64,000 nucleotides of DNA. Source: Roseateles sp. (GTDB lineage Bacteria > Pseudomonadota > Gammaproteobacteria > Burkholderiales > Burkholderiaceae_C). The stretch is taken from contig JAFALK010000049.1 in the NCBI GenBank assembly GCA_019234295.1, positions 17,107-81,106 on the forward strand, given 5' to 3'. A model generated the notes under the pieces. The model was not told the DNA's origin and did not search any database. It saw only the letters and a program-made list of their open reading frames with translations. Positions within the stretch are counted from its first letter, which is position 1. Each line of letters begins with the position of its first letter. Made by a program: the position numbers and the translations under genes. Below are positions 1 to 64,000 of this stretch, piece by piece.

Positions 1-342
1 CGCGAAGGAGACGAGCAGAGTGGGTGCGTCGTCTAGATAGAGCTCGGGGTGGGTCAGCAGGCTGGTCGTCGCGACGCAGCGGACCTGGGCCGGCCAGGCG
101 CTGTTGATCTCGTCCACGGCGATCTCGCCCACGAAGGCCGAGCTGCCGGCGCCCGTGAGGATCACGCGGTTCCCGGCCTCGTTCAGCCAAGTGCCGAGAA
201 AGGCGCTGATGCCGGCTTTCTCACCGGCGAGCGATTGTGCGAGCGCGCGCCAGAGCTGCGCTTGCTGGGCGATTTCCTCGGCGGTGTCGGCACCGCCAAT
301 GCGCTGCCAGTCCTGAAGGTCGCGATGGAGAAGAGTGTTCAT
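1..342 (-). CDS. agaS: AgaS-type SIS-domain sugar isomerase (partial, N-terminal part)
   Basis: Only the first 114 codons are in the window; the gene runs off the left edge. It starts at the ATG at 342. The visible part has the sugar-isomerase (SIS) signature VILTGAGSSAFVGE (about residues 61-74), followed by VATTSLLTHPE and the start of the LLVSFA strand, as in AgaS proteins. AgaS deaminates and isomerises galactosamine-6-phosphate to tagatose-6-phosphate in the cytoplasm, the step after GalNAc-6-phosphate deacetylation. It is divergent from an operon of GalNAc-active glycosidases, which supports this role over a glucosamine-specific SIS protein. The missing C-terminal half prevents a firmer substrate call. 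Confidence 0.85.
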   Translation of the reverse strand, partial: MNTLLHRDLQDWQRIGGADTAEEIAQQAQLWRALAQSLAGEKAGISAFLGTWLNEAGNRVILTGAGSSAFVGEIAVDEINSAWPAQVRCVATTSLLTHPELYLDDAPTLLVSFA

Positions 343-365
343 TGCTCAATTCAAAGTGCTGCGCA

Positions 366-394
366 ACGATAACGATTAACTTTCGAAATGTCAA
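366..394 (-). promoter_or_regulatory. sigma70-type promoter of agaS
   Basis: On the minus strand a perfect -35 TTGACA (389-394) is followed by a 17-nt spacer and TATCGT (366-371) as -10, placing the start of transcription near 359, about 17 nt upstream of the agaS ATG. The spacer contains the palindrome TTTCGAAA (381-388). Confidence 0.55.
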
Positions 395-396
395 AC

Positions 397-404
397 AAAG
401 AAAG
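397..404 (-). promoter_or_regulatory. CTTTCTTT box next to the agaS -35
   Basis: Minus-strand CTTTCTTT ends two bases before the TTGACA at 389-394. The same octamer lies just upstream of the -35 of the opposite promoter (592-599). Candidate shared operator; the regulator is unknown. Confidence 0.4.
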
Positions 405-591
405 ATAACGAAAGAATCTTAGAGCTGAATCATTGATCGAGAGACTTGAATTGCTCGAATCCGGCCCGCGACTCGGATGCAATCGTTTATGAAGCGAAAG
501 TTAAATTCCTGAAATAAATGCATATCGAAAGATAATAGAGAGGATTTTCTAGTGGTTTTCACCTGATTTTCATGGTTTAGGCGCCAAAGTG

Positions 592-599
592 CTTTCTTT
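592..599 (+). promoter_or_regulatory. CTTTCTTT box next to the GH31-operon -35
   Basis: Plus-strand CTTTCTTT followed by TCG and then the -35 TTGACC. It mirrors the box at 397-404 in sequence and in position relative to the -35. Confidence 0.4.
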
Positions 600-602
600 T
601 CG

Positions 603-631
603 TTGACCTGAGCCAAGTCGATGCATAGAGT
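603..631 (+). promoter_or_regulatory. sigma70-type promoter of the glycosidase operon
   Basis: TTGACC (603-608), a 17-nt spacer and TAGAGT (626-631). Transcription would start near 638, leaving a leader of about 55 nt before the ATG at 694. Confidence 0.5.
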
Positions 632-693
632 TTGCGAAACAAACGGCAATCGCAAGTGCTTTGCCGTTTCGATTTCCAGCCGAGGAGCATCAA

Positions 694-3600
694 ATGAAAG
701 CTCAGCCTACCCCGTTTCTTTCGCGTTCCCTCGCCCTGCTCGGCCTCGTGCTGAGCCTGCAGGCGGGGGCTGCGCCCATCGGCAATGCGCGCGAACTCAA
801 GCCCGTGAGCGGCGGCGACGGCAGCCCCGCCCAGTGGGAGCTCAAGACCGACCGCGGCGTGCTGCTGCACATCAGCCTGCCGCGCGCCGACGTGCTGCGC
901 CTGTGGGCCTCGGCGAAGGGGCCGCTGACCGGGCCGGGCGACAAGGCCGCGGCCATCGTCGTTGGCCTCCCCGATGACCAGGTGCCGGCCAAGCTCGAGG
1001 AGCAGGCCGACCACTGGCTGATCACGAGCCCGGCCCTGCGCCTGCGCATCGACAAGAAGCCGCTGCGCCTGACCCTGTACCGCTCCGGCGAGAGCGAGCC
1101 GCTGTGGCGCGAGCTGGAGCCGCTGGACCTTGGCGACAAGCTCGCCATCCAGACTCTCTCCAGTGACAAGAACGAGCATTTCTACGGCGGCGGCCAGCAG
1201 AACGGCCGCTTCGAGTTCAAGGGCCGTCAGCTTGACGTGTCCTACTCGGGCGGCTGGGAAGAGGGCGACCGGCCCAGCCCCGCACCCTTTTTGATGAGCT
1301 CGCGCGGCTGGGGCATGCTGCGCAACACCTGGTCCGACGGCAGCTACGACCTGCGCCAACCGGCTCAGATCACACTGTCCCACCAGGAAGGCCGCTTCGA
1401 CGCTTACTACTTCGTTGGCGCTTCAATCAAGGACGTGCTGGCCCGGTACACCGAGTGGACCGGCCGCGCCCGTCTGCTGCCGCGCTGGGCCTTGGAGTAC
1501 GGCGACGCCGATTGCTACAACGACGGCGACAACGTCAAGAAGCCGGGCACCGTGCCCAAGGGCTGGAGCGACGGCCCCACGGGCAAGACGCCCGACGTGA
1601 TCGACACGGTGGCGAAGAAGTACCGCGAGCACGACATGCCCGGCGGCTGGATCCTGCCCAACGACGGCTACGGCTGCGGCTACACCGACCTGCCCAAGGT
1701 CGTGCAGGGCTTGAAGCGGTACGGCTTCCGCACCGGCCTGTGGACCGAGAACGGCGTGGACAAGATCAAGTGGGAGGTCGGCACGGCCGGCACCCGCGCG
1801 CAAAAGCTCGACGTGGCCTGGACCGGCAAGGGCTACCAGTTCTCGCTCGACGCCAACAAGGCCGCGTACGAGGGCATCCTGGACAACTCCGACGCGCGCC
1901 CCTTCATCTGGACCGTGATGGGCTGGGCCGGCACGCAGCGCTACGCCGTGACTTGGACCGGCGACCAGAGCAGCAGCTGGGACTACATCCGCTGGCATGT
2001 GCCGACGCTGATCGGCTCGGGCCTCTCGGGCCAGGCCTATGCCAGCGGCGACGTGGACGCCATCTTCGGCGGTAGCCCCGAGACCTTCACGCGCGACCTG
2101 CAGTGGAAGAGCTTCACGCCGGTGCTCATGGGCATGTCGGGCTGGGCCTCGGCTGCGCGCAAGCACCCTTGGTGGTACGAGGAGCCGTACCGCAGCATCA
2201 ATCGCAAGTACCTCAAGCTCAAGCTGCGGCTCACGCCGTACATGTACACGCTGGCCCGCGAGGCCGAGCGCAGCGGCGCGCCGCTGGTGCGGGGCTTGAT
2301 GTGGGACCACCCGCAAGATCCGGGCGCGCTGACGGAAGCGAACAAGTACGAGTTCTTGCTCGGGCGCGAACTGCTCGTCGCGCCGGTCTATCGCAGTCAG
2401 GCCGCGAGCCAGGGCTGGCGCACGGACATTCACCTGCCGCAGGGCCGCTGGATCGACTACTGGGACGGCCGCCAGCTGCGGGCTCCCGCCGCGGGCCGCG
2501 ACATTGACGAACAGGTCACGCTCGACAAGCTGCCCGTCCTTGTCCGCGCCGGCGCCATCCTGCCCATGTATCCCGAAATGCTGTTCGACGGTCAGAAGCC
2601 GCTCGACGTGCTGACGCTGGACCTCTACCCCGAAGGCGCCTCCGAGTTCACGCTCTATGAAGACGACGGCCTGACGCGCCAGTACCAAGGCGGGGCCTTC
2701 AGCCAGCAGCGCATCGCGATGCAGCTGCAGGGCACGACGCTGCACGTTCAGCTCGACCCCGCGCAGGGCGAGTACGCCGGCCAGCTCGCCAAGCGCGGTC
2801 ATGTGCTGCGCCTGCTGAGCCGCCGCCCTCCCGAGTCCGTCGACATGGATGGCCAGGCGCTGCAGCGCTTCACAGATGCCGCCGCCTACGCGTCTGCATC
2901 ACAGGGCTGGTTCTTCGATGCGAACGATCGGCTGGGCACCGTGCACGTAAAAACCGCGGCGCACGACATCCGCCAGCCCTTGAGCTTCGAGCTGCGCGGC
3001 ATTCAGGCCGCACCCCTGACCGACGACGCGTTCCCCGCCGCGCCGGCCTTGGGGCCTGAGCTGCCGGCCGACGCGCTTGTGGTGATGAGCCGCCCCGCCG
3101 AGGAGCCCGGCAATCCGCTGGAAAACGCCTTCGACGGCAAGCCCGAGACCTGGTTCCGCACCTCGCGCGACCAGCGCGTCAAGGCCGGTCCGCACGAGTG
3201 GGTGCTGGGCTTCACCGAGAGGCGCCTGATCGCTGGCATCGAGATCGCGCCGCGCAACGACCAGCACTGGCAGTACGGCCAGATCCGCGACTACGAGGTC
3301 TACATGGCCGACAACATGGGCGACTGGGGCACGCCGGTGCAGCGCGGCCGCCTGAAGCTGCAGCAGGGCGCTCAGCGCATCGAGTTCGCCACGCCCCAGG
3401 CCGGTCGCCTGCTGCGCTTTCGCGTGCTGAGCACGCACAACCCGGACGCGGACAACGGCAGCACCGCGGACCCGATGGTGAGCGCCGCGCAAGCCGTGCA
3501 GCCGGCCAAGGCCTTCAATGCCCAGCAGCCGGTCGAGGTCGGCCCCGTCACGCTGTCCGAGTTCCACGTGCTGGAGTACCGCCCCGCCGTGCGCCCGTCG

Positions 3601-4032
3601 GCGCAGCTGTACCTGTCTGACCTGGCGCTGCCCAAGGCCATCGGCCGCGACAAGCCGCAAGGCAGCGGCCCGGCCATGCGCATGAACGGGCTGCTGTTCC
3701 GCAAGGGGCTGGGCATGGGCGCGCAGGGACGCATGGACCTGAGCCTCTCCGGCGACTGGCAGCTGCTGCGTGCGGACCTCGGCGTGGACGACAGCTGCCG
3801 CAAGGCCGGCGGCCTGCAGTTCCAGGTCTGGAGCGGCGAGCGCTTGCTCTACGACAGCGGCCTCGTGCAGGCCCCAGCCGTGGTCAAGCCCGAGATAGAC
3901 GTCCGGGGCCTCACGCACCTGAGCCTGCGCACCCTCGGCGCCCAAGGCGCGCAGCCGGCCGCTGTCTGCGGCAACTGGGCCAACGCATCCCTGATCGGCA
4001 TGGAGGGCAGTCGCGCCTCCATCCAACCCTGA
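694..4032 (+). CDS. GH31 glycosidase, probable alpha-N-acetylgalactosaminidase, with two C-terminal CBMs
   Basis: A 1112-residue secreted protein. The ATG at 694 is chosen because GAGGAG (682-687) is well placed and the N-terminus then reads as a signal peptide ending near AGAAP; the frame stays open upstream to a TTG at 661. The GH31 barrel spans roughly residues 140-700. Asp373 in KLDVAWTG fits the nucleophile and Asp424 in TWTGDQSSSW the acid/base. The motifs GLWTENGVDKIKW and VMGWAGTQRYAV resemble, from memory, the GH31 subfamily shown to act on alpha-GalNAc rather than ordinary alpha-glucosidases. An F5/8 type C (CBM32-like) domain lies at about 801-962 and an NPCBM/CBM51-like domain at about 971-1107; CBM51 members can bind galactose and blood-group A/B sugars. 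It is the first gene of a four-gene operon. The family call is strong, the exact substrate is inferred. Confidence 0.85.
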   Translation: MKAQPTPFLSRSLALLGLVLSLQAGAAPIGNARELKPVSGGDGSPAQWELKTDRGVLLHISLPRADVLRLWASAKGPLTGPGDKAAAIVVGLPDDQVPAKLEEQADHWLITSPALRLRIDKKPLRLTLYRSGESEPLWRELEPLDLGDKLAIQTLSSDKNEHFYGGGQQNGRFEFKGRQLDVSYSGGWEEGDRPSPAPFLMSSRGWGMLRNTWSDGSYDLRQPAQITLSHQEGRFDAYYFVGASIKDVLARYTEWTGRARLLPRWALEYGDADCYNDGDNVKKPGTVPKGWSDGPTGKTPDVIDTVAKKYREHDMPGGWILPNDGYGCGYTDLPKVVQGLKRYGFRTGLWTENGVDKIKWEVGTAGTRAQKLDVAWTGKGYQFSLDANKAAYEGILDNSDARPFIWTVMGWAGTQRYAVTWTGDQSSSWDYIRWHVPTLIGSGLSGQAYASGDVDAIFGGSPETFTRDLQWKSFTPVLMGMSGWASAARKHPWWYEEPYRSINRKYLKLKLRLTPYMYTLAREAERSGAPLVRGLMWDHPQDPGALTEANKYEFLLGRELLVAPVYRSQAASQGWRTDIHLPQGRWIDYWDGRQLRAPAAGRDIDEQVTLDKLPVLVRAGAILPMYPEMLFDGQKPLDVLTLDLYPEGASEFTLYEDDGLTRQYQGGAFSQQRIAMQLQGTTLHVQLDPAQGEYAGQLAKRGHVLRLLSRRPPESVDMDGQALQRFTDAAAYASASQGWFFDANDRLGTVHVKTAAHDIRQPLSFELRGIQAAPLTDDAFPAAPALGPELPADALVVMSRPAEEPGNPLENAFDGKPETWFRTSRDQRVKAGPHEWVLGFTERRLIAGIEIAPRNDQHWQYGQIRDYEVYMADNMGDWGTPVQRGRLKLQQGAQRIEFATPQAGRLLRFRVLSTHNPDADNGSTADPMVSAAQAVQPAKAFNAQQPVEVGPVTLSEFHVLEYRPAVRPSAQLYLSDLALPKAIGRDKPQGSGPAMRMNGLLFRKGLGMGAQGRMDLSLSGDWQLLRADLGVDDSCRKAGGLQFQVWSGERLLYDSGLVQAPAVVKPEIDVRGLTHLSLRTLGAQGAQPAAVCGNWANASLIGMEGSRASIQP

Positions 4033-4075
4033 CACCACGACACCCAACCGACGCATTTATCGGAGACACAAGACC

Positions 4076-7000
4076 ATGCAAGACAAGTTCAATCCGCCGA
4101 GCGGACTCAAGATCAGCACCCTGGCCGTGGCCGCCGCCCTGAGCCTGATGGCCGCGCCCGGTGCCTGGGCACAGTCCAACACCACGACGCGGATCTTCGG
4201 TGAGGTCAAGACCAGCGCGGGCGCCAGCATCGTGCTGGTCAACGTGGACACCGGCGTGCAGCGCGCGCTGACCCCCGACGCCAGCGGCCACTACCTGGCC
4301 AACTCCTTGCCGCCGGGGCGCTACCAGGTGCGCCTGATGCGCGACGGCCAGCTGGAATCGCAGCAAGAGGTCGAGGCCTTGGTGGGCAGCGGCGTGGAAG
4401 CCAACTTCGACGCAGTCCAGGCCCTCGGAACGGTGACGATCAGCGGCAGCATCAAACGCATCGACGTCTCCAGCACCAACAACGGCGTGACCTTCACGGC
4501 GTCCGAGCTGAAGGCCCTGCCGGTCGCCAACGACGTGATGTCGGTCGCCCAGCTCACGCCCGGTGTGACCCGCAACACCAACGGCCAGTACGGCAGCACG
4601 CCGCAGATCGGCGGCTCGGGCGCTTCCGAGAACGCCTACTACGTGAACGGCTTCCCGGTCACCAACATCTTGACGCAGATCGGCGCGGCTGAGCTGCCCT
4701 TCGGCGCCATTGGAAACATGCAGCTGCTCACGGGCGGCTACGGCGCCGAGTTCGGCCGCTCCACCGGCGGCGTGATCAACATCACCACCAAGAGCGGGGG
4801 CAACACCTGGGAAGTCGGCGGCAAGGTGTCGTACTCGCCTGCCTCGCTGCACAGCCAGCCCGCCAACACTTACTACCCGAAGACCGGCTCCAACCCGCTG
4901 ACCGACGGCAAGCTGCTCTACTGGAACCAGGACAACACCAGCACCAGCAAGGTCTACGGCGTCTATGCCGGTGGACCGATCATCCAGAACAAACTGTTCG
5001 CCTTTATCGCCGCCGAGCAGACCCAGACCGATGCCGACTCCGTGGCCGTCTCCAGCGACCCCGGCAAATCGACGACCGGCTGGAGTGTCTCCAACACCAA
5101 GGTCGAGCACTACCTGCTCAAGCTCGACTACAACATCACCGACGACCACCACCTCGAATACACGGGCATGTTCGACCGCAGCGTCTTGCGCTCCCAGGGT
5201 TTCGGCTACGACTACGCCACGCTGAGCTCGAACGGCGTGGCCGGCAACCGGGGCGAGACCGACGTCAACAACTGCCCGAACAACGGCTACTGCGTGCCGG
5301 GCGCCAAGCTCAATGTCCTCAAGTACACGGGCTACCTCACCGACAAGCTGACGCTGACCGCCCTGTACGGTGATTCGCGCACCACCCATTCGCGCACGCC
5401 CGCTGGCTACGATGCCACGCTGGCGCAGACGAGCTCCTCGATCACGACCCGCGTCCCTGGCCTGACGTACAACAACCCGCAGACCGTGACCGGCCTGCTG
5501 ACGGCGCCGGGTTCGGGTGACGAGCAAAAGGGCGGGCGCCTGGACCTCGAGTACCAGCTCGGCTCGCACGACATCCGCGGCGGCATCGATCAGATGCACA
5601 TTTCCTCCGTCGTCGGCACCCAGCTGGCCGGCGGATCGAGCTGGACCTACCTGCACTACGCCAACCCCAACCAGCTGCCCTTCGGCGCCACCGAGTCGCC
5701 GGCGCAGGGCGGTGGCTACGGCACGCAGGGCTACTTCGTCAGCCAGAACTTCAACAGCAAGCTGGCTCGACCCAAGAGCGTGCAGTCGGCGCAATACATC
5801 CAGGACCGCTGGCAGGTCACGCCGCGCGTGTTGCTGGATCTGGGCCTGCGCCGCGAGCAGTTCACCAACGACGACAGCCAGGGCCGCCACCTGATCTCGG
5901 AGCGCAATATGCTGGCGCCGCGTCTGGCCGCGAGCTGGGACATCAATGGCGACGGTGGCACCAAGCTCTATGCCAATGCCGGCCGCTACCACCTGCCCGT
6001 GCCGTCCAGCTTGTCCAGCAATATCGCCACTGGTCTGCTGTCCACGAGCACCTACTACACCTACACCGGCGTCGATCCAGCCACCGGTGCGCCGACCGGC
6101 CTGCAGGCCATCAGCAAGGCGACCTCGGTCAACAACTACTTCGGCCAGACGCCCGACCCGCGTTCGCTGGTGGCCATCAACCTGAAGCCGCTGTCGCAGG
6201 ACGAGTTCGCAATGGGCCTGGAGCATTCGTACTCGAAGCAGCTCAACGTCGGCGCGAGCGTGCAGTACCGGCGCCTCAACGACACGCTGGACGACACCTG
6301 CGACCAGCGCCCCATCGATGCCTGGGCTGCCCGCAACGGCGTGGACGAGAGCAACTACGCCGGCTTTCAGTGCGCCGTCATGAACCCCGGCCGCGACAAC
6401 AGCATGCTCGTGGACTTCGGCGACGGCCATGGCTTCCGCCGCGTGGATATCAGTGCCGCCGACTGGGGCAACCCCCGGCCCAACCGCACCTACAAGGCGC
6501 TCAACTTGTTCGCCGAGCATCCGTTCACCGATGGCTGGTACGGCAAGCTGACCTACACGCTGTCCTATAGCAAGGGCAACCAGGAAGGCCAGACTGATTC
6601 CGTCGGCGGCGGCGACGTGGGCCTGACCGTGAGCGACGACTACAAGGAGCTGATGTACCACTCCTACGGCTATCTCGCCAACGACCATCGCCATGCCTTC
6701 AAGGCCTACGGCTATGCCCAGGTTCATCCGGAATTCCTCGTCGGCGCCAACCTGCAGCTGGTCTCCGGTGCACCGCGCAGCTGCATGGGCAACTATCCTG
6801 ACCAGGCGGTCGCCGACTACATCGGCTACGGCGCTTCGTACTTCTACTGCAATGGCGTCGCGGCCCCGCGCGGCACCGGTGGACGCCTGCCCTGGTATAC
6901 CCAGCTGGACCTGAACCTGACCTTCAAGCCCGCCTCGATCAAGGGCCTGAGCATCAAGGGCGACTGGTTCAACGTGTTCAATTCGCAAACGACCACGCGC

Positions 7001-7120
7001 ATGAACGACGTGCACGACACGGCCGACCTCGGCGCCGTGAGCCCGACATATGGCCAGATCACGGGCCGCCAGTCACCGGGTGCGGTCCGCCTGACCCTGG
7101 AATACACGCTGGGTCTGTGA
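4076..7120 (+). CDS. TonB-dependent outer-membrane receptor, Oar/carboxypeptidase-regulatory type, probable glycan importer
   Basis: A 1014-residue receptor. The ATG at 4076 follows GGAG about 10 nt upstream; the signal peptide ends at AWA-Q (residue 33). A carboxypeptidase-regulatory-like beta-sandwich (about 38-115) precedes the plug domain (about 140-245, containing GYGAEFGRSTGGVINITTKS) and a long beta-barrel to the C-terminus. Such receptors use TonB energy to bring large ligands into the periplasm. It lies 43 bp after the GH31 gene and 41 bp before the GH109 gene, so uptake of GalNAc-containing oligosaccharides is the natural inference. Substrate specificity cannot be read from the sequence. 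Confidence 0.85.
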   Translation: MQDKFNPPSGLKISTLAVAAALSLMAAPGAWAQSNTTTRIFGEVKTSAGASIVLVNVDTGVQRALTPDASGHYLANSLPPGRYQVRLMRDGQLESQQEVEALVGSGVEANFDAVQALGTVTISGSIKRIDVSSTNNGVTFTASELKALPVANDVMSVAQLTPGVTRNTNGQYGSTPQIGGSGASENAYYVNGFPVTNILTQIGAAELPFGAIGNMQLLTGGYGAEFGRSTGGVINITTKSGGNTWEVGGKVSYSPASLHSQPANTYYPKTGSNPLTDGKLLYWNQDNTSTSKVYGVYAGGPIIQNKLFAFIAAEQTQTDADSVAVSSDPGKSTTGWSVSNTKVEHYLLKLDYNITDDHHLEYTGMFDRSVLRSQGFGYDYATLSSNGVAGNRGETDVNNCPNNGYCVPGAKLNVLKYTGYLTDKLTLTALYGDSRTTHSRTPAGYDATLAQTSSSITTRVPGLTYNNPQTVTGLLTAPGSGDEQKGGRLDLEYQLGSHDIRGGIDQMHISSVVGTQLAGGSSWTYLHYANPNQLPFGATESPAQGGGYGTQGYFVSQNFNSKLARPKSVQSAQYIQDRWQVTPRVLLDLGLRREQFTNDDSQGRHLISERNMLAPRLAASWDINGDGGTKLYANAGRYHLPVPSSLSSNIATGLLSTSTYYTYTGVDPATGAPTGLQAISKATSVNNYFGQTPDPRSLVAINLKPLSQDEFAMGLEHSYSKQLNVGASVQYRRLNDTLDDTCDQRPIDAWAARNGVDESNYAGFQCAVMNPGRDNSMLVDFGDGHGFRRVDISAADWGNPRPNRTYKALNLFAEHPFTDGWYGKLTYTLSYSKGNQEGQTDSVGGGDVGLTVSDDYKELMYHSYGYLANDHRHAFKAYGYAQVHPEFLVGANLQLVSGAPRSCMGNYPDQAVADYIGYGASYFYCNGVAAPRGTGGRLPWYTQLDLNLTFKPASIKGLSIKGDWFNVFNSQTTTRMNDVHDTADLGAVSPTYGQITGRQSPGAVRLTLEYTLGL

Positions 7121-7161
7121 AGGGTGGTGGACCACAATCGGCCAGGACTCTGAGCACTTCC

Positions 7162-8514
7162 ATGCAACGTCGAGACTTTCTCGTGTCCAGCGTGGCCGCA
7201 GCCGGCATGGCGGCCTCCTTCAACCCCGCCCATGCCGCCGGGCGCGAGCGCGTGCGCTTGGGCGTGATCGGCACCGGCATGCGCGGCCAGGTGCTGCTGG
7301 CTGAGCTGCTGCGCCGCGCCGATGTCGAGGTCGTGGCGCTGTGCGACATCGAGCCCATCAATTTGGGCCGGGCGCTGGCCATCGTGGAACAGGCCGGCAA
7401 ACCGAAGCCTCGCACCTGGGGTGAGGACCGCGACCCGCAGGCTTGGCGACAGCTGCTCGATCCGTCAAGGATCGACGGCGTCATCATCGCCACACCCTGG
7501 GAATGGCATGCGCCGATGGCCATCGGCGCGATGCAGGCCAAGGTGCCCGTGGGTTGCGAGGTCGTCGCCGGCATCACGCTGCAGGACCACTGGGATGTGC
7601 TCAACACCCAGCTCAAGACCGGCACGCCCTACATGCTGCTGGAGAACGTTTGCTTCCGCCGCGACGTGATGGCGGTGCTGCAGATGGTGCGCGCGGGCCT
7701 CTTCGGCGAGCTCGTGCATCTGCAGGGCGGCTACCAGCACGACCTGCGCGCCGTGAAGCTCAACTCCGGCGACCCGGCCAGGCCCTATGGCGGCGGCGTG
7801 GAGTTCGGGCCCAAGGGCTGGAGCGAGGCGCGTTGGCGAACCGAGCATTCCGTGCACCGCAACGGCGAGCTCTACCCGAGCCACGGCATCGGGCCCTGCG
7901 CGATGTACGCCAACATCCACCGCGGCAACCGCTTCACCCACATCAACAGCTTCGCCACCAAGTCGCGCGGCCTGCACGAGTACATCGAGGCGCTGGGCGG
8001 CAAGGACCACCCGAATGCGTCGGTCAAGTTCGCGCTCGGCGACGTGATCACGACGACGCTGGCCTGCGCGAATGGCGAGACCATCCTGCTGCAGCATGAC
8101 ACCTCGCTGCCGCGGCCGTACTCACTGGGCTTTCGTGTGCAGGGCACCAAGGGGCTGTGGATGGATGTCAACGAGTCGGTGTATGTGGAGGGCATCAGCC
8201 CGCCGCACCAATGGCAGCCCTTCCAGCCCTTCCAAGACAGGTTCGACCACCCGCTGTGGAAGAGGTTCGCCAAATCGGCCGAGGGCGCAGGCCACGGCGG
8301 CATGGACTTCTTCGTGATCCATGCCTTCGTCGAATCGCTGAAGGCCGCGGCCGCGATGCCCATCGACATCTTTGATGCCGTGGCCTGGAGCGCGATCACA
8401 CCGCTGTCGGAGCAGTCCATCGCCAGCGGCTTCAAGACGCTGGAGTTCCCCGACTTCACCGGTGGCTCGTGGAAGACGCGCAAGCCGATCTTCGCCTTCG
8501 ACGATCGCTATTGA
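7162..8514 (+). CDS. GH109 family glycosidase/oxidoreductase, probable NAD-dependent alpha-N-acetylgalactosaminidase
   Basis: A 450-residue protein. The ATG at 7162 gives a Tat-like signal (QRRDFLVSS, then a hydrophobic stretch to AHAAG), fitting a cofactor-carrying protein exported folded; a GTG at 7117 is less likely. A Rossmann fold starts with VRLGVIGTGMRGQ (NAD binding) and is followed by a GFO/IDH/MocA-type C-terminal domain. Tyr191 in GGYQHDLR and His241 in YPSHGIGP have nearly the spacing of the catalytic Tyr and His described for the Elizabethkingia GH109 enzyme. That family releases terminal alpha-GalNAc by a transient-oxidation mechanism, for example from blood group A. Its place beside a GH31, a GH20 and agaS fits GalNAc release. 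Some GH109-like proteins have other sugar specificities. Confidence 0.85.
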   Translation: MQRRDFLVSSVAAAGMAASFNPAHAAGRERVRLGVIGTGMRGQVLLAELLRRADVEVVALCDIEPINLGRALAIVEQAGKPKPRTWGEDRDPQAWRQLLDPSRIDGVIIATPWEWHAPMAIGAMQAKVPVGCEVVAGITLQDHWDVLNTQLKTGTPYMLLENVCFRRDVMAVLQMVRAGLFGELVHLQGGYQHDLRAVKLNSGDPARPYGGGVEFGPKGWSEARWRTEHSVHRNGELYPSHGIGPCAMYANIHRGNRFTHINSFATKSRGLHEYIEALGGKDHPNASVKFALGDVITTTLACANGETILLQHDTSLPRPYSLGFRVQGTKGLWMDVNESVYVEGISPPHQWQPFQPFQDRFDHPLWKRFAKSAEGAGHGGMDFFVIHAFVESLKAAAAMPIDIFDAVAWSAITPLSEQSIASGFKTLEFPDFTGGSWKTRKPIFAFDDRY

Positions 8515-8594
8515 AGGCACCCAGCGCTGAGCGCGGACGCGGGCTGCACGACAATGCCGTCCCGCCACCCTTTCCCTGCCTTGGAGTCGTGTCG

Positions 8595-10490
8595 ATGAGG
8601 TCGATTGTTTTCCTGGCGCTGTGGGCCTGTACCGCGGCCTTCGCGTCCGAGCTGAGCGTGCCCGCCCTCATTCCGGCGCCGGTCGAAATGCAGCGGTATG
8701 CGGGCGAGTTCCGCATCAATGCCGCCACTCGCATCGCCGTGCAGTCCGCAGAACTGAGCGAAGTGGCCGAGGATCTGGCCCAGCACCTGCGCCGCGCCAC
8801 CGGCTTCAGAATTCCGGTCGACAAGAGCCGACTCAAGGTCGCGAGCAGCAATCGCATTGTGTTCGCCTTGGATACCCGGCTGGCGGCCGAGGGCTACCGG
8901 CTGAACGTCAGCCGCCAGCGGGTCGTGCTGGTTGGTGCTTCGCCGGCCGGAGCGTTTCGCGGCGTGCAGACGCTGCTGCAACTGCTGCCCAAGGAGATTG
9001 AGCGGGAGGTCGTGACGAAGCCCTTGGCCTGGACCATGCCTGCGCTCGCCATCAGTGACCAACCGCGCTTTGGCTGGCGCGGGCTCATGCTCGACGTCTC
9101 GCGCCACTTCTTCACCGTCGACGAGGTCAAGGGCTTTATCGACCAGATGGTCAAGTACAAATTCAACCTGCTGCACTGGCACCTGACGGACGACCAGGGC
9201 TGGCGCGTCGAGATCAAGAGCCTGCCGCGCCTGACCGAAGTCGGGGCGTGGCGGGTGGGCAAGACCGGCACTTTCGGGCGCTTCTCGCCGCCCACCGCTG
9301 ACGAACCGCGGGACTACGGGGGCTTCTACACGCAAGATCAGGTCCGCGAGGTCGTGGCCTATGCCAAGGCTCGGTATGTGGATGTGCTGCCCGAGGTCGA
9401 CATGCCGGGGCACAGCCTGGCCGCGCTGGCGGCCTACCCGGAACTGAGCTGCACGCCCGGCAGCTACGCCGTCAACGCTGGCGAGCCCATGTTCGTTCGG
9501 CAGCCGGGCGAGCACTCGCGGGCGCTGGTGGACAACACGCTGTGCCCCGCCAACGAGAAGGTCTACGCGTTCGCGGACCAGGTGTTTACGGAGCTGGCTC
9601 AGCTCTTCCCCTTCGAGTACCTGCACATGGGCGGCGACGAAACCGTCCGCAGCTTCTGGGCAAAGAGCGAGGCCATCCAGGGTCTGATGGAACGCGAGAA
9701 GCTCAAGAACCTTGACGAGGTGCAGGCCTACTTCGTGGGCCGGATCCAGAAGATCATCAGCGCCAAGGGCAAGAAGCTGATCGGTTGGGACGAGATCCTG
9801 CAGGGCGGGCTGGTGCCGGATGCTGCGGTCATGAGCTGGCGCGGCATGCAGGGCGGCATCGACGCGGCCCGGCTCGGGCACGAGGTGGTGATGTCGCCCA
9901 GCGACTTCGTCTACGTGGACCTGATGCAGGGCGACGCGGCGATCGAGCCCCCGGTCTATTCCTCGCTGCGCCTGAGCAAGACCTACCAGTTCGAGCCGGT
10001 GCCGGAGGGCGTCGATGCGCGGCTGGTCAAGGGAGGGCAGGCCAATCTGTGGACCGAGCAGATCTACAACATGCGGCACGCGCAATACATGACCTGGCCG
10101 CGCGCGCTGGCCGTGGCCGAAGCATTGTGGAGCCCGAAGGACAAGCGTGACTGGGCCGGCTTCGTGCCCCGGATGGAAGCGCACTTCAAGCGCTTCGACG
10201 AGGCCAGGGTTAAGTACGCGCCCAGCCTCTACGACCCGATCATCAAAGCCACTGAAGCGGCGGCGGGCGGCCTGCAGGTGGAAATGAGCACCGAGGTCGC
10301 CGGCCTGAGCCTGCACTACAGCTTCGATGGCTCATTCCCGGACGAGTTCTATCCGGCCTACTCTGCGCCGCTGGCCGTGCCCAAGGATGCCGCCGTCATG
10401 AAGGTGATTGCCTACCGCGACGACAAGCCGCTTGGGCGGATGCTCGTGGTGCCGGTGGAGGAATTGCGCAAACGCGCTGGCAAGCCCTGA
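8595..10490 (+). CDS. GH20 beta-N-acetylhexosaminidase
   Basis: A 631-residue protein. The ATG at 8595 (TGGAG at 8582-8586) gives a short signal peptide ending near AFASE. Domains: an N-terminal GH20b-like domain (about 22-150), the catalytic barrel with WHLTDDQGWR near residue 195 and the catalytic pair Asp348-Glu349 in HMGGDET, and a C-terminal CHB/HEX-type sandwich. GH20 enzymes cleave terminal beta-GlcNAc or beta-GalNAc by substrate-assisted catalysis in the periplasm or outside. It is the last gene of the operon, 80 bp after the GH109 gene, and would trim beta-linked HexNAc from the same glycans. Confidence 0.92.
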   Translation: MRSIVFLALWACTAAFASELSVPALIPAPVEMQRYAGEFRINAATRIAVQSAELSEVAEDLAQHLRRATGFRIPVDKSRLKVASSNRIVFALDTRLAAEGYRLNVSRQRVVLVGASPAGAFRGVQTLLQLLPKEIEREVVTKPLAWTMPALAISDQPRFGWRGLMLDVSRHFFTVDEVKGFIDQMVKYKFNLLHWHLTDDQGWRVEIKSLPRLTEVGAWRVGKTGTFGRFSPPTADEPRDYGGFYTQDQVREVVAYAKARYVDVLPEVDMPGHSLAALAAYPELSCTPGSYAVNAGEPMFVRQPGEHSRALVDNTLCPANEKVYAFADQVFTELAQLFPFEYLHMGGDETVRSFWAKSEAIQGLMEREKLKNLDEVQAYFVGRIQKIISAKGKKLIGWDEILQGGLVPDAAVMSWRGMQGGIDAARLGHEVVMSPSDFVYVDLMQGDAAIEPPVYSSLRLSKTYQFEPVPEGVDARLVKGGQANLWTEQIYNMRHAQYMTWPRALAVAEALWSPKDKRDWAGFVPRMEAHFKRFDEARVKYAPSLYDPIIKATEAAAGGLQVEMSTEVAGLSLHYSFDGSFPDEFYPAYSAPLAVPKDAAVMKVIAYRDDKPLGRMLVVPVEELRKRAGKP

Positions 10491-10668
10491 TCAACAGCCG
10501 GCCTTCAGCGCCATCGAGGGCACCGTCGTTGACTGGGTTGATTCCGTAGCGCAATTGGATGCGGGAACGCATTCGACTGTTCTTCAGGAGCGCTTGCCGT
10601 TCCGAAACGCGCCCACCCCGCCATGGCCTGCACCTTCGCCAACGAATCAGGGAACTTCGATCCGCCGA

Positions 10669-10923
10669 CTATTTGTTGATCTTTCTATAGCGCGCCTCGA
10701 TCCTGCCGCAGAAATCACCAAGCTTCAGATCAAGCGCTGTCGCGATCCGAAGAAGCACGCTGATGGTGGGTTGCTTCCGGCCCACCTCGATCAGCGAGAT
10801 GTACGGCCTATCCAAATCAGCGCGATGAGCAAGGTCTTCCTGCGTCAGATCGAGCTCGAGCCGGCGTGCTTTCACTTCGATGGCTAAGGCTTCGATGAGA
10901 GGTTGATTTCGACTGGGCCGCAT
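10669..10923 (-). CDS. XRE-family HTH transcriptional regulator
   Basis: An 84-residue protein that is essentially one Cro/C1-type helix-turn-helix: LTQEDLAHRADLDRPYISLIE is interrupted only by the turn, then RKQPTISVLLRIATALD (about residues 25-68). No ligand-binding or peptidase domain. AAAGG lies just before the ATG at 10923. The half-site of an inverted repeat (10928-10935) overlaps this ribosome-binding region, so autoregulation is likely. It is divergent from an ECF sigma gene; the target is unknown. Confidence 0.85.
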   Translation of the reverse strand: MRPSRNQPLIEALAIEVKARRLELDLTQEDLAHRADLDRPYISLIEVGRKQPTISVLLRIATALDLKLGDFCGRIEARYRKINK

Positions 10924-10927
10924 TGGC

Positions 10928-10973
10928 CTTTAGTGTTTGCATTGTGTACACTAAAGACACGTGTCTATAGACA
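10928..10973. promoter_or_regulatory. nested palindromes between the XRE and sigma genes
   Basis: Three perfect dyads in 46 bp: CTTTAGTG (10928-10935) with CACTAAAG (10949-10956), 13-nt spacer; the self-complementary AGACACGTGTCT (10955-10966); and TGTCTATAGACA (10962-10973). The first is the likely XRE operator. A weak rightward promoter TTGTGT-18-TATAGA (10942-10971) would overlap all three. Confidence 0.55.
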
Positions 10974-11034
10974 GCAATTTTGCGCTTTGCGCCCGACACG
11001 TTCACTCAGGCGCAGTGCATTGCGGGGATCTGAC

Positions 11035-11514
11035 GTGCTTAAGAACTTGCCCCCCATCTTTTCCCGGGTCCGCGCAGCCTTGATGCGCCGCGGCCGTTCG
11101 GAGCACGAAGCGGAGGACCTTGTGCAGGAGGCTTGGGTGCGCCTCGCTTGCTACGAACAAGAACAAGTAGTCCTGGAGCCTGAGGCATTCATGATGCGAA
11201 CCGCGCTCAACCTCTCAATCGATGCGCACCGCTCTAGCGTCAGTCACGGCGAAGAGGTGCTGCTGGAGGAAGTTGTCCTTGTCGATTCAGCCCCCAGCAC
11301 GGAGGCGATCGTCCTCGGCCGGGAGCGCGCCCGGCGCATGAGCCACTGCCTTGGCCGACTGCCCGACAGGTCTCGTGCGATCTTTCTTGCTCATCGGATC
11401 GACGGCCGGACGTACCAGGACATTGCCAATGAGCACGGTTTGAGCATCAGCACCGTCGAAAAGCACATTGCCCGCGCAACAATGCAGCTCACCACTTGGA
11501 TGGACGGATGGTAG
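11035..11514 (+). CDS. orphan ECF (FecI-like) RNA polymerase sigma factor
   Basis: 159 residues from the GTG at 11035, chosen because GGGGA (11024-11028) is correctly spaced; an ATG at 10903 would put the start inside the XRE gene. Region 2 is visible as EHEAEDLVQEAWVRL and region 4 as LPDRSRAIFLAHRIDGRTYQDIA plus the HTH GLSISTVEKHIARA. FecI-type sigma factors usually sit beside a FecR-like sensor and a TonB-dependent receptor; neither follows here. The XRE gene and palindromes upstream suggest control by transcription instead. Confidence 0.85.
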   Translation: MLKNLPPIFSRVRAALMRRGRSEHEAEDLVQEAWVRLACYEQEQVVLEPEAFMMRTALNLSIDAHRSSVSHGEEVLLEEVVLVDSAPSTEAIVLGRERARRMSHCLGRLPDRSRAIFLAHRIDGRTYQDIANEHGLSISTVEKHIARATMQLTTWMDGW

Positions 11515-11588
11515 CGTCACGGCGTGATGCGGGGTGTTGAGCTGAAATCTGGCCGCCACCTCCGCGCCTGGTGACCCGGCCAGCGCGA

Positions 11589-11933
11589 TCACACCTTCTT
11601 CACGAACTCTGACTTCAAGCCCATCGCCCCGATCCCGTCGATCTTGCAGTCGATGTCGTGATCGCCGTCGGTGAGGCGGATGTTCTTCACCTTGGTCCCA
11701 ACCTTGACGACCAGGGACGATCCCTTGATCTTCAGGTCCTTGACGACCGTGACCGTGTCGCCGTCCTGCAGAACATTGCCCACCGCGTCCTTGATGACGC
11801 GGACCTCATCGCCTGCGGCAGATTCCGACTCCTGAGCCGACCATTCGTTGCCGCACTCAGGGCAGATCAGTTGGGAGCCGTCCTCGTAGGTGTAGGCGGA
11901 TTGGCATTTGGGGCAGGCGGGCAGGGTGCTCAT
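11589..11933 (-). CDS. yjdM: YjdM/PhnA-family zinc-ribbon protein
   Basis: 114 residues. An N-terminal zinc ribbon with CPKC (about 8-11) and CPEC (about 24-27) is followed by the family's [24 protein letters not shown] core and a C-terminal [17 protein letters not shown] strand pair. Length matches the family. Historically named PhnA, although most members have no proven link to phosphonate use; cellular role unknown. It reads leftward, convergent with the sigma gene, and stands alone. Confidence 0.9.
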
Positions 11934-11987
11934 GGCGGTATCGCTGTCGGAAATGAAGAGGAAGGCCCCGCGCGCTTGCGCGAACTC

Positions 11988-12170
11988 TCAGGCTTGGTTC
12001 TCGTCGGTGCCGCTGGGCACAAAGCTTGCGCCATGCGCTGCCAGGTACTCGCGTATCAGTCGGCGAACCACCTGCGAGGGTGTGACGTCCTGCTTGGCGC
12101 AGAGCGCCTCGAACGCCTTCTTTTTGGCTGGGTCGATCAAGACTGTCAGTCGTGCTGTCTTCTGTTCCAT
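11988..12170 (-). CDS. small ribbon-helix-helix (CopG-like) protein
   Basis: 60 residues. The segment TARLTVLIDPAKKKAFEAL gives a beta strand then helix, and TPSQVVRRLIREYL a second helix, the pattern of ribbon-helix-helix DNA-binding proteins and many antitoxins. No toxin gene adjoins it; the neighbour upstream is a divergent membrane-protein gene. A good leftward promoter lies at 12206-12233. Likely a small repressor; target unknown. Confidence 0.75.
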   Translation of the reverse strand: MEQKTARLTVLIDPAKKKAFEALCAKQDVTPSQVVRRLIREYLAAHGASFVPSGTDENQA

Positions 12171-12205
12171 GATGCCCGCCGCACCGACATAGATATGTGC
12201 GTCAG

Positions 12206-12233
12206 ATTATAATAAAAAACTAATTGAAGGCAA
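12206..12233 (-). promoter_or_regulatory. promoter of the ribbon-helix-helix gene
   Basis: On the minus strand TTGCCT (12228-12233), a 16-nt AT-rich spacer and a perfect TATAAT (12206-12211). Transcription would start near 12199, about 30 nt before the ATG at 12170. Confidence 0.55.
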
Positions 12234-12249
12234 ATTCGATTGGAGACGA

Positions 12250-13119
12250 GTGCCCGTGGGAATCCAGTCTGGCAATCCTGAAGGGGGGCCCGCGCCCGAC
12301 GACGCTTCTCGATCCGCAATCGGTGGGCCATCGATGGGTCGGTCTTCTCTCACGGCCCTCAAGTACCTGCACCGTTTGACGGGGCGACGCCGCAACCGCA
12401 CGGTCAACCGGCAGCTGGGTGGCATCCTCGCCTTCGTAGCGGGGGCGGTGAATGCGGGCGGATTTCTTGCCGTGCAGCGCTACACCTCGCACATGACCGG
12501 CGTCATCTCGGCCATGGCAGACAACCTGGCGACCGGCGGACTTGCGCTGGCCTTGGCCGGCATGGCCTCGCTGCTGTCGTTTGTGTTGGGCGCGAGTTGC
12601 ACGGCCATTCTGATCAACTGGGCGAGGCGTCGGCGCATGCATAGCAAGTACGCGCTGGCCTTGTTGCTGGAGGCCGGGATGCTGCTGGTTTTCGGCCTGA
12701 TCGGCGCCAATCTGGAGTCCTCCGGGCATCTGCTGGTGCCCAGCGCCGTGCTGCTGCTTTGCTTCATCATGGGTCTTCAAAACGCCATCGTCACCAAGAT
12801 TTCCCAGGCCGAGATTCGCACCACCCATATGACCGGAAACGTCACGGACCTGGGCATCGAATTGGGACGCTTGCTCTACTGGAATCGCACGCACGCGGCC
12901 AACCAGGTTCACTTCGTGAGGGCCAATCGCGACAAGCTGTTCATCCACGCGGTGATCCTGAGTCTGTTCTTTGTCGGTGGTGTCATCGGTGCGCTGGCAT
13001 TCAAGGGCTTCGGCTTCTCGGCCACGATTCCGATTGCCTGCCTTCTGCTGGTGATGGCCTTTCCGCCGCTGGTCCGCGACATGCGGCGCGCACGCGTCGG
13101 TCATTCGCCAACACCATGA
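12250..13119 (+). CDS. DUF1275 (YoaK-family) integral membrane protein
   Basis: 289 residues from the GTG at 12250; an ATG at 12334 with a purine-rich stretch upstream would give a 261-residue product and is a real alternative, since the first 28 residues are poorly ordered. About six membrane segments, beginning with LGGILAFVAGAVNAGGFLAV, and the family motifs TSHMTGVISAMADNL and TTHMTGNVTDLGIELG. The biochemical function of DUF1275 proteins is not established. It stands alone in + orientation before a spermidine-synthase-like gene, with a 44-bp gap. Confidence 0.85.
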   Translation: MPVGIQSGNPEGGPAPDDASRSAIGGPSMGRSSLTALKYLHRLTGRRRNRTVNRQLGGILAFVAGAVNAGGFLAVQRYTSHMTGVISAMADNLATGGLALALAGMASLLSFVLGASCTAILINWARRRRMHSKYALALLLEAGMLLVFGLIGANLESSGHLLVPSAVLLLCFIMGLQNAIVTKISQAEIRTTHMTGNVTDLGIELGRLLYWNRTHAANQVHFVRANRDKLFIHAVILSLFFVGGVIGALAFKGFGFSATIPIACLLLVMAFPPLVRDMRRARVGHSPTP

Positions 13120-13163
13120 CCACCGCATGTGAAGCGATCTCAAGTCCATTCAGCTGAAACACC

Positions 13164-13937
13164 ATGCCCCAGAACGCCGACAGCCACGAGCACGTCAAAC
13201 CCTATGTCTACGAGACGCCGCACAGCAAGGCGCTTCATTTCACGATCTCGCAGATCCAGAGTCGCATGCAGACCAACCGGCCGGATGCACTCGATCTGGA
13301 CTACACGCGGACCATGATGGGCGTGCTGCTGTTCAACAGCAGGCCAGAGAGCCTGGCCATGATTGGCCTCGGAGGTGGTTCGCTGGCCAAGTTCTGCCAT
13401 CGGCATCTCCCTGCCACCCGGATCAAGGTCGTGGAGATCAACCCGCACGTGATCGCCTTGCGCGACGAGTTCGGCATTCCGTCTGACGATCAGCGGTTCA
13501 AAGTTCGGCGCGGAGACGGTGCGGCCTACGTGCAAGAGGCACCCTACCCGGTCGATGTGCTGATGGTGGACGGCTTCGACAGCGAAGGCCAGCCGCCCGC
13601 CTTGTGCTCGCAGCGCTTCTACGACGATTGCTACGACACCTTGCAGCCGGGCGGCATCCTGGTCGTCAATCTTCACGCGTGGCACGACAGCTACGAAGTC
13701 TTCATCGACAGGATTAGTCGCAGCTTCGCCAATGAAGTGCTGGTCGTCCCCGGCGCAGATTGCAGCAACAACATCGTGTTTGCGAGCAAGGGCACGCTCT
13801 TGCCCCGCTTCAATCCATCGATCCTGCGCAAGCACGTGCAATTCGATCAACAGACCTGGAACGAGCTGAGGCCGGCGTTCGTTCGAGTTGCATCCGCGTT
13901 GATGAAGCAGGCCGAGGGCAGGTCCAGGGCAACGTGA
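13164..13937 (+). CDS. spermidine-synthase-like SAM-dependent protein
   Basis: 257 residues with a class I methyltransferase/polyamine synthase fold: glycine-rich nucleotide site AMIGLGGGSLAKF (about 65-77), acidic strand end IKVVEINPHVI (about 90-100), then VLMVDGFDSEGQP in the region of the catalytic Asp. Proteins of this type are often annotated SpeE-like, but many lack true aminopropyltransferase activity. No speD or other polyamine gene is nearby, so the substrate is left open. Confidence 0.8.
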   Translation: MPQNADSHEHVKPYVYETPHSKALHFTISQIQSRMQTNRPDALDLDYTRTMMGVLLFNSRPESLAMIGLGGGSLAKFCHRHLPATRIKVVEINPHVIALRDEFGIPSDDQRFKVRRGDGAAYVQEAPYPVDVLMVDGFDSEGQPPALCSQRFYDDCYDTLQPGGILVVNLHAWHDSYEVFIDRISRSFANEVLVVPGADCSNNIVFASKGTLLPRFNPSILRKHVQFDQQTWNELRPAFVRVASALMKQAEGRSRAT

Positions 13938-13985
13938 AGCTCGCGCTTGCCTCGCGGGGTGACGGGCCATAGACTGGCACGCTCA

Positions 13986-14786
13986 ATGCTGGAAATGCTG
14001 CGTACCCGTCGCTGCCTGTTCAGTCGCCCATTTGGCCTCCAATTGTGGAGCGTCCTCTTCTGGGCGGCCCTCAGCCCATGCAGTGGCGCCGAGCCCCGGA
14101 CCTTCTCCGTCGGCGTCGAGGACTATCCAAACTTCCTGCCCTACTCCTCCTGCGTCAAGGGCCAATACAGCGGCCTGGGGCGGGACATCCTCGACGCGTT
14201 TGCGCACGAGCGCGGCTACGTGTTCCGCTATGAGGTCTATCCGCTCAAGCGGCGCGACAGACTCTTCGTCGAAGGGCGGCTGGATTTCAGCTTTCCGGAC
14301 AACCCGAACTGGGTGGCGGATCTCAAGAAGAAGGTATCGATCGCCTATGCCCCGATGTTGGAGTTCACCGACGGCGTGTTGCTGAACGCCAGCGATCGGG
14401 GCAAGGGTGTTGCGCACTTGAAAGTGCTCGGCATTCCCCTGGGCTTCACGCCCTATCCCTACCAGCAGTTGATGATGGCGGGTGCCTTGAGAGTGGAGGA
14501 GTCGCAGCAGTACGACGCGCTCTACGAGCAACTCATCATGCGCCGTGTTGATGGCGCCTACATGAACACGCGGATCGCCCGGCACTACTGGTCGCGCCTT
14601 CACCCGGATCGCAAGACCGCGCTGGTCTACGACGCCAATCTGCCCCACGCCTCGGGCTATTGGTATCTGTCGTCGATCAAGTACTCGAGCATCATCGACG
14701 AGTTCAAGAGGTATCTCGCTGCGCATCGGCAGGACGTTGACGAGCTGAAGAAGCGCTATGGCTTCGATGCCGCGGAAGACGAGTAG
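13986..14786 (+). CDS. periplasmic substrate-binding protein of the SBP_bac_3 type
   Basis: 266 residues from the ATG at 13986. The N-terminus has a hydrophobic segment (about 17-33) ending near CSGAEP, consistent with a signal peptide. The mature protein starts TFSVGVEDYPNFLPYS and continues as a family-3 solute-binding fold with GLGRDILDAFA and a final EFKRYLAAHRQDVDELKKRYG helix. No ABC permease or ATPase adjoins it, so it is an orphan binding protein or sensor. Ligand unknown; amino acids are common for the family. Confidence 0.7.
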   Translation: MLEMLRTRRCLFSRPFGLQLWSVLFWAALSPCSGAEPRTFSVGVEDYPNFLPYSSCVKGQYSGLGRDILDAFAHERGYVFRYEVYPLKRRDRLFVEGRLDFSFPDNPNWVADLKKKVSIAYAPMLEFTDGVLLNASDRGKGVAHLKVLGIPLGFTPYPYQQLMMAGALRVEESQQYDALYEQLIMRRVDGAYMNTRIARHYWSRLHPDRKTALVYDANLPHASGYWYLSSIKYSSIIDEFKRYLAAHRQDVDELKKRYGFDAAEDE

Positions 14787-14824
14787 GCCGCCCATGCACC
14801 GACTCATGCCTGAGCACACAAGAA

Positions 14825-14856
14825 GAAGCCCCGCAGGCTTGCGCATGCGGGGCTTC
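14825..14856 (-). terminator. intrinsic terminator after tRNA-Asn (copy 1)
   Basis: Perfect 11-bp stem GAAGCCCCGCA/TGCGGGGCTTC (14825-14835 and 14846-14856) with a 10-nt loop, followed on the minus strand by a T-rich run. It may also stop transcription of the rightward binding-protein gene ending at 14786. Confidence 0.8.
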
Positions 14857-14860
14857 AAAG

Positions 14861-14936
14861 TGGCTCCTCGACCTGGGCTCGAACCAGGGACCTACGGATT
14901 AACAGTCCGGCGCTCTACCGACTGAGCTATCGAGGA
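14861..14936 (-). tRNA. tRNA-Asn (GTT), copy 1
   Basis: 76 nt including an encoded CCA. Read on the minus strand, TCCTCGA pairs with TCGAGGA in the acceptor stem, the D-loop has AGCTCAGTCGGTAGAGC, the anticodon loop is CTGTTAA with anticodon GTT, and the T-arm has GGTTCGAGCC. Identical to the copy at 15019-15094. Confidence 0.97.
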
Positions 14937-14977
14937 ATCGTTTGGGTGTGCCTGCCAATCGGTTGCAGCAGGCCATC

Positions 14978-15010
14978 AATAAAAAGAGAACCTCAACTGC
15001 AGGCTCTCTT
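14978..15010 (-). terminator. intrinsic terminator after tRNA-Asn (copy 2)
   Basis: On the minus strand a 9-bp stem with one G-U pair (15002-15010 with 14984-14992) and a 9-nt loop, followed by a run of T residues. It separates the two tRNA-Asn genes into independent transcripts. Confidence 0.75.
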
Positions 15011-15018
15011 GAATTCTG

Positions 15019-15094
15019 TGGCTCCTCGACCTGGGCTCGAACCAGGGACCTACGGATTAACAGTCCGGCGCTCTACCGACTGAGCTATCGAGGA
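15019..15094 (-). tRNA. tRNA-Asn (GTT), copy 2
   Basis: 76 nt, base-for-base the same as copy 1, including CCA and anticodon GTT. It is the upstream copy in the direction of transcription and is followed by its own terminator. Confidence 0.97.
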
Positions 15095-15143
15095 ACAGAG
15101 CCGCAAATTATAGACCAGAAATCGTCAGGCCGGCAAGCTCCGC

Positions 15144-17231
15144 TCAGATCTGCACCTCGAGGCTGACACGCCAGGTGCGCGGTGCCATCGGGTAGAGGTA
15201 GACGTGCCCGTACTGGAAGGGCGACTCGCGCCACGCGCGGCGATCGGTCAGGTTGTCCACGCCCAGACGCCACACATAGAGCTGGCGGCTGGTGCCCTGC
15301 GTGTAGCGCAGGCCGGCATCGAGGCGGGTCCAGGCCGGGACCTGCAGGCTGTTGTCGGGCAGCACCTGCCGTGAGCTCTCGTAGACGAGGCCGGCCTGCG
15401 CCTGCAGCCCCGGCGCCAGGTCCTGGCGTGCATGCAGCTTGAGCGTGGTCTCGGGCACGTTCACGGGCTGCTTGTCGTCGATGCTGGCGTCGCTACTGCC
15501 TTCGCGCCGCGCCCGCAGCTGCAGGCCCGAGAGCAGCAGGCCGCCGCCGCTCCATTTAAGGTCGGCCTGGGCCTCGACGCCGCGATGGTGCGCCTCGCCG
15601 TCCGGTGTCACGCTGCTGCCGTTGTCGGTCCACACGGGCTGGTGGATGTCGAATAGCGCGAGCGACCAATCCACTGTGTTGGAGCCGGCCTTGAGGCCCA
15701 GTTCGAACTGCCGGCTGCGCAGCGCCGGCAGCGCCTGGCCGGCACTGAGATAGCCCGGCAGATTGGGCACGACCTGGCTCTGCACGCCCTCACCCCAGCT
15801 TGCGTAGAGCAAATGCTGGCTGGAGAGCGCGTAGCTCAGGCCCAACCAGGGCGTGGTGAAAGACTGCGAGTAGCGTGTGGGCGAACTGCCATCGGTCTGG
15901 TGGCTGGCGCGGGTGAGCTGGGTGTGGCGCGCGCCAATCCACGCGCGCCATTGCGCGTCGATGGCAATGGCGTCGCGCAGGAACAGCTCGGTGCTGCTCT
16001 CGTCGCGATCGGTGTTGGTGTTGAGCGTGGCTGGGTTAGCCGGCACGATGGCCGTGCCATTCACATTGCCGATGCCCACCCAGTTGTAGGCTTGGCCGCC
16101 GAGCCGGCTCCAGAAGTGGCTCGCCTGCAGGCCGAGGTTGAGCTCATGGCGCAGCGTGCCGGTCTGCAGCGTCCCGGCCAGGGAGAACTCGCTGGCGGCC
16201 GTGTTGCGCCGCTCGTTGTCGCTGCGGTAGTCATAGAAGTCGAAGCTGCCGTCGCTGCAGTAGCTCGTGTAGTTGTTCTCAGCGCTGCAGCCGTAGGCAA
16301 AGGCGAGACGGTCGTCGTTCCTGAGATGTTGCAGGCCGACGTGGGCCAGGAGCTTCCAGTCGGCATTGAGACGCTGCTCCACGCGCACGCTGCCGGTCTC
16401 GCCGCTGAAGATGCCCGACTGGCTCCAGGGCTGGTTGTTGAGGTTGATGCGCGGATCCACGTCCGCGGCGCTGGGTAGCTTGGCTCCGAGCAGGCTGAAG
16501 CCGGGCTGGCTGGGCTGGGCCTGGCGGCTCCATTCGCCTTCGAGCTGCACCAGCGTGTCGGGCGAGGCGAGCCAGTCGAGGGCGGCGGCAAGCAGGCGGC
16601 GGCTGCCCTGGGCATCGCGCAGCTGCGGCTCGAGCTGCGCTCCGGCGGCATTGATGCGCAGGCTCAGGTCGTGCCCCAAGTGCTGGCTCGTGTCCACCGA
16701 GGCCTCCACCGTGCCGCGCTCGCTCAGCCCCAAGCTCATGGTCGTGAAGTCCTGTGCCGTGGGCCGTTTGACGACGAGGTTGACCATGCCGCCAGGCGCG
16801 CTCGTGCCAGCCTGGATGCCGCTCGTGCCCTTGAGCACTTCGATGGCCGACTTGTTGTCGAACAGCAGGATGGTGTCGGCGCTGATGGGCAGGCCGTCGC
16901 GGCGGTAGTTGTACTGGTTGTCGATGTCGAAGCCGCGCACCTTGAGATAGCTGATGTAGCCAGTGGCGTTGTACGAATCGCCCACGCTGGCGTCGAGACT
17001 GGTCAGGCCCGCGAGTTGGCGCACGCCCAGGTCGGTGAGCAGCTCGGCGTTGAGCACCTCGGCCTGAAAAGGCAGCTTGGCCACGGCGGTGTCGCCGAAG
17101 CCACCGAGGGCCACCGGCTGTTCGGCCGCACGTCCCGTGATCTGCACGGTCGGAAGGGTCTGCGCGTGCGCATGCGCGCCAAGGAGGCTGGCGGCAGCGG
17201 CCAGCATGGACGTCTTGAATCGGAATGCCAT
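15144..17231 (-). CDS. TonB-dependent outer-membrane receptor under TPP-riboswitch control, probable thiamine(-precursor) receptor
   Basis: 695 residues from the ATG at 17231, with a signal peptide ending at HAHAQ (residue 24). The plug domain (about 30-165) contains YLKVRGFDIDNQYNYRRDG and IEVLKGTSGIQAGTSAPGG; a 22-strand-type barrel follows, ending in an aromatic-rich last strand (RVSLEVQI). By sequence type it belongs with siderophore-like receptors, and without context it would be called that. The leader carries a clear TPP riboswitch (17315-17400), which points to uptake of thiamine, its phosphates or the pyrimidine/thiazole moieties. No inner-membrane thiamine transporter gene adjoins it. 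Confidence 0.88.
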   Translation of the reverse strand: MAFRFKTSMLAAAASLLGAHAHAQTLPTVQITGRAAEQPVALGGFGDTAVAKLPFQAEVLNAELLTDLGVRQLAGLTSLDASVGDSYNATGYISYLKVRGFDIDNQYNYRRDGLPISADTILLFDNKSAIEVLKGTSGIQAGTSAPGGMVNLVVKRPTAQDFTTMSLGLSERGTVEASVDTSQHLGHDLSLRINAAGAQLEPQLRDAQGSRRLLAAALDWLASPDTLVQLEGEWSRQAQPSQPGFSLLGAKLPSAADVDPRINLNNQPWSQSGIFSGETGSVRVEQRLNADWKLLAHVGLQHLRNDDRLAFAYGCSAENNYTSYCSDGSFDFYDYRSDNERRNTAASEFSLAGTLQTGTLRHELNLGLQASHFWSRLGGQAYNWVGIGNVNGTAIVPANPATLNTNTDRDESSTELFLRDAIAIDAQWRAWIGARHTQLTRASHQTDGSSPTRYSQSFTTPWLGLSYALSSQHLLYASWGEGVQSQVVPNLPGYLSAGQALPALRSRQFELGLKAGSNTVDWSLALFDIHQPVWTDNGSSVTPDGEAHHRGVEAQADLKWSGGGLLLSGLQLRARREGSSDASIDDKQPVNVPETTLKLHARQDLAPGLQAQAGLVYESSRQVLPDNSLQVPAWTRLDAGLRYTQGTSRQLYVWRLGVDNLTDRRAWRESPFQYGHVYLYPMAPRTWRVSLEVQI

Positions 17232-17314
17232 CGTGAATCTCGAATCGATGGCAGGTCGGCGGACGACAAAGCCCCGGGACGTCTGGGAGAGAAGGATTGA
17301 CGTGGGGGATCTGC

Positions 17315-17400
17315 GTGCTTCCCTGCGCGAGGATTACCTCAATCAGGTTCAAAGGGACTCTCTCAGTCGAGCGGTAGAACCGGCCAACACCCCTAGCGAA
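17315..17400 (-). promoter_or_regulatory. TPP (THI-box) riboswitch
   Basis: Read on the minus strand, the conserved THI-element blocks occur in order: GGGGTGTT (17386-17393), CTGAGAGAGTCCCTTTGAACCTGA in two adjacent parts (CTGAGA, then CCCTTTGAACCTGAT), GGTAATCC, and GCGCAGGGAAGC (ending near 17316). It ends about 85 nt before the receptor ATG. No terminator with a U-run is evident in the remainder of the leader, so control of translation is more likely, but that is inference. TPP binding normally turns expression off. Confidence 0.93.
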
Positions 17401-17441
17401 TGCACCGCCCCTCAAGGCGGTGCGGGCGCAATTCTAGCGCT

Positions 17442-18290
17442 TCAGTGCTGGCGCTTGGCGGAGACGCTGCCGTCTGCAGAGGCGCCGTCGCGGCTGGCAT
17501 CGGCATTGCCGTTGGCGTTCAGCGCGCCGCCGCGATTAGCCGGCTTGCTGCTGTTGCCGCTCGTGCTGTTGCCGGTCGTGCTGTTTGCGGGCCCGGTGGT
17601 GGCAGGCGTGGTGCTGGCAGGCGTGGTCGCTGCGGGCGCGGTGGCTGCAGGCGATGTGGCAGGCGCGGCTGCTGTCGTTGCGGGCGCGGTGGCCGCGGAC
17701 TTGCTGCCGCCCAGCAGGCCGCCATGCGCGGATCCATCCGTCGAGCCGTGCGAGGAACTGGTGGAGGAACCGTTGGCCGAGCGATTGGACGAGCGATTGG
17801 CCGAGCGATTGGCCGAGCTATTGGCCGAGCTATTGGCCGAGCTATTGGCCGAGCTATTGGACGAGCCATTGGCCGTGGCATTGGCCGCGCCATTGGCGGC
17901 ACCAGTGGCCGAACTGGTCGTCGAGGCGTCGTTCGTCAGGCCCTGGCTGTTGTCCTTGAGCTGGCCGGCCTTGCCGGCGACGCCGTCCTTGACTTGGCCG
18001 GCCTTGTCAGCGACGCCGTCCTTGAGCTCGCCTCCCTTGTCGCGAGCCTTGTCGCTGGCCTTGTCGACCGCGCCGCGCATGCGGCTGCCGTCGATGTCCG
18101 GGCGCTGCAGGTCCGGGCGCTGGAAGGCGCCGTTGAGGCCACCATTCAAGCTGCCGCCGAGCTGGCCGCCCAGGCCGCCGCCACCGCCGAGCAGGCCGCC
18201 AGCGTGGGCGGGCGTGGTGGCCAGGGTCAGTGCGCCCAGCAGGGCCGTGATCAGGGTGGTGGTGGCGATGCGGGTGTTGCGCGTGTTCAT
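17442..18290 (-). CDS. secreted low-complexity Ser/Ala/Asn/Thr-rich repeat protein
   Basis: 282 residues from the ATG at 18290, chosen for AGGAGA just upstream; the same frame stays open far upstream only as a shadow of the protease gene. Signal peptide to about THAGG. Then a Gly/Leu-rich part (GGLLGGGGGLGGQLGG), a charged segment with an 11-residue repeat (KDGVADKAGQV, KDGVAGKAGQL) reminiscent of LEA-type helices, a block of SSAN/RSAN tetrapeptides coded by eleven 12-bp repeats, and a tail rich in Thr, Ala, Pro and Asn. No catalytic domain. It lies directly downstream of a secreted subtilase gene. Function unknown; an extracytoplasmic stress or surface protein is possible. Confidence 0.65.
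   Translation of the reverse strand: MNTRNTRIATTTLITALLGALTLATTPAHAGGLLGGGGGLGGQLGGSLNGGLNGAFQRPDLQRPDIDGSRMRGAVDKASDKARDKGGELKDGVADKAGQVKDGVAGKAGQLKDNSQGLTNDASTTSSATGAANGAANATANGSSNSSANSSANSSANSSANRSANRSSNRSANGSSTSSSHGSTDGSAHGGLLGGSKSAATAPATTAAAPATSPAATAPAATTPASTTPATTGPANSTTGNSTSGNSSKPANRGGALNANGNADASRDGASADGSVSAKRQH
17772..17903 (-). repeat. eleven 12-bp tandem repeats coding SSAN/RSAN tetrapeptides
   Basis: Eleven contiguous 12-bp units of the form attggccgagct on the plus strand, the central ones identical, inside the low-complexity gene. Each unit encodes four residues, so copy-number change would preserve frame. Confidence 0.9.
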
Positions 18291-18391
18291 GAGGCTTCTC
18301 CTGTCGTTGAGGGCGTCGGCCATTCCGGCGCCTGCATCCTCAAGAACGAAGCCGGGATCGCGTTTCTTCCCGATCAGTTGAAACAAAGTGT

Positions 18392-19594
18392 TCAGGGCCT
18401 TCGGGTGCGCTGCGCTTCGGCCACCAGCCCCCAGCCGTAGACGTCGTCGCGGCCCGCCGCGCCGAGATCGACGGCAGCGTCGCGCAGTTGGGCGAGGGAT
18501 TCGCGCGCCAGCAGGGCTGCGACCAGCGGAGCCGCGAAAGAGGTGCCGCGCAATTCCACGTACTCGCCATCGAGGCCGGCACCCCACAGGCCGCTGCCGG
18601 GTGCTGCGAACATCACGTGCGGTCCCTGTCCGGCCTCGGCCAGCACGTGGCGGCGTGGGTCCACGCCGGTCACGGCCACCACGCCGGGCCAGGCGGCCGG
18701 ATACAGGGGCGGCGCGGCCGGCCCGTCGTTGCCGACGGCAGCCACGATCAGCAGTCCGCGTGCCTGTGCCGCGGCCACGGCCTTGTGGAGCAGAACATTG
18801 GCCGGGCCCACGAGGCTGATATTGACCACGCCCAGCTTTTCGCGCGTGAGCCAGGCCAGGCCCTGGGCCACGCGCTGGACCGAGCCGCCGTCCGGGGCAT
18901 CGCAGAACGCATCTGCGGCGTAGAGCTGCGCGCCGGCGGCCGCACCCTGGAAGCGCCCGTCGCGGCCCACGAGCAGGGAGGCTACGGCGGTGCCGTGAGA
19001 CGCGGGGTGTTCGGCGCCTTCGCAGCCCCATCGTTCGACGTGGGCGTTGCGCAGAGCCGGGTGGCGGGCCACGCCGCTATCGATCAAGCCGATGCGTGTT
19101 GCGCTCACCTCCCCGGCAGGCGCGGAGCCGCCCGGGGCTGAAATTACGCCCGTCGTGCCGCTACCCAGATAGATGTGCTGGTAGTCGTACTGCCCATCCG
19201 GGTCGAGTGCGCGAATCTCGTTCAGCCGCCCGGTATCGACGTGCAGGCGCAGCCAGCGCAGGTCCAGCCCTTCGAGCTCGGTCTCCTCGATCAGCGTCAC
19301 GCCGGGCAGGGCCAGCACGCGATCGCGCGCCTGCGCGCTGGACGGCAGGGCAAGCAGTTCGGCGCGCACGATCAGCTGGCCCGCGGGGTCGCGGCTGAGA
19401 TGCTTTGGAAATCGTTCGAGCAGTTCGTCGCCGAGGTGGCGCAGATCCAGAGGAGCCAGCAGCTCCTGCGTTCGGTCACGCAGCGGATCTGTGATCGGCC
19501 GCAGCCGATCGGTGACCTGGGGCAGAACGGGCAGGCGCAGCTGGGCCTGGGCCATGCCCGATGCGAGCAACAAGGTGAGTGCGAATAGCTTCAT
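18392..19594 (-). CDS. secreted subtilisin-like (S8) serine protease
   Basis: 400 residues from the ATG at 19594, which gives a signal peptide (MKLFALTLLLASGMAQAQ). A pro-like region (about 19-160) precedes the catalytic domain. The triad is visible as Asp172 (IGLIDSGV), His200 (SHGTAVASLL) and Ser352 (GTSFAAPL), with Asn289 for the oxyanion hole (AVGNDGP). The enzyme would act in the periplasm or outside. It is divergent from an ECF sigma factor gene 64 bp away and followed by the repeat protein, an obvious candidate partner or substrate, though that is inference. Confidence 0.92.
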   Translation of the reverse strand: MKLFALTLLLASGMAQAQLRLPVLPQVTDRLRPITDPLRDRTQELLAPLDLRHLGDELLERFPKHLSRDPAGQLIVRAELLALPSSAQARDRVLALPGVTLIEETELEGLDLRWLRLHVDTGRLNEIRALDPDGQYDYQHIYLGSGTTGVISAPGGSAPAGEVSATRIGLIDSGVARHPALRNAHVERWGCEGAEHPASHGTAVASLLVGRDGRFQGAAAGAQLYAADAFCDAPDGGSVQRVAQGLAWLTREKLGVVNISLVGPANVLLHKAVAAAQARGLLIVAAVGNDGPAAPPLYPAAWPGVVAVTGVDPRRHVLAEAGQGPHVMFAAPGSGLWGAGLDGEYVELRGTSFAAPLVAALLARESLAQLRDAAVDLGAAGRDDVYGWGLVAEAQRTRRP

Positions 19595-19658
19595 GCAAGC
19601 TAGAACGTCTGAGACGTGGAAGAAAATCCAGCCCGCCAACGTTATCTCCATTGAAGAC

Positions 19659-20162
19659 ATGAGTGTGGATGAGCTTCGCCAGGGAATCGCCGCGCTGCTG
19701 CCGCAGCTGCGTCGCTTCGCCCGCACGCTGGCCTGGCAGCGCGAGGACGCCGACGATCTCGTGCAGGTGGCGCTGGAGCGCGCGCTCAAGGCCGAGGAGC
19801 AATGGCAATCGGGCACGCGGCTGGACGCCTGGCTCTACCGCATCATGAAGAACGCCTGGATCGACGAGCTGCGCTCGCGCGGCCGGCAGCGGGAGGTGAT
19901 GGTGGACGTGGACGTGGAAGAACTGAGCGAGACGGTGGGGCAGTCGCAGACCGGGGCTGTGATCACGCGGCTCGCGGTGCACAAGGCCATGGCACGCCTG
20001 CCCGAGGAGCAGCGCCTGGCCGTGAGCCTGGTGCTGGTCGAGGGGCTGTCCTACAAGGAGGCGGCCGAGACGCTGGAGATCCCGATCGGCACGCTGACCA
20101 GCCGCCTGGCGCGCGGCCGCGAGGCGCTGCAGGCGGTCCTGGTGGATGGAGAGACGCAGTGA
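19659..20162 (+). CDS. ECF-family RNA polymerase sigma factor
   Basis: 167 residues from the ATG at 19659; no strong ribosome-binding site. Region 2 reads RFARTLAWQREDADDLVQVALERAL and region 4 LPEEQRLAVSLVLVEGLSYKEAAE with the HTH IPIGTLTSRLARGREAL. The sequence GGAAGA near 19618 followed after about 16 nt by CGTTA could be an ECF-type autoregulatory promoter in the protease/sigma gap. The following gene codes a membrane anti-sigma factor and overlaps or nearly touches this one. Confidence 0.88.
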   Translation: MSVDELRQGIAALLPQLRRFARTLAWQREDADDLVQVALERALKAEEQWQSGTRLDAWLYRIMKNAWIDELRSRGRQREVMVDVDVEELSETVGQSQTGAVITRLAVHKAMARLPEEQRLAVSLVLVEGLSYKEAAETLEIPIGTLTSRLARGREALQAVLVDGETQ

Positions 20163-20170
20163 GGGACGAC

Positions 20171-20827
20171 ATGGACGAGGTCATGGCCTATGTGGACGGC
20201 GAGCTAGATGGCGCCGCACGAGCGGCATTCGAGCAGCGCCTGGGAGCCGACGCCGTGCTGCGCAGCCGCGTCGAGCGTGAGCAGCGCCTTCGCGCCATGC
20301 TCGGCGCTACCTACGCGCCCGTGGTCGACGAGGCGGTGCCGCCGCGGATCACCGCCGTGCTGCGCCCCAAGGTTGTCTCGCTCGATTCGCGCCGCCGCTG
20401 GACCCCCACCTGGGTCCAGCTCGGCGGCATGGCCGCGAGCGTGATGCTGGGCCTGATCATCGGCCACCAGATGCGGCCGGCCGGCGGCGGTCTGAATGCG
20501 CAGGGCGAGCTGGCTCAGGCACTGGACGGGAAACTCTCTGGCGAAGGAGTGGGCTCGGTCAGACTGGGCCTGAGCTTTGCGGCCAAGGACGGCCGCTATT
20601 GCCGCACCTTCGCCACCGATGGCAGCGCGGGCTTGGCCTGCCGCGAAGACGAGGGCTGGCGCGTTCGCCAGCTGATGCCGGCCGCGCCGGCGGCGGCCGG
20701 CGAATACCGCACGGCGGCCAGCGGCCTGCCGCCGGCCCTGCTGGCGGCGGTGGACGAGATGCGCGAGGGCGAGGTGCTGGACGCGGCGGGCGAGCGCGCC
20801 GCCAAGAGCCGGGGCTGGAAACGCTAG
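20171..20827 (+). CDS. transmembrane anti-sigma factor
   Basis: 218 residues from the ATG at 20171; a GTG at 20159, overlapping the sigma stop codon and preceded by GGAGAGA, is an equally good start and would add four residues. The N-terminal domain begins DEVMAYVDGELDGAARAAFEQRL, like zinc-finger anti-sigma domains but without the Cys pair. One membrane segment follows (WVQLGGMAASVMLGLIIGH, about 78-96) and then a periplasmic domain with two Cys (YCRTF, LACRED). It should hold the preceding ECF sigma factor inactive. The inducing signal is unknown; the nearby secreted protease suggests envelope or extracytoplasmic conditions. Confidence 0.82.
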   Translation: MDEVMAYVDGELDGAARAAFEQRLGADAVLRSRVEREQRLRAMLGATYAPVVDEAVPPRITAVLRPKVVSLDSRRRWTPTWVQLGGMAASVMLGLIIGHQMRPAGGGLNAQGELAQALDGKLSGEGVGSVRLGLSFAAKDGRYCRTFATDGSAGLACREDEGWRVRQLMPAAPAAAGEYRTAASGLPPALLAAVDEMREGEVLDAAGERAAKSRGWKR

Positions 20828-20848
20828 GGGCCCGTCAAAGCGGGCCCC
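20827..20848. terminator. hairpin between convergent anti-sigma and ferredoxin-reductase genes
   Basis: Perfect 8-bp stem GGGGCCCG/CGGGCCCC with loop TCAAAG, starting at the last base of the anti-sigma stop codon. No long T-run on either side, so it may be a weak terminator serving both genes. Confidence 0.5.
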
Positions 20849-20888
20849 CTCGTGGGTGCGGGCCGGCGGCCCCGCGCGCCCGCGTCGA

Positions 20889-22001
20889 TCAGTCGAATAC
20901 CGGCGAGTCCACGCCGAGCACCTTGTGCAGCTTCGGGCTCGTGGTCGTGTACTGCAGGTGGATGCGCTTCTCAGGGAAGATGTGGGGCGCGGCGCCAAAG
21001 GCGGCCAGCGCGCACTCGTGGAAGCCGGAGAGGATCAGCTTCTTCTTGCCCGGATAGGTGTTCACATCACCCACGGCAAAGATGCCCGGCACGCTGGTCT
21101 GGAATTTCTCGGTGTCCACGACGATCTGCTTGCGCTCCAGAGCAAGGCCCCATTCGGCGATCGGGCCGAGCTTGGGCGAGAGGCCGAAGAACACGAGCAC
21201 CTGGTCGGCCGGCACCACGCGCGTGACGCCGTCGCCGCCGGTGACCTTCACGCCGGTCAACTGACCATCGTTCTCGACAATGTCGCTCACCTGGCCGACA
21301 ACAAACTGCATCTCGTGCTGCTCGCAGAGCTCGTGCATCTTGGCCACCGAGGCCGGCGCGGCGCGGAAGCCATCGCGGCGGTGCAGCAAGATCACGCTCT
21401 CGGCCTTGTGCGGGTTGCCGTCGTCGTTGCCGCCGCAGAAGTTCAGGGCCCAGTCCAGCGCCGAGTCGCCGCCACCGACGATCAGCAGGTTCTTGCCCGC
21501 GAACTGCGAGGGGTTGCGCACGCGGTAGTGGACCTGGTCACCCTCGTACTTGTCGATGCCCTCGACCTTCAGCGTGCGCGGCTGGAACGAGCCCACGCCG
21601 CCGGCGATGAAGATGGTCTTGGTGATGAAAGTCGTGCCCTTGCTCGTGGCCACGTAGAAGCGGCCGTCGGCCTGCTTCTCGACGGTGGTCACTTCCTGGC
21701 CCAGGTGGAAGGTCGCGCCGAAGGGCTCGATCTGCTTGAGCAGGTTGTCCGTCAGCTCCTTGCCGGTGCACACCGGCACGGCCGGGATGTCGTAGATGGG
21801 CTTGTCCGGATAGAGCTCGATGCACTGGCCGCCGGGGTAGGCCAGCGAATCGATGATGTGAGCCTTGATCTCGAGCAGCCCCAGCTCGAAAACCTGAAAC
21901 AGGCCGACCGGGCCCGCGCCGACAATGACGGCATCGGTTTCGATGGGGCCGGCGTGTTCGGCGGCGGTCTTCGCGATCTCAGCGTTCAATTGCGGTTCCA
22001 T
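20889..22001 (-). CDS. ferredoxin--NADP(+) reductase, thioredoxin-reductase-like type
   Basis: 370 residues. FAD site [14 protein letters not shown] (about 23-36), the family's [19 protein letters not shown] segment, NADPH site [14 protein letters not shown] (about 168-181), and the second FAD motif [18 protein letters not shown] near the C-terminus. No CxxC redox pair in the thioredoxin-reductase position, which fits ferredoxin reductases of this fold. The cytoplasmic enzyme passes electrons between NADPH and ferredoxin. It lies 12 bp after fdxA on the same strand and downstream of the sulfur operon, so the pair may feed the sulfite reductase. Confidence 0.88.
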
Positions 22002-22013
22002 GGAAATTCAGGG

Positions 22014-22337
22014 TTAGCGGATCAGCTCGGAGAGCTTGCCCGTTTTGTCTTGCCATTCGTCGGCATCCGGCAGGGCCGGCTTGCGCTTGGTGATGCTGGG
22101 CCACTTCTGGGAGAGCTCGGCGTTCAGCTTGATCATGTGCTGCATGTTCCCCGGCACGTCTTCCTCGGGCACGATGGCGTTCACCGGGCACTCGGGGATG
22201 CACACGGCGCAGTCGATGCATTCGTCCGGATCGATGGCGAGGAAATTCTGGCCTTCACGGAAGCAATCGACGGGGCAGACATCAACGCAATCGGTGTACT
22301 TGCAGCGGATGCAGTTCTCGAGGACGACGTGGGTCAT
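22014..22337 (-). CDS. fdxA: seven-iron ferredoxin FdxA
   Basis: 107 residues. Cysteine pattern [17 protein letters not shown] near the N-terminus and [15 protein letters not shown] (about 39-54) give one 3Fe-4S and one 4Fe-4S cluster, and the C-terminal extension ([19 protein letters not shown]) is typical of FdxA. It is a low-potential electron carrier in the cytoplasm. It is followed by a ferredoxin reductase gene and preceded by the sulfate-assimilation operon. Confidence 0.95.
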
Positions 22338-22379
22338 GGCAGTGAATCTTGTAGTTAGCGGGCGGCAAAGCCGCGCATT

Positions 22380-23147
22380 TTAAAGGATCAGGGAATTCAC
22401 GGAGGCATCGTCTGCCATGGCCGGCGCGTGGAATTCATGTCTTGCGGGGGATTTCTGCAGTTTGCGCGCTCCGGCGCCCACCGTAACCACGGTCGGGCGG
22501 CCCTTGTGCAGGAGACTCGCGGCGGCCAGGGCCCCCACGCAATGGTCGCTGGCCAGGGCGTCGGCGCAGCCGGCTCGTGAGGTCACGAGCACGGGCGTGT
22601 CGGCCGGCCAGCCTGCTTCGAGCAGCTTGCGCGCGAGCGCGCCCAGCTGTTGGCCGGCCATGTAGAAGACCTCCGTATCGGCCGAGCGTGCGGCTTGAAG
22701 CTCGCCCTCGCGCGTCATCGCCGTGGTCAGGCTCACGCTGCGGCCCTGGCCGCGGCGCGTGAGAGGGCGCTGGCTGTGCGCCGCCGCGGCAATGGCAGCG
22801 GTGACGCCAGGCACGACTTCGCTGTCGATCCCGGCTTTGGCCAGGGCCAGCAGTTCTTCCTCCAGGCGGCCGAAGATGCTGGCGTCGCCGCCCTTGAGAC
22901 GGACCACGCAGGCATGCTTTTGAGCCTGCGCGACGAGCAAGGCGTTGATGCTCTCTTGCTTGGCCGAGTTGCAGAAGCCGCGCTTGCCCACGTCGAGCCA
23001 GCGTGCCTGCGGGGCGAGCTCGCGCAGGGCGGGGTCGGTGAGGGCGTCGAAGAGCACGACGTCCGCTTGGCCCAGGGCACGGGCGCCACGCAAGGTGATG
23101 AGGTCGGCGGCCCCGGGCCCGGCACTGACGAAAATAACGCGGCCCAT
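22380..23147 (-). CDS. cobA: uroporphyrinogen-III C-methyltransferase
   Basis: 255 residues. SUMT motifs: VSAGPGAADLITLRG at the N-terminus, VVRLKGGDASIFGR (about 83-96), EVVPGVTAAIAAAA, and the late VTVGAGARKL. It methylates uroporphyrinogen III to precorrin-2, the branch to siroheme, the cofactor of the CysI encoded upstream. It lacks the CysG N-terminal dehydrogenase/ferrochelatase domain, so those steps must be encoded elsewhere. Its start codon shares a base with the cysN stop codon. Confidence 0.93.
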   Translation of the reverse strand: MGRVIFVSAGPGAADLITLRGARALGQADVVLFDALTDPALRELAPQARWLDVGKRGFCNSAKQESINALLVAQAQKHACVVRLKGGDASIFGRLEEELLALAKAGIDSEVVPGVTAAIAAAAHSQRPLTRRGQGRSVSLTTAMTREGELQAARSADTEVFYMAGQQLGALARKLLEAGWPADTPVLVTSRAGCADALASDHCVGALAAASLLHKGRPTVVTVGAGARKLQKSPARHEFHAPAMADDASVNSLIL

Positions 23148-24448
23148 CAGCGCACCAGGAGCGCACCCGAGGTGCGGTTGCTTTGCGGATCGACCACGAT
23201 CAGCGCGCCGCCGACGCGGTTGAGCGTGTACGGGGTCAGCGGCAGCGGCAGCTGCAGTTCCACGCGCACATGGCCGATCTCGTTGACCTGCAAGGCCTCG
23301 GCTTCACGCTCTTGCAGCGTGTGGATGTCCACGCGGTGCTCGATGGCCGTGATGCGCGCCTGGACCCAGCGGTTGCCATGGCGCACCCAGTATTTGCGGC
23401 CCGGCTGGGCCGGCTCGACGTCGAGCCAGGCCAGCGTGGCTTCGAAGCTTTGCGTGGGCGCGGCGGCGCCGGGCGTGACGACCCAGTCACCACGGCTCAC
23501 GTCGAGCTGGCGATCGAGCACGAGGCCGACGGACTCGCCCGCCTGGCCAGTGGCGACCGTCTCGCCCGCGCGGCGCAGCTCGGCCACGATGCCCTTTTCG
23601 CCGCTGGGCAGGATCTGCAGTTCATCGCCGACCTTGACCGAGCCTTGCGCGATGCGGCCCCAAAGCGTGCGCGGCTGGTGGCCGACGCCCTGGCTCGCTT
23701 CGCCTTCCTTGGCGACGTACTGCACAGGATGCAAGAAGCTGCCTTCGCCGCTTTCCTCGCCGGCGGCCAGGCCTTCGAGCACCTGCAGCAAGCTCGGACC
23801 CTGATACCAGTCGGCCTCCAGCGGGCTCGTGACGTTGTCGCCGCGCAGGGCGGAGACCGGCACGATGGCCTGCACCTCGATGCCGGCGGCTTGTGCGAAG
23901 GCATTGAGCGCGCGGCTCACGGCTTCGAAGGCGGGGCCGGGCTGCTCGACGGCGTCGATCTTGTTGACGGCGAACACGATGCCGGGCACGCGCAGCAGAT
24001 GCGCCAGCAGGCTGTGGCGGCGCGTTTGCGGCAGCAATTGCACCTCGGCTTGCGTCAAGTCGAGCTTGGTGATGTCCACGAGCACGACCGCCGCATCCGA
24101 TCCGGCCGCGGCCGTGACCATATTGCGCGTGTACTGCTCGTGGCCCGGCGCGTCGGCAATGATGAACTTGCGCGCCTTGGTGGCGAAGTAGCGGTAGGCC
24201 ACGTCGATGGTGATGCCCTGTTCGCGCTCGGCTTCGAGACCGTCGGTCAGCAACGACAGATCGATGGGTGCGCCGGCGGCGCGGCGCTCCAGCGTGTCGA
24301 GCTGGTCGGCCAAGATGGCGCGGCTGTCGAAGAGCAGCCGGCCAATCAGGGTGCTCTTGCCGTCGTCCACGCTGCCAGCGGTGAGGAAGCGCAGCGCGCG
24401 GTGCTGTGTGTCGCTGTCCGCGGCTTGGGGTTTCAGAACTGCACTCAT
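23147..24448 (-). CDS. cysN: sulfate adenylyltransferase subunit 1 (GTPase)
   Basis: 433 residues. An EF-Tu-like GTPase: P-loop GSVDDGKSTLIGRL (about 27-40), switch motif DAPGHEQY, NKIDAVEQ for guanine recognition, then two beta-barrel domains. With CysD it activates sulfate to adenosine-5'-phosphosulfate, driven by GTP hydrolysis. It has no fused APS-kinase (CysC) domain, in line with the direct APS-reducing CysH in the operon. Start overlaps the cysD stop by one base. Confidence 0.95.
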   Translation of the reverse strand: MSAVLKPQAADSDTQHRALRFLTAGSVDDGKSTLIGRLLFDSRAILADQLDTLERRAAGAPIDLSLLTDGLEAEREQGITIDVAYRYFATKARKFIIADAPGHEQYTRNMVTAAAGSDAAVVLVDITKLDLTQAEVQLLPQTRRHSLLAHLLRVPGIVFAVNKIDAVEQPGPAFEAVSRALNAFAQAAGIEVQAIVPVSALRGDNVTSPLEADWYQGPSLLQVLEGLAAGEESGEGSFLHPVQYVAKEGEASQGVGHQPRTLWGRIAQGSVKVGDELQILPSGEKGIVAELRRAGETVATGQAGESVGLVLDRQLDVSRGDWVVTPGAAAPTQSFEATLAWLDVEPAQPGRKYWVRHGNRWVQARITAIEHRVDIHTLQEREAEALQVNEIGHVRVELQLPLPLTPYTLNRVGGALIVVDPQSNRTSGALLVR

Positions 24449-25407
24449 CAGAAATAACCTTCCTTCTTGCGCCGCTCCATGGAGGACTCGCTGGTGCGGT
24501 CGTCCATGCGCGTCGCGCCGCGTTCGCTCAGGGTGACCGTCAGGGTCTCGGCCACGATCTCATTGGTGCTGGCCGCGTTGCTCTCGACCGGGCAGGTGCA
24601 GGTCATGTCGCCCACGGTGCGAAAGCGCACGGTGGCCGTCTCCACCTTGTCGTGTGCCGCGGGCGGCGTCACCTCGGTCACCGGCACGAGCAGGCCCTTG
24701 GAGCGCACAACCTGGCGCTCATGCGCGTAGTACAGGCTCGGCAGCGGGATGTTCTCGCGGGCGATGTAGAGCCAGACGTCGAGCTCGGTCCAGTTGCTGA
24801 TCGGGAAGGCGCGGAAATGCTCGCCCGGGCGGATGCGGGTGTTGAACAGGTTCCACAGCTCCGGGCGCTGCTCCTTGGGCTGCCATTGGCCGAAGCTGTC
24901 GCGGTGGCTGAAGATGCGCTCCTTGGCGCGTGCCTTCTCCTCGTCGCGCCGCGCGCCGCCGATCAGCACGTCGAAGCGATGCTCCTCGATGGCCTCCAGC
25001 AGCGTCACCGTCTGGTGGCCGTTGCGCGATTCGAGCGGATGGGCCAGGCGCACCGTGCCGCGCGCGATGGAGTCGTCCATGTGAGCGACCACAAGGCGCT
25101 CGCCCATCTCGGCCACGCGGCGATCGCGGAACTCGATCACCTCGGGGAAATTGTGGCCGGTGTCTACGTGCACGAGGGGGAAGGGCAGCTTGCCGGCGAA
25201 TTCGTTGCCAGCGATGCGCCTCTTGAATGCTTTCTCGGCCAGGCGCAGCACCACGCAAGAGTCCTTGCCGCTCGAGAACAGCAGGCCGGGGCGTTCGAAG
25301 GACGCAGCAACTTCACGCAGGATGAAGATGGCTTCCTCTTCGAGATGGTCCAGATGCCTCTGGTCCACGGAGGGCAGCAGTTTTTCAATGTTCACGGGGG
25401 CGTTCAT
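24448..25407 (-). CDS. cysD: sulfate adenylyltransferase subunit 2
   Basis: 319 residues from the ATG at 25407, which overlaps the cysH stop as ATGA; a longer upstream frame would run into cysH. PP-loop LFSSGKDSCVVL (about 45-56) binds ATP; HVDTGHNFPEVI and the C-terminal RMDDRTSESSMERRKKEGYF are standard for CysD. It is the catalytic adenylyltransferase that works with CysN. Confidence 0.96.
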   Translation of the reverse strand: MNAPVNIEKLLPSVDQRHLDHLEEEAIFILREVAASFERPGLLFSSGKDSCVVLRLAEKAFKRRIAGNEFAGKLPFPLVHVDTGHNFPEVIEFRDRRVAEMGERLVVAHMDDSIARGTVRLAHPLESRNGHQTVTLLEAIEEHRFDVLIGGARRDEEKARAKERIFSHRDSFGQWQPKEQRPELWNLFNTRIRPGEHFRAFPISNWTELDVWLYIARENIPLPSLYYAHERQVVRSKGLLVPVTEVTPPAAHDKVETATVRFRTVGDMTCTCPVESNAASTNEIVAETLTVTLSERGATRMDDRTSESSMERRKKEGYF

Positions 25408-26132
25408 GCCGTCACTCCAGTCTTCTCGTGGACATGCAGACCACATTCCTTGTTCGATTCCTCCCACCACCAGCGCCCGGCGCGAAAGTCTTCGCCGACT
25501 GCGATCGCGCGCGTGCAGGGCGCGCAGCCGATGCTGGGCATGAACTCGTCGTGCAGCGGGTTGTAGGGCACGTCGAAGCTTTGGATGTAGTGCCAGACGT
25601 CGGCCCAGCTCCAGGCCGCCAGCGGGTTGATCTTGGTGCGGCCTTGCGCGTCGAGCTCCTGCGGCGGCACTTCGGCGCGATTGCTTGACTGCTCGCGGCG
25701 CAGGCCCGTGATCCAGGCGCTGCGGCCTGCGAGCATGCGCCCCAGCGGTTCCAGCTTGCGCACACCGCAGCAGGCCTTGCGCAGCTCGATGCTCTCGTAC
25801 ATGGCCTTGTCGCCATGCGTGCGCACGAAGTGGACGACGGCTTCCCGGCGCGGGCTGAATACCTCGACCTCAAGGCCGTAGCGCTGCTCGATGCGCGGGA
25901 TCAGCGCCAGCGTTTGCTCGTGCAGCGCCCCGGTGTCCAGCGTGGCGATGGCCACCTTGAGCCCGGCCCGGGCGATCAGGTCGGTGATGACCATGTCCTC
26001 GGCGCCCAGGCTCGTGGATTGCACCAGGCCCTCGCCATGCGCATCCGCCGCGGCACGCAGCTGGGCGAGCGTCTGCGCCAGCCGCTCGTCGAAGCCGGCC
26101 GTCTTGCGGGCGTAGAGATCAATGGCGCTCAT
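25404..26132 (-). CDS. cysH: assimilatory APS reductase
   Basis: 242 residues. Contains the tandem-Cys motif KACCGVRKLEPL and a second pair GCAPCTRA near the C-terminus, the set that ligates a 4Fe-4S cluster in APS-type reductases, together with the redox Cys in ECGLHV. This predicts use of adenosine-5'-phosphosulfate rather than PAPS, consistent with no cysC in the operon. It produces sulfite in the cytoplasm. It overlaps both the gene for DUF934 and cysD by 4 bp. Confidence 0.94.
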   Translation of the reverse strand: MSAIDLYARKTAGFDERLAQTLAQLRAAADAHGEGLVQSTSLGAEDMVITDLIARAGLKVAIATLDTGALHEQTLALIPRIEQRYGLEVEVFSPRREAVVHFVRTHGDKAMYESIELRKACCGVRKLEPLGRMLAGRSAWITGLRREQSSNRAEVPPQELDAQGRTKINPLAAWSWADVWHYIQSFDVPYNPLHDEFMPSIGCAPCTRAIAVGEDFRAGRWWWEESNKECGLHVHEKTGVTA

Positions 26133-26491
26133 CGTGCGAACTTCGGCAGGGGGCGAGTCACGTCGCCCTGGTAGTGGCCCGCGGGGAAGAAGGCGAGTGC
26201 GCGGCGGGCCGCGGCTTCGTCCTGGTCGGAGCGTAGCTGCACGGCGTCAAAGCCGGTGCGCTGGAGCATGGGTAGCATGTCGACCAACACTTCACCCACG
26301 GCGCGGATCTCGCCCCGGAAGCGGTAGCGCGAGCGCAGCAGACGGGCCTGGCTGTAGGCGCGTCCGTCCACCCACTTGGGAAACTGCAGGGCGATCGCTC
26401 TCAGTTGCGGCAGCTGCGCGGCGATGGATTCGACGTCGGCGTCGTTGGCCAGAGTGAAGAGCTCGGGCGGCGTGTCGTTGACGAATTTCAT
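26129..26491 (-). CDS. DUF934 protein of the sulfite-reduction operon
   Basis: 120 residues, containing IALQFPKWVDGRAYSQARLLR and RYRFRGEIRAVGEVLVDML, the signature of DUF934. Proteins of this family are regularly placed between cysI and cysH in proteobacteria lacking a CysJ flavoprotein, and are thought to help sulfite reduction, but their biochemistry is not settled. It overlaps cysI and cysH by 4 bp each, so translation is probably coupled. Confidence 0.9.
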   Translation of the reverse strand: MKFVNDTPPELFTLANDADVESIAAQLPQLRAIALQFPKWVDGRAYSQARLLRSRYRFRGEIRAVGEVLVDMLPMLQRTGFDAVQLRSDQDEAAARRALAFFPAGHYQGDVTRPLPKFAR

Positions 26492-28188
26492 GCAACCTCC
26501 TTGGCCTGGCCGGTCAGTGTGCGTTGGGCGTTCGCGGGTGCCTTGAACGGGTCGATACCGATGCGGCGTACGGTGTCGATGAACCGCTCGCCGCGGTCGC
26601 GCTCGGCGCGGTAGGTATGGACGATGGACTCGATCACGTCGGGAACCTCATCGGCCGCGAAGGACGGGCCGATGACCTTGCCGGGGGTGGCCGCGCCAGA
26701 GAGCGTGGAGCCGTCGGCGCCGCCGAGGGTGATCTGGTACCACTCGGAGCCGTCCTTGTCGACGCCGAGGATGCCGATGTGGCCGCTGTGGTGGTGGCCG
26801 CAGGAGTTGATGCAGCCGCTGATGTGCAGGTCGATGTCGCCGATGTCGTAGAGCTCGTCGAGATCCTCGAAACGCTCGGTGATGGCCGCCGCTATCGGGA
26901 TGGAGCGGGCGTTGGCCAGAGCGCAGAGATCGCCGCCGGGGCAGGCGATCATGTCGGTCAGCAGGCCGATATTGGGCGTTGCGAAGCCGTTGTCTTTGGC
27001 TGCCGCGAACAGGGCCGGCAAGTCGCTTTCGCGCACCCAAGGCAGGACCAGGTTCTGCTCATGGCTCACGCGCAGCTCGCCGCTGCTGTAGCGGTCGGCG
27101 AGGTCGGCGGCGGAGTCCATCTGCGCATCGGTAGCGTCGCCGGGGGGCAGGCCGGCGCGCTTGAGCGAGAGCGTTACGGCGCGATAGCCAGGGATTCGGT
27201 GGGCGTGGACGTTGCGCTCCAGCCAGCGTTTGTAAGCACCGGTGGCGCCTGCCAGTATGTCTTGCGAGGCCTGCGCCTGCACACCCTCGGGCGTCGTGAA
27301 ACTGGCCGCTACTCGATCGAGCTCGGCTTGCGGAAGCAGCTGCTCATGGCCACCATCGTCACTGCCCAGGATCTGGGCGAACTCCTCGTTCACCTGGTCG
27401 AAGAAGCGCTGGCCCTCGGCCTTGACGAGGATCTTGATGCGGGCCTTGTACATATTGTCTCGACGGCCATAGCGGTTGTAGACGCGCACGATGGCCTCGA
27501 GGTAGACGAGGATCTGCTGCCACGGCACGAAGGCGTTGATCTTCTGCGCGATCACCGGCGTGCGGCCCATGCCGCCACCGACCAGCACCTCGAAGCCGAC
27601 CTCGCCCGCCGCGTTCTTGCGCAGCTGCAGGCCGATGTCGTGCCAGGCGATGGCCGCTCGGTCTTCCTCGGCGCCGGAGATGGCGATCTTGAACTTGCGC
27701 GGCAAGAAGGCGAACTCGGGGTGCAGGGTGCTCCACTGGCGCAGGATCTCGGCATAGGGCCGCGGATCGACGATCTCATCCACGGCCACGCCGGCCAGCG
27801 CGTCGCTGGTGATGTTGCGAATGCAGTTGCCGCTGGTCTGGATGCCGTGCATGTCCACGTCGGCCAGCAGGTCCATCACGTCGGCCGATCGCGGCAGGGG
27901 GATCCAGTTGTATTGCAGGTTCTGGCGTGTCGTGAAGTGGCCGAAGCCGCGGTCGAACTCGCGGGCGATGCGGGCCAGCTGGCGCAGCTGGCGGCTGGAG
28001 AGCGCGCCGTAAGGAACGGCCACGCGCAGCATGGGTGCGTGGCGCTGCACATACCAGCCGTTCTGCAGGCGCAGCGGGCGGAATTCGTCGTCGCTGAGCT
28101 TGCCGGCGAGGTTGCGCTCGAGCTGGTCGCGGAACTGCGCTGCGCGGGCGTGGACGAATTGGCGGTCGAAGCCGGTGTACGCGTACAT
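26488..28188 (-). CDS. cysI: sulfite reductase hemoprotein (CysI/NirA type)
   Basis: 566 residues with the duplicated siroheme/4Fe-4S reductase fold. Cluster ligands: Cys416 and Cys422 (CPGGDLC) and Cys459 and Cys463 (CINSC); first-half motifs include HFTTRQNLQYNWI and NCIRNITSD. It reduces sulfite to sulfide with six electrons. No CysJ flavoprotein is encoded in the operon, so electrons must come from elsewhere; fdxA and a ferredoxin reductase lie downstream. A nitrite reductase role is an alternative by sequence alone, but the cys context argues for sulfite. Confidence 0.93.
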   Translation of the reverse strand: MYAYTGFDRQFVHARAAQFRDQLERNLAGKLSDDEFRPLRLQNGWYVQRHAPMLRVAVPYGALSSRQLRQLARIAREFDRGFGHFTTRQNLQYNWIPLPRSADVMDLLADVDMHGIQTSGNCIRNITSDALAGVAVDEIVDPRPYAEILRQWSTLHPEFAFLPRKFKIAISGAEEDRAAIAWHDIGLQLRKNAAGEVGFEVLVGGGMGRTPVIAQKINAFVPWQQILVYLEAIVRVYNRYGRRDNMYKARIKILVKAEGQRFFDQVNEEFAQILGSDDGGHEQLLPQAELDRVAASFTTPEGVQAQASQDILAGATGAYKRWLERNVHAHRIPGYRAVTLSLKRAGLPPGDATDAQMDSAADLADRYSSGELRVSHEQNLVLPWVRESDLPALFAAAKDNGFATPNIGLLTDMIACPGGDLCALANARSIPIAAAITERFEDLDELYDIGDIDLHISGCINSCGHHHSGHIGILGVDKDGSEWYQITLGGADGSTLSGAATPGKVIGPSFAADEVPDVIESIVHTYRAERDRGERFIDTVRRIGIDPFKAPANAQRTLTGQAKEVA

Positions 28189-28199
28189 AACGGTTCAGT

Positions 28200-28967
28200 T
28201 CAATGAATCACTTTCCAGCCCGCGAGCAGCAGCGAGCCGCAGAGCAGGGCGCGCACGGCCCGCTCGGGCAGCCTGCGCGTGAGCTGCGCGCCGAGCCAGA
28301 TGCCGGGGATGGAGCCGATCAGCAGGGGCGCCAGCAGCGACCAGGCCACATTACCGAGCGTGGCGTGGCCGATGCCGGCGACGAGCGTCAGGGGCACGGC
28401 GTGGGCGATGTCGGTGCCAACGATGTGGCGCGCTTCAAGGCGCGGGTAGAGGAAGAGGATCAGGGTGGCGCCGACGGCGCCCGCGCCGATGGACGAGAGC
28501 GAGACCAGCACGCCCAGCAGCAGTCCCGCAGCGACGGTCAGCAGGGGCTTGCGCGACTCGGGAATGAAGCGCTCCAGGCGTAGGGCGAGCGGCTGCCAGC
28601 TGGACTTGAAGGCCACGGACACGGCCGTGAGCAGCAGGGCGACGCCCAGAGCCAGCGTCAGCACGCTCATGGTGGCCTTGGTGACGCCGATCGCGTGCAT
28701 GGCGGCCACGGTGGCGATGGAGGCGGGGATGGAGCCGGCCAGAAGCAGTCCGGTGATGCGCCACTGCACATGGCCGTGGCGGGCGTGGGCCACCGAGCCC
28801 GAGAGCTTGGTCAGCGAGGCGAACCAGAGGTCGGTGCCGATGGCCACGGCCGGGTTCAAGCGGAAGACGGAAAGCAGCAGCGGCGTCATCAGCGAGCCGC
28901 CACCCACGCCGGTCACGCCGATGATGGCGCCGACCAAAAGTCCGCTCGCAACTGCCGTGAAGTCCAA
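28200..28967 (-). CDS. TauE/SafE-family sulfite exporter-like membrane protein
   Basis: 255 residues from a TTG at 28967, supported by AGGGGAA about 7 nt upstream. About eight membrane segments in two similar halves; conserved GVTGVGGGSLMTPLL near the N-terminus and SIGAGAVGATLI in the second half. The family exports or imports small organosulfur compounds, sulfite or sulfoacetate. It is the first gene of the sulfur operon, 11 bp before cysI, so a part in sulfite or sulfate balance is likely; direction is not known. Confidence 0.87.
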   Translation of the reverse strand: MDFTAVASGLLVGAIIGVTGVGGGSLMTPLLLSVFRLNPAVAIGTDLWFASLTKLSGSVAHARHGHVQWRITGLLLAGSIPASIATVAAMHAIGVTKATMSVLTLALGVALLLTAVSVAFKSSWQPLALRLERFIPESRKPLLTVAAGLLLGVLVSLSSIGAGAVGATLILFLYPRLEARHIVGTDIAHAVPLTLVAGIGHATLGNVAWSLLAPLLIGSIPGIWLGAQLTRRLPERAVRALLCGSLLLAGWKVIH

Positions 28968-29045
28968 AGAGTTCCCCTGAATATGCTCAGGGTGCGGACT
29001 TTAGGGAGGCTGCTTATGTTTGAGAACGATTTTGTTTTAAATTGC

Positions 29046-30095
29046 TTATATGCAAACTCGAATATCGTTTGAAGACTGAAGCTGGCCGAAGAGATTGCGG
29101 GGATCCGCCAAGGTGGGCATGAGCGGTAACTCGCTGCCAAGCTTCAGTGAGTGTGCGCTCGCTTCTAGCAGGCTCAGGGCCGAGAAGTCTTCGAGCGCAA
29201 AGCCGACGGAGTCGAACACGGTCACCTGGTCCATGCGCTCACGGCCCTTGGCCTGGCCGGCCAGCACCCGCCACAGCTCGATCACGGGGAAGTCGGCCGG
29301 CATCTGCTGCACATCGCCTTCGATGCGCGACTGCGGCTCGTATTCCACGAACACGCGGGCCATCTCCAGCACGCCGCCGTGGAGCTCAGTCTTGCCGGGG
29401 CAGTCGCCGCCCACGCCGTTGATGTGCATGCCGGGCTCGATCATGTCGGGCGTGAGGATCGTGGCGTTCCTTTTGTCGGCTGTGACGGTGGTGACGATGT
29501 CGCTGCCGCGGACCGCCTCGGCCGTGCTCGCCGCGCGGACCACGCGCAGGCCAGGAGCGGCCTTGGCCAGGTGCGCGGCCAGCCTGTCGGTGGCGCTGGC
29601 ATCCACGTCATAGAGGCGGACTTCTTCTATGCCCATCAGGTGATGGAACGCCAGGGCCTGGAACTCGCTTTGCGCGCCGTTGCCGATCAGGGCCATGACG
29701 CTGGCATCGGGTCGGGCGAGGTGGCGCGCGGCCATGACCGAGGTGGCGGCTGTGCGCAGGGCGGTCGTCAGCGTCAACTCGGAAAGCAGGGTCGGCTTGC
29801 CGGTGGCGACATCGGCCAGCACGCCGAAAGCCATGACGGTGGGCAGGCCGTGCTGGTGATTCTTGGGGTGGCCGTTGACGTACTTGAAGCTGTAGTGGCG
29901 GGCGTCGGCGATGGGCATCAGCTCGATCACGCCGTCGCTCGAATGGGCGGCGCTGCGTGGCGACTTGTCGAACTCGCCCCAGCGCAGGAAGTCGGACTCC
30001 AGCTGTTGGACGAGACGCTTGTAGAACTCGTGGATGCCCAGGGTCTGGACGATGCGGGCGACATCGGGGGTGCTGAGGAAGCGGGTCATGATCAT
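29046..30095 (-). CDS. ornithine cyclodeaminase/mu-crystallin family enzyme
   Basis: 349 residues from the ATG at 30095 (a second ATG at 30089 is possible). Substrate region DGVIELMPIADARHYSFKYVNGHP and the NAD-binding stretch SVMALIGNGAQSEFQALAFHHL (in two motifs about 140-160), then INGVGGDCPGKTELHG. The best-known activity is NAD-dependent conversion of ornithine to proline and ammonia; relatives act as ketimine reductases or alanine dehydrogenases. It is divergent from an Lrp/AsnC regulator, a common arrangement for amino-acid catabolic genes. Confidence 0.88.
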   Translation of the reverse strand: MIMTRFLSTPDVARIVQTLGIHEFYKRLVQQLESDFLRWGEFDKSPRSAAHSSDGVIELMPIADARHYSFKYVNGHPKNHQHGLPTVMAFGVLADVATGKPTLLSELTLTTALRTAATSVMAARHLARPDASVMALIGNGAQSEFQALAFHHLMGIEEVRLYDVDASATDRLAAHLAKAAPGLRVVRAASTAEAVRGSDIVTTVTADKRNATILTPDMIEPGMHINGVGGDCPGKTELHGGVLEMARVFVEYEPQSRIEGDVQQMPADFPVIELWRVLAGQAKGRERMDQVTVFDSVGFALEDFSALSLLEASAHSLKLGSELPLMPTLADPRNLFGQLQSSNDIRVCI

Positions 30096-30208
30096 CACTG
30101 TGGGTGAGACGGCAATGCCATTGTTCGCCGGCCCCAAGTCAATCAGAAGCGCAACTCTTGGGCAATAAAGTCATTGCTTTGATCATTTCGGCAGGTTAAA
30201 TTGGCAAA

Positions 30209-30634
30209 ATGGATGCTCTAGACCAACAACTGCTGGCCCTGCTGCGGGCCGACGCACGCGCCAGCGTGGCCACGCTGGCGGCGCGGCTCAAGGTGGCACG
30301 CGGCACGGTGTCCAACCGAATCGCCCGGCTGGAAGACCAGGGCGTGATCACCGGCTACACCGTGCGCCTGCGGCCCGACCACATGCCCGATGAGATCGTG
30401 GCGTGGATGAGCATCACTGTGGAGGGCAATCGCACCCGCGAGGTCGTGGCCATGCTGCTGGGCGAGCCCGGCGTGACGGGCCTCTTCGACACCAACGGCC
30501 GCTGGGACCTGCTCGCCGAGCTGCGCGCCGTGAGCCTCAACGAGTTGGCCAATGTGCTGGAGCGGGTGCGCCTCATCAAAGGCATCGGTACGACGGAGAC
30601 GAGCATCCATCTGCAGAGCTACAAGCTCGCTTAA
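30209..30634 (+). CDS. Lrp/AsnC-family transcriptional regulator
   Basis: 141 residues: an N-terminal winged helix-turn-helix (DQQLLALLRADARASVAT, then VARGTVSNRIARLEDQGVI) and a C-terminal RAM/AsnC ligand-binding domain (about 70-138, with VTGLFDTNGRWDLLAEL). It is 113 bp from the divergent ornithine cyclodeaminase gene and probably controls it in response to an amino acid. Divergent layout is seen; the target is inferred. Confidence 0.9.
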   Translation: MDALDQQLLALLRADARASVATLAARLKVARGTVSNRIARLEDQGVITGYTVRLRPDHMPDEIVAWMSITVEGNRTREVVAMLLGEPGVTGLFDTNGRWDLLAELRAVSLNELANVLERVRLIKGIGTTETSIHLQSYKLA

Positions 30635-30659
30635 GGCTCAGCCGCGACAATCCGCGCCC

Positions 30660-31586
30660 ATGACTGCCTGCCTCTCCCAGCTGCGCCGTGGCGCGATCAT
30701 CCTGGCCGGCCTTGTGCTGGCCGCCTGCCAAAGCGTTCCTCTGGCGCCGCGTCAGCAACCCGTCGAGACCGCGCCGCCCGCCGAGCCCGTCCAGCCGCCC
30801 AAGATCGCCCAGCCGCCACGCGTCGGCCTGGCCCTGGGGGGCGGTGCAGCTCGCGGCTTCGCCCACATCGGTGTGATTCAGGTGCTGGAGGAGAACGGTA
30901 TCAAGGTGGACCTGGTCGCCGGCACCTCCGCCGGCAGCCTCGTGGCGGCGCTCTACGCCTCGGGCAAATCGGGCCGCGAGATGGCCCAGATTGCCGAGAC
31001 CATGGACGAGGGCGCGATCACCGATTGGGCCTTCCCCTTGCGCGGCCTGATCCGAGGCGAGGCGCTGGCCCGGTTCGTGCGCGAGAAGGTCGACGGCAAG
31101 CTGATCGAGCAGATGCGCATGCCGCTGGGCATCGTCGCCACCGATCTCTCGAGCGGGGCTGGCGTGATGTTCCGCAGCGGCGACGCTGGCACGGCCGTGC
31201 GCGCTTCCAGCAGCGTACCCACGGTGTTCCAGCCCGTGCGCATCACCGGGCGCGACTACGTGGACGGCGGCCTCGTCGCCCCCGTGCCCGTGCGCTATGT
31301 GCGCCAGATGGGCGCCGAAATGATCATCGCCGTGGACATCTCCTCGCCGCCCAAGGACCAGCCCTCGACCGACGCGCTGCACATGCTGCTGCAGACTGTG
31401 GCCATCATGGGACGCTCGATCAACAGTTTCGAGCTGCGCGACGCTGACGTCGTGATCCGCCCGCTCCTCGATGGCGTGGGCAGTGCGGACTTCGGCGCAC
31501 GGCTCAAGTCGATCGCCGCGGGCCGCGAAGCCGCCTTGGCCGCTCTGCCACAGATCCGCCAAAGGATTGCTGGCAAAACCCGTTGA
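30660..31586 (+). CDS. patatin-like phospholipase lipoprotein
   Basis: 308 residues from the ATG at 30660. A lipoprotein signal with lipobox VLAAC (Cys near residue 23) is followed by a Pro-rich linker. The patatin domain has the oxyanion loop ALGGGAARGFAHIG, the nucleophile motif GTSAGSL, and the dyad Asp in DGGLVAPVP. RssA-like family; expected to hydrolyse acyl lipids at the envelope. It may be cotranscribed with the LON-domain gene that begins at its end. Confidence 0.9.
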   Translation: MTACLSQLRRGAIILAGLVLAACQSVPLAPRQQPVETAPPAEPVQPPKIAQPPRVGLALGGGAARGFAHIGVIQVLEENGIKVDLVAGTSAGSLVAALYASGKSGREMAQIAETMDEGAITDWAFPLRGLIRGEALARFVREKVDGKLIEQMRMPLGIVATDLSSGAGVMFRSGDAGTAVRASSSVPTVFQPVRITGRDYVDGGLVAPVPVRYVRQMGAEMIIAVDISSPPKDQPSTDALHMLLQTVAIMGRSINSFELRDADVVIRPLLDGVGSADFGARLKSIAAGREAALAALPQIRQRIAGKTR

Positions 31587-31606
31587 TGCAGGCGGACAAT
31601 CGAGCG

Positions 31607-32242
31607 ATGCCAGATGCGCTCGCGCTCTTTCCCCTGCAGCAGGTGCTGTTTCCGGGAGGGACGCTGCGCTTGCGAATCTTCGAGCCGCGCTACTTGGATC
31701 TGATCAAGCGCTGTGCCGAGCAGGGCCTGCCCTTCGGCGTCGTCGCCCTCATCGAGGGCAGCGAGGTGCGCGAACGCGAGGCCGAGGGCGAGGGCTTCAA
31801 GCGGGAACGCTTCCACACGGTCGGCACCTTGGCCCATCTGGTCGAGGCCGAGACCGCCCAGCCCGGCCTCATGCACCTGCAGGCGCGCGGCGGCCAGCGC
31901 TTCGAGCTCCGCAGCAGCGATCGCCTGCCGCATGGTCTGTGGGTCGGCGATGCCGCGCTGCTGGACGAGGATCGCGCCGTGCCCGTGCCGCGCGACCTTC
32001 AGCGCCTGGTGCTCTTGCTGCAAAACCTCGTCCACACGCTGGAGCTGGGCGGCAGCGCGGCGCAGTTGCCCATTCAACCGCCCTATGACTGGGACGATTG
32101 CGGCTGGCTATCGAACCGCTGGGCGGAATTGCTGCCCTTGGCCTGCGCGGAGCGACAGCGCCTGATGGCGCTGGACAACCCCCTGCTACGCCTGGAACTC
32201 GTGGCCGATCAGCTTGAGGCGCTGGGCATCTCAGAGGCCTAG
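31607..32242 (+). CDS. LON substrate-binding-domain protein
   Basis: 211 residues from the ATG at 31607; an ATG at 31586 touching the previous stop codon would add seven residues. Starts with LFPLQQVLFPGGTLRLRIFEPRY in two conserved pieces typical of the Lon N-terminal domain, and has no AAA or protease domain. Such stand-alone proteins are common in proteobacteria; function unclear, perhaps an adaptor for protein quality control. Its last 12 bp overlap the convergent yciO gene. Confidence 0.88.
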   Translation: MPDALALFPLQQVLFPGGTLRLRIFEPRYLDLIKRCAEQGLPFGVVALIEGSEVREREAEGEGFKRERFHTVGTLAHLVEAETAQPGLMHLQARGGQRFELRSSDRLPHGLWVGDAALLDEDRAVPVPRDLQRLVLLLQNLVHTLELGGSAAQLPIQPPYDWDDCGWLSNRWAELLPLACAERQRLMALDNPLLRLELVADQLEALGISEA

Positions 32243-32854
32243 GCTCGTGGCGTCTCCACCGCCCTGGCGCAGCAACTCGGGCTCCTCACCCGTCATGTCG
32301 ATCACGGTCGTCGGCTCCATCGAGCAAGCGCCAGCCTCCACGATGACCTGCAAGAGCTTGTCGTAGCGCGCCTCGATCTCTTGCGGATCGTTCAGCGGCT
32401 CGGTCTCGCCGGGCGGGATCAGGGTGGTGGCGAGCAGGGGCTGGCCGAGCAGAGCGAGCAGGTCCTGAGTCACGCGATGCTCGGGCACGCGCAGGCCGAT
32501 GGTGCGGCGGGCCGGGTGCGAGACGCGGCGCGGCACCTCTTTGGTAGCTTCGAGGATGAACGTGAAACGGCCCGGCGTGGCGCTCTTGAGCAGACGGTAT
32601 TGACGGTTGTCCACGCGTGCGTAGCTGGCCAGCTCGGAGAGGTCGCGACACAGCAGGGTGAGGTGGTGCTTGTCGTCCACGCCGCGGATGCGCCGCAGGC
32701 TCTCGGCGGCGGCCTTGTCGTCGAGGTGGCAGACCAGGGCGTAGCTGGAGTCCGTCGGGATGGCCGCGATGCCGCCGTCGTGAAGGATCTGAACGGCCTG
32801 CTTGAGGAAGCGCGCTTGCGGGTTGTCCGGGTGGACGTGGAAGACCTGTGCCAT
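32231..32854 (-). CDS. yciO: YciO-family (YrdC/Sua5-like) protein
   Basis: 207 residues. HPDNP near the start, PTDSSYALVCHLDDK, LLCRDLSELASYA, TPGRFTFILEATKEVPRR and RTIGLRVPEHR follow the order of E. coli YciO, a TsaC/Sua5-fold paralogue. TsaC and Sua5 make threonylcarbamoyl-AMP for the t6A tRNA modification; YciO's own role is less certain. It is followed by an rnm/yciV-like PHP gene, the same neighbour as in E. coli. Confidence 0.9.
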   Translation of the reverse strand: MAQVFHVHPDNPQARFLKQAVQILHDGGIAAIPTDSSYALVCHLDDKAAAESLRRIRGVDDKHHLTLLCRDLSELASYARVDNRQYRLLKSATPGRFTFILEATKEVPRRVSHPARRTIGLRVPEHRVTQDLLALLGQPLLATTLIPPGETEPLNDPQEIEARYDKLLQVIVEAGACSMEPTTVIDMTGEEPELLRQGGGDATSLGL

Positions 32855-32862
32855 GGCGGCAA

Positions 32863-33732
32863 TTATGCGGAGGCTGGCGTGTGGATCCGCGTCTCCAGTG
32901 CCGCCCAGACAGGGTTCAGCCGGCCCGGGAGCAGGTCCAGCAGCCCTAAGTCCGTGCGGCTCTCGTCCGGCGAGTGAAAGTCCGAGCCGCGCGACGCGAG
33001 AAGTCCGAATTCCTCGGCCACGCCGGCGTACTGCACAGCCTCGGCCGCCGAGTGGCTGCCCGTCACCACCTCGATGCCGCGGCCACCATGGGTCATGAAC
33101 TCAGTGATCAGCGCGTATTCCTCGGTCGGCGTGAAGCCGTAGCGCGCCGGGTGGGCGATCACGGCCACGCCGCCGGCCTCGGTGATCCAGCGCACGGCCT
33201 CGCCGAGGCCTGCCCAGCGATGCTCGACGAAGCCCGGCTTGCCCTCGGTGAGGAAGCGCCGAAACACCTCCGACACGTCGTTGCAATGCCCGGCCTCGAC
33301 GAGGAAGCGCGCGAAATGCGTGCGCGAGATCAGCTCGGGGTTGCCCACGTACTGCCGGGCGCCTTCGAAGGCGCCGTGGATCCCGACTTTGGCCAGGCCT
33401 GCTGCCATTTCGTGCGCGCGCCGCTCGCGGCCGCCGCGGGTCTGGCGCAGGCCCTCGCGCAGTTGCTCGTTCTCGTGGTCGAAGCCCAGGCCCACCACGT
33501 GGACCACCTTGTGTGCAAAGCTGACCGAGATCTCGGTGCCCGTCAGGTAGGGCATGCCCAGCGCCAGGGCGGCCTCCATCGCGCGCTGCTGGCCACCAAT
33601 CTCGTCGTGGTCGGTCAGGGCCCACAACTCCACGCCGTTGGCACGGGCGCGAGCGGCCAGTTGCTCGGGTTCCAGCGTGCCGTCGGAGACCCTGGAGTGG
33701 CAATGCAGATCGGCGTTGAGGATGTCGTTCAC
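32863..33732 (-). CDS. rnm: PHP-domain phosphatase, RNase AM/YciV (TrpH) type
   Basis: 289 residues. Metal-binding PHP motifs: DLHCHSRVSDGTL at the N-terminus, ALTDHDEIGG, TGTEISVSFAHK, VAVIAHPARYG and GSDFHSPDE. YciV-type proteins act on 5'-phosphorylated RNA ends and 3',5'-nucleoside bisphosphates. It lies 8 bp upstream of yciO in the same direction, matching the conserved pairing of these genes. Confidence 0.9.
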   Translation of the reverse strand: MNDILNADLHCHSRVSDGTLEPEQLAARARANGVELWALTDHDEIGGQQRAMEAALALGMPYLTGTEISVSFAHKVVHVVGLGFDHENEQLREGLRQTRGGRERRAHEMAAGLAKVGIHGAFEGARQYVGNPELISRTHFARFLVEAGHCNDVSEVFRRFLTEGKPGFVEHRWAGLGEAVRWITEAGGVAVIAHPARYGFTPTEEYALITEFMTHGGRGIEVVTGSHSAAEAVQYAGVAEEFGLLASRGSDFHSPDESRTDLGLLDLLPGRLNPVWAALETRIHTPASA

Positions 33733-33767
33733 CCGCCGATTCTAGGAGTCCTGAAAGGCTGCGCCTC

Positions 33768-35645
33768 CTAGAGCCGAAAGCTCTGCACCGTCTCGTCCAT
33801 GGCTTCGGCCTGCTGGCGCAGGGAGCCAGCCGCCGCGGCCGATTGCTCGACCAGGGCCGCGTTCTGCTGCGTCATGGTGTCGATGGCGCGCACGGCCGAG
33901 CCGAGCTCATGGGTCTGGTCGGCCTGCTCGCGGGCCTGGGCCTCGAGCGAATGCATCATCTGCGTGACCCGGCGTACCTGGCCGACAATGTTCTGCATCG
34001 CGTTGCCCGCGTCACCGGCCAACTGCGTGCCGTTCTGCACCTGCTCGACCGATTGCTGGATCAGCGTCTTGATCTCTCGCGCGGCTTCGGCCGAGCGTTG
34101 CGCCAGGGAGCGCACTTCGGAAGCCACGACCGCAAAGCCGCGCCCCTGCTCGCCGGCCCGCGCAGCCTCCACGGCGGCGTTGAGCGCCAGGATGTTGGTC
34201 TGGAAGGCAATGCCGTCGATCAGGCCGGTGATGTCGGCGATGCGGCTGGACGAGGCGTGGATGTTGCCCATGGTGCTGACGACCCGGTTCACGACCTCAC
34301 CGCCCTGCACGGCCAGGTCCGAGGCCTGCTGCGCGAGCGCGCTGGCTTCCGCGGCGGCCTGGCTGCTCTGCTGCACGACGCCGTCGAGTTGTTCGACGTT
34401 GGAGCTGGTCTGCTGAAGGTGCGCGGCAGCGGTCTCGGTGCGCGAGGCCAGGTCCTCGTTGCCGGCGGCGATCTCCTGGGCCGCGAGGCGGATGGGCTCG
34501 GCGCCGGCGTGAATGCGCTCGACGAGCGCGCGCAGCCGGGCCTGCATGTCCGCCAGGGCACGCAGCACGCGGCCGAGTTCGTCGCGGCGCCCCTGCGGCA
34601 CGGGCTGGCTCAGGTCGCCCGCGGCGATGCGCTCGGTGGCTGCAATCATCTGCTCGACGGGCAGCAGCAACTGGCGGCTGGCGCGCAACATCAACGTGGC
34701 CAGGCCGCCCAAGGCGAGCAGCAGGGCGGCGGCGAGGGTGTTGCGCCACAGCGCGGCACGACCGGCGCGGCGTTCGAGCTGCTGGGTCAGCGTTTGCAGC
34801 ACCTGGCTCGACACACCGGTTTGCAATTCGGCCGCCTCGCGCAGGGTGCCGGCGAGCTTGGCCAATGGATAGTTGACGTCCATGGCCGCATCAGCGAAGG
34901 CCTGGTCAACCTGCTGGCGCTGCTTGAGCAGCTGGGCCGTGAGCGGCGCAAGCTGGGGCGCCAGGCCGGCATCGGCGGCGCTGGCCGCTTGCATCTGCTG
35001 GAGCATGTCGCCGCCGTGCTCGCGATAGCGTGTCAGCGCTGTGTGGAGCAGGGCGATGTCATCGACGGCCGCGGCGCCGGCGATGGCGCCGAGCTCGGAG
35101 AGCGCATCCTCGACGCGCGGTGCCGCGCTCAGGCCCGCGCTCATGGCGAAATGCAGGCCGCGCTCGGGCTCCAGCAGCAGCTCGTTGCGGCTGTTCATGT
35201 CGCCCATGGTCGCCAGGGCAAGAGCCGACAGTTCATGCTGGCGCTGCAGCAAGTGGGCCACGTCGAGCTGGCCTGCGTCGAAGTCGGTGACCAGCTTGTC
35301 GAAATCAGCCCCCAGAGCGGCCGTCGCGCTGGCAGACTCACCGTCCAGGGCGCGCACGGCCTTGAGAGCGGACTGCACGGCCTGGCGCGCGGCCGGCAGC
35401 TCTGCCTTGGCGTCGGGCCGGGTCGAGCGCGCTTCGCTGGCCAGGCGGCGATGCTGGCTCAAGGCCTTGAGCAACTGGTGCCAGGCAGCATTGGCTGGCA
35501 GGCCGGCCTGTTCGTGGCGAGCAAGCCCGAGGTCGGTGTCCAGGCGCAGGGCCAGCATGACACTGGGCACGAAAGACAGCGCCAGCGCGAGCGCGGCGAT
35601 CAGGCCCAGACGGGCTCGAAGCGTGAGGGTGGAAGCGGAAGACAT
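33768..35645 (-). CDS. methyl-accepting chemotaxis protein
   Basis: 625 residues. A membrane segment near the N-terminus (about 12-34), a long helical periplasmic domain, a second membrane segment (about 300-320) followed by HAMP ([19 protein letters not shown]), and a cytoplasmic signalling helix hairpin with the highly conserved tip [20 protein letters not shown]. It lacks a C-terminal CheR-binding pentapeptide. The chemoeffector is unknown; no che genes are in the window. Confidence 0.93.
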
Positions 35646-35781
35646 GAAGGCGCGGACTCGGGTGTTCCGCCGGACAGCGTTAGAAGCAGGGAATTCTCGA
35701 AACCGCCTATGTCACGCCGTTGACAAATAACCCCACGAGCCGCTTGAACGCATCGTTAGCGCTCTCGCCGTGAAATCCTTC

Positions 35782-37485
35782 TCAGACCTGCGCTTCGACG
35801 ATCAGCTGCACGCTGGTCTGCCCGTTCCAGGTATTGAGGTCGAGCCGGTAGGCCAGGCGCACGCGATCGGGCAATGCCTCGACGTGCTGGAACCAGATCG
35901 CGTCGCGCAGCTGGCCGCCCTGGCGCAGGCGCAGCTTCAGGTGTTTCTCACCCACGACGCGCTGCGAGACGAGCTCGAACTCGTCACAGAACACCGGGGC
36001 CTCGAAAGCCTGGCCCCAGACCTCGGCGTCGATGGCCTGCACTGTGGCCACGTTGAAGGCCGAGGCCGGCAGGGGGCCGTCGGTGCGCAGGGTGCGGGTG
36101 AGCGCCTCGGCCGAGAGCCACTCGCGCGCCACTTGCTGCAAGGCGGCGTCGAAGGTGGCGAAGGCGGCCTCGTCGCTGAGCGTGCAGCCGGCCGCCATGG
36201 CGTGGCCGCCGAATCTCTTGAGCACCCCGGGATGGCGCTTGGCCACGAGATCCAGCGCGTCGCGCAGGTGGAAGCCGGCGATGGAGCGGCCCGACCCCTT
36301 GAGCGAGCCGTCCTGCCCGCGTGCGAACACAAAGCTCGGCCGGTGCAGCCGGTCCTTCAGTCGCGAGGCGACGATGCCGACCACGCCCTCGTGGAAATCT
36401 GGCTCGAAGATGGCGACCGCCGCAGGGACTTCGCCGCTGGGCATCAGGGCTTCGAGGCGGCTCTCGGCCTGCTCGCGCATGCCAGCCTCGATATCGCGCC
36501 GCTCGCGGTTGATCTCATCGAGCAGTTTGGCGAGTTCGGCCGCTCGAGCCGGGTCTTCGGTTGTCAGGCATTCGATGCCCAGGGTCATGTCCGAGAGCCG
36601 CCCGGCGGCGTTGACGCGCGGGCCCAGCGTGAAGCCCAGGTCGGTGGCAGAGGCTTGAGCAGCGTCGCGGCCAGCGGCGCTGAAAAGCGCGGCCAGGCCC
36701 GGCTGCATGCGCCCGGCCCGCATGCGCCTGAGGCCCTGCGCGACGAGGCGCCGGTTGTTGGCGTCGAGCTTGACAACGTCGGCCACGGTGCCCAGGGCGA
36801 CGAGGTCGAGCAGTGCATCCAGCCGTGGCTGGTTCTGGGCCTCGAAAGCGCCGCGCCGGCGCAACTCGCTGCGCAGGGCCAGCAGCACGTAGAAGGCCAC
36901 ACCGACGCCGGCCAGGTTCTTGCTCGCGAAACCGCAGGCGGGCTGGTTGGGGTTCACGAGCGCATCGGCCACGGGCAGGCCTTCGGCGGCGGGCAAATGA
37001 TGGTCGGTGACCAGCACCTTGAGTCCGAGCGCCTTGGCGTGCGCCACGCCGGCGAGCGAGGCGATGCCGTTGTCCACGGTCATCAGCAGGCCGGGCTTTT
37101 GCGCCATGGCCAAGTCCACGATGGTCGGCGTGAGGCCGTAGCCGTGCACGGCGCGGTCGGGCACCACGTAGCCCAGATCTTCAGGGCGCGCGCCAAGCAG
37201 GGCCAGGCCGCGCAGCGAGACCGCGCAGGCGGTGGCGCCGTCGCAGTCGTAATCGGCCACGATGCAGATGCGCTCACGCTGCTCGATGGCATCGGCCAGG
37301 AGCACGGCCGCGCGTTCGATGTCGCGCAGCCCCTCGGGCGGCAGCAGCTTGCCCAGGCCGGGGTCCAGCTCGTCGGCGCTGGTGATGCCGCGCGCAGCGA
37401 AAAGGCGGGCCAGCAGGGGCTGCACGCCGGCCTGTTCGAGCGCCCAGGCCGCGCGGGGCGGCACGTCGCGGGTGACGATGTTCAT
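35782..37485 (-). CDS. recJ: single-stranded-DNA-specific exonuclease RecJ
   Basis: 567 residues. DHH phosphoesterase motifs: IVADYDCDGATACAVSL (motif I), VTDHHLP (motif III) and VNPNQPACG, then the DHHA1 region with GGHAMAAGCTL. It degrades single-stranded DNA 5' to 3' in recombination and mismatch repair. The start at 37485 overlaps the stop codon of the upstream gene by 4 bp, so the two are probably cotranslated. Confidence 0.95.
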   Translation of the reverse strand: MNIVTRDVPPRAAWALEQAGVQPLLARLFAARGITSADELDPGLGKLLPPEGLRDIERAAVLLADAIEQRERICIVADYDCDGATACAVSLRGLALLGARPEDLGYVVPDRAVHGYGLTPTIVDLAMAQKPGLLMTVDNGIASLAGVAHAKALGLKVLVTDHHLPAAEGLPVADALVNPNQPACGFASKNLAGVGVAFYVLLALRSELRRRGAFEAQNQPRLDALLDLVALGTVADVVKLDANNRRLVAQGLRRMRAGRMQPGLAALFSAAGRDAAQASATDLGFTLGPRVNAAGRLSDMTLGIECLTTEDPARAAELAKLLDEINRERRDIEAGMREQAESRLEALMPSGEVPAAVAIFEPDFHEGVVGIVASRLKDRLHRPSFVFARGQDGSLKGSGRSIAGFHLRDALDLVAKRHPGVLKRFGGHAMAAGCTLSDEAAFATFDAALQQVAREWLSAEALTRTLRTDGPLPASAFNVATVQAIDAEVWGQAFEAPVFCDEFELVSQRVVGEKHLKLRLRQGGQLRDAIWFQHVEALPDRVRLAYRLDLNTWNGQTSVQLIVEAQV

Positions 37486-38351
37486 AGGGTGGCCAGGAGC
37501 GAGGCGACGTCGGCGCGCGGCGGGGCGACGCGCTGCCAGAGCCTTTGGACAAGTCCACCCGCGGCACCGGGGCCGAAGACTTGGGCGAATCGCTCGCCAC
37601 AGAGCGTGAGGCTGGCAGGCGCCAGCGCAAGCAGCTCGGCGTCCAGCGCCTGCCAGGCCGCGGCCCAGGCCTGCCAGTCACCGGCCAGCAGCGGCGCGCG
37701 CAGGCGCCAGTCCACCCGCACCTCGGCCGGCAGGGCTTTCGTCGACGCGCCGCAGCCGCTGATCCAGACCGAGTTGACGGGCGCCGCGCGGATCTCGTTC
37801 AGCGGATGGCGATGCAGCAGCATCTGCACCTCGTTCTGCAGGCTGCGCAGTCGGCGTGCCTCGGGCAGCCAGGGGGCGATATTGCGCTGGACGACGCGAT
37901 CGATACTGGCGCTGGCGACGCCGGCCAGGCTGTCGTGGCTGACCAGCCATTCGGCTGGACCTGCCCAATGCGCGCTCCAGCCCTCGGCCGCAGGCCACAG
38001 CTCGGCCAGGTCTTCGAACAGGAGCTGCGAATCCGCCTCGGAGAGCTCCGCCGCATGGGCCGTCACCTGGTCGAGGCTGACGGCCAGGTGCAGCGGCGTC
38101 AGCAGCGCCCAGGGGCGCTCGCCAGGCAGACCCAGTTCGGCGGCGCGCCAGGCGGCCACCGCAGGCGCTTCGCCGCGCAGCGCGGCCAGTGCGGCTTCGT
38201 GAGGCAGGTCGGGGCTGAATTCGTCACTGCCGTGGCGTTCTCGGGCTTGCCAGGCGCCCAGCAGGTGAGACAGATTCGGGAGCGTCAGGCCCGCCAGGGT
38301 CTGGGTGGCTTCTTCGCCCAGGGCGCTGGCGTGGGGGATCAACAAGTGCAT
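37482..38351 (-). CDS. conserved hypothetical protein upstream of recJ
   Basis: 289 residues, beginning MHLLIPHASALGEEA. Later conserved-looking segments: LLTPLHLAVSLDQV, LQNEVQMLLHRHPLNEIRA and NSVWISGCG. It resembles beta-proteobacterial proteins annotated as RpfE-like or phosphoglycerate-mutase-like, usually found next to recJ, but none of the usual catalytic motifs of those enzymes can be recognised here. No signal peptide or membrane segment. Function not assigned. Confidence 0.75.
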   Translation of the reverse strand: MHLLIPHASALGEEATQTLAGLTLPNLSHLLGAWQARERHGSDEFSPDLPHEAALAALRGEAPAVAAWRAAELGLPGERPWALLTPLHLAVSLDQVTAHAAELSEADSQLLFEDLAELWPAAEGWSAHWAGPAEWLVSHDSLAGVASASIDRVVQRNIAPWLPEARRLRSLQNEVQMLLHRHPLNEIRAAPVNSVWISGCGASTKALPAEVRVDWRLRAPLLAGDWQAWAAAWQALDAELLALAPASLTLCGERFAQVFGPGAAGGLVQRLWQRVAPPRADVASLLATL

Positions 38352-38412
38352 CGGTCAATTATCGAGCGGCCCATGTCATGGACATTTCACCGTTCCTTCA
38401 TAAGATGCTGCA

Positions 38413-40479
38413 ATGTCTGCCTTGCCGATCCCGCCCGCGCTGCCCAACCCGTATCTGCTCAACCGCGAACAGGCGATCCTGGAGTTCAACCGTCGTGTGC
38501 TGGCCCAGGCCCAGCGCGAGGACGTGCCCCTGCTGGAGCGGCTGCGCTACATCTGCATCGTCTCCAGCAATCTTGACGAGTTCTTCGAGGTGCGCTTCGC
38601 CGACATGCTGGATGCCGCCCGCGCCGACGAAGGCCATGTCAGCAACGCCGACGTCGCCCGTGTGGGCCGCGCCGCGCACGAGCTGATCGACGAGCAATAC
38701 GGCGTCTTCAACGACAGCGTCATGCCACTGCTCAACGCCCGCGGCATCGGCATCATCAACCATGCCGCGCGCAGCCCCGAGCAGGCACGGTGGGTGGCAC
38801 GTTTCTTCGACCGCGAGGTCAAGCCCTTGCTGGTGCCGGTGGGCCTGGATCCGGCCCATCCGTTTCCGCAAGTGGCCAACAAGAGCCTGCACTTCGTGGC
38901 GCGCCTGTCCGGCAAGGATGCCTTCGGCCGCGATACCCGCATTGCCATCGTCAAGGTGCCGCGCGTGTTGCCCCGCGTCATCAAGCTGCCGGCCGAGATC
39001 AGCGACGGCCAGCAGGCCTTCGTGCTGCTGACCAGCGTGATCCGCGCGCACCTGGAGGAGCTGTTCCCGGGCCGCAAGGTCGAAGCCTTCTCGCAGTTCC
39101 GCGTCACGCGCGATTCCGATCTCGAAGTGGACGAAGAGGAGATCGCCAACCTGCGCCACGCGCTGCGCTCGGGCCTGACCACGCGCCACTTCGGCCGGGC
39201 TGTGCGGCTGGAGGTGGTGAACACCTGCCCGCAGGAGCTCTCGGAATTCCTGCTCGAGCAGTTCGACCTGCCGCCGGCGGCGCTGTATCGCGTGAACGGC
39301 CCCGTGAACCTCGTGCGTCTGAACGAGCTGATCGACCAGACCGACGCGCCCGAGCTGCGCTTCAAGCCCTTCGAGGCCGCGTGGCCGCAGGCGCTGCGAC
39401 GCAACCGCAGCATCTTCGAGCAGATCCGCAAGCGGGACATTTTGCTGCACCATCCCTTCGAGAGCTTCGACCCCGTGGTCGAGTTCCTCCGTGAGGCGGT
39501 CGATGATCCCCAAGTGCTGGCCATCCGCCAGACCATCTACCGCACGGGCAGCCAGTCGGTGCTGATGGACCTGCTGATCGAGGCGGCCCGCCGCGGCAAG
39601 GAAGTGATGGCCGTGGTGGAGCTCAAGGCTCGTTTCGATGAGGAGGCCAACATCAACTGGGCCGAGCGGCTCGAAGCCGTGGGCGCCCAGGTGGTCTACG
39701 GCATCGTGGGCTACAAGACCCACGCCAAGCTGCTGATGGTCACCCGCAACGAGGGCGGCAAGCTGCGTCGCTACGCGCATTTCTCCACCGGCAACTACAA
39801 CCCGCGCACGGCGCGCTTCTACACCGACATCGGCTATCTGACCGCCGACCGCGACCTCACGGCCGATGCCGACCACGTGTTTCGCCAGCTCGCCTCGCTG
39901 GGCAAGGCGCGCCAGACGCGTCGCATTCTGCTCGCGCCGTTCAATATGCACGAGCGCATGGTGGAGCTGGTGGAGAAGGTCGCGCATTCGGCCCGCCACG
40001 GCCAGCCGGCGCGCCTCGTGATCAAGATCAATGCGCTGACCGACCATGAGCTGATCGACGCCCTGCTGCGCTGCGGGCAGGCCGGCGCCAAGATCGACCT
40101 CATCGTGCGCGGCGCGTGCATGCTGCCTCCGGGCCTGCCGGGCGTGAGCGAGAACATCGTCGTGCGCTCGGTCGTGGGCCGCTTCCTGGAACATTCGCGG
40201 ATCTGTTACTTCCGCTGGGGCCACGGCGAGGCCGACGAGGCGCTCTACCTCTCCAGCGCCGACTGGATGAGCCGCAATATGTTCCGTCGCATCGAGGTGG
40301 CCTGGCCTGTGCTCGACGCGGCGCTGCGCCAGCGCATCATCGACGAGGCCCTGCAGCCCTATCTGCACGATACGCTGGACGCTTGGCAGCTGGGCCCGGA
40401 CGGCCGCTCGCACCGCCTGGCGCTCCCGGGCGGCATCAGTGCGCAGCAGGCCCTCATGCAGCGCGCTGAATGGACCTGA
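38413..40479 (+). CDS. ppk: polyphosphate kinase 1
   Basis: 688 residues with the four PPK1 domains: N-terminal helical domain (NREQAILEFNRRVLAQA), head domain, and two PLD-like catalytic domains. His456 in RYAHFSTGNYN matches the autophosphorylated histidine and His604 in RWGHGE the second essential histidine. It makes inorganic polyphosphate from ATP. It overlaps sixA by 10 bp; exopolyphosphatase (ppx) lies 2 kb downstream on the other strand. A short dyad ATGTC-ATG-GACAT at 38373-38385 lies in the promoter region. Confidence 0.97.
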   Translation: MSALPIPPALPNPYLLNREQAILEFNRRVLAQAQREDVPLLERLRYICIVSSNLDEFFEVRFADMLDAARADEGHVSNADVARVGRAAHELIDEQYGVFNDSVMPLLNARGIGIINHAARSPEQARWVARFFDREVKPLLVPVGLDPAHPFPQVANKSLHFVARLSGKDAFGRDTRIAIVKVPRVLPRVIKLPAEISDGQQAFVLLTSVIRAHLEELFPGRKVEAFSQFRVTRDSDLEVDEEEIANLRHALRSGLTTRHFGRAVRLEVVNTCPQELSEFLLEQFDLPPAALYRVNGPVNLVRLNELIDQTDAPELRFKPFEAAWPQALRRNRSIFEQIRKRDILLHHPFESFDPVVEFLREAVDDPQVLAIRQTIYRTGSQSVLMDLLIEAARRGKEVMAVVELKARFDEEANINWAERLEAVGAQVVYGIVGYKTHAKLLMVTRNEGGKLRRYAHFSTGNYNPRTARFYTDIGYLTADRDLTADADHVFRQLASLGKARQTRRILLAPFNMHERMVELVEKVAHSARHGQPARLVIKINALTDHELIDALLRCGQAGAKIDLIVRGACMLPPGLPGVSENIVVRSVVGRFLEHSRICYFRWGHGEADEALYLSSADWMSRNMFRRIEVAWPVLDAALRQRIIDEALQPYLHDTLDAWQLGPDGRSHRLALPGGISAQQALMQRAEWT

Positions 40480-40931
40480 TCCTCTGGCGTCACGCCGAGG
40501 CCGAGCTGCTACGTGAGGGTGGCAGTGATCTGGATCGCGTGCTGACCGCCAAGGGCGAACGCCAGGCCCAGCGCATGGCGCATTGGCTCAACCACCGCAT
40601 GGCCGCCACCACGCGTGTGTTGGTGAGCCCCGCTGAGCGCACGCGCGCCACGGCGCATGCCCTGGGTCGCGAGTTCCGCACCGCTCCGACCCTGGGCCCC
40701 GAGGCCTCGCCTCATGCGCTGCTGGAGGCGGCGCGCTGGCCGCGCTCCGCCGAACCCGTGCTCATCGTCGGTCATCAGCCGACCCTGGGCCTGCTCGCCG
40801 CGCGGCTGCTCTGTGGCGAAGAACAGCCCTGGGCGATCAAGAAGGGAGCCGTGTGGTGGTTGCGTACGCGCCAGCGTGAAGGCCATCAGGAGGTGGTACT
40901 GGTGGCCGTGCAAGGGCCGGATTGTCTTTAG
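40470..40931 (+). CDS. sixA: phosphohistidine phosphatase SixA
   Basis: 153 residues of the histidine phosphatase superfamily: [10 protein letters not shown] at the N-terminus with the nucleophilic His, [13 protein letters not shown], and [13 protein letters not shown] with the second His. SixA removes phosphate from phosphohistidine in proteins such as phosphotransfer components. Its ATG lies inside the last codons of ppk, so expression is coupled to an enzyme that itself forms phosphohistidine; a functional link is suggestive only. Confidence 0.92.
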
Positions 40932-40940
40932 ACTTGTTGC

Positions 40941-40962
40941 GTGGACTACGTACGCAGTCCAC
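40941..40962. promoter_or_regulatory. 22-bp dyad upstream of dctA
   Basis: GTGGACT (40941-40947) and AGTCCAC (40956-40962) flank a CGTACG core, making a 22-bp palindrome with one mismatched pair. It begins 10 bp after the sixA stop and ends 61 bp before the dctA ATG. No T-run follows, so an operator is favoured over a terminator. Confidence 0.45.
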
Positions 40963-41023
40963 ACATGACAGCCACAGGGGCGGGGATCGAGAATCCGCCA
41001 ACCCCAAACAAGAGGAGACACCC

Positions 41024-42337
41024 ATGTCCGGCGCCGTCGCGGCCAAGCAGCCGCTCTATCGCTCGCTGTATTTCCAGGTCATCTGCGCGGTCCTGATCGG
41101 CATCTTGCTGGGTTGGCTCTACCCGCAAAGCGGCGCAGCCATGAAGCCTCTGGGCGACGGCTTCATCAAGCTGATCAAGATGATGATCGCGCCCATCATC
41201 TTCTGCACCGTGGTGCTGGGCATTGCCGGTATGGAGGACATGAAGAAGGTCGGCAAGACCGGCGGCCTGGCGCTCATGTACTTCGAGGTGGTGAGCACGG
41301 TGGCGCTGATCATCGGACTGCTGCTGGTCAATGTGCTGCAGCCGGGCGCGGGCATGAACGTGGACCCGGCCACCATCGACACCAAAGGCGTAGCCACCTT
41401 CATCAGCAGCAAGATGGACGCGACGGACTTCATCCTGCACATGATCCCGAACACGCTGGTCGATCCCTTCGCTACGGGCGAGGTCCTGCAGGTCCTCGTG
41501 ATCGCCGTGCTGTTCGGCTTCGCCCTGCATCGCTTCGGCGGCCGCGGCACCCTGGTCTTCGACCTGATCGAGAAGCTCTCCCACGTGCTCTTCGTGATGG
41601 TGGGATACATCATGAAGCTGGCGCCCATCGGAGCCTTCGGCGCTATGGCCTTCACGATCGGCAAGTACGGCTTGGGCTCCCTGGTCTCCATGGGCAAGCT
41701 GATGGGCTCCTTCTACCTGACTTGCCTGATCTTCATCTTTTTGGTGCTGGGCACCATCGCCAGGCTGCATGGCTTCTCGGTCTGGAAGTTCATCAAGTAC
41801 ATCCGCGAGGAACTCCTGATCGTGCTGGGTACCTCGTCCTCGGAGTCGGCCCTGCCGCGCATGATGGAGAAGATGGAACGTCTGGGCGTCAAGAAGGCGA
41901 CCGTGGGCCTGGTGATCCCGACCGGCTACTCGTTCAACCTCGATGGCACCTCGATCTACCTGACCATGGCGGCCGTGTTCATCGCGCAGGCGACCAACAC
42001 GCCGCTGAGCCTGATGCAGGAGCTGACGCTCATCGGCGTGGCCGTGCTCACCTCCAAGGGTGCGGCCGGTGTGACGGGCAGTGGCTTCATCGTGCTGGCA
42101 GCCACTCTCGGTTCCGTGGGCCATGTGCCGGTCGCCGGCATTGCGCTCATTCTGGGCATTGACCGTTTCATGTCCGAGGCGCGCGCACTGACCAATCTCA
42201 TCGGCAACGGCGTGGCCACTGTGGTCGTGGGCAAGTGGACCGGCGACCTGGATAGCGAACGCATGAAGGCCGTGCTCGGCGGCGGTGGCGACTGGAACGA
42301 GGGCCTCGAAAACGAGGCGATGCGCAGGGCAGACTGA
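41024..42337 (+). CDS. dctA: C4-dicarboxylate/proton (sodium) symporter DctA
   Basis: 437 residues from the ATG at 41024 (GAGGAGA upstream). Glutamate/aspartate-transporter fold with eight membrane segments and two re-entrant loops: the serine-rich loop [34 protein letters not shown] and the [18 protein letters not shown] signature. It takes up succinate, fumarate and malate across the inner membrane. No DctB/DctD pair is adjacent. Confidence 0.95.
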
Positions 42338-42378
42338 GCTCGGAGCTCGAAGCTCGAAGCTCGAAGCTCGGAGTTCGG
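42338..42378. repeat. heptanucleotide tandem repeat after dctA
   Basis: Almost six copies of GCTCGRA (gctcgga, three gctcgaa, gctcgga, gttcgg) directly behind the dctA stop codon, in the gap to the convergent ppx gene. It occupies nearly the whole convergent spacer and is prone to copy-number variation. Confidence 0.9.
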
Positions 42379-42387
42379 TCTCCGCCC

Positions 42388-43890
42388 TCAGGCCAACTGC
42401 AGCTCGAGCATGCCGCTGCGGGCCCAGGCCTCGGCCTCTTCGCGCAGCAGGTAGAGGGTGCGCGGATGTTCGTGCACCCAGGCACGCGGCAGGCGCAGCT
42501 GGACCTTGCGCCCATCGTGCTGCACTTGCAGCGCGCGGGTGTTCACGGCATCCCGGCCGTGATGAACGATGACGGCCAGGCGAAGCGCTAGCACTTGCCA
42601 CAGCAGGCTCTCCTCGCGCAGTGCCGCGTCCATCTTGCGCAGGCCACCGCGCTGGCCCAGGGCCAGGTCTGCCAGGCGGCGCAGCTGGTTCTGCGAAAAG
42701 CCTGGAGCGTCCACGTGGGCGATCAGGTAGGCCGTGTGCCGGTGGTGGTCGTGGTGGGAGACCATCATGCCGATCTCGTGCAGGGCGGCGGCCCAGGCCA
42801 GTTCGCGGCGGGCCTCGCGCGGCGCATGCGGCTCGAGCTTGTGATGCAGTGACTGCGCCAGGGTCTGCACGCGCAGGGCCTGGGCCAGGTCCACGCCGAA
42901 GCGCTGCTGAAGTGCCAGCACTGAGGCCTCGCGCATGTCCAGGCGCGGTGCGATTCCGCTCGGCGCGCCCAGGCGCTCGGCCAAGTCGAAGATCACGCCC
43001 TGGCGCAACGCGCCCTTGGTGGGCAGCAGCTCGGTGATGCCGAACTGCGTGAGCAGGGTGTAGAGGATGCACAGGCCGCCGGCCACGACCGCGCGGCGGT
43101 CGTCCTTCAGGCCGGGCAGGGAGAGCTTGTCCATGCTGCCGGCGCTCAGGCATTCTTCGATGCACCAGCGCAGCGCCGTCGGCGTGATGCGGCCATCGGT
43201 GACGCCCGAGGCCGCCAGAACCTGCGAGACCGCGCCCACGGTGCCGGAGGAACCCAGGGCCTGCTTCCAGCGCGAGGGCTTGAACAGGCCCCGCGCCTCT
43301 TCGAGCTCTGCGCCGGCCGCCACCTGAGCGGCGCGGAAGGCCTCGGGCGTGAAGCGCCCTTCCGGGAAGTAGCGCAGGGAGAGGCTGACGCTGCCGATCT
43401 GGAAGGACTCGGCCTGCTCGGGCGCGAGACCCTTGCCGAGGATCATCTCGGTGCTGCGCCCGCCAATGTCGATCACGAGGCGCGGTTCGCTGGAGGCCTG
43501 CAGGCGCGCCACGCCGGCGAAGATCAGGCGCGCTTCCTCGCGGCCGGATATCACCTCGATGGGGAAGCCCAGGGCCTGCTGTGCACGTTGCAGGAATTCG
43601 TCGCGGTTGCGCGCCTCGCGCAGGGTCTGGGTGGCCACGGCACGCACGCGCTCGGGCTGAAAACCCGCCAGGCTCGCGGCGAAACGCTTCAGGCATTCCA
43701 GGCCACGCGCCATGGCGTCTTCGGTGAGGCGCATTTCGCCGTCGAGCCCCGCGCCCAGACGCACGGTTTCTTTCAGGTAAAGGCTGCGGCGGTAGCTGCC
43801 CTCGAACAACCGAGCCACTTCGAGCCGGAAGCTGTTGGAGCCCATGTCGATGGAGGCTAGCGGCTGCGAGGCAGAGGCGGGCAAATTCAT
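42388..43890 (-). CDS. ppx: exopolyphosphatase
   Basis: 500 residues from the ATG at 43890 (another at 43899). Ppx/GppA fold: SIDMGSNSFRLEVARL (phosphate-binding loop 1), SGREEARLIFAGV, LVIDIGGRSTEMILG (loop 2) and SLSLRYFPEGR, then an HD-like C-terminal half with HEIGMMVSHHDHHRH. It hydrolyses polyphosphate from the ends and balances the Ppk activity encoded nearby. GppA (pppGpp hydrolase) is the main alternative, but the linkage to ppk supports Ppx. Confidence 0.92.
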   Translation of the reverse strand: MNLPASASQPLASIDMGSNSFRLEVARLFEGSYRRSLYLKETVRLGAGLDGEMRLTEDAMARGLECLKRFAASLAGFQPERVRAVATQTLREARNRDEFLQRAQQALGFPIEVISGREEARLIFAGVARLQASSEPRLVIDIGGRSTEMILGKGLAPEQAESFQIGSVSLSLRYFPEGRFTPEAFRAAQVAAGAELEEARGLFKPSRWKQALGSSGTVGAVSQVLAASGVTDGRITPTALRWCIEECLSAGSMDKLSLPGLKDDRRAVVAGGLCILYTLLTQFGITELLPTKGALRQGVIFDLAERLGAPSGIAPRLDMREASVLALQQRFGVDLAQALRVQTLAQSLHHKLEPHAPREARRELAWAAALHEIGMMVSHHDHHRHTAYLIAHVDAPGFSQNQLRRLADLALGQRGGLRKMDAALREESLLWQVLALRLAVIVHHGRDAVNTRALQVQHDGRKVQLRLPRAWVHEHPRTLYLLREEAEAWARSGMLELQLA

Positions 43891-43953
43891 GGCCGGCATT
43901 GTCAGGGCATTTCTGCAAGAATCCGCGGGCTTTGCGAACCCGAAGGAGATGTG

Positions 43954-44823
43954 ATGCAACAAGAGCTGGACAGCCTGGCGCCGTGCAAGGATTTCGACCG
44001 CCGCGACTTTGTCCGCACTGCGGTCGGCGCTGGTTTTGCCGCCGCGGTGCTGCCGGTGAGCGCCCAGACCATCAAGACCTCCAGCGAGGGCCTGCAGACG
44101 GGCGAGGTCTTCGTCCCCGTGGGCGACTTCAAGATGCCCGCGTACCGGGCCGTGAAGGCCGGCGCGAAGAACGCACCCGTGGTCCTCGTGATCAGCGAGA
44201 TCTTCGGCGTGCACGAACACATCGCCGACGTGGCGCGGCGCTTCGCCCAGTTGGGCTACATGGCCATCGCCCCCGAGCTTTTCGTGCGTCAGGGAGACGC
44301 CGGCAGTTACGGCGAGATCTCCAAACTCATGAGCGAAGTCGTCTCCGAGGTGCCCGACACCCAGGTGATGGGCGATCTGGACGCCACCGTGGCGTGGGCC
44401 AAGACCCAGGGCGCGGATACCTCCAAGCTGGGCATCACGGGCTTTTGTTGGGGCGGCCGCATCACCTGGTTGTATGCCGAGCACAGCCCGGGTGTGAAGG
44501 CCGCCGTGGCCTGGTATGGCCGCCTGCTCGGCCCGACCAACCCGCTGCAGCCGAGCCACCCGATCGATGGCGTGGATCACCTGCATGCCCCGGTGCTCGG
44601 CTTGTACGGCGGCGCCGACACGGGCATCCCGCTCGAGACGGTTGACAAGATGAAGGCCGCCCTGGCCCATGGATCGCCGGCAGCGCGCAGAAGCGTCTTT
44701 CGGGTCTATCCCGACGCTCCCCATGCCTTCCATGCAGACTACCGCCCGAGCTACGACCGCCAAGCGGCGGAGGACGGCTGGAAGCGCTGCGTCGACTGGT
44801 TCAAGTCCAATGGCGTGGCCTGA
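43954..44823 (+). CDS. dienelactone hydrolase family protein, Tat-type signal
   Basis: 289 residues from the ATG at 43954 (AAGGAG at 43943-43948). The N-terminus has the twin-arginine motif DRRDFVRTAVGAG. The alpha/beta hydrolase core shows the Cys nucleophile Cys165 in TGFCWGGR, LYGGADTGIP with the acid residue region, and a late His in DAPHAFHADY. Dienelactone hydrolases act in ring-cleavage pathways, but exported homologues are usually of unknown substrate. No aromatic pathway genes are adjacent. Confidence 0.87.
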   Translation: MQQELDSLAPCKDFDRRDFVRTAVGAGFAAAVLPVSAQTIKTSSEGLQTGEVFVPVGDFKMPAYRAVKAGAKNAPVVLVISEIFGVHEHIADVARRFAQLGYMAIAPELFVRQGDAGSYGEISKLMSEVVSEVPDTQVMGDLDATVAWAKTQGADTSKLGITGFCWGGRITWLYAEHSPGVKAAVAWYGRLLGPTNPLQPSHPIDGVDHLHAPVLGLYGGADTGIPLETVDKMKAALAHGSPAARRSVFRVYPDAPHAFHADYRPSYDRQAAEDGWKRCVDWFKSNGVA

Positions 44824-44835
44824 GACTCCTCCCTG

Positions 44836-45606
44836 ATGACGCTTGTCTACATTGTTCTTGCCACCCTGATCGGTGGCCTGCTCTCGGTCGTGATCGCGGC
44901 CAGCCTGACCGTGGCCCTGCTGGGGCGCGTGGTCAAGCACCTGGTGAGCCTTTCAACGGGCGTGCTGCTGGGCACCGCGCTCATGCACGTGCTGCCCGAG
45001 GCGTTCGAGAGCGGCGCGAGCCCGCACGCGCTCTTCATGACCCTGCTGGGCGGGCTGATGTTCTTCTTCCTGCTGGAGAAGGCCGAGCTGTACCGGCACA
45101 CCCACCACCATGAGGGCGACGGTCACCACCATCACCACCATTTCGACGAAGAGCAGGCCGGTCGGGGCGGCTTCTCTGTGCTGGTGGGTGACTCCATCCA
45201 CAACTTCTGCGACGGCATCATCATCGCCGCGGCCTTCCTGGCCGACCATCATCTGGGCCTGGTGACCGCGCTGGCCATCATCGCCCACGAGATTCCGCAG
45301 GAGGTGGGAGACTACATCGTGCTGCTCAACGCCGGCTTCAGCCGCCGCAAGGCACTGTTCTTCAACGCGGTGTCGGGCTTTGCCGCAGTGCTCGGCGGCA
45401 TCCTGGGCTACTTCGTCGTCGGGCCCTGGAAGGAGCTGTTCCCCTTCCTGCTCGTGGCCGCGTCCAGCAGTTTCGTCTACGTGGCCGTGGCCGACCTGAT
45501 CCCGCAGCTGCAACGGCGTCTGCCGATCAGGGAGACGGCGCTGCAGATCTTGTGGCTGGCGGTGGGCCTGTGCCTGGTCAGCGTCGTGGTGCGGGTTTCC
45601 GGCTAA
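44836..45606 (+). CDS. ZIP-family metal transporter
   Basis: 256 residues, about eight membrane segments. A cytoplasmic-type histidine-rich loop (THHHEGDGHHHHHHFDEE, about 90-107) lies between segments 3 and 4; the metal path is marked by DSIHNFCDGIIIAAAF in segment 4 and IIAHEIPQEVGDYIVL in segment 5. ZIP proteins move zinc, iron or manganese into the cytoplasm. Its last bases overlap the convergent uspA gene by 4 bp. Confidence 0.92.
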   Translation: MTLVYIVLATLIGGLLSVVIAASLTVALLGRVVKHLVSLSTGVLLGTALMHVLPEAFESGASPHALFMTLLGGLMFFFLLEKAELYRHTHHHEGDGHHHHHHFDEEQAGRGGFSVLVGDSIHNFCDGIIIAAAFLADHHLGLVTALAIIAHEIPQEVGDYIVLLNAGFSRRKALFFNAVSGFAAVLGGILGYFVVGPWKELFPFLLVAASSSFVYVAVADLIPQLQRRLPIRETALQILWLAVGLCLVSVVVRVSG

Positions 45607-46037
45607 CGAACAATCAACACGGGGATCTTGCAGTGGGTCAGCACCTTCTGGGTCTCGCTGCCCAGCAGCAGGGCCGTCACGCCGCGCCGGCCATGCGAGG
45701 ACATCACGATCAGGTCGCACTGCTTGTCATTGGCGTGCTCGATGATCGATTCCCAGGGGTGCAGGCCTTCGGTCGTCATCGCCTCGCAAGTGATCTCTGA
45801 ATTGCGCGCCGCATCGAGGACGGTCTTCACCCGTTCCTGCGCGATGCGTTCCTGCGCGTCGTAGAACTCCTGCGGCGGCGTGGGCTGCATCTCGGAGACC
45901 GCGCTGTAGGGGAAGGGCTCCTTGACGCTGATCGTGAAGAGCGTGGCGCCGTGGATGCGCGCCAGGCCGATGGCCGTGTTCACGGCCTTGGCAGTCAGAT
46001 CGGAGCCGTCGGTCGGTACAAGGATTCGCTTGAACAT
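45603..46037 (-). CDS. universal stress protein (UspA family)
   Basis: 144 residues. FKRILVPTDGSDLTAKAVNTAI at the N-terminus in the usual nucleotide-binding strand-loop, and the C-terminal ATP motif VMSSHGRRGVTALLLGSETQKVLTHCKIPVLIV read as G-2x-G-9x-G-S. Predicted cytoplasmic ATP-binding stress protein. A single gene between a ZIP transporter and a sulfurtransferase. Confidence 0.93.
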   Translation of the reverse strand: MFKRILVPTDGSDLTAKAVNTAIGLARIHGATLFTISVKEPFPYSAVSEMQPTPPQEFYDAQERIAQERVKTVLDAARNSEITCEAMTTEGLHPWESIIEHANDKQCDLIVMSSHGRRGVTALLLGSETQKVLTHCKIPVLIVR

Positions 46038-46082
46038 GATGGACCCTCCTACTCTCGTATGAGACCCATCTTCGACCCTTGG

Positions 46083-46892
46083 CTAGCCCTTGGCAACCGG
46101 CCTGACCGGATCGCTCGACCATTCGCTCCAGGAGCCCGCATAGAGCGCGGAGCCAGGCAACTGCGCGTATTCCATGGCAAGAAGGTTGTGGCAGGCCGTC
46201 ACACCTGATCCACATTGATGCACCACCTGCTCTGGCGCGAAGGGCGCCAGAAGGTCTTCGAACTCGGCGCGCAGGACCTCGACGGGCTTGAATGTGCCGT
46301 CAGCCTGCAGATTCAGCTTGAACAGGCGGTTAGACGCGCCGGGGATGTGCCCGGCCTGCCGGTCGAGCGGCTCGACCTCGCCGCGGAAGCGCTCCGGGGC
46401 GCGGGCGTCTACGAGGCGCACATTGCCAAGACGGGCCTGCAGTTCATCGGCACTCAGCGTCGGAACCAGGGATGGGCCCATGGCGAAGTCGCCTGGCAAT
46501 GCCTGCGGCAACTCAGCGCTCAGCGTGCCCCTCGGACCGCCATCGAGCACGGCGGCGGCCTCGTGGCCGATCCAGCGCAGCATCCACCACAGCCGCGCGG
46601 CGTACATGCCGCCCTGCGCGTCGTAGGCCACGACCTGCGTGTGTTTGGACAAGCCCAGCGCGCGCATGCGCTCGGCAAAGGCCGCGCGATCGGGCAAGGG
46701 ATGGCGGCCATTGCTGCCCGTCTTAGCGCCGCTGAGGTCGCGCTCCAGGTGCAGGTAGTGGGCCCCGGGCAGGTGGCCGGCCGCGTACGCACGCTCGCCA
46801 GCCGCGCTGTCCCCCAGGTCGAAGCTCACATCGATCAGCAGCATCTCGGGCCGCAGCTCGGCAAAGGCGATGAGGGTCTTGTGCATGCTCAT
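46083..46892 (-). CDS. sseA: sulfurtransferase (thiosulfate/3-mercaptopyruvate type)
   Basis: 269 residues, two rhodanese domains. The N-terminal inactive domain has DVSFDLGDSAAGERAYAAGH and the CH2 motif; the C-terminal catalytic domain has the Cys loop HQCGSGVTACHNL. The CGSGVTA loop is the form found in 3-mercaptopyruvate sulfurtransferases. It forms a tight overlapping series with the upstream DMT transporter and Rieske genes. Confidence 0.9.
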   Translation of the reverse strand: MSMHKTLIAFAELRPEMLLIDVSFDLGDSAAGERAYAAGHLPGAHYLHLERDLSGAKTGSNGRHPLPDRAAFAERMRALGLSKHTQVVAYDAQGGMYAARLWWMLRWIGHEAAAVLDGGPRGTLSAELPQALPGDFAMGPSLVPTLSADELQARLGNVRLVDARAPERFRGEVEPLDRQAGHIPGASNRLFKLNLQADGTFKPVEVLRAEFEDLLAPFAPEQVVHQCGSGVTACHNLLAMEYAQLPGSALYAGSWSEWSSDPVRPVAKG

Positions 46893-47785
46893 GATTCACT
46901 GACGGAATGCTGGCTGTCGGGTGGCGTGGAGCGCGCGCGCAGCAGGGTGGCGGCCAGGCCCGCGCCGAGGATCAGCACGATGCCGATCCAGCCGATCGGC
47001 GCCACGGGGTCGGCGAACAGCAGCAGGCCCCAGACGCAGGAGAACACGATGCCCAGATAGGCCAGACAGGCATTGACCAGCGGGCGGCCGATGGCATAGG
47101 CGCGGGTCATGCACAGCTGGGCCGCGGTGGCCGGCACGCCCACACCCAGCAGCAGCAAGGCGCCGCGCAGCGTGTGCGAATGGAAACCGCCCTCGGTCAC
47201 GAGGGCCGTCAATGCGCCGACCAGAGCGCCGCCGCCAGAGAAATAGAACACGGTGCGCGATTCGGGCTCCCCCACGCGGCCCAGCGCCGTGACCTGCAGA
47301 TACGCCACGGCCGAGAGCATGCCCGAGCACAGGCCGGCGAGGCCGTACACAGCCTGGCTGGAATCGAAGGTAGGGCGAAGGACAAGGGCCACGCCGAGAA
47401 AGCCCAGGAGTACGACGGCGATCACGCGGCCGTCGACATGCCGGGCACCCATCAGCACGGCACCGCCGACCAAGAAGAGAGCCATCCAGATGCTGGACAT
47501 GTAGTTCAGCGTCATCGCCGTGGCCAGGGGTAGGTGGCCGATGGCATAGAACCAGAGCGAGAGCGCGACCACGCCCGAGAGGCTGCGCCAGAAGTGCATG
47601 GCCGGCACGGCGGTCCTGAGCGAGATGCCGCCCATGCGGCTCACGACGAACAGTGCCAGCATGCCCACGAGCCCCCGGTACATGACGATCTCGCCTGGCC
47701 CGTATTCGCTCGAGGCCAGCTTGACGCAGACCCCCATCAGCGAGAACAGCAGCGTTGCCGCCACCATGAGCAGCGGCGCGGACAT
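46889..47785 (-). CDS. EamA/DMT-superfamily transporter
   Basis: 298 residues from the ATG at 47785, which shares a base with the stop codon of the Rieske gene. Ten membrane segments in two EamA repeats (first starting LLMVAATLLFSLMGVCVKLA, second around AVYGLAGLCSGMLSAVAYL). Exporters of this type move amino acids, nucleosides or other metabolites; substrate unknown. It overlaps the downstream sulfurtransferase gene by 4 bp. Confidence 0.9.
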   Translation of the reverse strand: MSAPLLMVAATLLFSLMGVCVKLASSEYGPGEIVMYRGLVGMLALFVVSRMGGISLRTAVPAMHFWRSLSGVVALSLWFYAIGHLPLATAMTLNYMSSIWMALFLVGGAVLMGARHVDGRVIAVVLLGFLGVALVLRPTFDSSQAVYGLAGLCSGMLSAVAYLQVTALGRVGEPESRTVFYFSGGGALVGALTALVTEGGFHSHTLRGALLLLGVGVPATAAQLCMTRAYAIGRPLVNACLAYLGIVFSCVWGLLLFADPVAPIGWIGIVLILGAGLAATLLRARSTPPDSQHSVSES

Positions 47786-48903
47786 CAGGCCTCGAAGCCC
47801 ATCTCGCTGCGATACCACTCGTGGAAGTGTTGCATGCCGTCTTCCATCGGGCTTTGGTAGGGGCCGACCTCGTTATCGCCGCGCTCCATCAGGGCACGGC
47901 GGCCGGCGTCCATTCGCAAGGCGATCTCGTCGTCCTCCACGCAGGTCTCCATGTAGGCGGCCTGGTGGGCTTCGACGAAATCGCGCTCGAAAGCTGCAAT
48001 CTCCTCGGGGTAGTAGAACTCCACGAGGTTGACGGTCTTCTGCGGGCCCTTGGGGAAGAGGGTGGAGACGACCAGCACATGCGGGTACCACTCGACCATG
48101 ATGTGCGGGTAGTAGGTCAACCAGACCGCGCCCTTCTCGGGTGCGGCGCCTTCACGGAAGCGCAGCAGCTGCTCGTGCCAGCGCTCGTACACGGGTGAGC
48201 CGGGCTTGGCCAGCTCCTTGTGCACGCCGACCGTCTGCACCGAGTGGTGGCGGCCGAATTCCCAGCTCAGGTCCTCGCAGGTCACGAACTGGCCCAAGCC
48301 CGGGTGGAAGGGGCCGACGTGGTAGTCCTCGAGGTAGACCTCGATGAAGGTCTTCCAGTTGTAGTCGCACTCGTGGACATGGACCTTGTCGAGCACATAG
48401 CCCTCGAAGTTCAGCAGCGCACGCGTGTCCGCCGTCATGCCCGCCAGGTGGGCGGCGACGTCATGGCCGTTGTCCTCGAACAGCAGGCCGTTCCACTCGT
48501 TCAACTTGTAATTGTTGAGGTTCAGGCAGGGGTCGGTCGCGAAGTGCGGAGCGCCGATCAGCTCGCCCTTGAGGTCGTAGGTCCAGCGGTGCAGGGGACA
48601 GACGATGTTGGAGCGCGTGTTGCCGCGGCCGCGCAGCATCAGGGCCTGGCGATGGCGGCAGACGTTGGAGATCAGCTCGACGCCGGCGGGTGTGCGCACG
48701 AGCGCGCGGCCCTCGCCCTCCTGTGGCAGGGCCAGATAGTCGCCCACTTCGGGCACGGCCAAGGCATGCCCCACATAGCGGGGACCCTTGCCGAAGAGGG
48801 CCGAGAGTTCACGCTGAAACAGCGCGTCGTCGAAGTAGGCGGAAACCGGCAGCTGGGTGCTGCTGCGCTCGAGTTGGGAGAGTGTGATGCTCAGGTCGGA
48901 CAT
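47785..48903 (-). CDS. Rieske-type aromatic-ring-hydroxylating oxygenase, alpha subunit
   Basis: 372 residues. N-terminal Rieske domain: CRHRQA (Cys-x-His) and CPLHRWTYD (Cys-x2-His) ligate the 2Fe-2S cluster, around residues 80-105. The catalytic domain has the mononuclear iron site in EVYLEDYHVGPFHPGL. Overall form resembles choline-monooxygenase/GbcA-like and CntA-like oxygenases as well as ring hydroxylases, so the substrate is open. No beta subunit or reductase is adjacent. It is the first gene of a three-gene overlapping set. Confidence 0.85.
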   Translation of the reverse strand: MSDLSITLSQLERSSTQLPVSAYFDDALFQRELSALFGKGPRYVGHALAVPEVGDYLALPQEGEGRALVRTPAGVELISNVCRHRQALMLRGRGNTRSNIVCPLHRWTYDLKGELIGAPHFATDPCLNLNNYKLNEWNGLLFEDNGHDVAAHLAGMTADTRALLNFEGYVLDKVHVHECDYNWKTFIEVYLEDYHVGPFHPGLGQFVTCEDLSWEFGRHHSVQTVGVHKELAKPGSPVYERWHEQLLRFREGAAPEKGAVWLTYYPHIMVEWYPHVLVVSTLFPKGPQKTVNLVEFYYPEEIAAFERDFVEAHQAAYMETCVEDDEIALRMDAGRRALMERGDNEVGPYQSPMEDGMQHFHEWYRSEMGFEA

Positions 48904-48940
48904 GATCCAAGAGGTTCTTTCCAGAAACCAATGTCAACCC

Positions 48941-48987
48941 CCCGGCAGTGGCTGATGGGGCCTGGAGCCCTCGGGCTCCCTGCCGGG
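48941..48987. other. compound hairpin in the Rieske/xseB gap
   Basis: CCCGGCAG (48941-48948) pairs with CTGCCGGG (48980-48987); stacked against it is GGAGCC/GGCTCC (48964-48969 and 48974-48979) with a CTCG tetraloop, leaving a one-sided 15-nt bulge. It lies upstream of the leftward Rieske gene, between it and the rightward xseB gene. A TTGACA at 48932-48937 on the minus strand follows it. The rest of the 275-bp gap holds no gene that can be supported. Confidence 0.4.
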
Positions 48988-49178
48988 TTTGTGTGAGAGG
49001 CAGGCAAACGGAGCGAGCCACCATCGGGCTCGCGCGGCTGAAGAAACAGGGAAAAGGGCGGAATTGTAGCGGGGGATGGGACGGTCAGGATTGCGCGGGG
49101 TGCGCCGCGGTGCGGCTGTCGTGTCACAGCTGTAAGAGATGAGCGGCGCGGGCACCCATACAATCCGCGCTTGCCCTT

Positions 49179-49424
49179 ATGTCAGCCACCCAAAAACCTG
49201 CCCCCCTCCCCCCAGTTCCAGCCAGTTACGAAACGGCTTTGGAGGAGTTGGAGCGCCTGGTCGCCGCCATGGAAGGCCAGCAACTTCCGCTGGAGCAGCT
49301 GCTGGCCGCCTACAAGCGCGGCGCCGAGCTGCTGGCCTATTGTCGCGGCCAGCTCCAGGCGATTGAGCAGCAGGTCAAGGTGCTGGACAGCGAGGGTGGC
49401 AGTACAGAAGAAGAGGAATCTTGA
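49179..49424 (+). CDS. xseB: exodeoxyribonuclease VII small subunit
   Basis: 81 residues. Family motif [18 protein letters not shown], then [20 protein letters not shown], a two-helix protein that associates with XseA. The TACAAT at 49159-49164 is a plausible -10 element, giving a very short leader before the ATG at 49179. First gene of xseB-ispA-dxs; its stop codon overlaps the ispA start. Confidence 0.95.
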
Positions 49425-50314
49425 GGGTGGATGCAGTTGTTTTTGAGCAATGGGTCCAAAGGTCCCTGAGCGATGTGGAATTGGCGCTGGAGGGTTTCGT
49501 GCCGGCCGATGCGCCCGCCGGGCTTGGCGAGGCCATGCGCTATTCGGTCCTGGGCGGCGGCAAGCGTTTGCGTGCCCTGCTGGCCCTGGCGGCTTGCGAG
49601 GCCGTGCTCGGCCAGCGCGAGGCAGCCATGCGCGCAGCCTGCGCTGTGGAGCTGATCCACGCCTACTCTCTGGTCCATGACGACATGCCCTGCATGGACG
49701 ACGACGTCATGCGCCGCGGCAAGCCCACGACCCATGTGCAGTACGGTGAGGCCCAAGCCATGCTGGCCGGCGACGCCATGCAGGCCCTGGCCTTCGATGT
49801 GCTGACACCCGACGCTGGCGTGGAGCCGGCTCTGCAGGCGCGCCTGTGTGCATTGCTGGCCCGCGCGGCCGGTCATGCCGGCATGGCCGGCGGCCAAGCC
49901 ATTGACCTGGCCAACGTGGGCAAGCACATCGACGAATGCACCTTGCGCGACATGCATCGTCGCAAGACCGGCCAGTTGCTCGAGGCCAGCGTCATGATGG
50001 GCGCCGCCAGCGGTCGCACCGACGCCAAGGCCTGGCAGGCGCTCAGCCAGTACGGTGCGGCCCTGGGCCTGGCGTTCCAGGTCGTGGATGACATCCTCGA
50101 CGTGACCCAGGACTCTGCCGTGCTCGGCAAGACTGCGGGCAAGGACCAGGACGCCAATAAGCCCACCTACGTCAGCGTCATGGGACTGGATTCCGCCCGT
50201 GCCCTGGCGCAACAATTGCGCGACGAGGCCCATGCAGCGCTGGCTGCCAGCGGCCTGAGCGGCACGGCTGCGCTGGCCATGCTGGCCGACATGGTCGTCG
50301 AGCGAGAAAGCTGA
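49421..50314 (+). CDS. ispA: (2E,6E)-farnesyl diphosphate synthase
   Basis: 297 residues from a TTG at 49421 (overlapping the xseB stop) or a GTG at 49427, which has better spacing from AGAGGAA. Prenyl-synthase motifs: first Asp-rich [10 protein letters not shown] with Pro-Cys in the loop, [10 protein letters not shown], and second Asp-rich [11 protein letters not shown]. It condenses isopentenyl and dimethylallyl diphosphate to C15 for quinones and undecaprenol. Coupled to xseB and followed 36 bp later by dxs. Confidence 0.95.
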
Positions 50315-50350
50315 ACCCATGTGGCTTCGCGCGTCACTGAAGGGGACTGG

Positions 50351-52246
50351 ATGAGTTACCCGCTCCTGATCACCATCGACAGCCCGGCGGACCTGCGCCG
50401 CCTGCCCCGGACCGAGCTGCCCAAGCTGGCCGATGAGTTGCGTCGCTATGTGCTGGACTCGGTTTCGCAGACCGGCGGCCATCTCGGCTCCAACCTCGGC
50501 ACGGTCGAGCTGACGGTGGCACTGCACTACGTGTACGACACGCCCAAGGATCGCCTGGTCTGGGACGTGGGCCACCAGACCTATCCGCACAAGGTGCTGA
50601 CCGGCCGCCGCGACGGCATGCCAGGCCTGCGCCAGCTCGGCGGCATCAGCGGCTTCCCGCGTCGGGAAGAGAGCGAATACGACACCTTCGGCACCGGCCA
50701 CTCGAGCACCTCAATCTCGGCGGCGCACGGCATGGCCATGGCCGTCAAGCAAAAGGGCGAGGACCGCAAGGTCGTGGCCATCATCGGCGACGGCGCCATG
50801 ACGGCCGGCATGGCCTTCGAGGCCCTGAACAATGCCGGGGTGAGCCACGGCGGACAGATGGGCGACCTGCTCGTCATCCTCAACGACAACGACATGTCCA
50901 TCAGCCCGCCGGTCGGCGCGCTGAATCGCTACTTCGCCCGCCTGATGAGCGGCAACTTCTACGCCAAGGCGCGCGAGGGCGCCAAGAACCTGCTGCGCGA
51001 CACCCCGCTCTACGAGCTGGCCCGCCGCTTCGAGGAGCATACCAAGGGCATGGTCGTGCCCTGCACCATCTTCGAGGAGTTCGGCTTCAACTACGTGGGC
51101 CCGATCGACGGCCATGACCTGGAGTCTCTGGTGCCAACGCTGGAGAACCTGCGCAGCAAGCCGGGACCGCAGTTCCTGCACGTGGTGACCAAGAAGGGCG
51201 CGGGCTACAAGCTGGCCGAGGCCGATCCGGTCAAGTACCACGCGGCGTCGGGCAAGTTCGATCCGGCCGTGGGCTTCGTCAAGCCGACCACGCCGCCGAA
51301 GGTGACCTTCACCCAGGTCTTTGGCGAATGGCTGTGCGACATGGCCGAGCAGGACTCGCGCCTGGTCGGTATCACGCCTGCCATGCGCGAGGGTTCGGGC
51401 ATGGTGGAGTTCCACCAGCGTTTCCCCAAACGCTATTACGACGTGGGCATCGCCGAGCAGCACTCGGTCACCTTCGCAGCCGGTCTGGCCTGCGAGGGTC
51501 TCAAGCCGGTCGTCGCGATCTACTCGACCTTCCTGCAACGCGCCTACGACCAGTTGGTGCACGATGTGGCGATCCAGAACCTGCCCGTCGTCTTCGCCCT
51601 GGACCGCGCCGGCATCGTCGGCGCTGACGGCGCCACGCACGCCGGCAACTACGACATCGCCTACACGCGCTGCATCCCGAACATGGCGGTGCTCACGCCG
51701 GCCGACGAGAACGAATGCCGCCAGGCCCTGTACACGGCCTTCAGGCACGACGGCCCCTCGACCGTGCGCTACCCGCGCGGCGCCGGTGCGGGTGTGCCGA
51801 CCGTCAAGGAGATGTGCGCCTTTGCCTGGGGCAAGGGCGAGATCCGCCGCAAGGGCTCGCGCGTGGCCATCCTGGCCTTCGGCACGCTGCTCCACCCCTC
51901 GCTGAGGGCGGCCGAGGCGCTCGATGCGACGGTGGCGAACATGCGCTTTGCCAAGCCGCTGGACACCGAGCTCGTCCTCGAGCTGGCACGCTCGCATGAC
52001 GCCATCGTCACGGTGGAAGACGGCTGCATCATGGGTGGCGCGGGTTCTGCCGTGCTCGAAGTCCTGAGCGCCGCCGGCCTGACCGTTCCCGTCTTGCAGC
52101 TGGGCCTGCCCGACGACTTCATCGAACATGGCGACCCGATCAAGCTGATGAGCCGGTGCGGCCTGGATGCGGCCGGCATTGAGCAGTCCGTTCTCAAGCG
52201 ATTCGGCGCACGGCCCCAGCTGGTCAAGCCCGCGGCCAATCAGTAA
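50351..52246 (+). CDS. dxs: 1-deoxy-D-xylulose-5-phosphate synthase
   Basis: 631 residues from the ATG at 50351 (AAGGGGA upstream). Thiamine-diphosphate motif [35 protein letters not shown] near the substrate site, and transketolase domain 2 and 3 motifs ([22 protein letters not shown]). It makes DXP from pyruvate and glyceraldehyde-3-phosphate, the first step of the MEP pathway. In the same transcript as ispA. Confidence 0.97.
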
Positions 52247-52280
52247 GCGTTCGTCAAGAGCGCTCCAAGACCTTTTTGAA

Positions 52281-52310
52281 GCAAGGATGGCCCGAAACGG
52301 TCATCCTTGC
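52281..52310 (+). other. strong hairpin just upstream of the folE2 start
   Basis: A 12-bp stem with one G-U pair (52281-52292 with 52299-52310) and loop CGAAAC. It ends six bases before the folE2 ATG and includes the only AAGGA-like sequence nearby. No U-run follows, so it is not a standard terminator for dxs; it could mask translation initiation of folE2. Confidence 0.5.
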
Positions 52311-52316
52311 GGCCCT

Positions 52317-53111
52317 ATGAATCAAGTCACCAGCAGCCTGCACATCCCCGACACCCAGAGCGAGCGCGACGAGCGTCACCTTGCGATCCAGCGCGTGGGC
52401 GTCAAGGACGTGCGCTATCCGTTGCAGGTGATGGTGGGCAAGAAGGCGCAGCCCACCGTCGGCCAATGGACGCTGGACGTGGCCCTGCCGGCCGAGAAGA
52501 AGGGCACACACATGTCGCGTTTCGTGGCCTGGCTGGAAGCCCTGACGGCGCCGCTCGATGCATGCAGCCTGCGCGAGCTGCATGGCCAGATGCTGGAGAA
52601 GCTGTCGGCGCATGAGGGACGTATTGAGGTGCGCTTCCCCTTCTTCATCAAGAAGCGCGCGCCGGTCTCTGGCATCGAGAGCCTGCTGGACTACGAAGGC
52701 GCGCTCATCAGCGAGACGCGCGGCGGCAAGACCACGGTTTGGTCCGAGGTCGCCGTGCCGGTCAAAAGCCTGTGCCCTTGCTCCAAGGAAATCTCTGACT
52801 ATGGGGCCCACAACCAGCGCTCGTTGGTGACGATTCGCGCCGAGCTTCTCGGTGAGGAGCCGGGTTGGCCGGAGCTGGTCCGTTTTGCCGAAGAGAGTGC
52901 ATCGAGCGAGATCTGGCCGCTGCTCAAGCGGGCCGATGAAAAGTGGATCACCGAGCATGCATACGAGAACCCGAAGTTCGTCGAGGACCTGGTTCGGGAT
53001 GTGGCTTTGCGCTTGAACGCTGACAAGCGGATCGGTGCTTTTTCGGTCGATGTCGAGAATTTCGAGTCGATCCACAACCATAGCGCCTTCGCTCGGATCG
53101 AGCGGGTTTGA
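52317..53111 (+). CDS. folE2: GTP cyclohydrolase I type IB (FolE2)
   Basis: 264 residues from the ATG at 52317; an in-frame ATG at 52287, inside the hairpin, is an alternative. COG1469 motifs: [37 protein letters not shown], and [19 protein letters not shown] with the metal-binding Cys. It converts GTP to dihydroneopterin triphosphate, the first step of folate synthesis, and unlike FolE can use metals other than zinc. It lies 70 bp after dxs in the same direction. Confidence 0.95.
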
Positions 53112-53222
53112 AGCTCTGCTCTACTGCTCAGAGCGAACGGGCGCCACGGCGAGGCCGTACGCTTTCGCTGCATGTCCGCCGGGGCACAAGCGGCACGCCT
53201 GCCTTGCGCCCGCAAATGCACA

Positions 53223-53276
53223 CCTGCCTACCTGGCTACCTGCCCACGTGCCCACCTGGCCACCTGGCCACCTGCG
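53223..53276. repeat. octanucleotide tandem repeat between folE2 and lysR
   Basis: Six units and a partial seventh of a degenerate 8-mer CCTGSCYA (cctgccta, cctggcta, cctgccca, cgtgccca, cctggcca twice, cctgcg) in the spacer between the convergent folE2 and lysR genes. Nothing else is visible in that spacer. Confidence 0.8.
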
Positions 53277-53288
53277 TTCATCGCACGT

Positions 53289-54200
53289 CTACACACGCCG
53301 CAGCACTTCTGCTTGCCGTTTCGCCTCGGCCCGCAACGAAGCAAGCAGCTCTTTGAGCAAAGGTTGTGTCGGCCGATGCAGCGGCCGCAGCGCACTGATC
53401 CGATACGGCATTGAGACCGAAAACCGCCGCACCGCGAGCCGTTCGTTTGTGCAGGCCAAGGCCGTCAGCGGATTGACAAGGGCAAGGCCGAGCTCCGCTT
53501 CCACCATTGCACACACCGCCACCGCGCTGTGCGTCTCCACCGCCATGCGCCGCCGCACTCCCGCATCGGCAAACACGGCGTCGATCTGAACGCGGTAGGG
53601 GTCTCCCACGGCCAGGCTGACGAAGGCCTCGCCCTCAAAATCCTTGGGTTCGAGCCAGCGCTTGCCTGCGAGCCGGTGCCCGGCGGGCAGCACGCAGACC
53701 TCGTCCAACGCCAGCAAGGGCTCGATTTCCGTTCCCGGTGACGCTTCGCGTGCCTCGGTCAGGCCAAGGTCGAAGCGCTGGGCGCTCATCCACTCCTCCA
53801 GCAGCGGCGATTCCTGCGGCGTGACCGAGAGCGCCGCGGCCGGGTGCCGCTCCAGCAGGCTTCGGCCGGCTGCCGGCAGCAGCGCATGCGCCAGAGCCGG
53901 CAGGCACAGCACCGAAAGCCGCTCTCCCTCGGCCCGACCCAGCTCGGCCGCGCGCTCCATCACTCGCTCCAGGCCTTGGTAGGAGCGCTGCACCTCGTCG
54001 AACAAGGCCAGCGCGCGGGCAGTGGCCTTGAGCCGGCCCTTCTGGCGCTCGAAAAGCGGGTAGCCCAGCAGATGCTCCAGCCGGGCGAGCTCGCGGCTGA
54101 CGGTGGGTTGTGAGGTGTGGAGTAGGGCGGCCGCGCCCGTGACGCCGCCGGCCGTCATCACGGCGCGGAAGACCTCCACATGGCGGTGTGTCAAATGCAT
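53289..54200 (-). CDS. lysR: LysR, transcriptional activator of lysA
   Basis: 303 residues. The N-terminal winged HTH (HVEVFRAVMTAGGVTGAAALL, in two parts, then TSQPTVSRELARLE) and the effector domain (SVTPQESPLLEEWMSAQRFDLGLTE, VCVLPAGHRLAG, VETHSAVAVCAMVEAELGLALVNPLTAL in pieces) follow E. coli LysR closely, not merely the LysR family. It activates lysA when diaminopimelate is plentiful. Divergent from lysA with an 88-bp shared region. Confidence 0.93.
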   Translation of the reverse strand: MHLTHRHVEVFRAVMTAGGVTGAAALLHTSQPTVSRELARLEHLLGYPLFERQKGRLKATARALALFDEVQRSYQGLERVMERAAELGRAEGERLSVLCLPALAHALLPAAGRSLLERHPAAALSVTPQESPLLEEWMSAQRFDLGLTEAREASPGTEIEPLLALDEVCVLPAGHRLAGKRWLEPKDFEGEAFVSLAVGDPYRVQIDAVFADAGVRRRMAVETHSAVAVCAMVEAELGLALVNPLTALACTNERLAVRRFSVSMPYRISALRPLHRPTQPLLKELLASLRAEAKRQAEVLRRV

Positions 54201-54224
54201 ATCAGGATTGAATCACACTCAGAC

Positions 54225-54239
54225 ATCAAAGCATTTGAT
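54225..54239. promoter_or_regulatory. LysR-type operator between lysR and lysA
   Basis: ATCAAA-GCA-TTTGAT, a perfect 6-bp inverted repeat with the ATC-N9-GAT form common for LysR-type regulators, 25 bp upstream of the lysR start and 50 bp upstream of the lysA start. Confidence 0.55.
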
Positions 54240-54288
54240 TGAATAGATGGCAGCGGGCATGCTTCGGAGCAATTCAGAAGGAAGATCC

Positions 54289-55527
54289 ATGAGCAACCCG
54301 TTCCGCCCCGAAGTCTTGCAATCGCTCGCACAAACGCACGGCACGCCGCTATGGGTCTATGACGCCGCGACGATCCGCGCCCGCATCGCAGCGCTCAAGA
54401 GCTTTGACACCGTCCGCTTTGCGCAGAAGGCCTGCTCCAACACGCACATCCTGCGCCTGATGCGCGAGGAGGGCGTCAAGGTCGATTCGGTCTCGCGCGG
54501 CGAGGTGCTGCGCGCGCTGGCCGCTGGCTTCCAGCCGGATGGGGAACCGAGCGGCATCGTCTTCACCGCCGACCTGATGGACCACGAGACCTTGGCCACC
54601 GTTGTCGAACACAAAATCCCCGTCAACGCTGGCTCCATCGACATGCTGCGCCAGCTCGGCGCGGCTGCGAAGGGCCACCCGGTGTGGCTGCGCATCAACC
54701 CTGGCTTCGGCCATGGCCACAGCAACAAGACCAACACGGGCGGGGAGCACAGCAAGCACGGCATCTGGCACACCGAGCTCGGTGTGGCACTGGCAGTGAT
54801 CAAGGCCGAGGGATTGAGGCTCGTGGGCCTGCACATGCACATTGGCTCTGGCGTGGACTACGCGCATCTGTCCCAGGTCTGCGGGGCCATGGTGGAGTTG
54901 GTACGCCAGGCGCACGCAGCCGGACACGACTTGCACGCGATCTCGGCAGGCGGCGGCCTCTCGATTCCGTACCGCGAGGGGGGCGCCGCCATCGACACCC
55001 AGCACTACTTCAGCCTTTGGGACGCCGCCCGCAAAGAGGCTCAAGCCGTGGTCGGCCACGCGCTTGCACTCGAGATCGAACCCGGCCGCTACCTCGTGGC
55101 CGAGAGCGGCGTGCTGCTGAGCGAGGTGCGCGCGACCAAGAATGCCGGAAACAACCATTTCGTCCTTGTGGATGCCGGCTTTTCCGAACTGATGCGCCCA
55201 GCCATGTACGGCGCCTTCCACGCCATGAGCCTGATCCCGCGGGATGGCCTGGCCAAGGCGGAGCGGCCGACGGTCGTTGCCGGTCCCTTGTGCGAGTCGG
55301 GCGATGTGTTCACGCAAGAGGACGGCGGCGTGGTCACGCCCCGTGCCCTGCCGGCCGCCGCCGTGGGCGACCTGCTCGTCATCCACGACACGGGCGCCTA
55401 CGGGGCCTCCATGTCGAGCAACTACAACTCGCGCCCGCTGGCCGCAGAGGTGCTGGTGGACGGTGGCGCCACTCGCTTGATCCGGCGTCGCCAGACCGTT
55501 GAGGAACTGCTCGCACTGGAGGGCTGA
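54289..55527 (+). CDS. lysA: diaminopimelate decarboxylase
   Basis: 412 residues from the ATG at 54289 (AGAAGGAAG upstream). A fold-type III PLP enzyme: Lys47 in RFAQKACSN binds PLP, HMHIGSGVDY and SAGGGLSIPYR hold the phosphate, GPLCESGDVF carries the catalytic Cys, and DTGAYGASMSSNYNSRP is near the C-terminus. It makes L-lysine from meso-diaminopimelate. Control by the adjacent LysR is expected. Confidence 0.96.
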   Translation: MSNPFRPEVLQSLAQTHGTPLWVYDAATIRARIAALKSFDTVRFAQKACSNTHILRLMREEGVKVDSVSRGEVLRALAAGFQPDGEPSGIVFTADLMDHETLATVVEHKIPVNAGSIDMLRQLGAAAKGHPVWLRINPGFGHGHSNKTNTGGEHSKHGIWHTELGVALAVIKAEGLRLVGLHMHIGSGVDYAHLSQVCGAMVELVRQAHAAGHDLHAISAGGGLSIPYREGGAAIDTQHYFSLWDAARKEAQAVVGHALALEIEPGRYLVAESGVLLSEVRATKNAGNNHFVLVDAGFSELMRPAMYGAFHAMSLIPRDGLAKAERPTVVAGPLCESGDVFTQEDGGVVTPRALPAAAVGDLLVIHDTGAYGASMSSNYNSRPLAAEVLVDGGATRLIRRRQTVEELLALEG

Positions 55528-55630
55528 TAGGCCGGGCCAATCGTGGTCATTGACACAAGCACCCGTGTGAATGAGGTGGACTCGATATCATTCCGTCCAT
55601 CCCATCAACCCACATCACAAGGGAACTGCA

Positions 55631-56194
55631 ATGTCTCTGATCAACACCCAAGTCCAGCCCTTCAAGGCGCAGGCATTCCACAACGGCAAGTTCGTCGAAA
55701 TCACCGAAGCCTCGCTCAAGGGCAAGTGGTCGGTCCTGATCTTCATGCCGGCCGCCTTCACCTTCAACTGCCCGACTGAGATCGAAGACGCCGCCGACAA
55801 CTATGGCGAGTTCCAGAAGCTGGGCGCCGAGGTCTACATCGTCACGACCGACACGCATTTCTCGCACAAGGTCTGGCACGAAACCTCGCCCGCCGTGGGC
55901 AAGGCGAAGTTCCCTCTGGTCGGCGATCCGACCCACGCCCTGACCAACGCCTTCGGCGTGCACATCCCCGAGGAAGGCCTGGCCCTGCGCGGTACCTTCG
56001 TGATCAACCCGCAAGGTGTGATCAAGACGGCCGAAGTGCATGACAACGCCATCGCCCGCGACGTGAAGGAAACCGTCCGCAAGGTCCGCGCCGCCAAGTA
56101 CGTGGCCGAACACCCCGGCCAGGTCTGCCCGGCCAAGTGGAACGAAGGCGCCAAGACGATCACCCCGTCGCTGGACCTCGTCGGCAAGATCTGA
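55631..56194 (+). CDS. ahpC: alkyl hydroperoxide reductase subunit C (typical 2-Cys peroxiredoxin)
   Basis: 187 residues from the ATG at 55631. Peroxidatic Cys47 in AAFTFNCPTEIED and resolving Cys166 in GQVCPAKW. It reduces hydrogen peroxide and organic peroxides in the cytoplasm and is recycled by AhpF, encoded 132 bp downstream. The spacer between the two genes folds into several hairpins. No OxyR site could be picked out with confidence. Confidence 0.96.
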   Translation: MSLINTQVQPFKAQAFHNGKFVEITEASLKGKWSVLIFMPAAFTFNCPTEIEDAADNYGEFQKLGAEVYIVTTDTHFSHKVWHETSPAVGKAKFPLVGDPTHALTNAFGVHIPEEGLALRGTFVINPQGVIKTAEVHDNAIARDVKETVRKVRAAKYVAEHPGQVCPAKWNEGAKTITPSLDLVGKI

Positions 56195-56206
56195 TGATCC
56201 AAGCCT

Positions 56207-56286
56207 CCGCGAGCCTTGCCAGGCTCGCGGCCCTCAGCGAGCGAATCGAGCCTCGCTGAGAACGTCTGAACAGCGGGCGTTCTCAG
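56207..56286 (+). other. hairpin cluster in the ahpC-ahpF spacer
   Basis: Three perfect 9-bp stems in 80 nt: CCGCGAGCC/GGCTCGCGG with a 6-nt loop (56207-56230); CTCAGCGAG/CTCGCTGAG (56233-56260); CTGAGAACG/CGTTCTCAG (56256-56286). The last two share bases 56256-56260, so they cannot form together. None is followed by a U-run. Confidence 0.6.
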
Positions 56287-56326
56287 AGTGGCTTGTCCAG
56301 CCACGCCTGAATACGGAGAACGCACC

Positions 56327-57880
56327 ATGCTCGACGACACCCTCAAAGCCCAACTCGCCGCGTATCTCGAACGCGTTCAACTGCCCTTCGAGATCGTTGC
56401 CTCGCTGGACGAGCGCGATGCGTCCAAGGAGTTGCTGAGCCTGCTGCAGACCATCGCCAGCCTCTCCGACAAGATCAGCCTGCGCACCGATGGCCAGGAT
56501 GCGCGCCGCCCTTCGTTCACGCTTCAACGCAGCGGCACCGAGCAGAGCCTGCGATTCGCTGGCATCCCGCTGGGCCACGAGTTCACCTCGCTCGTGCTGG
56601 CCCTGCTGTGGACCGGCGGCCATCCGCCCAAGATCGAGCAGGAGACGCTGGACGCCGTGAAGGCGCTGGAGGGCGAGCTGCGCTTCGAGGTCTACATGTC
56701 CCTGGACTGCCACAACTGCCCGGACGTGGTTCAGGCCCTCTCGCTGATGGCCGTGCTCAACCCCAAGGTTCAGACCGTGGTCGTCGAAGGCGGCCTGTTC
56801 CAGGACGAGGTCAATGCCCGCGAGATCATGGCCGTGCCGGCCGTGTTCCTCAACGGCGCGCACTTCGGCTCGGGCCGCATGGACCTGGCCGAGATCGTGG
56901 CCAAGCTCGACACCAAGGCCGCGGCCCGTGATGCCGAAAAGCTCTCCGCCAAGGATCCGTTCGACATGCTTATCGTCGGCGGCGGCCCCGCCGGGGCGGC
57001 GGCCGGCGTCTATGCCGCCCGAAAGGGCATCCGCACCGGCATCGCCGCGGAGCGCTTCGGCGGCCAGGTCAACGACACCATGGGCATCGAGAACTACATC
57101 TCCATCACCGAGACCACCGGCCCGAAGTTCGCCGTCGCGCTCGAGCAGCATGTGCGTGCCAACGAGGTCGAGATCATGAATGGCCAGCGCGCCGCTCGGC
57201 TGATCCCGGCGGCGCAGGAAGGCGGCCTGATCGGCATCGAGCTGGCCAATGGCGGCCTGTTGCAAGCCAAGACCGTGATCCTCACGACCGGCGCACGCTG
57301 GCGCAACGTCAACGTACCCGGCGAGGCCGAGTACAAGAACAAAGGCGTGGCCTACTGCCCGCACTGTGACGGCCCTCTGTTCAAGGGCAAGCGCGTGGCC
57401 GTGATCGGCGGCGGCAATTCAGGCGTGGAAGCCGCGATCGATCTGGCCGGCATCGTCAAGCATGTGACGCTGATCGAGTTTGCTGACGCACTGCGCGCCG
57501 ATGCCGTGCTGGTCAAAAAGCTGCACAGCCTGCCCAACGTGACGGTGCACGTCAGCGCCCAAACGACCGAGCTCACCGGTGACGGCAACAAGCTCAATGG
57601 CCTGTCCTACAAGGATCGCGTGAGCGGCGAAGCCCATCACATCGAACTTGAAGGCGTGTTCGTGCAGATCGGCCTCGTGCCCAATACCGAGTGGCTCAAG
57701 GGCGATCTGGAGCTGAGCAAGTACGGGGAGATCGTCGTCGACGCGCGCGGCGGCACCTCGGTCCCGGGCGTGTTCGCTGCAGGCGATGCGACGACCGTGC
57801 CCTTCAAGCAGATCGTGATCGCCGCAGGCGACGGCGCCAAGGCAGCCCTGGCCGCCTTCGATCACCTCATCCGGCATTGA
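56327..57880 (+). CDS. ahpF: alkyl hydroperoxide reductase subunit F
   Basis: 517 residues from the ATG at 56327. The N-terminal double-thioredoxin domain has the redox pair Cys128/Cys131 (CHNC); the FAD/NADH part has [20 protein letters not shown], the second redox pair Cys344/Cys347 (CPHC), [18 protein letters not shown] and [16 protein letters not shown]. It passes electrons from NADH to AhpC. The last 14 bp overlap the convergent rarD gene. Confidence 0.97.
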
Positions 57881-58751
57881 CCCTGGAGCGCCACAGCCCT
57901 TCGAGGCTGTAGGCGGCCAGCGCGGTCCAGATCATCGCGAAGCCGATGAGCTTGTGTCCATCCACAGGCTCGCCGTAGACCCAGACGCCGAGGCTGAACT
58001 GCAGGGTTGGTGCGATGTATTGCATCAGGCCCAGCATGGTCAGGGTGATGCGGCGCGCGCCGGCGGCGAACATCAACAGCGGCACGGCCGTCAGCGGGCC
58101 GGCGAAGAGCAGCCAGCCGATCACGGTCGGCGTGCCGGTGACGAAGGCACTCTGCCCATGCGCCGTCCACCAGCCCAGGGCCAGCGCCGCCAGGGGTGCG
58201 AGCAGCAAGGTCTCCAGCGTCAGCCCTTCCAGCGCCCCTAACGCCGCCGTCTTGCGCATGAGCCCGTAGAAGCCAAAGCTGAGGGCCAGCACGAGCGCGA
58301 TCCAGGGCAATCGGCCGGCTGAGACGGTGAGCCACAACACGCCTGCTGCTGCCAGCGCCACGGCGGCCCACTGCAAGGGGCGCGGCCGCTCACGCAGCAC
58401 CAAGTAGCCGAGCGCCACGCTGACCAGCGGATTGATGAAGTAGCCCAGGCTGGCTTCCACGACGTGGCCGTTTTGCACCGCCCACACGTAGACCAGCCAG
58501 TTGCCCGACAGCAGCAGGGCCGAAAGCGCGAAGCTGCCGACGAGTCGCCGATTCTTCAGCGCGGCGCCCAGCCAGGCCCAGCGCCTCAACACTGTCAGCG
58601 TGGCGAGCAGCACGGCCAGCGACCACAGCGTGCGGTGCGCGATCACCTCGAGGGCGTCGACGCCCTTGAGCTGCTTGAAGTACAGCGGGAACAGGCCCCA
58701 GATGGCGTAGGCGAGGAAGGCATAGAGCATGCCGGTACGTTGGGAGGGCAT
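57867..58751 (-). CDS. rarD: RarD-like DMT-superfamily permease
   Basis: 294 residues from the ATG at 58751; an ATG at 58730 (MLYAF) is also possible and neither has a good ribosome-binding site. Ten membrane segments; [21 protein letters not shown] and [11 protein letters not shown] near the N-terminus are the RarD signature. Substrate unknown; some relatives affect chloramphenicol sensitivity. Convergent with ahpF. Confidence 0.9.
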
Positions 58752-58886
58752 CTGGAAGGAGGCTTGCACGAAATAGGGAGGCGCGATTGTGCTCGGGCGG
58801 CTCACATCCCTGCTCAGCCGAGGGCCTTCCTCCCAACATGACTTGATGCACTGCGCAGTCCGGCCGGTTATCCTGCTGGCCCCACC

Positions 58887-59156
58887 ATGGCCCGCATCGT
58901 TTTCACCCCCCAGCTGCGCCGCTTCGTCGAGGCCCCCGAGGTCGAGACGGCGGCCGTGGCGCTGCGCGCGGGGCTGGAAGACGCCTTCGCCCCGAATCCG
59001 CGGCTGCGTGCCTATGTGCTCGACGACCAGGGCCATCTGCGGCCCAATGTCGTGATCTTCGTGGACGGGCGCCGGCTGCGGGAGTACCAGCGGCTCGACG
59101 AGGCCTTGCGGCCCGATTCCGTCGTTCATGTCCTGCAAGCCCTGTCCGGAGGTTAA
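58887..59156 (+). CDS. MoaD/ThiS-like ubiquitin-fold protein ending in Gly-Gly
   Basis: 89 residues, starting ARIVFTPQLRRF and ending VLQALSGG. The beta-grasp pattern, VVIFVDGRRL in the middle and the terminal GG match sulfur-carrier proteins (MoaD, ThiS) that are adenylated and thiocarboxylated at the last Gly. No E1-like activating enzyme, MoaE or ThiG is adjacent; instead it is 5 bp before a beta-propeller protein gene with which it is probably cotranscribed. Confidence 0.85.
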   Translation: MARIVFTPQLRRFVEAPEVETAAVALRAGLEDAFAPNPRLRAYVLDDQGHLRPNVVIFVDGRRLREYQRLDEALRPDSVVHVLQALSGG

Positions 59157-59161
59157 GAGTC

Positions 59162-60232
59162 ATGAGTCAACGTGCCTGGGTCGCCACCCGCAAAGGTCTG
59201 TTCGAGCTGAGCCGTTCGAGCGGCGCATGGGAAATCGTCAACGTGAGCTTCCTGGCCGAGCCGGTCAGCCAGGTGCTGCCGCCCGATGCCTCGGGTCACA
59301 TGCTCGCGGCGCTCAATCTCGGCCACTTCGGCGTCAAGGTTCACGCCTCCAAGGATTTCGGCAAGACCTGGACCGAGGTCGCTGCGCCGGCTTACCCTGC
59401 GCAGCCCGAGGGCGCCGACGGCCCGGCCTGGAAGCTGATCCAGATTTGGTCGATGGAGCGCGATCGCGATGGCGTCATCTGGGCGGGTACCAATCCCGGC
59501 GGACTGTTCAAGAGCACGGATGGCGGCGCGAGCTGGCAGCTCAACGAAAACCTCTGGCACCGCAAGGAGCGCCTGGGCTGGTTCGGCGGCGGCTACGACT
59601 CGCCCGGCATCCATTCGATCTGCCCGCACCCGACGCAGGCCGGTGAGATGCTGCTGGGCATCTCCTGCGGTGGTGCTTGGCGTACGGTCGATGGCGGCAC
59701 CGACTGGCATCTGCGCGCCAAGGGCATGCGCGCCGACTTCATGCCGCCCGAGCAGGCCGGCGAGGAGAACACCCAGGACCCGCACCTGGTCGTGCGCTGC
59801 GCGGCCGAGCCCGATGTGCTCTGGACTCAGCACCACTGCGGCATCTGGCGCAGCGCCGACAACGGACTCAGCTGGCACGAGTGCAAGGGTGACTTCACGA
59901 CCTTCGGCTTCGCGGTGGCTGCGCACCCCAAGGACGGCAAGACCGCCTGGTTCGTTCCCGCCGTCAAGGACGAGAAGCGCGTCCCCGTGGATGCCGCGCT
60001 GTGCGTGACCCGCACGCGCGACGGCGGCAAGAGCTTCGAGGTGCTGCGCAAGGGCCTGCCGCAGAAGAACGTCTACGACCTCATCTATCGCCACGGCCTG
60101 AGCGTGGACCCGAGCGGCCAGCACCTGCTCATGGGCTCGACCACAGGCAACCTCTGGGCCAGCGCCGACGCAGGCGATTCCTGGCAATCCGTCGCGCCCA
60201 ACCTTCCCCCGATTTACGCCGTCAAGTTCTGA
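59162..60232 (+). CDS. BNR/sialidase-like beta-propeller protein
   Basis: 356 residues, no signal peptide. Several Asp-box-like repeats: HASKDFGKTWTEV (about 60-72), FKSTDGGASWQL (about 117-128), WRTVDGGTDWHL, WRSADNGLSWHE, TRTRDGGKSFEV and WASADAGDSWQS, giving a six- or seven-bladed propeller of the sialidase/Ycf48/VPS10 type. The catalytic residues of sialidases are not evident, so glycosidase activity is not claimed. Paired with a MoaD-like gene upstream and a CocE/NonD hydrolase 8 bp downstream. Confidence 0.8.
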   Translation: MSQRAWVATRKGLFELSRSSGAWEIVNVSFLAEPVSQVLPPDASGHMLAALNLGHFGVKVHASKDFGKTWTEVAAPAYPAQPEGADGPAWKLIQIWSMERDRDGVIWAGTNPGGLFKSTDGGASWQLNENLWHRKERLGWFGGGYDSPGIHSICPHPTQAGEMLLGISCGGAWRTVDGGTDWHLRAKGMRADFMPPEQAGEENTQDPHLVVRCAAEPDVLWTQHHCGIWRSADNGLSWHECKGDFTTFGFAVAAHPKDGKTAWFVPAVKDEKRVPVDAALCVTRTRDGGKSFEVLRKGLPQKNVYDLIYRHGLSVDPSGQHLLMGSTTGNLWASADAGDSWQSVAPNLPPIYAVKF

Positions 60233-60240
60233 AAGGACAT

Positions 60241-62136
60241 ATGCGTCTTGCTGTCTCGGCCGTGGCCCTGGCCCTCGCTGGCCTGATTTCATGCCCCCTT
60301 GTTCAAGCCCAGGAGAAAGAAGCCCCCGGCTATGACGTCCGCGCCAACTACACGAAGTACGAGCTGCGCGCCACCATGCGCGATGGCGCGCGCCTCTTCA
60401 CCGTAGCCTACGTGCCCAAGGACGAGAGCCGCAAGTACCCGATTCTGATGGTGCGTACGCCCTATGGCTGTGGTCCCTACGGCGAAGACCAGGACGGCCG
60501 TGCCTGGCCCAACGACGACTTTCTCAAGGCCGGCTACATCTTCGTTTGCCAGGACGTGCGCGGCCGCTACATGTCCGACGGCATCTGGATCGAGATGACG
60601 CCGCACATCGACAAGAAGAACGGCAAGAACGATGTGGACGAGAGCTCGGACACCTACGACACGGTGCAGTGGCTGCTGGACCACCTGAAGGGGCACAACG
60701 GCCGCGTGGGTATGTGGGGCATTTCCTATCCGGGCTTCTACACGGCCGCGTCGGCCGTGGACTCGCACCCGGCCCTCAAGGCGATCTCGCCCCAGGCGCC
60801 GGTGACCGACCTCTACATGGGAGACGACAGCTACCACGGCGGCACCTTCATGCTGGCCGCCAACTTCGGCTTCTACTCCGGCTTCAAGCCGCAGGCCAAC
60901 CCGACCGAGGGTGAGCGCGACTGGAAAAGCTTCGAGTTCCACAACGACGACGGCTACGACTTCTATCTGAGCGCGGGGAATCTCTCCTCGCTAGCCCGGC
61001 GCATCGACAACAAGTACTTCACCGACAGCATCGAACATGACCGTTACGACGGTTACTGGAAGAGCCGCGCCATCCAGAACCACCTGCACGGCGTCAAGGC
61101 CGCGGCCCTGACGGTCGGCGGCTGGTTCGACGCCGAAGACCTGGCCGGCCCGCTGCTCGTGGACCGCGCCCTGCGCGAGAAAAGCCCCGGCCAGCCGCGC
61201 ACGCTGGTCATGGGCCCCTGGCCGCATGGTGGCTGGATGGCCAAGTCGGGCAAGTCCATGGGCGCGGTGGACTTCGCCTCCGAGACCTCGGCCTTTTTCC
61301 AGAAGCAGATCATGCTGCCCTTCTTCGAGCAACACCTGAAGGATGGGCCGGACGCCAAGCTGCCGGCGGCCTGGGTCTTCGAGACCGGTACCAATGCCTG
61401 GCGCAAGTACGACGCCTGGCCTCCGCGCGAGGCCAAGCCGCGCCAGCTCTACTTGGACGCCCTCGGCCGCCTGAGCTGGACCGCGCCGCAGCAGGCGCAG
61501 GCTGCGTTCGACAGCTATACCAGTGATCCCGCCAAGCCTGTACCCTTCATCGGCTATGCCGCTCAGGGGGCACCGGCCGAATACATGCTCAGTGACCAGC
61601 GCTTCGCCTCGCGCCGCCCCGACGTGTTGGTCTACCAGACCGAGCCGCTGGAGAGCGACGTGACCGTGGTCGGTCCGCTGGTCGCCAAGCTCATGGCCTC
61701 CACCAGCGGCACGGACGTGGACTGGGTCGTCAAGCTCGTGGACGTCTACCCGCCCGAGTCGGCACAGGCGCCGGCCCGGCGCGAGCGGGGCAAGGACATC
61801 CCCCAGCCCGTCAGCGCCATGGGCGGCTACCAGCAGCTTGTGCGCGGCCAGCCGCTGCGCGCGCGCTATCGCCAGGGCTTCGAAAAAGGCGTGGCGACCG
61901 TGCCCGGCCAGGTCGAGAGCTTCAAGGTTGAGCTGCCGGACGTGAACCACACCTTCCGCCGCGGCCATCGCATCATGGTCCAGGTGCAGAGCAGCTGGTT
62001 CCCGTTGATTGACCTGAATCCGCAGAGCTTTGTCACCATCCGCGACGCAAGGCCCGAGGACTTCAAGCCGGCAACCCAGCGCGTGTACCGCTGGCGAGAC
62101 CAGGCTTCGAGCATTTCACTGAGCGTCGTCGAGTAA
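60241..62136 (+). CDS. CocE/NonD family hydrolase (S15-like), secreted
   Basis: 631 residues from the ATG at 60241 (AAAGGA upstream), with a signal peptide ending near LVQAQ. The alpha/beta hydrolase domain has RTPYGCGPYG, QDVRGRYMSDG and Ser162 in GISYPGFYT as nucleophile; a C-terminal beta-sandwich (X-Pro dipeptidyl-peptidase C domain, about 440-625) follows. The family includes cocaine esterase, alpha-amino-acid ester hydrolases and glutaryl-7-ACA acylase. Likely a periplasmic esterase/peptidase. Its last 21 bp overlap the convergent truC gene. Confidence 0.9.
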   Translation: MRLAVSAVALALAGLISCPLVQAQEKEAPGYDVRANYTKYELRATMRDGARLFTVAYVPKDESRKYPILMVRTPYGCGPYGEDQDGRAWPNDDFLKAGYIFVCQDVRGRYMSDGIWIEMTPHIDKKNGKNDVDESSDTYDTVQWLLDHLKGHNGRVGMWGISYPGFYTAASAVDSHPALKAISPQAPVTDLYMGDDSYHGGTFMLAANFGFYSGFKPQANPTEGERDWKSFEFHNDDGYDFYLSAGNLSSLARRIDNKYFTDSIEHDRYDGYWKSRAIQNHLHGVKAAALTVGGWFDAEDLAGPLLVDRALREKSPGQPRTLVMGPWPHGGWMAKSGKSMGAVDFASETSAFFQKQIMLPFFEQHLKDGPDAKLPAAWVFETGTNAWRKYDAWPPREAKPRQLYLDALGRLSWTAPQQAQAAFDSYTSDPAKPVPFIGYAAQGAPAEYMLSDQRFASRRPDVLVYQTEPLESDVTVVGPLVAKLMASTSGTDVDWVVKLVDVYPPESAQAPARRERGKDIPQPVSAMGGYQQLVRGQPLRARYRQGFEKGVATVPGQVESFKVELPDVNHTFRRGHRIMVQVQSSWFPLIDLNPQSFVTIRDARPEDFKPATQRVYRWRDQASSISLSVVE

Positions 62137-62811
62137 GGCCCACTCGGGGCCGGGCTCGGCACTGAAGAGGAGCCGACCGCCCCCGAGCGGGTGCTCCAGT
62201 TCGAGCTCCAGGGCATGCAGCCACAGCCGCTGCATGCCCAGATGCCCCGCCACAGCGCGGTTCAGTGGCCCCTTGCCGTGCGTGGCGTCGCCCACGATGG
62301 GATGGGCGATGTGCTTGAGGTGGCGACGGATCTGGTGGCGGCGGCCCTGCTGCGGCCGAAGTTCCAGCACGGCAAAGCGGCTGCTCGCAAAGCGGGCGTC
62401 GGTGACGAGCGGCCATTCCAGCCGGTGCAGCACTCGCCAATCGGTCAGCGCCGGCAGAAGCAGTTGGCCAGCCGAAGGCTTTTCCGGATCCCGCGCCAGC
62501 GCATGCTCGATGCGACCTTCACCGCTCGCCGGCCAACCTCGCACCAGGGCCTGGTAGCGCTTTCGCGCCAAGCCTTGCTCGAACACCGGTCCCATGAGCC
62601 CGGCGATTTCCGCGGAGAGCGCGAACAGCAGCACGCCCGAGGTGCCCTTGTCGAGCCGGTGCACGGGCCAGACCGGCCGCCCGATCTGGTCGCGCAGCAG
62701 CTGCACGGCGAAGCGCTCTTCCTGCGCGTCGATGCTGCTGCGGTGCACGAGCAGGCCGGCGGGCTTGTCGATGGCGACGAGGTGTTCGTCGCTGTAGAGG
62801 ATGCGCAACAT
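62116..62811 (-). CDS. truC: RluA-family pseudouridine synthase, TruC-like
   Basis: 231 residues from the ATG at 62811 (MLRILYSDEH). Motifs: AIDKPAGLLVHRS, catalytic Asp in PVHRLDKGTSGVLLFA, RRHQIRRHLKHIAHPIVGD with PLNRAVAG after it. TruC makes pseudouridine 65 in tRNA; the spacing and length match TruC better than RluC or RluD, which carry an S4 domain absent here. Confidence 0.88.
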   Translation of the reverse strand: MLRILYSDEHLVAIDKPAGLLVHRSSIDAQEERFAVQLLRDQIGRPVWPVHRLDKGTSGVLLFALSAEIAGLMGPVFEQGLARKRYQALVRGWPASGEGRIEHALARDPEKPSAGQLLLPALTDWRVLHRLEWPLVTDARFASSRFAVLELRPQQGRRHQIRRHLKHIAHPIVGDATHGKGPLNRAVAGHLGMQRLWLHALELELEHPLGGGRLLFSAEPGPEWALLDDAQ

Positions 62812-62978
62812 GATCCGGGAATTATTCACGGTTGATTTTTGGCATACCCCAGGCGGCCCCTCGAATCGGGCAGACACCCCGTCTTTGGGGGTTGTCGCAT
62901 ACCCGCATCTCCTGCCATAAATTCGTCATCGCGCTCGAGCATGATGTGAGCGTCGATGTACGTAGGAGGAAGTACACC

Positions 62979-63362
62979 ATGCCGCAGGAACTGCACGTCG
63001 GTCACCGTTCGACCCTGGTTTCGAGCATCGCCTGGATGCTCATGCTGCTGGCCCTGTTCGCGCTCGGCCTCCTGGCCTGGCGCACGGGCTTTGTCCGCAA
63101 CGCCCTCGACACCCTGATCCTCTCCTTGCCAGCCTGCGCCGCGCTGCTGATGTTGGCCGTCGGCCAGGCACTGCTGCGGCGCTACGAGTGGGGCCGCAAG
63201 CTGGCCCTGGGCCTGCTGGTGTTGGCCATTCCGCTGCTTCCGACGCTCTCTGCCCTGATCGGTGGTTGGCTGCTGCTGGCGCTGGGATTGCTGGTCAGTG
63301 CGGCGCTGGTCTGGTCGGTGCGAGCGCTCGGCCTGCCCACGATCAAGCGCGAGTTCGCCTGA
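62979..63362 (+). CDS. small integral membrane protein, function unknown
   Basis: 127 residues from the ATG at 62979, with a strong TAGGAGGA ribosome-binding site (62963-62970). Four predicted membrane segments: about 15-35 (SIAWMLMLLALFALGLLAW), 45-62, 73-90 and 92-112. No recognisable family. The strong initiation site and coherent hydrophobic pattern support a real gene. Its last 20 bp overlap the convergent YchJ gene. Confidence 0.7.
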   Translation: MPQELHVGHRSTLVSSIAWMLMLLALFALGLLAWRTGFVRNALDTLILSLPACAALLMLAVGQALLRRYEWGRKLALGLLVLAIPLLPTLSALIGGWLLLALGLLVSAALVWSVRALGLPTIKREFA

Positions 63363-63738
63363 CCCCTCCGTCGAGGTAGTACCAGCGGCCGCCCTCGCGC
63401 ACGAAGCGACTGATTTCGTGCAGTCGATGGGCGCGGCCGCCGAGCTTGCTGCGTGCCACGAACTCCACCGTGGCGTGATCGGCGTCTTGTTGCGCCTGCT
63501 GCTTCACCTCCAGGCCGAGCCAGCGCAGGCCCGCTTCGTTCGCTTGGAGATGCGCCGGGCGGGTGCTCGAGTGCCAAGTGGCGAGCAGGTAGTCGAGCTT
63601 GTCGAGCACGAAGGCGCTGTAGCGTGAGCGCATGAGCGATTCGGCGTCGGGCGCTGGCTGGCCGTCGTGCAAGCGCCCACAGCAATCGGCATAGGGCCTG
63701 GGGCGGCCACAGGGGCAGGGCTGGTGGGAGGCGTTCAT
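63343..63738 (-). CDS. YchJ-family (UPF0225) SEC-C zinc-binding protein
   Basis: 131 residues from the ATG at 63738 (MNASHQPCPCG); the frame remains open upstream into the intron-like sequence but that part is not coding. An N-terminal SEC-C-type zinc site (CPCGRPRPYADCCG) is followed by the NTF2-like YchJ domain with LMRSRYSAFVLDKLDYLLATWHSS in two motifs and FVREGGRWYYLDG. Function of the family is unknown; SEC-C motifs bind zinc and, in SecA, SecB or ribosomes. Confidence 0.92.
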   Translation of the reverse strand: MNASHQPCPCGRPRPYADCCGRLHDGQPAPDAESLMRSRYSAFVLDKLDYLLATWHSSTRPAHLQANEAGLRWLGLEVKQQAQQDADHATVEFVARSKLGGRAHRLHEISRFVREGGRWYYLDGGVRRTRA

Positions 63739-63764
63739 CGCGCGAATCATAAAATCCGCCGATG

Positions 63765-64000
63765 GTGCGTCACGAAGCAAAGGCTCGACTGAACCCTCTG
63801 GGGCGAGGTGGAGCTGCTGCATGCTGCGCATGTCCAACGGGTGAGAGTCCCGTCCCGGTAGGCGTCGGTGCACCGGGTAGCAGACCCCAGGTTGTGGAGG
63901 GAGACCTCTCAGCCCGAGCGGGGTGTCAAGAGCCCGTGAGGCGGCGCGAGCCGCGCAACGGGGAGCAAGCACGCGGGCCGCAACATGAAGTGAAGCCTGC
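63765..64000 (+). mobile_element. 5' part of a probable group II intron (cut by the window edge)
   Basis: From GTGCG at 63765 the sequence changes character and resembles the non-coding domain I of bacterial group II introns: the GUGYG-type 5' end, the segment AACGGGTGAGAGTCCCGTC near 63838, and purine-rich AACGGGGAGC and ACATGAAGTGAAGCCTGC stretches near the right edge. No intron-encoded reverse transcriptase is reached before 64000. It is inserted 27 bp upstream of the YchJ gene, in the opposite orientation. Assignment rests on pattern memory; the 3' end is not visible. Confidence 0.65.

Follow-up and report, generated by a model that had tools for sequence, protein, structure and literature searches.

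The locus lies at the left end of a window of 64,000 nucleotides (the whole stretch of DNA that was analysed), where the 5' part of agaS diverges from plus-strand genes for a GH31 enzyme, a TonB-dependent receptor, a GH109 enzyme and a GH20 enzyme (Table 1). This arrangement had been described in an earlier note, and every gene named there was recovered at its place. The gaps within the plus-strand operon were 43, 41 and 80 nt, depending on the start codons chosen. Leftward of the window, the contig carries genes for a ROK kinase (AgaK), AgaZ, AgaR, a deacetylase of NagA/AgaA type and a sugar porter of the MFS family; the kinase, deacetylase and transporter had been expected on this side. Positions 694-10490 together with agaS form the outer half of a locus that comprises two operons and is conserved.

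Table 1. Features of the locus (positions in the window unless a contig is named).
Feature	Position	Strand	Remark
agaS, 5' part	1..342	-	TIGR02815 match; start at window 342, leaves the window on the left
agaS, entire gene	contig L009/C82:16312-17448	-	putative galactosamine-6-phosphate deaminase/isomerase
Divergent regulatory region	343..693	.	CTTTC/GAAAG (AgaR-like) sites at 380, 400, 410, 496, 527, 592
Promoter-like site toward aga operon	366..394	-	TTGACA-17-TATCGT, overlaps CTTTC at 380
CTTTCTTTTCGTTGACC-17-TAGAGT	592..631	+	predicted AgaR operator touching the -35 of the putative GH31 operon promoter
GH31 CDS	694..4032	+	Pfam GH31 domains; putative exo-alpha-N-acetylgalactosaminidase, predicted secretion signal
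F5/8C (CBM32-type) module of GH31 protein	3103..3441	+	PF00754, 39 bits
NPCBM (CBM51-type) module of GH31 protein	3640..3993	+	PF08305, 67.4 bits
TonB-dependent receptor	4076..7120	+	PF07715, PF25183, PF13620; predicted glycan importer
GH109	7162..8514	+	PF21252, 277.4 bits; putative NAD-dependent alpha-N-acetylgalactosaminidase, twin-arginine leader
GH20	8595..10490	+	PF00728, 380.8 bits; putative beta-N-acetylhexosaminidase, predicted export signal

Encoded enzymes, receptor and aga proteins

The GH31 sequence was compared with proteins of known structure. The best PDB match was 6m76 (371.8 bits, E 6e-110), and the runner-up group (176.7 bits, E 4.9e-51) lay about 195 bits lower; the reading as an alpha-glucosidase or alpha-xylosidase was rejected on this comparison. 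6m76 is the same protein as 7f7q and 7f7r and is named as a GH31 alpha-N-acetylgalactosaminidase, presumably from Enterococcus faecalis; we take enzymes of this kind to form subfamily GH31_18. Asp373 of the present protein aligned with the residue replaced in 7f7q and 7f7r, and both Asp373 and Asp424, presumably the catalytic nucleophile and acid/base, were kept in 80/80 relatives (the best 80 of 239 loci). The catalytic domain and the two Asp residues are alike in these proteins. In contrast, the structures belong to a named LPXTG cell-wall protein, whereas the present enzyme is encoded by a Gram-negative bacterium and carries a predicted signal peptide together with F5/8C and NPCBM modules (residues 815-927 and 994-1111, respectively, in the numbering of the 661-4032 ORF).

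The nearest PDB protein of GH109 was 2ixa, named alpha-N-acetylgalactosaminidase (E 1.9e-140). In the present protein, the GH109 C-terminal domain PF21252 scored 277.4 against a cut-off of 27, and the NAD-binding Rossmann domain PF01408 scored 32.7 against 24. The GxGxxG motif was found in this GH109 and in 72/72 relatives, and RRDF stands at its N-terminus, where the RR column was kept in 72/72 relatives. From these similarities we infer that GH31 and GH109 remove alpha-GalNAc; the same activity had been proposed in the earlier note, and it agrees with closest structures that are alpha-N-acetylgalactosaminidases and not glucosidases. GH20, which would remove beta-HexNAc, appears to be an addition at the present locus. 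It was encountered in 0/80 of the relatives' flanks (best 80 of 239 GH31 loci) and was rejected as a member of the conserved core. The receptor contained Plug and OMP_b-brl_4 domains and an N-terminal carboxypeptidase-regulatory-like domain in Pfam. No SusD family match was obtained among the four operon proteins, a TonB receptor being present, and the adjacent SusC/SusD pair by which a Bacteroidetes-type PUL is recognised is absent from this four-protein operon.

Among the aga proteins, AgaR (NF040755, 318.8 against a cut-off of 260) and AgaZ (TIGR02810, 628.1 against 568.8; family PF08013) scored above their cut-offs, so that the AgaR-type regulator sought in the left flank is there. AgaS reached 390 bits with TIGR02815 agaS_fam, below the cut-off of 529.2, and its three best PDB chains (3odp, 3c3j and 3i0z) are of AgaS type, each bearing the name putative tagatose-6-phosphate ketose/aldose isomerase. 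The kinase scored 215.5 with ROK (cut-off 22.9) and 280.5 with the NagK profile, below 380; the deacetylase scored 224.5 with TIGR00221 nagA, below 225.65. Since AgaS, the kinase and the deacetylase are all under NCBIfam cut-offs, their sugar specificity is assigned by context.

Some 10 kb to the left of agaS there is a gene for a PfkB kinase, which counts against a route free of a dedicated tagatose kinase (see below). The same flank encodes a GPH symporter and a GH27 closest to alpha-galactosidases. This GH27 (L009:8388-9842) was considered as an extra alpha-GalNAcase and rejected, as its best matches were the alpha-galactosidases 6f4c and 1uas, with the alpha-N-acetylgalactosaminidase 1ktb ranking lower.

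Regulatory region and conservation of the locus

A CTTTC-rich AgaR-like element and promoter hexamers are conserved between the two operons. The region 343-693 contained 6 CTTTC/GAAAG sites against 1.74 expected (P 0.0055), and the density elsewhere on the contig was at most 3 per 350 bp. In the corresponding regions of the relatives, 293 sites were observed against 62.2 expected (n = 61). CTTTC is reportedly the AgaR motif, said to have been described by Leyn et al. in 2012. Three promoter-like sites were detected across positions 300-11000, all of them inside 343-693 (1.2 expected, sd 1.2). Furthermore, TTGAC-N17-20-TANAVT was present in 45/61 of the relatives' regions, compared with 0.25 expected from mononucleotide shuffles, and a CTTTC/GAAAG site stood beside it in 36 of these 45.

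Conservation was counted in the best 80 of 239 named GH31 loci, with flanks as fetched. In 68/80 of them, agaS, agaK, agaZ, agaR and agaA occurred together with GH31, GH109 and a TonB receptor. The agaS gene lay upstream of GH31 on the opposite strand in 79/80 loci, which places the pairing beyond chance; the gap was shorter than 1 kb in 74/80, about 4.5 kb separated the two genes in L056, and agaS was absent from L071. A receptor of the present type was found in 25/80 of these best loci (two of the 25 at 30-34% identity), and in 4/80 it stood between agaS and GH31. A classical TonB receptor was found in 71/80, and either type in 79/80.

The locus is common, and much alike in layout, in Burkholderiales and Xanthomonadales. 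The Xanthomonadales carriers include Stenotrophomonas, Lysobacter and Pseudoxanthomonas, and the relatives' genera include Duganella, Massilia, Janthinobacterium and Lysobacter. A system peculiar to the host genome was therefore rejected, and the earlier claim of a new Burkholderiales utilisation-type system is weakened, as the locus is widespread and also occurs in Xanthomonadales. With midpoint rooting, the two orders were separate in the GH109 tree but not in the GH31 and AgaS trees, and no inference on transfer was drawn from this disagreement; the groups were partly guessed, a Bacillus-labelled record being placed in Xanthomonadales and the MAGs L035 and L067 in Burkholderiales.

Proposed pathway and alternative readings

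Judged from gene content and similarity, the locus quite probably serves to release terminal GalNAc from extracytoplasmic glycans and to take it up for degradation, likely via fructose-6-phosphate. GH31 and GH109 would release alpha-GalNAc and GH20 would take off beta-HexNAc, the TonB receptor would bring glycan pieces into the periplasm, and the MFS porter would import GalNAc. AgaK would then form GalNAc-6-P, AgaA GalN-6-P and AgaS tagatose-6-P, which AgaZ would convert to fructose-6-P by C4 epimerisation. Because of this last step, tagatose-6-P kinase and tagatose-bisphosphate aldolase would both be dispensable. AgaR, bound to the CTTTC sites in the promoter region between them, would repress both operons until a GalNAc-derived sugar is present.

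A tagatose-6-P kinase had been predicted in the earlier note; this did not hold for the LacC type, which was above cut-off in 0/23 genomes (a below-cut-off LacC-like match of 112.8 bits was seen in genome G317), and AgaZ without AgaY was found instead. LacD was likewise above cut-off in 0/23 genomes. The sole PF01116 aldolase found in the host was of the fructose-bisphosphate type (TIGR01521, 566.6 against 496.35), and no AgaY-type aldolase over cut-off was found in the host genome, where absences are weak because the genome is 86.7% complete. Among 71 distinct relatives, the tagatose-bisphosphate aldolase profile TIGR01858 was above cut-off in none, and at E 0.001 it matched no protein whatever in 26 of them; as a control, it was over cut-off in 1/14 named genomes. 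Residues Cys20, Glu44, Asp87, His88, Glu171, His257 and Lys279 of GatZ were kept in the present AgaZ and in 77/77 relatives. These seven residues come from a published GatZ epimerase model and are reported to be strongly conserved throughout the GatZ/KbaZ family (PMC11907403), so that by themselves they are no proof of epimerase use. Taken with the lack of AgaY, LacC and LacD matches above cut-off, they suggest that GalNAc likely enters metabolism as fructose-6-P and that neither a kinase nor an aldolase dedicated to tagatose is required.

Alternatively, in the same GalNAc locus, tagatose-6-P might be phosphorylated by AgaZ or a general PFK, and the bisphosphate cleaved by a general fructose-bisphosphate aldolase. 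A review relates the proposal, credited to Leyn et al. 2012, that AgaZ is a Tag6P kinase (PMC12118421); PFK, present in 23/23 genomes, might act on tagatose-6-P, and the host class II fructose-bisphosphate aldolase might cleave tagatose bisphosphate. However, C4-epimerase activity is reported for two GatZ/KbaZ family members: E. coli GatZ and KbaZ are reported to convert fructose-6-P to tagatose-6-P, and GatZ also to act in reverse (PMC11907403). In addition, an aldolase of another type would be needed in the 26 relatives in which TIGR01858 is blank. We consider this route unlikely, and favour, with slightly less assurance than the overall function of the locus, an AgaR-controlled alpha-GalNAc system shared by Burkholderiales and Xanthomonadales in which AgaZ, instead of serving as a kinase or as a subunit of an aldolase, would be a tagatose-6-P 4-epimerase.

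Mucin and blood-group A are candidate natural substrates that the sequence itself does not single out. The chances are about even that the target is instead alpha-GalNAc of microbial or fungal origin, in polymers such as capsule, LPS O-chains and galactosaminogalactan, or alpha-GalNAc of algal or invertebrate glycoproteins. The host genome (86.7% complete) yielded no M60 mucin peptidase, which supports a non-mucin target, as do the genera Duganella, Massilia, Janthinobacterium and Lysobacter, which are mainly soil, water and plant bacteria. Also in its favour, such GH31 and GH109 are exo-enzymes for which terminal alpha-GalNAc suffices. On the other hand, GH114 (endo-alpha-1,4-galactosaminidase) was not found in that incomplete genome either, which speaks against this alternative, as do the CBM32 and CBM51 modules, common on host-glycan enzymes. 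It is very improbable that alpha-glycosides of glucose or galactose type are the substrates of GH31 and GH109 and that the aga neighbourhood is incidental. The breadth of family GH31, together with the GH27 and GPH symporter of the left flank, would fit such substrates, but the structure gap of about 195 bits, the nearest relatives of GH109, the divergent order with agaS in 79/80 loci (best 80 of 239) and the operator-like region common to both operons all favour alpha-GalNAc.

Relation to known systems and significance

In E. coli, the aga/kba system uses PTS import and has KbaY. AgaR, AgaA, AgaS and KbaZ/AgaZ, gene names that also occur in PMC12118421, are shared with it, whereas the present locus has a porter and a kinase, and AgaY was not found. 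The novelty earlier claimed for a receptor-linked GalNAc system is reduced, since a TonB-linked pathway with the receptor omp-Aga was predicted in Shewanella in 2010 (PMC2996990). As here, that route dispenses with a PTS and relies on AgaK, AgaA and AgaS, with a permease in the inner membrane and a TonB-dependent receptor in the outer membrane; the text consulted lists auxiliary agaO and does not name GH31, whereas the present permease is an MFS sugar porter and the present locus has the divergent GH31-receptor-GH109-GH20 operon. The PUL BT4240-50 of Bacteroides thetaiotaomicron, which handles GalNAc from O-glycans, likewise combines a GH109 alpha-GalNAcase and a GalNAc kinase with import across the outer membrane and a transporter in the inner one. 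It differs in its SusC/SusD, GH2 and M60 peptidase, and GH31 is not among the enzymes listed for it (PMC11992087). The present operon, by contrast, is without detected SusD or peptidase and adjoins an AgaR-type pathway. A literature search, mostly at abstract level and without Leyn et al. 2012, returned no description of a GH31-GH109-aga locus and no statement of an epimerase route for GalNAc.

Two predicted alpha-GalNAcase families, a TonB receptor and a near-complete GalNAc pathway are gathered in one conserved locus of non-gut phyla, which would yield new enzymes for trimming A-antigen or O-glycans. Moreover, since AgaZ occurs here with no AgaY-type aldolase detected, the debated function of the Z proteins (chaperone, kinase or epimerase) becomes directly testable in one simple pathway. 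If the epimerase reading is true, orphan Z subunits in galactosamine pathways would be recast as a key enzyme.

Organization of the locus and its left flank

The assembly was 4.47 Mb in 97 contigs and 86.7% complete, and the window corresponds to positions 17107-81106 of its contig, C82. The genes of the locus are listed in the table, where L009 denotes C82:1-20000.

Genes of the locus in the window and its left flank
Feature	Position	Strand	Basis or remark
GH31	window 694-4032	+	ORF list, Pfam
TonB-dependent receptor	window 4076-7120	+	ORF list, Pfam
GH109	window 7162-8514	+	ORF list, Pfam
GH20	window 8595-10490	+	ORF list, Pfam
agaS	L009:16312-17448	-	below NCBIfam cut-off
ROK kinase	L009:15381-16322	-	below NCBIfam cut-off
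AgaZ	L009:14039-15433	-	NCBIfam 628.1, cut-off 568.8
AgaR	L009:13241-14020	-	NCBIfam 318.8, cut-off 260
NagA/AgaA-type deacetylase	L009:12147-13244	-	below NCBIfam cut-off
MFS sugar porter	L009 ORF 10340-12238	-	true start likely ~12150

The start codons were picked from signal-like sequences (MKAQPT.., MQRRDF.., MRSIVF..), and with these starts the gaps within the GH31-receptor-GH109-GH20 run were 43, 41, and 80 nt. The agaS gene has its 5' end at window position 342 and continues beyond the window's edge. The earlier note had predicted GalNAc pathway genes in the left flank; the sugar kinase, AgaR, the deacetylase, and a porter were indeed present, together with AgaZ, but the expected tagatose-6-phosphate kinase was not found among these genes.

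Farther left, a PfkB-family kinase (L009:4970-5893) adjoins a GH1 beta-glucosidase. Its top NCBIfam match was fructokinase (75.6 against a cut-off of 450), and the tagatose kinase model scored 48.4 against 420. Both genes lie on the minus strand of a second sugar cluster (L009:3588-9842), with a LacI regulator, a GPH symporter, and a GH27 on the plus strand; the closest relatives of this GH27 were alpha-galactosidases. Two tandem tryptophan-halogenase-family flavoproteins (L009:18-3082, minus strand; PF04820, 606 and 540 bits) adjoin the sugar genes. An ECF sigma factor downstream of GH20 (window 10903-11514) and a TonB receptor of siderophore type, encoded on the other strand (window 15144-17231), are perhaps a separate iron-uptake unit.

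Enzymes and conservation of the locus

The window GH31 matched the GH31 alpha-N-acetylgalactosaminidase 6m76/7f7q/7f7r with 371.8 bits, compared with 176.7 bits for the next chain group. Its Asp373 (counted from the ATG at 694) falls in the column of the Asp replaced in the mutants 7f7q and 7f7r. Asp373 and Asp424, which we take to be the nucleophile and the acid/base, respectively, were kept in 80/80 GH31 relatives (best 80 of 239). Residues 44-465 of GH109 matched the alpha-N-acetylgalactosaminidase 2ixa with 471.8 bits. The paired arginines of GH109 were aligned in all 72 relatives within the best 80 of 239 loci, and a stricter twin-arginine motif was found in the first 90 residues of 66; the six failures were four apparent overlong ORF starts and two motif variants. 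The predicted twin-arginine export would be compatible with an NAD-carrying enzyme.

Such a GH31 was encoded at E 1e-80 in 3 of 300 Burkholderiales genomes, including its own, and the eight other same-family genomes listed were without it at this threshold. In a named species collection, 239 stretches encoded a GH31 relative; the best 80, which were kept, came from Oxalobacteraceae-type genera, Pelomonas, and Paucibacter, and from Xanthomonadales, among them Stenotrophomonas, Lysobacter, and Pseudoxanthomonas. By tblastn, these best 80 of 239 loci contained agaS (79), agaK (78), agaZ (77), agaR (77), agaA (72), MFS (66), and GH109 (72), and agaS, K, Z, R, and A occurred together with GH31, GH109, and a receptor in 68. 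GH20 was found in none of the 80 within 10-kb flanks. These counts are lower bounds, because six loci end at contig ends and the flanks reach only 10 kb. The agaS gene was divergent to GH31 in 79 loci, with a gap below 1 kb in 74.

A receptor like that of the window was present in 25 of these 80 loci, a second, classical type in 71 (only 52 by ORF clustering), either in 79, and both in 17. Two receptor types around a constant enzyme core suggest exchange of import specificity. In one relative's locus (L019:19367-20719), a protein of DUF5077-DUF3472 architecture, whose leader is lipoprotein-like, lies near GH31, the receptor, and GH109; it was detected in 34 of the best 80 of 239 by tblastn and in 22 by ORF clustering, and may be a new member of these loci that binds or cleaves glycans. 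One record titled Bacillus subtilis (L077, JAHREJ010000011.1) also carries this Gram-negative locus, its core genes sharing 60-76% identity with those of the window, and is probably a mislabelled or contaminated assembly.

The divergent regulatory region

The 351-bp divergent region contained six CTTTC/GAAAG, compared with 1.74 expected (P 0.0055, 2000 dinucleotide shuffles). These sites were denser here than anywhere else on the contig: one 350-bp stretch held eight, two of them within the GH31 start, and the maximum elsewhere was three. CTTTC is the AgaR core, as Leyn et al. reportedly found in 2012. Among the best 80 of 239 loci, 71 had both genes in the expected order by the rule applied; 61 regions of 80-800 bp were used and 19 were dropped. 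These 61 held 293 CTTTC/GAAAG in total (62.2 expected), and the top enriched 6-mer, obtained prior-free, was CGAAAG/CTTTCG (187 versus 18.6).

Three sigma-70-like promoters were found in window 300-11000, all inside the divergent region (1.2 expected). The promoter element CTTTCTTTTCGTTGACC-17-TAGAGT has counterparts in the relatives: TTGAC-N17-20-TANAVT occurred in 45 of the 61 regions against 0.25 expected (mononucleotide shuffles), and CTTTC/GAAAG adjoined it in 36 of those 45. The natural reading of the element is a predicted AgaR operator abutting the -35 box.

The fate of tagatose-6-phosphate

The own genome had one PF01116 match, of the fructose-bisphosphate type (TIGR01521, 566.6, cut-off 496.35), which scored 209.4 with the tagatose-type TIGR01858 (cut-off 443.55). 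By profile search, TIGR01858 exceeded its cut-off in 0/71 distinct relatives, with partial matches of at most 167 bits in 45 and none in 26; these were G219, G269, and the genomes behind 70 of the best 80 of 239 loci, one of these being G269 again. LacD was found in 0/23 genomes at E 0.001, and LacC exceeded its cut-off in 0/23, with weaker matches in five (best 112.8 bits, G317). Among 14 control genomes, the TIGR01858, LacD, and LacC profiles each exceeded the cut-off in one.

AgaZ was kept in 77 of the best 80 of 239 loci, although no AgaY-type aldolase, its tagatose-bisphosphate aldolase partner in the E. coli-type pathway, exceeded the cut-off in the genomes searched. According to PMC11907403, E. 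coli GatZ and KbaZ convert fructose-6-phosphate to tagatose-6-phosphate, as judged by tagatose from engineered strains; the reverse reaction of GatZ is cited and a zinc site proposed. All seven residues named there were present in the own AgaZ and in 77/77 relatives (best 80 of 239 loci), but they are family-wide and thus insufficient alone to decide the role of AgaZ. Taken together, no AgaY, LacD, or LacC over cut-off, the retention of AgaZ, the GatZ/KbaZ activity, and the seven residues argue for a GalNAc route that ends at fructose-6-phosphate as the simplest pathway. GalNAc would pass through GalNAc-6-phosphate, GalN-6-phosphate, and tagatose-6-phosphate. Against this simplest pathway count PFK, present in 23/23 genomes, and a kinase role of AgaZ, which a review (PMC12118421) reports as having been proposed.

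TonB-linked, kinase-type GalNAc use had already been predicted in proteobacteria for Shewanella (PMC2996990), and GH109-containing GalNAc loci were already known in B. theta (PMC11992087). Compared with both, what would be new, as predicted from sequence, is a locus with AgaY missing in which GH31 and GH109 are paired with AgaR genes in two orders.
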